Shown piece after piece: positions 1-24,085 of a DNA stretch of 24,085 nt. The position numbers were made by a program, and so were the translations under genes. This DNA comes from a virus. The notes under the pieces are model-generated. The model had not been told where the DNA came from. It did no database searches and saw nothing but the letters and a program-made list of their open reading frames with translations. The first letter of the stretch is position 1. Each line of letters starts with the position of its first letter. Where the stretch lies: the IMG/VR virus record IMGVR_UViG_3300042868_002170, positions 1 to 24,085 of that record. The stretch is one strand, 5' to 3'.

Positions 1-1658
1 CTTCTCCATATCAAGCAGAAGAAATTTGCGAGAACATATTAAAGAGATCAAGAAACAATTTAAAAGCAGAAGTAACAGTAACTTCAGAAGCACTTAATTT
101 ATCTATTGGAGATATAGTTACAGCTACTTACGATACAGCAGGATTTAGTGCTAAACCATTTAGAGTAATGTCTTTAGCTATCAATTCAGATTCAACAGTA
201 ACTTTAGGATTAGAGGAACACCAAGATAACTTCTATACTTGGGAAGAAAAAGGCGAAGCACCTACTATTGCTGATACTGTATTACCAAATCCTTTTTCTG
301 TTTCTGCACCAGCTTCAGTTACTTTAGATGACCAGTTAATAGAATACTCAGATGGAGTTGTTATAACTGCTCTTGACGTAACAATCGGTGCATCACCTGA
401 TAACTTCGTGGATTATTACCAAGTAGAATACAAACTAAGCACAGAATCTACTTACCAAGTATCTGGTCAAGTCAAAGGATTAAATCATAGAATATTAAAC
501 GTGGTAGATGGATTAACTTATAACGTAAGAGTAAAAGCATTTAACACATTAGGAGTACAATCTAGCTACACTTCTGCAACAAGAACTATTGTGGGTGGAA
601 TAGCACCACCAGCAGATGTTGAAGATTTTTCTTGTAATATTATTGGAAGTGATGCTCATTTGTCATGGACACAAATACCTGATTTAGATTTAGCTTATTA
701 TGCAATTAGATTTTCTACATTAACAAGTGGTGCTTCTTGGGCTAACTCAGTTTCTCTTGTTGAAAAAGTTGCAAGACCAGCTACTTCAGTTACAGTTCCA
801 GCAAGAGTAGGTTCATACTTAATTAAAGCAGTAGATAAAAATGGAAACTTCTCATCTAATGAAGCTGTTATAGCTACAAACATTTCAACAGTTGGAAACT
901 TTAATGCTATTGCTACACAAACTGAATCACCTACATTTTCAGGAACTAAAAACCAAACAGTTGTTGTTGATGGAACATTAAGATTAGATTCATCAGAATT
1001 ATTTGATTCTGCAACTGGAAACTTTGATTCTGCAACTTCTTTATTTGATTCAGGTGTTGGAACTTATGATTTATATTCAGAAGGAACTTATATATTTGCA
1101 AACCCAATAGATATTGGTGCTGTTTACACTTCAAGAGTAACTGCTTCTATTACACAAACTTCAGATAACTTAGATGACTTGTTTGATTCAAGAACTGGAG
1201 ATTTTGATGATGGTGCTTCTAACTTTGATGGAGATACTCCTGCTAATTGTAATGCACATATTGAAATTGCTTTATCTAATGACAATATAACTTACACTTC
1301 ATTTAGAAACTTTGTTGTTGGGGATTATACAGCTAGATATTATAAATTTAGAGTTTCACTTCGTTCATTTGATTTAGCATCTACTCCAGTTATTAGTGCT
1401 TTATCAGTTTCTATTGATATGCCAGATAGAATATTTAGTGGAAATGATATTGTTTCAGGTACAAGTACATACACAGTAACATTTACAAATCCATTTTATT
1501 CTGCTAACTATGCTGTTGGTATTACTGCACAAGGTTTAGCTACTGGTGATTACTACTTACTGACAAACAAAACTATAAATGGTTTTGATGTAGCTTTCAA
1601 AAATAGTAGTGGAACTGGTGTAAGTAAAACTTTTGACTACCTTGCAAAAGGTTATTGA
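1..1658 (+). CDS. Tail-tip / host-specificity protein, gpJ-like (C-terminal part, 5' truncated)
   Basis: The reading frame is open from base 3, so this is the last 551 residues of a longer protein whose start lies left of the window; the ATG at 168 is internal. After a short beta-rich segment come one or two fibronectin-III-like modules (roughly residues 95-245 of the fragment: YYQVEYKLS, YNVRVKAFN, then AYYAIRFST, YLIKAVDKNGN). An Asp-rich stretch follows with repeated FDSxTGxFD motifs (about residues 334-412), and then a beta-rich C-terminus. Long central tail proteins of the lambda gpJ type carry FN3 modules like this and sit at the tail tip, where they contact the receptor. The glycine-rich fibre gene 19 bases downstream fits this role. 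The family call rests on FN3 content and context; the diagnostic N-terminal domains are not in the window. Confidence 0.72.
   Translation, partial: SPYQAEEICENILKRSRNNLKAEVTVTSEALNLSIGDIVTATYDTAGFSAKPFRVMSLAINSDSTVTLGLEEHQDNFYTWEEKGEAPTIADTVLPNPFSVSAPASVTLDDQLIEYSDGVVITALDVTIGASPDNFVDYYQVEYKLSTESTYQVSGQVKGLNHRILNVVDGLTYNVRVKAFNTLGVQSSYTSATRTIVGGIAPPADVEDFSCNIIGSDAHLSWTQIPDLDLAYYAIRFSTLTSGASWANSVSLVEKVARPATSVTVPARVGSYLIKAVDKNGNFSSNEAVIATNISTVGNFNAIATQTESPTFSGTKNQTVVVDGTLRLDSSELFDSATGNFDSATSLFDSGVGTYDLYSEGTYIFANPIDIGAVYTSRVTASITQTSDNLDDLFDSRTGDFDDGASNFDGDTPANCNAHIEIALSNDNITYTSFRNFVVGDYTARYYKFRVSLRSFDLASTPVISALSVSIDMPDRIFSGNDIVSGTSTYTVTFTNPFYSANYAVGITAQGLATGDYYLLTNKTINGFDVAFKNSSGTGVSKTFDYLAKGY
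1002..1238 (+). repeat. FDS repeat stretch inside the tail-tip gene
   Basis: The 15-base unit TTTGATTCTGCAACT occurs at 1002-1016 and again at 1023-1037. Degenerate copies follow (TTTGATTCA near 1048 and 1182, TTTGATGATGG near 1203, TTTGATGGAG near 1233). In protein they read FDSAT-GN-FDSAT-SL-FDSG, then FDSRT-GD-FDDGASN-FDG. The spacing is short and the Asp is conserved, suggesting an acidic turn repeat. It is split in two by about 45 residues of ordinary beta sequence. Confidence 0.7.
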
Positions 1659-1677
1659 TTAATATATTAGATAGATT

Positions 1678-3393
1678 ATGGCACAACACGATATGAATAT
1701 TGCGAATCAGGGTTTCCCTGCATTTCGTTCAGATTTAAACAACGCACTATCAGCAATTCAAACAACTCATTCAGGAACATCAAGACCGACTGGTGCTGTC
1801 GCAGGACAAATTTGGTTAGACACAACTACTGCAACTTCTCCTACTTTAAAATATTATGATGGTGCTGATGACATTTCTTTAGCAACTATTGACCATTCTG
1901 CTAACACAGTAAATTGGTTAGATAGTACAGTTTCAATAACTGGTCTATCAACAACTGCAACTGGCACAGTTTTAACACTTTCAGATTCAGCTTCTACATC
2001 AACAGTAAATTTAATTATAGACAATCAAAAAGAAATTCAATTTAGAGAAACAACAGCTAATGGAACTAACTATGTAGCATTAAAAGCACCAGCTAGTATT
2101 AGTGCTGATTTAACTTTTACTTTACCTGCAACTGATGGAACTAATGGACAAGTATTAACAACAAATGGTTCTGGTGTACTTTCATTCGCAACTCCTGCTT
2201 CTGGTATTTCTTGGCAATCTTCAGTTAAGACTTCTGGTTTTACTGCTGTTGCTGGAGAAGGATATTTTTGTAATACAACTTCATCTGCATTTACAGTAAC
2301 ATTACCTGCAACACCAACTGCTGGACAACAAATTGCTTTAGTAGATTACGCAGGAACTTTTGATACTAATGCACTTACAATAAATCCTAATGGGAATAAA
2401 ATAGAAAGTGGCACAGCTAATTTAGCATTATCTGGTGATAGAGAAGGTGCAACATTAGTTTATATAGATTCAACACAAGGTTGGTTAGCAACATCAGGAA
2501 TTAACGAAGGAACAGATGCTTTATCACCACCACCTTATTCAATAGATTTTTTAGTAATTGCTGGGGGAGGTGGAGGAGGTAGAGTTGCTAGTACTTTTGG
2601 TTGGAGTTCTGGAGCAGGAGGTGGTGCTGGAGGTTATAGAACATCTACTCAAGCAGTTGCATTAGGAACAGTAATTACAGTAACAGTTGGAGATGGTGGT
2701 ACTGGTCAAGCATCAGCACCATCAGGAACTACATCAGCAGTCGCACCAAGTGGTTCAGATTCTTCAATATCAGGTTCAGGATTAACAACTATCACTTCTG
2801 CTGGAGGAGGAGGTGGTGGTTCAGGAAATATTAATGGAGCAAATGGTGGTTCAGGAGGAGGTGCTGGAGCACCAAATTTTACTGGTGGAACTGGTAACAC
2901 TCCTAGCACATCTCCGAGTCAAGGTAATAATGGTGGAAATAGTTCATCAGATGCTTCAGGGGGAGGAGGTGGTGCTGGAGCAGTAGGTGTTACTGGTACT
3001 CAATCTCCATTAGTTGGTGGTGATGGTGGTGCAGGTACAGCTTCTTCAATAACTGGTTCTTCAGTTACAAGAGCAGGTGGAGGTGGAGGTGGTACTTTTG
3101 GTGGTGGAACTGCTGGTTCAGGTGGGTCAGGTGGAGGTGGAAATGCTGGTACTGCTGGTGCTGGTAATAATGGTTCAAATGCCACAGCTAATACTGGTGG
3201 TGGTGGAGGTGGTGGTAGCACTACTCAACCTGCTGGTAATGCATTTGGTGGAGGAAATGGTGGTAAAGGAGTTGTTATATTAAGTATGCCAACAGCTAGT
3301 TACTCATCTACTACAACTGGTTCGCCAACTGTTACAACATCTGGTAGTAATACAATTTTACAATTTAATGGTTCAGGGAGTTACACAGCATAA
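1678..3393 (+). CDS. Glycine-rich tail fibre / receptor-binding protein
   Basis: A 571-aa protein. The N-terminal part (MAQHDMNIANQGFPAFRSDL, then a TSRPTGAVAGQIWLDT motif about residues 35-52) looks like the attachment region common in marine phage fibres. The middle has a beta repeat typical of phage fibres (DLTFTLPATDGTNGQVLTT, about 145-163). From about residue 293 to 530 the chain is dominated by Gly with Ser, Thr, Ala and Asn, including several GGGGGG runs. It ends in KGVVILSMP and a short beta tail finishing GSGSYTA. Glycine-rich fibre tips of this kind are known as adhesins, for example the polyglycine sandwich of T4-like gp38, and here the domain probably binds the host surface. The gene lies directly after the tail-tip gene and 1 nt overlaps the next gene (TAATGG). 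Low complexity makes exact family assignment unsure. Confidence 0.8.
   Translation: MAQHDMNIANQGFPAFRSDLNNALSAIQTTHSGTSRPTGAVAGQIWLDTTTATSPTLKYYDGADDISLATIDHSANTVNWLDSTVSITGLSTTATGTVLTLSDSASTSTVNLIIDNQKEIQFRETTANGTNYVALKAPASISADLTFTLPATDGTNGQVLTTNGSGVLSFATPASGISWQSSVKTSGFTAVAGEGYFCNTTSSAFTVTLPATPTAGQQIALVDYAGTFDTNALTINPNGNKIESGTANLALSGDREGATLVYIDSTQGWLATSGINEGTDALSPPPYSIDFLVIAGGGGGGRVASTFGWSSGAGGGAGGYRTSTQAVALGTVITVTVGDGGTGQASAPSGTTSAVAPSGSDSSISGSGLTTITSAGGGGGGSGNINGANGGSGGGAGAPNFTGGTGNTPSTSPSQGNNGGNSSSDASGGGGGAGAVGVTGTQSPLVGGDGGAGTASSITGSSVTRAGGGGGGTFGGGTAGSGGSGGGGNAGTAGAGNNGSNATANTGGGGGGGSTTQPAGNAFGGGNGGKGVVILSMPTASYSSTTTGSPTVTTSGSNTILQFNGSGSYTA
2557..3276 (+). repeat. Low-complexity GGN/GCN-rich tract encoding polyglycine
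   Basis: About 720 bases are dominated by GGT, GGA and GCT codons and are far richer in G than the surrounding AT-rich sequence. They contain many short near-repeats such as GGTGGTGG and GGAGGAGG. The tract is confined to the C-terminal domain of the fibre gene. Such tracts recombine and slip easily, so length differences between related phages are expected. Confidence 0.75.
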
Positions 3394-3803
3394 TGGCTAG
3401 TTTTGCAAAAATAGGTTTAAATGGAAAAGTGATTGAAGTTCAATCAGTAGTTAATGAAGTATTACATGATGCTAATGGAGTTGAACAAGAATCAATAGGT
3501 ATTGATTTCTTAACTAAATTAACTGGTTGGGCAATTTGGAAACAAACATCTTATAATACACAAGCTGGAGTTCATAAATTTGGAGGAACACCTTTTAGAA
3601 AAAATTTTGCAGGTATAGGATATACTTATGATGAAGATAGAGATGCTTTTATACCACCAAAACCTTTTAAATCTTGGGTATTGAATGAATCTACTTGTCA
3701 ATGGGAAACACCAATTTCTATGCCAACAGAAGAATTAGAAAATAATCAGTATTATTCTTGGAATGAATCTATTATAAATTGGGAGATTAAAACAAAAGAA
3801 TAA
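3393..3803 (+). CDS. Conserved marine-phage fibre-associated protein (136 aa)
   Basis: A 136-aa protein starting MASFAKIGLNGKVIEV. It resembles a small conserved protein often found in marine and cyanophage genomes, with a VxNEVL motif, a WAIWKQTSYNT block (about 46-56), GGTPFRKNFAGIGYTYDEDR (about 64-83) and a W-rich, proline-containing tail. Its biochemical role is not known to me. It begins inside the stop of the fibre gene (TAATGG), so the two are translationally coupled, and the 2OG oxygenase follows after 15 bases with an AAGGAAGG Shine-Dalgarno. A structural or fibre-accessory role is inferred from position only. No signal peptide or membrane segment is visible. Confidence 0.65.
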   Translation: MASFAKIGLNGKVIEVQSVVNEVLHDANGVEQESIGIDFLTKLTGWAIWKQTSYNTQAGVHKFGGTPFRKNFAGIGYTYDEDRDAFIPPKPFKSWVLNESTCQWETPISMPTEELENNQYYSWNESIINWEIKTKE

Positions 3804-3818
3804 ACAAAAAGGAAGGAA

Positions 3819-4424
3819 ATGTCAGAAATAATAAAAATACAAGAACCTAAATTTGAAAATTCATCTTGGAATTTTGAAATAGACCAAATTAATCTTTACG
3901 CATTTTGGAATAACGCATTTACAAAAGAAGAATGTCAAACAATTATTAATATAGCAAAAGACAAAGGTTTAGTTAAAGGAAAAACTAAAGGAGATACAAA
4001 AGATGTAAGAGATTCTAAAATATCTTGGTTATACCCTATTGATAATATGGATTGGGTATTTCGTAGAGTAACTGACATAACATTAAATCTAAATGAAAGA
4101 TTTTTTAAATTTGATTTATTTGGATTAAATGAAGGATTTCAATTTACAAATTATGAAGCACCATCTGGTAAATATGGTAAACATGTTGATAGAGCAATAA
4201 ATATTCCAGTTAGAAAATTATCTATTTCTATTCAATTAACAAATCCTGAAGAATACGAAGGTGGAGAACTTTATTTATATGATGGAGATAAAGGAAACCT
4301 TATGGATAAAAGACAAGGAACTTTAATTATGTTTCCTTCTTATGTATTGCACGAAGTTATGCCAGTAACAAAAGGAGAAAGAAATTCTTTAGTAACTTGG
4401 GTAACTGGCAAACAATTTAAATGA
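3819..4424 (+). CDS. 2-oxoglutarate/Fe(II)-dependent dioxygenase (prolyl-4-hydroxylase-like)
   Basis: A 201-aa protein with the double-stranded beta-helix signature of 2OG-Fe(II) oxygenases. The iron ligands are H122 and D124 in KYGKHVDRA and the distal H178 in SYVLHEVMPV; R188 in TKGERNSLV is placed to bind the 2OG carboxylate. The N-terminal FWNNAFTKEECQTII segment is the usual helix before the core of prolyl-4-hydroxylase-like members. The family hydroxylates proteins or small molecules using O2 and 2-oxoglutarate. It lies directly behind the tail fibre block, so a virion protein or a host surface component are both possible substrates, but the sequence does not show which. The gene overlaps the next by 4 nt (ATGA). 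All expected catalytic residues are present, so it is likely active. Confidence 0.85.
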   Translation: MSEIIKIQEPKFENSSWNFEIDQINLYAFWNNAFTKEECQTIINIAKDKGLVKGKTKGDTKDVRDSKISWLYPIDNMDWVFRRVTDITLNLNERFFKFDLFGLNEGFQFTNYEAPSGKYGKHVDRAINIPVRKLSISIQLTNPEEYEGGELYLYDGDKGNLMDKRQGTLIMFPSYVLHEVMPVTKGERNSLVTWVTGKQFK

Positions 4425-4711
4425 TAGTAAGAAAATTATCTATTGAAGCAACAATAAAACGATACACTAATGAAAATGGTTTTTCTTGGGGTATTAATAC
4501 AGTAATGAAGTCTTTAGCACCTAACGCAAGTTTTGACTTAACATCTGCTGGAGGAACATTTATTATAGACAGATGGGATTCTCCTTTGCCACAACCTACA
4601 TCACAAGAAATAAGAGATGAATATATTAGGCAACAAACTATTGCTGAAGTTATTGATTATCTTAAAACAAAAGACTTTGACTTAATTAAATTTGTGTGCG
4701 ATAAAAAATAA
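4421..4711 (+). CDS. Small protein of the fibre block, possibly a fibre-assembly accessory
   Basis: A 96-aa protein starting MIVRKLSIEATIKRYTNENG. The N-terminal half looks beta-rich. Around residue 50 a WDSPLPQPTSQEIRDEY segment leads into a helical C-terminus (IRQQTIAEVIDYLKTKDFDLIKF). A W/P-rich linker followed by PTxxEI and a helix recalls small tail-fibre assembly chaperones, but I cannot assign it to a family. The 4-nt ATGA overlap with the oxygenase indicates co-translation. The encoded protein has no signal peptide. Confidence 0.6.
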   Translation: MIVRKLSIEATIKRYTNENGFSWGINTVMKSLAPNASFDLTSAGGTFIIDRWDSPLPQPTSQEIRDEYIRQQTIAEVIDYLKTKDFDLIKFVCDKK

Positions 4712-4712
4712 T

Positions 4713-4820
4713 ATGACATTTTTCATTTTAGGAACAGTTCTTGGCTTATATTTAGAGTGGAAGTTTGAGATAGCCAAATACATTATTGAATCTGTAAAAG
4801 AACATTTAAACATAAAGTAG
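4713..4820 (+). CDS. Single-pass membrane peptide, 35 aa
   Basis: An ATG one base after the preceding TAA opens a 35-codon frame: MTFFILGTVLGLYLEWKF and then a charged amphipathic helix ending HLNIK. Residues 2-15 are uniformly hydrophobic, followed by E-W-K at the membrane edge. Tight spacing to the upstream gene and clean composition support a real gene. The function is unknown; position between the fibre block and the lysis genes would fit a lysis or envelope role, which is inference. Confidence 0.5.
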   Translation: MTFFILGTVLGLYLEWKFEIAKYIIESVKEHLNIK

Positions 4821-4822
4821 TC

Positions 4823-4866
4823 TTGAATTTTGTGCGTTGCACAATTATATATCCTGCATGATATAT
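4823..4866 (+). promoter_or_regulatory. Promoter with two stacked palindromes upstream of the 39-aa gene
   Basis: A sigma70-like pair is present: TTGAAT at 4823-4828, 17-base spacer, TATATA at 4846-4851. The spacer holds a perfect inverted repeat TTGTGC-GTT-GCACAA (4830-4844). A second, longer palindrome ATATATC-CTGCAT-GATATAT (4847-4866) covers the -10 box and the expected start point; its centre TGCA is also symmetric, leaving one mismatched pair. Two dyads placed over the core promoter are what an operator for one or two dimeric regulators looks like. The leader from about 4858 ends in AAAGGAG before the ATG at 4906. Confidence 0.5.
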
Positions 4867-4905
4867 ACGACTGAAGAAAATAACTTTTACTCAAAGGAGA
4901 ACTCA

Positions 4906-5025
4906 ATGTTAAACTATTCTGACATTAAGAACTACTGGACTAAATTCTACGCAGATGCTTTTGAAGATGCAAAATCATTTTGGAAGAACTATTTAGACAC
5001 AGTTCAAAACATATACAAAAAATAA
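4906..5025 (+). CDS. Small helical protein, 39 aa, strong translation signal
   Basis: The frame stays open upstream to an ATG at 4837, but that ATG lies inside the promoter palindrome, and AAAGGAG (4894-4900) sits 5 bases before the ATG at 4906, so 4906 is the likely start. The protein MLNYSDIKNYWTKFYADAFE continues as one aromatic-rich amphipathic helix ending NIYKK. The F/W/Y pattern faintly recalls the small phasin-like proteins of alphaproteobacteria; that is only a resemblance. It stands alone with its own promoter-like region and a palindrome downstream, unlike the polycistronic genes around it, which suggests separately controlled, perhaps abundant, expression. Confidence 0.6.
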   Translation: MLNYSDIKNYWTKFYADAFEDAKSFWKNYLDTVQNIYKK

Positions 5026-5053
5026 CTTTATTTTGACAAACTAATTTGATATT

Positions 5054-5078
5054 AATGCACAAAAATTTAATGTGCATT
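5054..5078 (+). repeat. 8-bp inverted repeat downstream of the 39-aa gene
   Basis: AATGCACA at 5054-5061 and TGTGCATT at 5071-5078 are exact reverse complements separated by 9 A/T bases. The hairpin has only three G:C pairs and no following T-run, so it is a poor intrinsic terminator. Its GCACA/TGTGC core is the same half-site found in the promoter dyad at 4830-4844, so it could be a second operator. Confidence 0.5.
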
Positions 5079-5136
5079 TACAAACTTTGGATTGGTGGTT
5101 GTTGCTTACTATCTAGTTGCAAATGCTTAGATAACT

Positions 5137-5325
5137 ATGCCAAGAACTACCAACGAAGAATTAATCAGTCTAAGGGGACACATTACAGGAATTAAACGAG
5201 AAGTTAAGATACTAGGAACTTCAGTCTATAAATTAGAAAAACAAATGACTAGTTTATACTGGGCTATTCTTTGTGGGCTTGGTGCTTTGTCTTTAGCATT
5301 AATAACTATTTTCTTGGCTAAGTAA
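5137..5325 (+). CDS. Coiled-coil plus C-terminal membrane anchor protein (XhlA-like)
   Basis: A 62-aa protein. Residues 5-38 form a helix with heptad-like I/L/V spacing and many charges. Residues 40-59 (LYWAILCGLGALSLALITIF) form one transmembrane segment, ending AK. This short helix-then-anchor plan matches the XhlA family of small phage membrane proteins that assist holin and endolysin, and some phage holin partners. The nearby M15 endolysin (6042) and 3TM holin (7109) support a lysis role. No good Shine-Dalgarno is visible before the ATG. XhlA assignment is by architecture, not by a conserved motif. Confidence 0.6.
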   Translation: MPRTTNEELISLRGHITGIKREVKILGTSVYKLEKQMTSLYWAILCGLGALSLALITIFLAK

Positions 5326-5364
5326 GTATTGCCAATTAAAACGAATACAACTACTAGTTAGTTT

Positions 5365-6063
5365 ATGAATAAAAGAATCTTAGTTATTTCTGATTTACAT
5401 ATTCCATATCATAGACCAGATTCATTTGAGTTCTTAAAAGAAATTAAAAAACAATACAAGCCAGATACGATTGTAAACATAGGTGATGAGATTGATTGCC
5501 ACGCATTATCGTTCCATGACCACAATCCTGATTTAGCTTCTGCTGGACATGAACTTGTAAGAGCAAAAGATTTTATAAAAGAATTAGAATCAATATTTCC
5601 TGAAATGACTTTGCTAGACTCAAATCATTCTAGTTTAGTTTATCGTAGAGCAATTAAATCAGGAATACCTAGAGGTTATCTAAAAGAATATAACGAGTTC
5701 TTAAATGTTAAAAAATGGAACTGGGTAGATAACTTAACACTAACACTTCCTAATAAACAAAGATGTTTTTTTACTCATGGAATATCTGCTGATGTAACTA
5801 AAGTATCTCAGATTAATGGAATGAGTTGTGTTCAGGGACATTTTCATTCTAAGTTCAAGATTGAATACTGGGCTAATCCTGATGCACTATTTTTTGCTAT
5901 GCAAGTAGGTTGCTTAATACAACAAACTAATATGGCTTTTACTTATTCTAAAAACTTTAAAACAAAATTTCTAATGGGTTGTGGAATGATTATAGATTCT
6001 ACTCCAAGACTTATGCCAATGGTACTTAACAAAGAAGGAAAATGGGTAGGGAAGTTAGTTTAA
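5365..6063 (+). CDS. Calcineurin-like metallophosphoesterase
   Basis: A 232-aa protein with the metallophosphatase metal-site motifs in order: D10-x-H12 (VISDLHIP), G40-D41 (NIGDEID), N87-H88 (SNHSS, where most relatives have GNHE/D), H138-G139 (FFTHGI) and G158-H159-F160-H161 (GHFHS). These residues bind two metal ions and support hydrolysis of phosphomonoesters, phosphodiesters or nucleotides. Phages carry such enzymes in varied contexts, and substrates range from nucleic-acid ends to signalling nucleotides; nothing here singles one out. Its last 22 bases overlap the M15 peptidase gene, so the two are expressed together. All metal ligands appear intact. Confidence 0.85.
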   Translation: MNKRILVISDLHIPYHRPDSFEFLKEIKKQYKPDTIVNIGDEIDCHALSFHDHNPDLASAGHELVRAKDFIKELESIFPEMTLLDSNHSSLVYRRAIKSGIPRGYLKEYNEFLNVKKWNWVDNLTLTLPNKQRCFFTHGISADVTKVSQINGMSCVQGHFHSKFKIEYWANPDALFFAMQVGCLIQQTNMAFTYSKNFKTKFLMGCGMIIDSTPRLMPMVLNKEGKWVGKLV

Positions 6064-6488
6064 AAGAATTACTGTTTAGCGAGACAGCTACAAGACTTGG
6101 AATTGACAACACTCCAACTGACCAAATCCTAATTAACTTACAAACATTAATCTACGAAGTAATCAATCCAATAGTAAATCATTTTGGAGATATAAAAATA
6201 ACTTCTGGCTATCGTTCTCCTGCTTTATGCAAAGCAATAGGTTCAAGTGAGAGAAGCCAACACACAACTGGAATGGCAGTTGATTGCGAAGTCTTAGGAG
6301 TTCCTAATAAAGAACTTGCTGACTGGATAGTTAATCATTTAGAATTTGACCAATGTATTTTAGAATTTTGGAAACCAGAAGAAATCAATTCAGGGTGGGT
6401 TCATGTAAGTTACAACAAAACTGGTAATCGTAAAATGTATTTAAGAGCATACAAAGCAAATGGAAGAACTGTTTATGAAGTCTTATAA
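6042..6488 (+). CDS. Peptidase M15 family endolysin (D-Ala-D-Ala carboxypeptidase-type)
   Basis: A 148-aa protein of the M15_3 type. The zinc site is visible: H74 and D81 in SQHTTGMAVDCE and H121 in GWVHVSY; TSGYRSP (54-60) is the usual conserved block before it. These enzymes cut peptide bonds in the peptidoglycan stem or cross-link and serve many phages as endolysins. There is no signal peptide or membrane anchor, so it needs a holin; a 3TM holin lies about 600 bases downstream. The ATG at 6042 is preceded by AAGGAAA and lies inside the phosphoesterase gene. It is the first of two wall hydrolases in the window (compare the GH73 gene at 14847). Confidence 0.85.
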   Translation: MGREVSLKELLFSETATRLGIDNTPTDQILINLQTLIYEVINPIVNHFGDIKITSGYRSPALCKAIGSSERSQHTTGMAVDCEVLGVPNKELADWIVNHLEFDQCILEFWKPEEINSGWVHVSYNKTGNRKMYLRAYKANGRTVYEVL

Positions 6489-6687
6489 AAAACAAGTTGG
6501 TGGAAACCACTATAAAAAATACAAGATTCAACCAATAGAATTTATATTAAAAAATAATATTGGATTTTGTGAAGGTAATGTCATAAAGTATATTTTAAGA
6601 TTTAGAGAGAAGGGATTAATTGCTGATTTAGATAAAGCAATTCATTATATTGAACTACTTAAAGATTCAATTAAAAGTAGTAAATAG
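6475..6687 (+). CDS. DUF3310 phage protein
   Basis: A 70-aa protein with the DUF3310 pattern: VGGNHYKKYKIQPIEFI near the start, then FCEGNVIKYILRF and a helix LDKAIHYIELL. The domain is widespread in phages, often loosely named nucleotide kinase-like, but its activity is not settled. An in-frame ATG at 6460 would add MEELF; I prefer 6475 because GGAAG at 6462-6466 is spaced 8 bases from it. It overlaps the end of the M15 gene by 14 nt, so it belongs to the same transcript, after which a gap of 135 bases occurs. Confidence 0.8.
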   Translation: MKSYKKQVGGNHYKKYKIQPIEFILKNNIGFCEGNVIKYILRFREKGLIADLDKAIHYIELLKDSIKSSK

Positions 6688-6711
6688 CATAAATCTGATT
6701 TAAACGCATTT

Positions 6712-6733
6712 TAAAGCATATTAGCTTTATAAT
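6712..6733 (+). promoter_or_regulatory. Candidate promoter -10 with overlapping dyad, before the 94-aa gene
   Basis: A perfect TATAAT lies at 6728-6733 in the 135-base gap before the 6823 gene. An inverted repeat TAAAGC-ATATTA-GCTTTA (6712-6729) overlaps its first bases. The -35 position (6705-6710, CGCATT) is poor, so the promoter would need an activator or be weak. About 90 bases of leader with two G-runs (AGGGG, GAGGG) precede the start codon. I see nothing else in this gap. Confidence 0.35.
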
Positions 6734-6822
6734 GAGAAACAGCTTAAAAACTACTATACCATTAAAATTTAGGGGTATTTTGAGGGTTTAAATAGGCAAA
6801 TTTAGAACATTTAGAGAACGAT

Positions 6823-7107
6823 ATGGACATTATAAGAATAGACCCAGATTTTACACCAGAAACACACACTATTGGTGCTACATCTGCTCAATCATCAGCT
6901 ATTATAACTCAATCAGGTATTATTAGAATAGCTGTTACAGGAACTCATGCTCACGTTGCATTTGGGGCAAATCCAACAGCGACTGAAGAAGATGTTATAT
7001 GTACACAAGATTCAGTTCAATACTTTGCATTTAAATCAGGAGATAAAGTAGCTTTCATTAAATCAGGTGATGGAACTGGTCAAATAAACATTTGTGCAGT
7101 AGATTAA
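6823..7107 (+). CDS. Small beta-rich phage protein, 94 aa
   Basis: A 94-aa protein starting MDIIRIDPDFTPETHTIGAT. The sequence is a string of short beta strands with THAHVAFGANPTATEEDV in the middle and GDKVAFIKSGDGTGQINICAV at the end. It looks like a small conserved protein I associate with marine phage structural regions, possibly a decoration or fibre component; no function is established from the sequence. It has no signal peptide and lies one base before the holin gene. No clear Shine-Dalgarno is visible. Confidence 0.6.
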   Translation: MDIIRIDPDFTPETHTIGATSAQSSAIITQSGIIRIAVTGTHAHVAFGANPTATEEDVICTQDSVQYFAFKSGDKVAFIKSGDGTGQINICAVD

Positions 7108-7108
7108 T

Positions 7109-7528
7109 ATGATTCCAGCTATAACTGCTCTTGCACCTATTATTAATAAAGTTTTTGGAGTAATAGACAAATCTATTACTGATAAAGACTTAGCATTAAA
7201 ATTAAAGAACGATTTGAATATGCAGTTACTTCAATCTGGTACTGAAGAACTAAAAGCTACTGCAAGAATAGTTGAAGCTGAAGCTAAATCAAATTGGTTT
7301 GTAGCATCTTGGAGACCATTACTAATGTATGTATTGATTGCTATTCTAATTTGGAATTTTATTATTAGTCCAATAATCTTAGTCTTATTTAAAATAAATG
7401 CTCAGGTGCTTTTACCTACTGATGTTTGGACATTATTACAAATAGGTTTGGGTGGATATGTGGTTGGTCGTTCAGGAGAATCTATCGCAAGAACTTTAGC
7501 AAATAGACCAGCACAAAAAGATGAATAA
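7109..7528 (+). CDS. Holin, 3TM gene-transfer-release type
   Basis: A 139-aa protein matching the holin family first recognised in gene transfer agents. It has a helical N-terminus ending VEAEAKSNWFVASWRP (the xSWRP or SRWRP motif before the first membrane helix, 67-70), hydrophobic segments at about 71-93 (one or two helices) and 103-121, and a basic tail RSGESIARTLANRP. Such proteins open the inner membrane to release a soluble endolysin. The M15 peptidase upstream lacks an export signal and is the natural partner. The next gene overlaps by 8 nt. Confidence 0.85.
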   Translation: MIPAITALAPIINKVFGVIDKSITDKDLALKLKNDLNMQLLQSGTEELKATARIVEAEAKSNWFVASWRPLLMYVLIAILIWNFIISPIILVLFKINAQVLLPTDVWTLLQIGLGGYVVGRSGESIARTLANRPAQKDE

Positions 7529-7757
7529 TTTTTATCTAGTTACCTATTCCATTTCTTATGTGAAGGTAAACTCAGATAACATAAAAGAAGATATTGTTTG
7601 GTGTCGTTTTTTTGATAATGAAACATTTGTAAATTCTAATTCATTTTTATCACAATTAAAGCAAGTAAAGAAATTAAGAATAACTGGAGTTGAGTGGGAG
7701 ATAGAAGATTGTAATTGGTTTGATTATTTTGATGATATCTCAAATACTATTCACTAA
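7521..7757 (+). CDS. Unknown protein, 78 aa
   Basis: A 78-aa acidic, aromatic-rich protein starting MNNFYLVTYSISYVKVNSDN, with a VEWEIEDCNWFDYFDD segment near the end. I do not recognise it. It overlaps the holin stop by 8 nt and is the last rightward gene of this block. Its stop overlaps, tail to tail, the stop of the leftward nuclease gene by 4 nt. No membrane segment is seen. Confidence 0.6.
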   Translation: MNNFYLVTYSISYVKVNSDNIKEDIVWCRFFDNETFVNSNSFLSQLKQVKKLRITGVEWEIEDCNWFDYFDDISNTIH

Positions 7758-8275
7758 TTTAACTGAACTTCAAAGTATTCTATATTATCATTTGGAAAGC
7801 ATTTTAGTTGCGACTTTGGCAGTAACTTTAATATTTGATCTACACTTTTAAATATAATCTTATCAGCTAAAGGAAAGCAGATAGTAAATCTAGTGTGATA
7901 GTTTGTGAACGATTGCTCAAAATAAATATATCTTTTTATATCTCTAACTTTAATCTTAGCTAAAGTCTTACCTTGTTCCCAAGTTGCGTTCTTTAATTCA
8001 ACAAAGAACTGCTCTTGCTTATGTGCTTCTTTAGGTGCGTAAACGAAGTAATCTGGGAAGCTTTTGATAAGTGTTGGGAGTTTGGCAAACAAAGGAATAA
8101 CACTTTCAGCGAAAGATTGAGAATCGCTAACAGCATTAAGACCAAGCTTCCGATACAAATAGCCACGACTAGTGCAATACTGAACGAAACGATCTTCACT
8201 AATGTTAAGATAATTCTTTGTGCGATTTTCATAAGACTCATGGTTAAAGTTCGGAATGTATTTTTTATCATTCAT
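7754..8275 (-). CDS. PD-(D/E)XK-type nuclease (Holliday-junction-resolvase/T7 endonuclease I-like)
   Basis: A 173-aa protein. The core reads SFPDYFVYAP (P74-D75), then a loop, then QEQFFVELKNATW with E93-x-K95. This is the D...ExK catalytic arrangement of the PD-(D/E)XK nuclease superfamily; W99 and Q101 just after are also typical. An upstream helix with YRKLGLNA is in the usual place. The compact size suggests a structure-specific or resolving endonuclease rather than a processive exonuclease. It is the last gene of the leftward early operon, which also carries a RecB-type exonuclease and an SSB-like protein, so a recombination or replication-fork role is likely. It abuts the upstream stop directly. 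Confidence 0.65.
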   Translation of the reverse strand: MNDKKYIPNFNHESYENRTKNYLNISEDRFVQYCTSRGYLYRKLGLNAVSDSQSFAESVIPLFAKLPTLIKSFPDYFVYAPKEAHKQEQFFVELKNATWEQGKTLAKIKVRDIKRYIYFEQSFTNYHTRFTICFPLADKIIFKSVDQILKLLPKSQLKCFPNDNIEYFEVQLN

Positions 8276-8614
8276 TTATCTACTCAGTTCACGATTAGTT
8301 ACTAGCCATGATCTGTAAAGATCAACCCAGCTTTGTAAGTTAGCATACTTGCCTTTAAGAATAGAATAATTCTTTTCAGCAACTAATAAACCTTCAATGA
8401 TTGTTTTGTAGTTCTCATCACTATAAGCCCACTTCTCAGCTTCAGCTACCGAGCAATTCTTTTCTATTTTCTTTGTAAGAGTTATTTGACTAAATGTAAT
8501 CTTTTTAAATTCTTCGCAACGTCTAAAAGTATATAGTGCTTCTGACATTTGTTCTGATACTGAATCCAGTTCAGCTTTTATTTCATCAGGATTCTTTAGA
8601 GATAGATCGTGCAT
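8276..8614 (-). CDS. Helical phage protein of the recombination operon, 112 aa
   Basis: A 112-aa almost fully helical protein. The C-terminal half (AEAEKWAYSDENYKTIIEGL, then a long helix with KYANLQSWVDLYRSW and ending VTNRELSR) resembles a conserved small phage protein often encoded near recombinases and SSBs in unrelated phages. The molecular role is unknown to me. AAGGAAGG precedes the ATG, giving a good translation start. The stop TAA is followed at once by the ATG of the nuclease gene. Confidence 0.65.
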   Translation of the reverse strand: MHDLSLKNPDEIKAELDSVSEQMSEALYTFRRCEEFKKITFSQITLTKKIEKNCSVAEAEKWAYSDENYKTIIEGLLVAEKNYSILKGKYANLQSWVDLYRSWLVTNRELSR

Positions 8615-8648
8615 ACCTTCCTTTACAGTTTATAGTTGTGTTACTAAC

Positions 8649-8750
8649 CTAAGCTAGTAATTCTTCAAATTTCAAAACTACTTTTGTTTCTAAAGCATCT
8701 TTAAGTCTTTTTGCCTTTTCCATTTTATGCTTTAGTTCAAAATATTTCAT
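8649..8750 (-). CDS. Small helical ORF, 33 aa
   Basis: A 33-codon frame starts 7 bases after the stop of the 67-aa gene: MKYFELKHKMEKAKRLKDAL, ending KFEELLA. It is a single charged amphipathic helix, possibly a coiled coil. The surrounding operon has no other use for this stretch. The Shine-Dalgarno is weak (only a GAG is visible), so confidence is limited. Function unknown. Confidence 0.4.
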   Translation of the reverse strand: MKYFELKHKMEKAKRLKDALETKVVLKFEELLA

Positions 8751-8757
8751 AGAGACT

Positions 8758-8961
8758 CTATGATGCCTGTCTCTTAGGTTCTGAACTTGATGTTTTGTTT
8801 TCTCCATCATTTTCTAGTTTAACTTTAGTGGAAATTAATTTTGTAGATACAATTTTAACATCAACTAAAGTGCCTTCTTTATTATTTAAAGCTTCTTGAG
8901 CATCTGTAAATCGTTCAAGTACTTTTACAGTTAAATCTAAAAGCTTTTCTCTAATAAACAT
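8758..8961 (-). CDS. Unknown small protein, 67 aa (start uncertain)
   Basis: The frame encodes MFIREKLLDLTVKVLERFTD and then a Lys/Ser-rich tail ending PKRQAS from the ATG at 8961. A TTG at 8988 would give 76 aa. Neither has a Shine-Dalgarno; the bases before 8961 are only A and T. The N-terminal helix EALNN and beta-like VDVKIVSTKLISTKVKL segment suggest a small folded protein with a disordered end. The big stem-loop at 8992-9056 lies immediately upstream and could control translation. I do not recognise a family. Confidence 0.5.
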   Translation of the reverse strand: MFIREKLLDLTVKVLERFTDAQEALNNKEGTLVDVKIVSTKLISTKVKLENDGENKTSSSEPKRQAS

Positions 8962-8991
8962 TATATATATTTTATAATCATTTAGCAAGGA

Positions 8992-9056
8992 TATGGCAGG
9001 TGGAAAAGGGGGAAAATGAAACTAAACCAACAAGGTTTAATAAACCACCTGCCATA
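8992..9056. repeat. 65-nt stem-loop with a 12-bp perfect outer stem and an inner hairpin
   Basis: TATGGCAGGTGG (8992-9003) and CCACCTGCCATA (9045-9056) are perfect reverse complements, GC-rich compared with everything around. Inside the 41-nt loop is a second perfect dyad, TAAACC-AACAA-GGTTTA (9023-9039), next to an A4-G5-A4 block. It starts 6 bases past the stop of the SSB-like gene. Neither strand shows a T-run after the stem, so it is not an ordinary intrinsic terminator. Options are an mRNA processing or stability element, a translational control structure, or a replication or cleavage site. Confidence 0.75.
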
Positions 9057-9062
9057 AAATTT

Positions 9063-9563
9063 CTAGTTATGAAAATTCATCTGAAATAAAAACTTGTAAT
9101 CTTTTATTTTCAAATCAATTTCTTCCTTTGTAACACCTATTTTGCCAGATTCAATACCTGATTTTAGAAGCGACATACAAAAAATCATTTCATCTTTAGA
9201 AAATGGCTTTTTAGTCTCAACTGTTAAGTCAGCATCAAAGTCTTTAGCCACATTAGCTAGTTCTTTTTCTAACTCATCTGGGTTAAAGCTAGTATCTGGT
9301 TTTGCATTAGCACCAGTAGGCAACTCCTGAATCATTGGAGTTTTATCTTCCTTACTAAGAACGAATAAACTTCCATTCTTTTTTGATGCACCACAAGTTA
9401 CAGAAACAGTTTTATTCTTTTCTAAGAAACTAGGTTTTATTGCCGACCATAAAACTATCTCTTGATCGTTTACTTTAAACTTAAAATTAGGAAACTTATT
9501 TGGAGTTCCATCTTTAGTAAGTCTATTATCGTAAACGTATTTTACTACTCCTTGTACGTTCAT
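9063..9563 (-). CDS. Probable single-stranded DNA-binding protein (OB-fold-like)
   Basis: A 166-aa protein. Residues 1-75 look like an OB-fold: MNVQGVVKYVYDN, FPNFKFKVNDQEIVLWSAIK, PSFLEKNKTVSVTCGASKKN, a run of strands typical of nucleic-acid binding modules. A flexible acidic and Pro-containing linker follows (LPTGANAKPDTSFNPDELEKEL), then a C-terminal helical domain (about 120-160). There is no classical DDDIPF tail. SSB is inferred from the fold pattern and from the adjacent RecB-like exonuclease gene, whose stop touches this start. The translation start has AAGGAG. Confidence 0.5.
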   Translation of the reverse strand: MNVQGVVKYVYDNRLTKDGTPNKFPNFKFKVNDQEIVLWSAIKPSFLEKNKTVSVTCGASKKNGSLFVLSKEDKTPMIQELPTGANAKPDTSFNPDELEKELANVAKDFDADLTVETKKPFSKDEMIFCMSLLKSGIESGKIGVTKEEIDLKIKDYKFLFQMNFHN

Positions 9564-10301
9564 TTACTTTTCTCCTTTTTGGTTTAGGTAGCGATACATT
9601 TTTAGGCAGGAAATCGCCACATCTTCCTGCATTTCTCCTATTGGAAATTCCTTAATATTTAATTTTCCAGTCTTGGTACAATTAACAATCACACCTTGTT
9701 TAACATCAATCCCAAGTTCTTCTTTAACGCAAATCTTATAAAGATAGATTTGCACTAACATAGAATCTCTTATTCCTGATGATGACTTCCAGTCATAAAT
9801 AATATGCTCTCCTGATTTGTTTTTAAATATAGCATCAAGAGTACCAGTAAATTTATGAATACGACTAAGAACCTTACGTTCAGTAAATACAATCTCTAAA
9901 CCTTCTTGCTTATCGTACCATTCTTTAAACTTACCAAATGACTTTTTAATCTCAGGATTAATAATTTCAGGAACTATTCCTTTATGAATATAATCTTCAA
10001 TTAAATTATGTACGTGTGTTCCAACCGAACCTGCATCTGACATATTTTGGTTTGGTGCTTTTTTAATTTGTTCTGCGATCTTAGTCAGTTCAATTTCATC
10101 ATAGCTAACTCCTGCTCTAATTAACTTCTTAAATTCTTCTGAGCATATTTTAGCTGACCATAAGCCAATAACATTAGCTGGAGTTAATAGTTTTGTAATT
10201 CCAGTAGCACTAGGCAACTGTTCTTCATTCCAAAAGTATTGATGAGCAACTGGGTCAAAGAATAAAGTCTCTTGACCATTGTATAATTTTATTTCTTCCA
10301 T
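9564..10301 (-). CDS. RecB/Cas4-like PD-(D/E)XK exonuclease
   Basis: A 245-aa protein with the RecB-family nuclease motifs in order: G94-T-H-V-H98 (helix GTHVHNLIEDY), E141 after the helical linker, G153-T-L-D156 (FTGTLDAIF), D170-W-K172 (YDWKSSS) and Q184-xxx-Y188 (VQIYLY). These residues form the two-metal site and the trailing helix typical of phage exonucleases that resect DNA ends. Together with the SSB-like protein it suggests a phage recombination or replication-repair module. AAGGGA precedes the ATG. Upstream is a short gap with an operator-like palindrome. Length is normal for the family and no motif is missing. Confidence 0.85.
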   Translation of the reverse strand: MEEIKLYNGQETLFFDPVAHQYFWNEEQLPSATGITKLLTPANVIGLWSAKICSEEFKKLIRAGVSYDEIELTKIAEQIKKAPNQNMSDAGSVGTHVHNLIEDYIHKGIVPEIINPEIKKSFGKFKEWYDKQEGLEIVFTERKVLSRIHKFTGTLDAIFKNKSGEHIIYDWKSSSGIRDSMLVQIYLYKICVKEELGIDVKQGVIVNCTKTGKLNIKEFPIGEMQEDVAISCLKMYRYLNQKGEK

Positions 10302-10357
10302 TTTACGTTCCCTTTTTTTTAGTTATTACAAATTAATACTAGAAGTAATATAAATAA

Positions 10358-10374
10358 TATTGTTATAAACAATA
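10358..10374. promoter_or_regulatory. Palindromic operator candidate between the XRE regulator and the exonuclease
   Basis: TATTGTT-ATA-AACAATA is a perfect 7-bp-arm palindrome in the 75-base gap. On the leftward strand TTGTTT followed by AT-rich sequence (TATATT, TATTAC) could be promoter elements, though spacing is not ideal. Dyads of this size are what XRE-family dimers bind, and the XRE gene ends 3 bases away. Confidence 0.45.
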
Positions 10375-10376
10375 CT

Positions 10377-10679
10377 TCAAGCATAAATATCGTACTTAAT
10401 TGTTTTCTTATAATCTGATTTGGTCAAATCGCCAAACAAACTATCAACTGAAACATCAAATATTTTAGCTACTTTATAAACTTGACTAGCTGACATCTGA
10501 TTAGTTGCTAATTCAAACTTACTTACTTGCTGTTCGCAACCTATACCCATCATCTCAGCTAAATCTTTTTGACTCATATATTTAATTTTACCTGACATAG
10601 GCACTTCAACTTTAGTATTGATTCGCAGGTATCTTAAATTACTTGCAAGTCTATTTATTATATCGTGCTTTGTTTCCAT
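10377..10679 (-). CDS. XRE-family HTH transcriptional regulator
   Basis: A 100-aa protein with a Cro/CI-type helix-turn-helix: LASNLRYLR (11-19), MSQKDLAEMMG (35-45, scaffold helix and turn), QVSKFELATN (51-60, recognition helix) and SQVYKVAKIFDVSVDSLFG (65-83). The gene therefore encodes a DNA-binding repressor or activator. GGAAGGA lies four bases before the ATG at 10679, so I use that start rather than the in-frame ATG at 10691. It overlaps the preceding gene by 22 nt. No peptidase or dimerisation domain follows, so it is Cro-sized. With no integrase in view, it more likely times early transcription than lysogeny. Confidence 0.85.
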   Translation of the reverse strand: METKHDIINRLASNLRYLRINTKVEVPMSGKIKYMSQKDLAEMMGIGCEQQVSKFELATNQMSASQVYKVAKIFDVSVDSLFGDLTKSDYKKTIKYDIYA

Positions 10680-10891
10680 AAATCCTTCCATTTTTTATAT
10701 TGGTTCTGCCAGTATTTAGAATTGAAATCAGGATTATGATAAGGAAACTTCTTATAGAATTTATCTAAAGAAATACTCTTATCTTCAACTGAACACAAAT
10801 CATAATAGTATGGTGCTTCATTAGAAGTTATATAACGATTTGTTTTTGATTCTAATAGCAATCTATTTATTTCTTGTTGTACTGTTTTCAT
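10658..10891 (-). CDS. Unknown protein, 77 aa
   Basis: A 77-aa protein starting MKTVQQEINRLLLESKTNRY and rich in Tyr, Trp and Lys at its C-terminus (KFPYHNPDFNSKYWQNQYKK). I do not recognise it. AAAGGAG precedes the ATG with good spacing. It overlaps the XRE regulator by 22 nt, so the pair is translationally linked. The composition is that of a small soluble, possibly nucleic-acid-interacting protein, but no motif supports this. Confidence 0.6.
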   Translation of the reverse strand: MKTVQQEINRLLLESKTNRYITSNEAPYYYDLCSVEDKSISLDKFYKKFPYHNPDFNSKYWQNQYKKWKDLWKQSTI

Positions 10892-10901
10892 ATTTTCTCC
10901 T

Positions 10902-11210
10902 TTAATTTAATAACGAGTGCCCACGATTAATCAGGCATTTTCTAGTATAGTTTTTTCTAGTATCTTCAGCTTTAGACACCACACCTAACGAAGCTGGACG
11001 AAAAATATTATCAATTAGCCATGCTTGAAATTCTTGACTATCTGATAAAGTCTTTTCTGCAAACTTCTCACACAGAATAATATCATTTGTAATATCTTCT
11101 GCTTTAGAATGTGGGAACGTCCCACTTCTGCCAGAAGTATCAACTACTGGTTTATAAGTAGAGCAGTTAGTTATTAATAGTATTAGTATTAAACCTAATA
11201 ATGTTTTCAT
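10902..11210 (-). CDS. Small lipoprotein, 102 aa
   Basis: A signal peptide MKTLLGLILILLITNC ends in a lipobox (LITN-C16), so the mature protein should be lipidated at Cys16. The mature part begins STYKPVVDTSGRSG, has a Cys-containing helix (IILCEKFAEKTLSDS) and a second Cys near the end (KCLINRGHSLLN). This YxPVVD ... C ... CLxxRG plan resembles outer-membrane lipoproteins found in alphaproteobacteria and their phages, here without the glycine zipper many have. In an early leftward operon a lipoprotein could block superinfection or alter the envelope; that is inference. AAGGG precedes the ATG. Confidence 0.7.
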   Translation of the reverse strand: MKTLLGLILILLITNCSTYKPVVDTSGRSGTFPHSKAEDITNDIILCEKFAEKTLSDSQEFQAWLIDNIFRPASLGVVSKAEDTRKNYTRKCLINRGHSLLN

Positions 11211-11397
11211 TTTTTTTCCCTTTGTTTTTAGTTAAGTATTCTATCGTAAAAGCATTTAATATTTCTCTTTTACGTAGATTCGGCTTTTCTCTCCAAGCGA
11301 ATAAGATGTATTCTATCAACGTTTGGAATCTTCTGTTGTTTATTGCTTCTTCTAGGATAACAGTTGCGTAATGTTTATCCGACTTTAGTTTTGTCAT
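11167..11397 (-). CDS. Unknown basic protein, 76 aa
   Basis: A 76-aa basic protein starting MTKLKSDKHYATVILEEAIN, with a helix RFQTLIEYILFAWREKPNLRKREILNAFTIEYL and a low-complexity Asn/Lys tail. The final 14 codons overlap the lipoprotein signal peptide in another frame, which makes the tail sequence suspect and its conservation doubtful. GGAGAAGG lies just before the ATG. I do not recognise a family. Confidence 0.55.
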   Translation of the reverse strand: MTKLKSDKHYATVILEEAINNRRFQTLIEYILFAWREKPNLRKREILNAFTIEYLTKNKGKKNENIIRFNTNTINN

Positions 11398-11521
11398 TTG
11401 CCTTCTCCAGTTGTTGTTTCTCTAATCGTTCTTTATATTTCTTTAAAGCTTCTTCCATTTTAACACGCATAACAGAATCGCCTAAAGACTTGCTAAGTTT
11501 TTCTTTATTTGAAAAGTTCAT
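11375..11521 (-). CDS. Small charged helical protein, 48 aa
   Basis: The frame begins MNFSNKEKLSKSLGDSVMRV and continues as a highly charged helix (EEALKKYKERLEKQQLEKAN) to KTKVG. The leader TAGGAAAAATA gives a Shine-Dalgarno. It overlaps the next gene's start by 23 nt and carries that gene's ribosome site. The heptad-like pattern suggests a coiled coil. Function unknown. Confidence 0.5.
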   Translation of the reverse strand: MNFSNKEKLSKSLGDSVMRVKMEEALKKYKERLEKQQLEKANDKTKVG

Positions 11522-11675
11522 TATTTTTCCTACTATTTATAATTTTTTTTAGTTCGTTGTAAATAGCTTTGTCATAGCTAGATACCTTAGAACCTGAGAA
11601 CTCCTGAACAATTAAAAATTTCTTTATAATTGATAAGCAACCTTTTAGTATATCAATATCCACGATTCGTTTCAT
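11505..11675 (-). CDS. Small unknown protein, 56 aa
   Basis: A 56-codon frame MKRIVDIDILKGCLSIIKKF followed by an amphipathic middle (SSYDKAIYNELKKII) and the end NNELFK. It overlaps the 48-aa ORF by 17 nt in the usual leader-to-body manner. No Shine-Dalgarno is visible before the ATG, so it could depend on coupling to the 30-aa peptide gene whose stop lies just upstream. No family recognised. Confidence 0.4.
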   Translation of the reverse strand: MKRIVDIDILKGCLSIIKKFLIVQEFSGSKVSSYDKAIYNELKKIINSRKNNELFK

Positions 11676-11677
11676 AG

Positions 11678-11770
11678 TTAATTAATTATCCAATTTAACA
11701 ATATTATACTTGACGTGCCTAAAACAATCACAATCAAGAACCCTATTCCATCTCTAGTTTCTCTAGTCAT
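11678..11770 (-). CDS. Tiny membrane peptide, 30 aa
   Basis: The frame is MTRETRDGIGFLIVIVLGTS then SIILLNWIIN. A charged N-terminus (RETRD) is followed by about 20 hydrophobic residues, a textbook single membrane helix. GGAG sits 7 bases before the ATG, and the ATGA overlap with the 26-aa peptide gene couples them. Both the signal and the spacing argue that it is translated. Its function is unknown; small phage membrane peptides often affect host envelope or lysis timing. Confidence 0.5.
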   Translation of the reverse strand: MTRETRDGIGFLIVIVLGTSSIILLNWIIN

Positions 11771-11847
11771 TTAATACTCCATAAAATGTAAGTTATTATT
11801 ACTGCCAACATAAACCACCAACCCATATCATTTATCATTTCAAGCAT
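11767..11847 (-). CDS. Tiny membrane peptide, 26 aa
   Basis: The frame is MLEMINDMGWWFMLAVIITY then ILWSIK. A short acidic start is followed by a Trp-bracketed hydrophobic helix. AAGGA lies 7 bases upstream inside the end of the 50-aa gene, which it overlaps by 8 nt. The following peptide gene starts in the ATGA of its stop. It is very short, but the double coupling and the Shine-Dalgarno make translation plausible. Confidence 0.45.
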   Translation of the reverse strand: MLEMINDMGWWFMLAVIITYILWSIK

Positions 11848-11992
11848 TTTTAAATCCTTGTTTAGTTAGCATACCATTTAGTTTTGAAATTAGATTAAAG
11901 ATACGTTTCTTTGTATGCTCTCCTCTAATTTCATTGTCCAATAAGATTCTTGAAAGTACAGCGACCATCATTTTCATTTCAAAGTAAGTCAT
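11840..11992 (-). CDS. Small unknown protein, about 50 aa (start revised)
   Basis: The longest frame would start at 12052 (70 aa), but its first 20 residues overlap a 29-aa ORF. An AGGAG lies about 11 bases before the ATG at 11992, giving MTYFEMKMMVAVLSRILLDN and then a basic helix with KKRIFNLISKLNGML and the end GFKNA. The protein is helical with hydrophobic faces and is not obviously membrane-bound. If the longer form is correct the N-terminus is MGLLWKLIKMQKKE. No family recognised. Confidence 0.45.
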   Translation of the reverse strand: MTYFEMKMMVAVLSRILLDNEIRGEHTKKRIFNLISKLNGMLTKQGFKNA

Positions 11993-12006
11993 TGAACAAA
12001 TCACTC

Positions 12007-12096
12007 CTATTTCTTTTTTTTGCATTTTAATAAGTTTCCAAAGCAATCCCATTTTCTATGATATGCTTTTAAAAGTTTTTTTAATTGTTTATTCAT
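12007..12096 (-). CDS. Tiny basic peptide ORF, 29 aa
   Basis: The frame is MNKQLKKLLKAYHRKWDCFG then NLLKCKKKK, very basic with two cysteines. Its ATG lies in the ATGA at the stop of the 89-aa gene, and its stop lies 15 bases before the revised start of the 50-aa gene, so it fills the gap exactly. The Shine-Dalgarno GGAG is too close to the ATG to be ideal. Possibly a small nucleic-acid-binding or membrane-surface peptide. Confidence 0.35.
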   Translation of the reverse strand: MNKQLKKLLKAYHRKWDCFGNLLKCKKKK

Positions 12097-12362
12097 CTCC
12101 AGCTCTCTTTGCCAATTTCACTTACTCCCCAACCATAAACAGAACTGTTATAATGAACATATTTATAATCCGACCATTCTGTATAATGAAGTTTAGCCAT
12201 AGCATAAGCACTATCTTTATCGTGGTGCAAAGTTTTATCTCTTTCAGATTCGTTTCTGCTTAACAAATCATCAGCTAAACTATTTATTAAAGACTGCTGA
12301 AGAACTACTGGTAGTTCAGAAAAAGACAAGTTATCTTTTATTACAGTTATTTTTTCTTTCAT
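12093..12362 (-). CDS. Unknown protein, 89 aa
   Basis: An 89-aa protein starting MKEKITVIKDNLSFSELPVV, with a helical middle (QQSLINSLADDLLSRNESER) and a Tyr/Trp-rich end (HYTEWSDYKYVHYNSSVYGW). I do not recognise it. GGGAAAAT precedes the ATG. It lies 15 bases after the 215-aa gene and 4 nt overlaps the 29-aa ORF, so it is part of the leftward transcript. No membrane segment or cysteine pairs are seen. Confidence 0.6.
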   Translation of the reverse strand: MKEKITVIKDNLSFSELPVVLQQSLINSLADDLLSRNESERDKTLHHDKDSAYAMAKLHYTEWSDYKYVHYNSSVYGWGVSEIGKESWR

Positions 12363-12377
12363 ATTTTCCCTTTTGTT

Positions 12378-13025
12378 TTAGTTGGCATTAATTAACGCAT
12401 CATCAGATACATTAACTATCCCTGAGTTGTTATCAAGAATTTTGTGTAACACTTTAATTTTTGTTATATGATTAATTTTGTATGGGTATCTTGAATCATT
12501 ATCTAAGTATTTATCAATATCTTGCTTTTTAATTTCAAAACGAACTAAACATTTATCTCCTATTTTTTTGAAATTATCAATTTCTTTAGAAGTTCCAAAA
12601 TATATATATCTCCAGTCGTTAATATCTTTAAATTTTAAACACCAAGTAATTCCATAAGCACCTTCAAACGTAAATTCTTTAATAAGTTCTAATTGCTTTT
12701 CATATTCATCACCAACAGAACCTAAATAATCTCTAGCTTGACATTCTGCTCTATGTTTTTCATCAATTAAAGAATCTAAATAAGATTGATGAGCAATAAT
12801 ATGTGCATTATGTTGTTTTGGTTTTTCTTCATAATGAAAAACTGATTGACGAGTTCTTAACCAAATATCAACTGGAACATCTTTACCAGTAATTTTTTTA
12901 GCTTTAGAAATAGCTTTGTCTAAATCAGTAGATAAATTTTGAACAAAAAAATCACCATTATTTAAAATATAAAAATGCGAATCTGCACCTTTAGAAATAT
13001 GATAATCTTGAATTTTATTTTTCAT
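12378..13025 (-). CDS. First gene of the leftward early operon, unknown, 215 aa
   Basis: A 215-aa soluble protein starting MKNKIQDYHISKGADSHFYI. The first 70 residues include LSTDLDKAISKAKKITGKDV and a WLRTRQSVFHY block; the central region is helical and charged (AHQSYLDSLIDEKHRAECQA). The second half looks beta-rich (GITWCLKFKDINDWRYIYFG) and ends with DDALINAN. I do not recognise a family. As the promoter-proximal gene it is likely made first and could be a host-takeover protein. Its ATG lies only a few bases from the predicted transcription start and lacks a Shine-Dalgarno. Confidence 0.65.
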   Translation of the reverse strand: MKNKIQDYHISKGADSHFYILNNGDFFVQNLSTDLDKAISKAKKITGKDVPVDIWLRTRQSVFHYEEKPKQHNAHIIAHQSYLDSLIDEKHRAECQARDYLGSVGDEYEKQLELIKEFTFEGAYGITWCLKFKDINDWRYIYFGTSKEIDNFKKIGDKCLVRFEIKKQDIDKYLDNDSRYPYKINHITKIKVLHKILDNNSGIVNVSDDALINAN

Positions 13026-13033
13026 ATAGAAAT

Positions 13034-13061
13034 AATATAATTATAGAAATCCTTATTTCAA
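13034..13061 (-). promoter_or_regulatory. Leftward early promoter
   Basis: On the minus strand TTGAAA (13061-13056) and TATATT (13039-13034) are separated by 16 bases, matching sigma70 boxes at 5/6 each. The predicted start is about 13027, 2-3 bases before the ATG at 13025, so the first mRNA may be nearly leaderless. A second -10-like TATAAT at 13045-13040 has no -35 partner. Confidence 0.5.
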
Positions 13062-13073
13062 GCTTATAAGTTG

Positions 13074-13082
13074 TTATCCACG
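13074..13082 (+). other. DnaA-box-like site
   Basis: TTATCCACG matches the DnaA-box consensus TTATNCACA at 8 of 9 positions, the usual first half being exact. It lies in the AT-rich divergent gap next to an early promoter and near the gene for a DnaA-domain-IV-like protein (13671). One box alone is weak evidence of an origin. Confidence 0.35.
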
Positions 13083-13126
13083 AAGATATATGCTTTTAAT
13101 ATCAATGACTTAGTTAAGATAATTCG

Positions 13127-13154
13127 TTGCTATTTTGTTCTATTATTGATAATA
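13127..13154 (+). promoter_or_regulatory. Rightward promoter candidate with overlapping dyad
   Basis: TTGCTA (13127-13132) and GATAAT (13148-13153) are spaced by 15 bases, shorter than ideal. A dyad TATTAT-TG-ATAATA (13141-13154) overlaps the -10, so a regulator could act here. It would drive the replication-gene transcript starting at the 45-aa gene. Confidence 0.35.
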
Positions 13155-13163
13155 CTACTAATT

Positions 13164-13189
13164 GTGTGGTAGTGCCTTCCCTACCACAC
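13164..13189 (+). promoter_or_regulatory. 9-bp leader hairpin upstream of the replication operon
   Basis: GTGTGGTAG (13164-13172) and CTACCACAC (13181-13189) form a perfect 9-bp stem with loop TGCCTTCC. It sits between the promoter candidate and the GGAG Shine-Dalgarno of the 45-aa gene. No T-run follows, so it is not a terminator. It may stabilise the 5' end or bind a regulator. Confidence 0.6.
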
Positions 13190-13208
13190 GTAAAACTATG
13201 GAGAATCA

Positions 13209-13346
13209 ATGCCATTAATTAAAGGTTATTCTAAAAAATCAATAGCTAAAAATATTCGTGCAGAATTAAAATCTGGCAAATCAAGAAGCCAGTCAGTTGC
13301 GATTGCTTTATCGGTTGCAAGAAAAGCTAAAAAAAGAAAAAGATAG
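13209..13346 (+). CDS. Small basic phage protein, 45 aa
   Basis: The frame is MPLIKGYSKKSIAKNIRAEL, then KSGKSRSQSVAIALSVARKA and a KKRKR tail. It belongs to a recurrent type of tiny phage protein (K-x-S-x-xSKNIRxE...SVAIALxxARKA) that is common next to early genes; its function is not known. GGAG lies 5 bases before the ATG. The stop TAG shares its G with the GTG start of the nuclease gene, so translation is coupled. The Lys/Arg-rich end suggests nucleic-acid binding. Confidence 0.65.
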   Translation: MPLIKGYSKKSIAKNIRAELKSGKSRSQSVAIALSVARKAKKRKR

Positions 13347-13729
13347 TGCAAGTTCCGAAGGCAAACATAATCAATTCAGAAAAGCATAGAAGATTTGTAG
13401 CATCATTTCCTTGTGTGGTTTGTGGAAACAATACTCAAGTCCAATGTTGCCATTTACGCAGTATTCCTGCTTTGGGTAATGTAGGTAAAGGAGTTAGAGA
13501 TGATGCTTATTGTATTCCAATGTGTTTTACTTGCCATAACCTACAACATCAAATTGGAGAACTTGATTTCTTCTATAAATTTAATATAAACCCTATTGCA
13601 TTGAGTATGAAATTAAGTATCATGTCTCCTTGTAAGAAAATTAACCAAGCCAAAATGGAAGGTAAATACAATGGCAAACTTAACTACCGAGAGCATATCA
13701 GAATCAACAAAAAAGATTCTTTGCGATAA
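13346..13729 (+). CDS. HNH-type zinc-binding nuclease (Ref/DUF968-like)
   Basis: A 127-aa protein translated from GTG, in the TAGTG overlap with the 45-aa gene. The zinc-ribbon/HNH pattern is clear: FPCVVCGN (C23, C26), QCCHLR (C35, H36), VRDDAYCIPMCFTCHNLQH (D52-D53, C60, C63, H64, H68). This C-x2-C ... CH ... C-x2-CH arrangement is that of small phage HNH endonucleases such as the Ref/DUF968 group. The last 20 residues overlap the next gene, so its C-terminal end is less certain in function. It may nick or cut DNA during replication or recombination. Confidence 0.7.
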   Translation: MQVPKANIINSEKHRRFVASFPCVVCGNNTQVQCCHLRSIPALGNVGKGVRDDAYCIPMCFTCHNLQHQIGELDFFYKFNINPIALSMKLSIMSPCKKINQAKMEGKYNGKLNYREHIRINKKDSLR

Positions 13730-13946
13730 GAAACTATACAAAGATATTAACTTCTTTGAAGTTCCACATAATAAAGTTTTACTAGCAGTAATTAGATCAA
13801 TCACTAAAAAGTCTTTTGCTCAGATCGGCAAAGATTATAAAAAGTCTTGGTTTAGCATTTACGCATCAGTAAAAGATACCCAAAAGAATGGTCTTAAATC
13901 ATTTACTAATAAAGTTATAGAACTTGTTAAGGAAGATTTAAAATGA
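13671..13946 (+). CDS. DnaA domain-IV-like DNA-binding protein
   Basis: A 91-aa protein. The block VPHNKVLLAVIRSITKKSFA then QIGKDYKKSWFSIYASVKDT (about 31-70) follows the DnaA C-terminal DNA-binding helix-turn-helix pattern (hydrophobic helix, T-x-x-S-x-x-x-IG-x-x-[FY], then SI/TV-x-x-A-V). The DnaA signature GGRDH is not kept, so box recognition may differ. A stand-alone DnaA-domain-IV-like protein could direct the origin or act as a regulator. It overlaps the nuclease gene by 59 nt, has AAGG upstream, and shares ATGA with the winged-helix initiator gene. The similarity is a visual one to the family motif; domain search would settle it. Confidence 0.5.
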   Translation: MANLTTESISESTKKILCDKKLYKDINFFEVPHNKVLLAVIRSITKKSFAQIGKDYKKSWFSIYASVKDTQKNGLKSFTNKVIELVKEDLK

Positions 13947-14518
13947 CTGATGGTTGGATAGCTTTACATAGGAAGATTTACAGTTCTAAAGATTTTAATA
14001 ATCAACTAGAAACTTCTATATTTATTTATCTATTGAGTAATGCTTCTCATAAAGATTGTGAAGTTGTTTATCGTAGGAAGAAAATTAAACTCAAAAGGGG
14101 ACAAATTTCTATTGCTATCAGGGACTTAGCAAACAAATTTTCATTAACCTTTACTAAAACTAAAACAATTATAGATCATTTGATTTCAACTAATAATATA
14201 AATCAAAATCTAATCAAAAATTTAAGCATATATACCATTGTAAAATATGACAAATATCAACATTCTGACGATAAAAAAAATCAAAATCTCCAACACAGAA
14301 CAACAACTATTACTACTAATACTACTAGTATAGATAAAAATATGTTAAGTCTTAGCAGTATGACTGGTTTACCTAAGAAAATTACCTTACCTACCCTGCA
14401 AGACTTAAAAAACAAGATCATTGAAAAACCTAAAGAAAAGAACGAATTTGAAATTATGCGTGAAAAACTTGACGCAGAAGATTTTGAAAAATGGGTGCTT
14501 CACAAATTAAACTCTTGA
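13943..14518 (+). CDS. Phage replication initiator / replisome organiser, winged-helix N-terminus
   Basis: A 191-aa protein. Residues 1-85 look like the winged-helix domain of phage replication initiators: DGWIALHRKIYSSKDF, FIYLLSNASHKD, then IKLKRGQISIAIRDLANKFS and KTIIDHLI. Residues 100-140 are a Thr/Asn-rich linker. The C-terminus (FEIMREKLDAEDFEKWVLHK) is a short helical tail, where relatives recruit the host helicase. It starts in the ATGA of the DnaA-like gene. With no DNA polymerase or helicase in the window, the phage would rely on host replication proteins. Confidence 0.7.
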   Translation: MTDGWIALHRKIYSSKDFNNQLETSIFIYLLSNASHKDCEVVYRRKKIKLKRGQISIAIRDLANKFSLTFTKTKTIIDHLISTNNINQNLIKNLSIYTIVKYDKYQHSDDKKNQNLQHRTTTITTNTTSIDKNMLSLSSMTGLPKKITLPTLQDLKNKIIEKPKEKNEFEIMREKLDAEDFEKWVLHKLNS

Positions 14519-14611
14519 TTTTATTATCTATTTAGTTCTTTAAAAATTATATATTTACATAACCACAAAATATCTTTATTCGGACTGAATTAACTAAAAG
14601 GAGAACTGGTT

Positions 14612-14797
14612 ATGAAAATAGAAAAGGTAATAGCTAAACTTGAAAAGGCACAAGACAAGATCAATACAGAACTAGATGCTTTAAGAGAAATGCTAGAAGA
14701 TCATCTTGAAGAAATGGAATCAGAAGAAACGTATGACGATTCTGATGACATGGACGAAGATTTTTCAGATGATATAGAAGAAGATTCTGAGGAATAA
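14612..14797 (+). CDS. Very acidic coiled-coil protein, 61 aa
   Basis: MKIEKVIAKLEKAQDKINTE, followed by a helix to about residue 37 and then an Asp/Glu tail. I count 27 acidic and 6 basic residues, net about -21. The first half has coiled-coil spacing. A strong AAAAGGAG lies 8 bases before the ATG, so it may be abundant. Such compact acidic phage proteins sometimes mimic DNA; that is only a possibility here. It follows a 93-base gap after the initiator gene in which I see no convincing promoter or terminator. Confidence 0.65.
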   Translation: MKIEKVIAKLEKAQDKINTELDALREMLEDHLEEMESEETYDDSDDMDEDFSDDIEEDSEE

Positions 14798-14826
14798 ACT
14801 CAATCAAAGATAAGCTGTAAAGCTGG

Positions 14827-14844
14827 AAGGTTATCCCAAACCTT
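14827..14844 (+). promoter_or_regulatory. Hairpin over the ribosome site of the glucosaminidase gene
   Basis: AAGGTT (14827-14832) and AACCTT (14839-14844) pair around ATCCCA. The Shine-Dalgarno GGAAGG (14825-14830) is in the 5' arm, and the ATG at 14847 is two bases beyond the 3' arm. Closed, the hairpin would hide the ribosome site; it also brings the site closer to the ATG. Confidence 0.4.
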
Positions 14845-14846
14845 AA

Positions 14847-15464
14847 ATGAACACAAATATACTTAGTATAAAACTATGGGACTATTCTATTATTTGTTTA
14901 TTCTTATTTTTTGTATTTGTTGCTGGTACATTTTTTCCGAATCCTAGTATCAAAGAAAAAATTAGAAATAGCACTATTGAAGAAATCAGGAAGATAGGTT
15001 CTTTTTATGAACCTAAAGTAGAAACTATGTCTAGCGAAAGGTTTATATCATCAATGCAGAAATGTATTGCTTTTCATAACCTAGACATAAGGAAGGAACA
15101 GCAAATCCCAACAGCATTAATAATAGCACAAGCAATCGTAGAGAGTAATTTTGGTACATCAAGATTTGCAACAGAAGGTGGAAATTTATTTGGCATAAGA
15201 GTATGGTCTAAGAATGGAATGTTGCCACTTAAACAAGACCCATCAATAAACTGGAGAGTAAAAACATACAAAACTAAATGCCAGTCAGTTAAAGATTACA
15301 TAAACATATTAAACAATAATCATCATTACGCAGAATTTAGAATGGTAAGAAGCAGAACAAAAGACCCAATGATATTAGCAGATACACTAGATAATTTTAG
15401 CACTAGTAAAGAATACGCAAATCATGTTAAGCAGATATTAGTTAAATACAAAGGCAAGTTATGA
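14847..15464 (+). CDS. Membrane-anchored GH73 glucosaminidase (Bax-like)
   Basis: A 205-aa protein. Residues 12-30 (DYSIICLFLFFVFVAGTFF) form a signal anchor. The catalytic domain begins around residue 75: IPTALIIAQAIVESNFGTSR with Glu99 as the likely catalytic acid, GGNLFGIRVW (111-120) and a C-terminal half with NWRVKTYKTKCQSVKDYINI. This is the glucosaminidase pattern (GH73, PF01832-type) seen in Bax-like proteins and phage wall hydrolases. The anchor places it in the periplasm without a holin. It is a second wall-cutting enzyme besides the M15 peptidase. Its start may be controlled by the hairpin just upstream. Confidence 0.8.
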   Translation: MNTNILSIKLWDYSIICLFLFFVFVAGTFFPNPSIKEKIRNSTIEEIRKIGSFYEPKVETMSSERFISSMQKCIAFHNLDIRKEQQIPTALIIAQAIVESNFGTSRFATEGGNLFGIRVWSKNGMLPLKQDPSINWRVKTYKTKCQSVKDYINILNNNHHYAEFRMVRSRTKDPMILADTLDNFSTSKEYANHVKQILVKYKGKL

Positions 15465-15559
15465 TAAAGTTTCTAATTAAGATTAACCAGTTCTTAGATA
15501 AGATTATTTGGAAGCATTTTAACAAGCTAAGAAACAAGAGATTAAACAATGGCAAATGA
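15461..15559 (+). CDS. Small basic ORF, 32 aa
   Basis: The frame is MIKFLIKINQFLDKIIWKHF then NKLRNKRLNNGK. It starts in the ATGA at the glucosaminidase stop. The N-terminal half is an amphipathic, hydrophobic helix and the end is basic, which could suit a membrane-surface peptide. The coupling is good, but such a short frame is not proof of translation. No family recognised. Confidence 0.4.
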   Translation: MIKFLIKINQFLDKIIWKHFNKLRNKRLNNGK

Positions 15560-15668
15560 GACAACATCAACTTCGCTAAACAAACTTTATACAAACAAAG
15601 TTAAGGTAAAAGGCACTTATAGAGTTTATAAACCTAAACCATTAAAGATGCCGAGAAAAAAGAAATGA
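15549..15668 (+). CDS. Small basic ORF, 39 aa
   Basis: The frame is MANETTSTSLNKLYTNKVKV, then KGTYRVYKPKPLKMPRKKK. It overlaps the 32-aa ORF by 11 nt and ends in the ATGA that begins the 57-aa ORF. There are 12 Lys/Arg to one acidic residue. A nucleic-acid-binding or virion-internal role is conceivable. No family recognised. Confidence 0.45.
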   Translation: MANETTSTSLNKLYTNKVKVKGTYRVYKPKPLKMPRKKK

Positions 15669-15838
15669 GAAAACCAATCTGGGAAACCAAAAGACCAAGA
15701 GGATTAGGCAAACCAAAATCCTTTAATAAAAAATCTAAAGCTTATAAATCTGCAAGACGATCTGCTGGGCAAAAATTCGGCAAGAAATCTAGCTTCGTTA
15801 AGAACCTTTACATAGCCAAAAGACTTAAAAGAAAATGA
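15665..15838 (+). CDS. Highly basic protein, 57 aa
   Basis: The frame is MRKPIWETKRPRGLGKPKSF and then NKKSKAYKSARRSAGQKFGK, ending LYIAKRLKRK. I count 22 Lys/Arg and one acidic residue, net about +21. The gene begins in an ATGA and ends in an ATGA shared with the metallopeptidase gene, so it is embedded in a coupled chain. It is probably a DNA- or RNA-binding protein; the specific function is unknown. Confidence 0.55.
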   Translation: MRKPIWETKRPRGLGKPKSFNKKSKAYKSARRSAGQKFGKKSSFVKNLYIAKRLKRK

Positions 15839-16158
15839 TCTTAGATAAAATAACCTTTGGAAGCAGGATTATTAATCTAAACTTAATAGACAAAGAACAA
15901 GCATCTAAGAAAAAGATATTTGGCGAATTTGACTCAGATACAAACACACTTACCTTAGACAAATCACTAGACAATATCCAAATGGCAAACACAATACTGC
16001 ATGAAATCTGCCACATGATACATGATGAATACAAACTAGACTTATCTGCAAAAGCAGAAGAACTTGTATGCAATTCAATAGGTAATGGACTATGTCATGT
16101 ACTTTACCAAAACCAAGATTTATTAGAGTTTCTTTACAAATCCCTTAAAAAAGAATAA
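15835..16158 (+). CDS. Small HExxH zinc metallopeptidase (ImmA/IrrE- or SprT-like)
   Basis: A 107-aa protein. TILHEICHMIHDE holds the zinc motif H56-E57-x-x-H60, and AEELVCNSIGNGL (about 74-86) supplies the third ligand, probably E75 or E76, on a following helix. An N-terminal beta segment (IFGEFDSDTNTLTLDKSLD) precedes it. This compact layout is seen in phage-encoded ImmA/IrrE-like peptidases, which in other systems cleave repressors or anti-repressors. A target among the XRE regulator or host proteins is possible but unproven. The gene is coupled by ATGA to the basic ORF upstream. Confidence 0.75.
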   Translation: MILDKITFGSRIINLNLIDKEQASKKKIFGEFDSDTNTLTLDKSLDNIQMANTILHEICHMIHDEYKLDLSAKAEELVCNSIGNGLCHVLYQNQDLLEFLYKSLKKE

Positions 16159-16189
16159 TTAGCATATTACGATACATCAATCGGTTAAT

Positions 16190-16597
16190 ATGGATAAGCA
16201 GATACAAGTAATAGACAGTTCTAAAAAGATAGGGAGACCCAATTTTGAATTTACTCCTAAAATATTAGATCAAATCAAGAACATGGCTAGTTATATGTGT
16301 AGCAAAGCCGAAATAGGCAGAATTATTGGTTGCTCAGAATCTACAATAAATAGAAATCCACAAGCACAAGAAGCATACGAGGTTGGGGTTGCTAATGCAA
16401 AACAAGCAATCAGAAAAACACAATTTGATATAGCTACTAAACTAAATTCTAGCATAATGGCTATGTGGCTTGGTAAAGTTTATCTTGGACAATCTGACAA
16501 AGTACAAAATACTGATGACAATGTACCATTACCGATCTATGACATTGTTGAAGAACCAAAAGAAGTTATTGAACTAAAAGAAATTAAGAATGAGTAA
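16190..16597 (+). CDS. terS: Terminase small subunit
   Basis: A 135-aa protein. GRPNFEFTPKILDQI and CSKAEIGRIIGCSESTINRN (37-56) form a helix-turn-helix that would recognise the packaging site. The helical region AKQAIRKTQFDIATKLNSSI leads to MAMWLGKVYLGQSDK (90-104), the typical AMxxWLxxxxGxSDK end of phage small terminase-like proteins. An acidic tail follows. The large subunit lies about 3.4 kb downstream, separated by the glycosyl cassette. No good Shine-Dalgarno is seen before the ATG. Assignment is by motif plus context. Confidence 0.7.
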   Translation: MDKQIQVIDSSKKIGRPNFEFTPKILDQIKNMASYMCSKAEIGRIIGCSESTINRNPQAQEAYEVGVANAKQAIRKTQFDIATKLNSSIMAMWLGKVYLGQSDKVQNTDDNVPLPIYDIVEEPKEVIELKEIKNE

Positions 16598-16754
16598 GTG
16601 TATATTCTGTAAAAGACCAATGATTAACAAGTTAGAGCAACACATAAAAGCTTGTCATAAGTGTATTGTGGATTTACTTATGAAGAAACATAATTTAAAA
16701 GTTAAGAAACAAGCACCAATAAGTATTAGTACAAAGAAATATGAGAAGATTTAG
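16590..16754 (+). CDS. Zinc-ribbon-like small protein, 54 aa
   Basis: The frame starts MSKCIFCKRPMINKLEQHIK and has C4-x2-C7 and C22-x2-C25 (ACHKC), a probable zinc finger, followed by a basic tail with KKHNLKVKKQAP. The gene overlaps TerS by 8 nt and the DUF6321-like gene by 14 nt. A DNA-binding accessory to packaging is one possibility, because it is tightly coupled to TerS. No enzyme motif is visible. Confidence 0.6.
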   Translation: MSKCIFCKRPMINKLEQHIKACHKCIVDLLMKKHNLKVKKQAPISISTKKYEKI

Positions 16755-17064
16755 TTTAAGAAAATCTGACAAGAACCCTAGAGGTGGTTTAACTTCTTCT
16801 GGCAGATCAAGATACAATCGTGCAACTGGTAGCAATCTAAGACCACCAGTTAAAGGTCGTCCAAGTTCGCCAATGCAACTAAGACGCAAAGGTTCATTCC
16901 TAGTTAGAATGGGAAGTGCTAGAGGTAGATTGTTTGATGAGAAGGGTCGTAAGACTAGATTAAAACTAAGCTTAGAAGCTTGGGGTTATAGAGGTAAAAG
17001 CAAATCTGAAGCAGTAGCTTTAGGCAGAAGATATTTGAGGGCATATCAGAATAAAAAAAAGTAG
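16741..17064 (+). CDS. Basic phage protein, DUF6321-like
   Basis: A 107-aa very basic protein. RKSDKNPRGGLTSSGRSRYN then RATGSNLRPPVKGRPSSPMQ followed by LRRKGSFLVRM (about 7-57) is the recurring KSxxNPxGGL...GSNLxPPV...RRxSF motif found in many phages; I place it with DUF6321-type proteins. The C-terminus, with KTRLKLSLEAWGYRG, resembles the tail seen in relatives. Function is not established. Its position between TerS and TerL and its charge suggest contact with DNA or with packaging proteins. It overlaps the next gene by one base (TAGTG). Confidence 0.7.
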   Translation: MRRFSLRKSDKNPRGGLTSSGRSRYNRATGSNLRPPVKGRPSSPMQLRRKGSFLVRMGSARGRLFDEKGRKTRLKLSLEAWGYRGKSKSEAVALGRRYLRAYQNKKK

Positions 17065-17285
17065 TGGAATACTTTGTAGTATTCTTCTTGCTGATCTTTA
17101 ATGGGCAGGAGTATAGACCCATATTTTTAAAGATGGAAGATGGTAGAACCTTCAAGAATTTAGAAGATTGTAATAGATTCGGCGAGAAACAAGGCGAATT
17201 AATTATAGAAACTTTAAACGAACAAGGTATTATATATAAGGATTTGATGTACAAATGTGTGGAAGAAAAAAACCAAGAAGCATGA
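17064..17285 (+). CDS. Small protein with hydrophobic N-terminus, 73 aa
   Basis: Translated from GTG in a TAGTG overlap. MEYFVVFFLLIFNGQEYRPI gives a short hydrophobic start that may act as a signal peptide, then a body with FLKMEDGRTFKNLEDCNRFG and a second Cys near the end (MYKCVEEKNQ). This looks like the small exported, two-cysteine proteins often found in marine phages. The start shape is short for a classical signal peptide. Function unknown. Confidence 0.55.
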   Translation: MEYFVVFFLLIFNGQEYRPIFLKMEDGRTFKNLEDCNRFGEKQGELIIETLNEQGIIYKDLMYKCVEEKNQEA

Positions 17286-17416
17286 TTGATAAGAAGCAAC
17301 GAGGGTCTAACGATCTTGAAATAATTATTTACGAACTTAAAAAAGAAATAGACAGATTAAACGAGGAACTTCAGATCAAAGAAATAGAGTTAAAAAAACT
17401 AAGAGACAATGATTAA
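17282..17416 (+). CDS. Small coiled-coil protein, 44 aa
   Basis: The frame is MIDKKQRGSNDLEIIIYELK, then a heptad-patterned helix KEIDRLNEELQIKEIELKKL ending RDND. It starts in the ATGA of the preceding gene and ends 8 nt inside the glycosyltransferase gene. The spacing of I/L residues clearly suggests a coiled coil. It may be a small partner protein. No other function can be read. Confidence 0.5.
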   Translation: MIDKKQRGSNDLEIIIYELKKEIDRLNEELQIKEIELKKLRDND

Positions 17417-18071
17417 TGTCTTTATTGGTTATGATAGCAAAGAGAAAATAGCTTATCATATACTAGTTGAGAGCATACTAAGACATAGTTCAGTACCAGT
17501 TAGATTTACACCACTATACCTACCAAACCTAAAAGACTCATTCACAAGACCAAGAAACAGTTTATCATCTACCGAGTTCTCATTTAGTAGATTTATAGTT
17601 CCTTACCTTATGGATTACAAAGGTTGGGCATTATTTTTAGACTGCGATATGCTGTTTACTTCTGACATCAAAGAGTTATGGGATTTAAGAAATGATGATT
17701 ATGCAGTTATGGTTTGTCAGCATGATTACATTCCAAAGCATTTATCTAAGTTCGGCAATCAAATACAAACTGTCTATGAAAAAAAGAACTGGTCTAGTTT
17801 AATGCTAATGAATACAGATAAATGCAAACAGCTTACAAAAGAATATGTAGATACTGCATCAGGGTTAGAACTTCATCAATTCAAATGGACTGATAAGGTT
17901 GGTGGTTTACCTTTAGAATGGAATTGGTTAGTTGGCGAATATCCATACAATCCTAAAGCTAAAAACATACACTTTACAGAAGGTGGTTGTTACTTTGAAA
18001 AGTATGAGAACTGCGATTACTCAAAAGATTGGTTTAATATTTATACGAATACAGTTAAGATACAATTATGA
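17409..18071 (+). CDS. GT-A-type glycosyltransferase (family 8-like)
   Basis: A 220-aa protein. MINVFIGYDSKEKIAYHILV is a nucleotide-sugar-binding start with the YDS/ExxAY motif seen in GT8-like enzymes. D78-C-D80 in WALFLDCDMLF is the metal-binding DxD. EWNWLVGEYPYNPKAKNIHF (about 169-188) corresponds to the H-containing acceptor or leaving-group region. The fold transfers a sugar from an activated donor, retaining-type if truly GT8. Its 4-nt overlap with the next glycosyltransferase shows that they act in the same pathway. Acceptor unknown: host polysaccharide or phage DNA or virion. Confidence 0.75.
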   Translation: MINVFIGYDSKEKIAYHILVESILRHSSVPVRFTPLYLPNLKDSFTRPRNSLSSTEFSFSRFIVPYLMDYKGWALFLDCDMLFTSDIKELWDLRNDDYAVMVCQHDYIPKHLSKFGNQIQTVYEKKNWSSLMLMNTDKCKQLTKEYVDTASGLELHQFKWTDKVGGLPLEWNWLVGEYPYNPKAKNIHFTEGGCYFEKYENCDYSKDWFNIYTNTVKIQL

Positions 18072-18667
18072 AAGCTTTTGTAACTGGTGCTAATAGAGAC
18101 TTCATAGACATACTAGATTGGTTCTTAGAAGGTTATCACAAGCATATTAAGATTCCATTATACATAGCTAACTTTGGTATGCTTAAAAAATATCCAAACG
18201 AACTTATGGTTGCAACAGATGATAGAACTTGGTTCTATAAACCTAAAGCTATAATGCAAGTTCCTGCAACACAAATAATCTGGTTAGATTGCGACATAGA
18301 AATCAAAGAAGATATATCTGATATGTTTGATATGATTAAAGATGATTACCTACTATCTAAAGATCATGCAGTTAGAACTGACAGATGGCAAACTGGTATT
18401 GTAGGTATCAAAGATAAGAAGGTATTAGACAAATGGTTTGACAGATGCGAGATGAGACAAGAACGATCAGATCAAGAAGCATTTAACAAAGTAGCACATG
18501 AGTTTAAGATCAATAGATTACCTGACAATTATCATGGTTTAAGATTAGGCAAGAATAATGATATAGCTAAAACAATACATTGGACTGGAGAAGATGGAAA
18601 AGAAATTATTAGAAAAAAGATTCGTGAGTCAATGCAGGAATCCAAACATAGTCTCAGTACCAATTAA
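18068..18667 (+). CDS. Second GT-A-fold glycosyltransferase
   Basis: A 199-aa protein. QIIWLDCDIEIKEDISDMFD has D74-C-D76, the DxD metal motif, at the same position as in the upstream protein; upstream segments (MKAFVTGANRDFIDILDWFL) are beta-alpha like. RTDRWQTGIVGIKDKK (about 103-118) and RSDQEAFNKVAHEF (about 133-146, the usual DQ pair) and HWTGEDGK near the end fit nucleotide-sugar transferases. It could be a diverged partner that adds the next sugar. Its last 73 nt overlap the ParB/methyltransferase ORF. Confidence 0.65.
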   Translation: MKAFVTGANRDFIDILDWFLEGYHKHIKIPLYIANFGMLKKYPNELMVATDDRTWFYKPKAIMQVPATQIIWLDCDIEIKEDISDMFDMIKDDYLLSKDHAVRTDRWQTGIVGIKDKKVLDKWFDRCEMRQERSDQEAFNKVAHEFKINRLPDNYHGLRLGKNNDIAKTIHWTGEDGKEIIRKKIRESMQESKHSLSTN

Positions 18668-19508
18668 GTTCATTAAGTATTCAAATCAATTTGACAAACA
18701 TAATTGGCTTAGTCTCAAAGTAAGATCAGAACGAGATAACTTATACCTGAATGATAATCTAGCTAAACGCAGATTAAAAACATTACCTGAGATTGATAAT
18801 CTATTTAATCCTTTAATACTTTGGGCTAGTGATTATTTGATCTGCATATTCGGCAACAAAAGACTAAAGACAGCTATTGATAAAGGTTACACGCATATAG
18901 ACTGTTTAATCTACACAAACTTAGATAGAGCAGTAAGAGTAGGCACAAGTATTTGGAATACTTTTAAACAGAACAAACTATCTAAAGTTGATTATTTATT
19001 AACAACTGATAATCAGGGCATTACAGATATTTCTAAATATATGGTGGAAGAAAAACAATTCATAGACATTTACGCAACACACCAACAGATACTTGTAAGA
19101 GAAGCTTTAAAGTCTAACGAAGATATAATGGAAACTGGTTGTGGTTATTATTCTACACCATTATTAGTTGAGATAGCAAAAGCTAAAAGAATTAAATTAA
19201 TATCATTTGTCCAAGAGATTAACTGGGCTAGAAGATTTGACTATTTAATCGGTTCACATTATCAGCAAATACAAATAGATTTTGCAAAAGAAATACCATT
19301 AACACAAAGGTTTGGAATGTGCTTATTAGATCACGAACAATTAGTTAAAGATAGAATTAAACATCTTAATCATATTCTAAAGCACACAGATACAGTTGTA
19401 ATACATGATGCAGATATAGTTCAGTCATTTAACTTCCTGCACAAACCACATACGATTGAAATGCACAAACACTTAACACCAAACACAGCAGTAATTAGAA
19501 ATGTTTAA
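18594..19508 (+). CDS. ParB-like domain fused to class I methyltransferase
   Basis: A 304-aa protein with two parts. Residues 20-115 resemble the ParB/Srx nuclease-like fold: IVSVPIKFIKYSNQ, NPLILWASDYLICIFGNKR with GNKR87-90, LKTAIDKGYTHIDCLIY. Residues 150-304 carry methyltransferase signatures: METGCGYYSTPLL (179-191, SAM motif I), LLDHEQLVKDRIKHL (244-258) and DTVVIHDAD (266-274), as in CmcI or MTase_24-like enzymes. The start is uncertain: ATG 18594 has GGAG, but GTG 18624 is also possible, starting MSQCRNPNIVSVPI. Context suggests methylation of a sugar or surface polymer, although ParB fusions are commonly linked to DNA methyltransferases. Confidence 0.6.
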   Translation: MEKKLLEKRFVSQCRNPNIVSVPIKFIKYSNQFDKHNWLSLKVRSERDNLYLNDNLAKRRLKTLPEIDNLFNPLILWASDYLICIFGNKRLKTAIDKGYTHIDCLIYTNLDRAVRVGTSIWNTFKQNKLSKVDYLLTTDNQGITDISKYMVEEKQFIDIYATHQQILVREALKSNEDIMETGCGYYSTPLLVEIAKAKRIKLISFVQEINWARRFDYLIGSHYQQIQIDFAKEIPLTQRFGMCLLDHEQLVKDRIKHLNHILKHTDTVVIHDADIVQSFNFLHKPHTIEMHKHLTPNTAVIRNV

Positions 19509-20046
19509 TCCTTACGAATACTTTAAAGGCAAGAATGTTTTACTCATAGGTAATGGTGAGAAGATAAACCAGATTGATTATTCTAAATACAATTCAATAG
19601 TTAGAATGAATCTTGGAGTTCAAGATAAACCATGTGATGTATGGATTAACAATCTAGTGTACGAGGGACATAATATGCTCAAAGAGATTCCTGATATACG
19701 TTGCATTGTAAGACTTAACTTTGAAAAAGATGGTAAGAGAGCAGAACGTATGCCTGACTGGGTTAAGAAAAAAGCTTGGTTATGGAATGTGTTTGAATAC
19801 AATCAAATGACAATTAGGTATAACTATTATAGACCAACGACTGGCTTTGTAGCAATCTATTGGCTACTCAATCATTGTCAATGCAAAGTAACTATTACAG
19901 CATTTGATTTCTTTAAAACTAAGAATAGATATACAATGGAAGAAGTACAACACATTGGAACTTCTAAAGGATATAACCATGATGTTAAGTTAGAAGAAGA
20001 TGTTATTACAAAGTTACTTCAAAGAGGAATTATAAATGCCATTTAG
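19501..20046 (+). CDS. Glycosyltransferase family 29-like (sialyltransferase-like)
   Basis: A 181-aa protein. KNVLLIGNGEKINQIDYSKY (11-30, GNG motif), SIVRMNLGV (32-40), RPTTGFVAIYWLL (111-123) and ITAFDFF (132-138), followed by H160-D161 and EED166-167, are arranged as the S and L motifs of GT29-like enzymes. In this family CMP-sialic acid or a related sugar is transferred to glycans. It shares 8 nt with the preceding ORF and 11 nt with TerL, so it is built into the packaging transcript. The similarity is motif-level, and donor specificity cannot be read. Confidence 0.65.
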   Translation: MFNPYEYFKGKNVLLIGNGEKINQIDYSKYNSIVRMNLGVQDKPCDVWINNLVYEGHNMLKEIPDIRCIVRLNFEKDGKRAERMPDWVKKKAWLWNVFEYNQMTIRYNYYRPTTGFVAIYWLLNHCQCKVTITAFDFFKTKNRYTMEEVQHIGTSKGYNHDVKLEEDVITKLLQRGIINAI

Positions 20047-21268
20047 TAAACCACAACTAGACGTATATACTTGTCCAAAAAGATTTAGAGTTTTAATTAC
20101 TGGCAGAAGATTCGGCAAAACACACTTAGCCATGTATGAACTATTAAGGTTTGCAAGTAGAAAACCTAACTCAAAGATATTCTATGTAGCACCAACTTAC
20201 AGAATGTCTAAAGAGATTATGTGGAAACAACTTAAAAGATTAGTAGTAGAAAAAAGATGGATTAAATATGCTAATGAAACAGAATTATCTTTAGTGCTTA
20301 GGAATGGTTCACAGATTAGTTTAAAAGGTGCTGACAAATCTCCTGATAATTTACGAGGAGTTGGATTAGATTTCCTATTGCTTGATGAATATGCAGATAT
20401 TCCAGTAGAAGCTTGGACAGAAGTCTTGCGACCAACAATCTCAGATAAGCACGTTACTGGTAATGTATTATTTATAGGAACACCTAGAGGATTTGGTAAT
20501 TGGTCTTATGAGATATACCAGAAGGGTTTAGGAGATGACCCAGAATGGAAATCATTTAAGTACACAACATTAGATGGTGGTCAAGTTGATGCAGAAGAAA
20601 TAGAACAAGCTAAACGAGATTTAGACGAGAGAACCTTTAGACAGGAGTATCTTGCTAGTTTTGAAACATACTCAGGAGTTGTTTATTACAACTTTGATAG
20701 AGAACAAAATGTCCAAGAATGTAAGTACGATAAAGATGCCATCATTCATATTGGCTTGGACTTTAACATAGACCCAATGTCAGCTTGTCTATTCCATGTT
20801 AAGAATGGTATCGCTTATGTATTTGATGAGATAGTTATTTATAGTTCTAATACTGACGAATTTATTGATGAATTATTATCTAGGTATAACAAAAATAAAA
20901 TGATTGTTTATCCTGACCCAGCATCAAGACAACGTAAAACTTCTGCTGGTGGTAGAACTGATCTTACTATCTTGCAAAATGCTGGTTTAAATGTTAAAGC
21001 TAAATTTACTCATGCTTTAGTTAGAGATAGAGTTAATGCTGTGAACAGTAAACTAAAAGCATTTGATGGTAAGAGAAGTATTTTTATTAATCCTTCTTGC
21101 AAAACACTAATTAATAGCTTAATGAAACAAGTTTACAAAGAAGGTACAAATCAACCTGAAAAGAACAATGGCTACGATCACATGACTGACGCATTAGGTT
21201 ACGCAATAGAATACATATTTCCAATTACTTCAAACTTACCAAAATCAGAACCTAAAAGATTTTCATAA
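20036..21268 (+). CDS. terL: Terminase large subunit
   Basis: A 410-aa packaging motor. ATPase: Walker A GRRFGKT (23-29), Walker B FLLLDEYA with D117-E118, and coupling motif IGTPRG (147-152). Nuclease: GLDFNIDP (D242), VYPDPAS (D294) and DHMTDALGYA (D385), the three acidic positions of the RNaseH-like cleavage domain. It cuts concatemeric DNA and drives it into the prohead with ATP. It overlaps the GT29-like gene by 11 nt and the portal gene by 1 nt (TAATGG). All catalytic residues are present and length is normal. Confidence 0.95.
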   Translation: MPFSKPQLDVYTCPKRFRVLITGRRFGKTHLAMYELLRFASRKPNSKIFYVAPTYRMSKEIMWKQLKRLVVEKRWIKYANETELSLVLRNGSQISLKGADKSPDNLRGVGLDFLLLDEYADIPVEAWTEVLRPTISDKHVTGNVLFIGTPRGFGNWSYEIYQKGLGDDPEWKSFKYTTLDGGQVDAEEIEQAKRDLDERTFRQEYLASFETYSGVVYYNFDREQNVQECKYDKDAIIHIGLDFNIDPMSACLFHVKNGIAYVFDEIVIYSSNTDEFIDELLSRYNKNKMIVYPDPASRQRKTSAGGRTDLTILQNAGLNVKAKFTHALVRDRVNAVNSKLKAFDGKRSIFINPSCKTLINSLMKQVYKEGTNQPEKNNGYDHMTDALGYAIEYIFPITSNLPKSEPKRFS

Positions 21269-22665
21269 TGGCATACACAAGAAAAGATATAGAACAGCAA
21301 CACACACAATACAAAGGTATGATGCCAAGATGGGAATATTACATCAGATCATATTTAGGTGGCAAAGAATATCAAGATGGAAAGTTCCTACAAGAATACC
21401 AATTAGAATTAGAATCAGAATATTTTAAAAGACTTGCTTACACACCATTAGACAATCATGCTAGAAACGTAATAGACATTTATTCATCATTCCTATTTAG
21501 AGTTCCACCAACTAGAGAACTTGGAACATTACAAGACGACCCATCAGTAGATCAATTCTTAGATGATGCAGATTATGAAGGTAGAACATTTGATGCTCTA
21601 ATGAGAGAAGTACAAAACTATGCTTCTGTTTATGGACATTGTTGGATTATCGTGGACAAACCATCTACGAATGTAATGACACGTGGAGAAGAATTAGAAC
21701 AAGGAATTAGACCATACCTAAACATCTACACACCTGAGAACGTATTAGACTGGAAGTACACAAGATCACCACAAGGATATTACTACTTAGAATATTTAAA
21801 GATTAGAGAATCAATAGAAGATGACAAAGAAGTTTATAAGATTTGGTATGAAGATAGAATTGATACAGTATTCTTACCAACTGCAAATAGAGACGAACCA
21901 AAACTAATAGAGTCAGTTCCTAATCCTATTGGCAAAATTCCTGCTGTTATTTTATACAATCAAAGATCACCTATGAGAGGTTTAGGAGTTTCTGATTTAA
22001 CTGACATAGCTGACTTACAAAAATCTATTTACAATGAACTATCTGAGATTGAACAAATTATTAGAATATCAAATCACCCAAGCTTAGTTAAAACTAGAGA
22101 TACTGAAGCTGTTGGTGGTGCAGGTTCTATTATAGAAATTCCTGATAACATTGATGCTAATTTAAAACCTTATATCTTACAACCAAGTGGAAGTAATTTA
22201 GATGGTGTAATTAAATCAATCATGCACAAAGTAGAAGCAATCAATAGATTATCTCATGTAGGTTCTATTAGAGCAACTGGAGAGAGAATACAATCTGGTA
22301 TCGCATTAAGAACTGAGTTTCAATTATTAAATGCTAGACTTGCACAAAAATCTAAACTTATGGAATTAGCTGAAGAACAAATTTGGAGACTATTTGCATT
22401 ATGGCAAGAGACAGTATTTGATGGAGAGATTATGTACCCAACTACATTTGACATTAGAGATTGGGCAACTGATTTAGAATTATTACAACAAGCAAAAGCT
22501 TCTAACATTAAATCAACTACATTCACTAAAGAACTAGATAAACAAATAGCTAGAACTGTAATTGATAATAATGAAACACTTGCAGTAATAGATCAAGAGA
22601 TTGATACCAATACTCAGGCACTTGGAGAGTTTCAACCACAACCAATAACATTACCTACAATTTAA
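21268..22665 (+). CDS. Portal protein (DUF4055-like)
   Basis: A 465-aa protein directly after TerL. The plan fits a portal: N-terminal YIRSYLGGKEYQDGKFLQEY, SEYFKRLAYTPLDNHARNVI, IYSSFLFRVPP, then the wing and clip regions with HCWIIVDKP and RPYLNIYTPENVLDWK (DUF4055-like RPYLxxYxPExVLDW), the conserved GVSDLTDIADLQKSIYNELS before the stem, and a long helical C-terminus (RIQSGIALRTEFQLLNARLA). It forms the dodecameric ring through which DNA enters. The stop is one base before the next start. Confidence 0.85.
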   Translation: MAYTRKDIEQQHTQYKGMMPRWEYYIRSYLGGKEYQDGKFLQEYQLELESEYFKRLAYTPLDNHARNVIDIYSSFLFRVPPTRELGTLQDDPSVDQFLDDADYEGRTFDALMREVQNYASVYGHCWIIVDKPSTNVMTRGEELEQGIRPYLNIYTPENVLDWKYTRSPQGYYYLEYLKIRESIEDDKEVYKIWYEDRIDTVFLPTANRDEPKLIESVPNPIGKIPAVILYNQRSPMRGLGVSDLTDIADLQKSIYNELSEIEQIIRISNHPSLVKTRDTEAVGGAGSIIEIPDNIDANLKPYILQPSGSNLDGVIKSIMHKVEAINRLSHVGSIRATGERIQSGIALRTEFQLLNARLAQKSKLMELAEEQIWRLFALWQETVFDGEIMYPTTFDIRDWATDLELLQQAKASNIKSTTFTKELDKQIARTVIDNNETLAVIDQEIDTNTQALGEFQPQPITLPTI

Positions 22666-22666
22666 T

Positions 22667-23644
22667 GTGGCACAAGATTTATTACAGCAACTTCAAAGCA
22701 TAAGAGAAAAAGCAGTAAATAATTTAGAAGCACAACATCAAAGATTATTAAACGATACTTTAAGAACCTTAGAGCAAAGAGTAGTAGCAACAATATCAGA
22801 ACTTCCTATTCAAGATGGTGCTTTATTCAATACAAGACTTGCTATTGAGATAAGACCAAAACTACAACAAGCAATAGAAGAACTATATTTAACAAGAGTA
22901 CAAACATTCATAAATGATTACGATAAGATTGCAGGAACTATTGTAGCAACTTATGGAAAGCTTCCAATACCAAATGAGTTTAAACAAATTACTGAAGCTG
23001 ATTTAGTTACTATACAACAGTTAAAGAAGATTGCATTTACACAGTTTCAAAATCTAGCAACTGAATTTACTAACACATTAGCACAAGAAATTTATCAATC
23101 TACATTAGTAGGCAAACCATTTCAGGAAGTAGTACAAACAGTTAGAGATAAGATTAATGGAATCTACCAACAATCTGATGACAGAAAAAGACAAGAACTT
23201 GTGGACTTCGTACAGAAACAAAGAATAGCTGGTAAAACAAATACAGAAGATTTTAAAACAGCAGTAGATGAACTTAAACAAACTTATGGTTCTACTGTTA
23301 CTGGTGCAAACTTAGCAGTCTATTCAGGTCAAATAGTTCAAGATGCTTTAATGGGATTTGATGGACAGTTTGCAAAGTTTAGAGCAGATGAAGTAGGATT
23401 AACTAGTTATATTTATTATGGAACTATCATTAGAGATAGTAGAGATTTCTGCGTTGAACACGTAAACAAAATATTTACTGAAGAAGAAGCTAGAGAACTA
23501 TGGCAACAAGATTGGCAAGGTAAATCTGGTAGCGACCCATTTATAGATAGAGGTGGATATAATTGTAGGCATCATTGGCAACCAGTAAATCCTGATTGGG
23601 GTACTGTTAAAGATGATGGTACTTTTGAATACACAATAGATTAG
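22667..23644 (+). CDS. Head morphogenesis protein, Mu gpF / SPP1 gp7-like
   Basis: A 325-aa protein starting with GTG two bases after the portal stop. Most of it is helical (LLQQLQSIREKAVNNLEAQH, then long Gln-rich helices). The C-terminal domain contains IIRDSRDFCVEHVNKIFTEE and DPFIDRGGYNCRHHWQPVNP, the RxxC...Y-x-C-R-H-x-W/Q signature of the gpF/gp7-type minor head proteins that sit with the portal. These help to start prohead assembly and perhaps travel inside the head. Adjacent portal and scaffold genes support this. Confidence 0.85.
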   Translation: MAQDLLQQLQSIREKAVNNLEAQHQRLLNDTLRTLEQRVVATISELPIQDGALFNTRLAIEIRPKLQQAIEELYLTRVQTFINDYDKIAGTIVATYGKLPIPNEFKQITEADLVTIQQLKKIAFTQFQNLATEFTNTLAQEIYQSTLVGKPFQEVVQTVRDKINGIYQQSDDRKRQELVDFVQKQRIAGKTNTEDFKTAVDELKQTYGSTVTGANLAVYSGQIVQDALMGFDGQFAKFRADEVGLTSYIYYGTIIRDSRDFCVEHVNKIFTEEEARELWQQDWQGKSGSDPFIDRGGYNCRHHWQPVNPDWGTVKDDGTFEYTID

Positions 23645-23653
23645 AACATTTTA

Positions 23654-23674
23654 GCAACATACTGTTGCATTTTT
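23654..23674 (+). terminator. Weak intrinsic terminator / attenuator between gpF-like and scaffold genes
   Basis: GCAACA-TAC-TGTTGC (23654-23668) is a perfect 6-bp hairpin followed by A and TTTTT (23670-23674). The stem is short, so it would only attenuate. It could lower expression upstream of, or raise the relative level of, the scaffold by a 3' end effect. Confidence 0.45.
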
Positions 23675-23725
23675 ACAATTTCCTTGATAATTGACAATAA
23701 TAAACATATAGAAGGAGAACAAACA

Positions 23726-24085
23726 ATGAACGACCAAGTAAAACAAGAGTCGGTTGAGAATACAGCATCTCAGGAAAAAGCTGGAGTAGAAGTTTCTAAC
23801 AATCAAGAAACCGAGAACAAACTCTTTACTGCCGATCAGTTAGAGCAAATAGTTCAAAGAAGATTAGACAGATATAAAAAATCTGTTTCTAATAAACTTG
23901 ATGGAATAGATATTGAAGAAGCTAAAAAGTTACTTCAAGAAAAAAAAGAAAAGGAACTTGAAATCGCTAAACAACGTGGCGAGTTTGATAAAGTTCTGAA
24001 GGAAACAGTATCAAAAAAGGATTCAAAAATTCAATCGTTGGAGACTGAATTAAAAAGGATTCGTATAGACGAAACTTTAGTCAAT
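23726..24085 (+). CDS. Capsid scaffolding protein (3' truncated by the window)
   Basis: The frame is open from ATG 23726 to the last base, giving 120 residues without a stop. MNDQVKQESVENTASQEKAG leads to an acidic, Gln-rich head, then LFTADQLEQIVQRRLDRYKK (about 39-58) and a charged coiled coil (EEAKKLLQEKKEKELEIAKQ). This is the pattern of phage scaffolds of the SPP1 gp11 or DUF4355 kind: disordered acidic head, LFTxxQLEQIVxRRLxR motif, long helix. GAAGGAGAAC before the ATG is strong, as expected for an abundant protein. The major capsid protein should follow outside the window. Confidence 0.8.
   Translation, partial: MNDQVKQESVENTASQEKAGVEVSNNQETENKLFTADQLEQIVQRRLDRYKKSVSNKLDGIDIEEAKKLLQEKKEKELEIAKQRGEFDKVLKETVSKKDSKIQSLETELKRIRIDETLVN

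Follow-up and report, generated by a model that had tools for sequence, protein, structure and literature searches.

Two overlapping genes for small, predicted membrane peptides in the leftward operon of a likely SAR11-type phage

Organization of the locus

The window, i.e., the whole stretch of DNA analyzed, comprises an entire virus record of 24,085 bases. Two small genes, here termed A and B, are located on its minus strand (Table 1); the original prediction of two minus-strand peptide ORFs of 26 and 30 aa sharing an ATGA overlap was correct in positions, lengths and overlap. The head of B is conserved as M[TSN][RK]E[TN][KR][DE]G. ORFs are tightly packed around A and B: the stop of p50 reaches 8 nt into the start of A, and B is separated from p56 by 2 nt. 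Some relatives (L009, L019 and L038) have an unrelated ORF in place of p50, with A still directly following.

The leftward operon has the order p215-p89-p29-p50-A-B-p56-p48-p76-lipoprotein-p77-HTH-exonuclease and onward. A and B share this operon with the HTH regulator and the exonuclease, apart from the holin and endolysin genes, which are encoded on the opposite strand. Because of the presence of the HTH regulator (phrog_8) and the exonuclease (phrog_298), the operon is probably an early one. A consensus promoter scan yielded promoter-like sites in numbers no higher than in shuffles, which thus lend no support to early timing.

Table 1. Features of the window that bear on genes A and B
Feature	Position	Strand	Description
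Exonuclease	9564..10301	-	operon of A and B; phrog_298, E 3.5e-28
HTH transcriptional regulator	10377..10691	-	operon of A and B; phrog_8, E 8e-9
Small lipoprotein	10902..11210	-	operon of A and B; lipobox Cys16, invariant DxxGRxG, Cys47/Cys92
p56	11505..11675	-	ORF downstream of B, conserved neighbor
Gene B	11678..11770	-	30 aa; MTRETRDGIGFLIVIVLGTSSIILLNWIIN; charged head and one hydrophobic helix reaching the C-terminus
ATGA start/stop overlap	11767..11770	-	A with B
Gene A	11767..11847	-	26 aa; MLEMINDMGWWFMLAVIITYILWSIK; short acidic N-terminus MLEMINDMG and one hydrophobic helix
Shine-Dalgarno of B	11777..11780	-	GGAG, 6 nt before B
p50	11840..11992	-	ORF upstream of A
Shine-Dalgarno of A	11855..11859	-	AAGGA, 7 nt before A
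Holin	7109-7528	+	phrog_3427
Endolysin	14847-15464	+	

Predicted membrane helices

A single hydrophobic helix of sufficient length to span a membrane was found in each of the two peptides by hydrophobicity scales and, for B, by an AF2 model (single helix 3-29, pLDDT 96), which bears out the one membrane helix apiece that had been claimed. With -12.3 on the Wimley-White octanol scale, A is strongly hydrophobic; on another scale its helix is borderline in the window and clearer in some relatives. The window contains 49 ATG-initiated ORFs of 24-40 aa; of these, B alone passed a strict helix cut-off (<2) as well as a check for a Shine-Dalgarno sequence, and A, which has a Shine-Dalgarno sequence, fell narrowly outside that cut-off with a value of 2.17. 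Short hydrophobic ORFs are frequent in AT-rich DNA, and seven of the 49 pass a helix cut-off, as would fit a reading of the A and B frames as chance ORFs or leader elements that yield no functional peptide; the comparison with relatives given below bears directly on this reading.

Conservation and selection among relatives

Relatives were gathered by two IMG/VR scans and one degenerate-pattern scan. The A/B pair was present in 105 IMG/VR loci, which reduce to 52 distinct regions at the DNA level and to 42 distinct pairs of A and B proteins. Both genes occur in 61 of the 62 loci with sufficient upstream sequence, the exception (L056) being the most diverged relative. Stop codons or frameshifts in the two frames, which had been named beforehand as the observation that would speak against the genes, were looked for in the 52 distinct regions and found in none: A and B are intact and hold the same operon position in all of them, and internal stops are still absent where protein identity is as low as 0.33 (A) and 0.27 (B). 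A is 26-28 aa in length and B 30 aa (27 aa in L041 and L045). The ATGA (-4) overlap is retained in 49 regions, and in the remaining three 148 or 315 nt are inserted between an intact A and an intact B.

Estimated from disjoint close pairs, dN/dS was 0.26 for A (bootstrap 0.15-0.44) and 0.33 for B (bootstrap 0.20-0.47), similar to the values of neighboring genes (0.15-0.35). Synonymous-biased substitution, suggested earlier as a check on the pair in related phages, is present in both genes and supports them. When the frames were shifted as a control, this DNA gave dN/dS values of 1 or more (1.2-2.2), with stops in nearly every sequence. The constraint spans both peptides except for the final three codons of B. 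With a conserved frame and purifying selection in relatives, A and B behave as protein-coding micropeptides; they are real genes and not a chance pair of ORFs. The reading as chance ORFs or leader elements is refuted by the frame-specific purifying selection and by the 52 of 52 intact frames, and is regarded as extremely improbable.

The claim that each gene has its own Shine-Dalgarno sequence holds in the window, but among the relatives it extends to B in 50 of 52 regions and to A in only 19 of 52. Most A starts without such a sequence share 7-8 nt with the stop of the ORF before them.

Searches for known families and comparison with known systems

Neither peptide matched a family in PHROGs or a relevant one in Pfam, a tblastn search of A and B against 50,697 GenBank phage records returned nothing even at an E-value of 10, and a nucleotide search against GenBank phages gave no match. 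A literature search found no description of the two peptides, in line with the claim that they are undescribed. A degenerate DNA pattern for B run against IMG/VR matched, beyond the clade, unrelated ORFs only (L090, L112, L119, L120, L122 and L131). Small phage proteins are already known as a class (PMC11323111). Judged from these searches, A and B apparently form a new gene family, its general kind being known.

One-helix peptides with short charged heads fit antiholin or pinholin-like action. A and/or B might accordingly be antiholin-like or holin-like and time lysis together with the dedicated holin, and with this phage a holin and an endolysin are available for regulation; a role in lysis control is nevertheless quite unlikely, as a holin is already present, neither peptide has similarity to any lysis family, and both genes lie outside the lysis cassette, in an opposite-strand operon with a regulator and an exonuclease.

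Type I toxins are described as small hydrophobic inner-membrane peptides able to affect ion flow (PMC8309996, PMC11997105). A and B resemble TisB and ShoB in size and in having one hydrophobic helix, and might in the same manner depolarize the membrane and halt host growth or energy metabolism. This seems rather improbable, since A and B, unlike TisB and ShoB, are embedded in a tightly packed polycistronic operon, the promoter scan, with its promoter-like sites not above shuffles, gave no evidence of an antisense antitoxin RNA, and synonymous diversity in A is not depressed relative to its neighbors.

Imm and Spackle of phage T4 are early superinfection-exclusion proteins (PMC7677548). They are functional analogs only and not relatives of A and B, for which no homology to a known superinfection-exclusion family was found in PHROGs or relevant Pfam families; Spackle is a periplasmic protein, whereas A and B are tiny one-helix peptides. 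Llp of phage T5 is presented as a superinfection-exclusion lipoprotein (PMC9586334). The lipoprotein encoded near A and B is likewise a small phage lipoprotein outside the lysis genes, again a functional analogy, with no sequence or fold link to Llp: its model is of low confidence (pLDDT 68), and a PDB search gave no significant fold match.

Phage group and host

The terminase is nearest to those of the Pelagibacter phages HTVC026P, HTVC202P and HTVC111P (56%), and among cultured phages the lipoprotein has four matches only, all of them in phages of Pelagibacter. Together these similarities make a SAR11-type host likely. We infer a freshwater origin for the clade. An exonuclease-based provirus search of bacterial genomes, which could have pointed directly to a host, found no relative. 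An integrase was looked for in five long relatives and not found; the group is probably one of lytic, SAR11-type phages. Upstream of the large terminase (17409-20046, plus strand) the window contains ORFs that by sequence look resemble glycosyltransferase and methyltransferase genes; in phage DSL-LC06, too, glycan genes are annotated upstream of the large terminase.

The same operon slot in other relatives

HTVC202P (3396-3494, minus strand; L085) and HTVC111P (3274-3369, minus strand; L086) each carry an unannotated one-helix ORF of 31-32 aa with a strong Shine-Dalgarno sequence. Like A and B, this peptide has one hydrophobic helix and start/stop overlaps with its neighbors, and its gene belongs to the same operon and precedes the same lipoprotein-HTH-exonuclease cassette; unlike A and B, it is a single peptide, and it has no recognizable sequence similarity to either. 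A pattern scan found this marine peptide in 27 contigs, and it is present in seven of the nine loci that were fetched independently via the lipoprotein and extend sufficiently far upstream. Its dN/dS of 1.03 refers to 15 codons only, the remaining codons being fixed by the search pattern. In HTVC112P a similar peptide lies inside an annotated longer ORF, and HTVC026P has the lipoprotein and no such one-helix peptide. The most diverged relative, L056, encodes two other hydrophobic peptides of 29 aa, one in the A/B slot (3915-4004, plus strand) and one between the HTH regulator and the exonuclease (5852-5941, plus strand). These peptides are too short for homology among them to be judged, and their occurrence suggests that the operon contains a functional slot for one-helix peptides.

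In a further reading, A and B are membrane anchors or modulators that serve phage replication or a host metabolic membrane complex, much as small accessory subunits do in bacteria, and have nothing to do with exclusion. The constraint on both peptides, from which the final three codons of B are exempt, and the DNA-metabolism genes in the same operon are in line with it. A conserved complex partner predicts more conservation than is seen: the slot peptide, in contrast to the exonuclease and the lipoprotein, is not recognizably conserved between the freshwater group and the marine one, and this divergence counts against an anchoring or modulating role, which is considered unlikely.

Two genes rather than one module

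The original prediction treated A and B as one two-peptide module, which is borne out as far as the pair stays together in the clade (61 of the 62 loci). The correlation of pairwise protein distances between A and B was 0.38, and that of A or B with other operon genes reached 0.46; lying inside the range of the neighbors, the A-B value gives no specific signal of co-evolution. Associations of sequence types between B and A (p=0.01) and between B and the lipoprotein (0 of 2000 shuffles) are not corrected for relatedness and were not counted as evidence of interaction. An obligate module was rejected in the absence of excess co-variation and in view of the helix half of B having been replaced with A and p56 unchanged, of the DNA inserted between A and B in three relatives, and of the single peptide in the marine relatives. 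The best description of the pair is that of two small effectors, separate from each other but coupled in translation.

The replacement in B is seen in two relatives, L030 and L054, which are near-identical across p50, A, p56 and p48. The helix half of B differs between them from about codon 11, and the lipoprotein diverges immediately after the lipobox, in its mature part; over about 900 bases these two segments are the chief blocks of divergence. The mature domain of the lipoprotein is swapped again among the otherwise near-identical phages L007, L008 and L009; such an exchange is what a specificity determinant might show. Swaps also affect p56 and p48, which indicates mosaicism across the whole operon, with B and the lipoprotein taking part, and makes the swaps of these two weak pointers to exclusion specificity.

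Proposed function

A and B are tentatively proposed, at somewhat less than an even chance, to be translated, early inner-membrane micropeptides that act as separate effectors on the infected cell's envelope. As the gene content of the operon suggests, they would be produced early in infection and would insert into the host inner membrane, the charged head of B probably facing the cytoplasm, to judge from a topology read from a very short segment. There they might bind envelope proteins of the host or of an incoming phage and so condition the envelope. The start/stop overlaps could tune the relative dose of A and B through coupled translation, and the two would be co-expressed without forming one obligate complex; in relatives, other one-helix peptides would fill the same operon slot. 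Another envelope product, the lipoprotein, is made from the same operon, which speaks for a role of A and B at the envelope. Superinfection exclusion would be their single most likely task. The original prediction likewise pointed to superinfection control, or else to host takeover, which like the early timing would follow from gene content.

A more far-reaching version, in which the operon serves SAR11-type phages as an envelope-exclusion cassette with swappable alleles, its interchangeable one-helix inner-membrane micropeptides and the exchangeable mature domain of its lipoprotein jointly setting which competing phages are excluded, is very doubtful.

Significance

Genes that fall under the usual annotation cut-offs are shown here to be conserved, and frame-resolved selection in metagenomic relatives can raise ORFs of 26 aa from guess to gene. 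The unannotated counterpart in the cultured phages HTVC111P and HTVC202P makes the question of what such peptides do testable.
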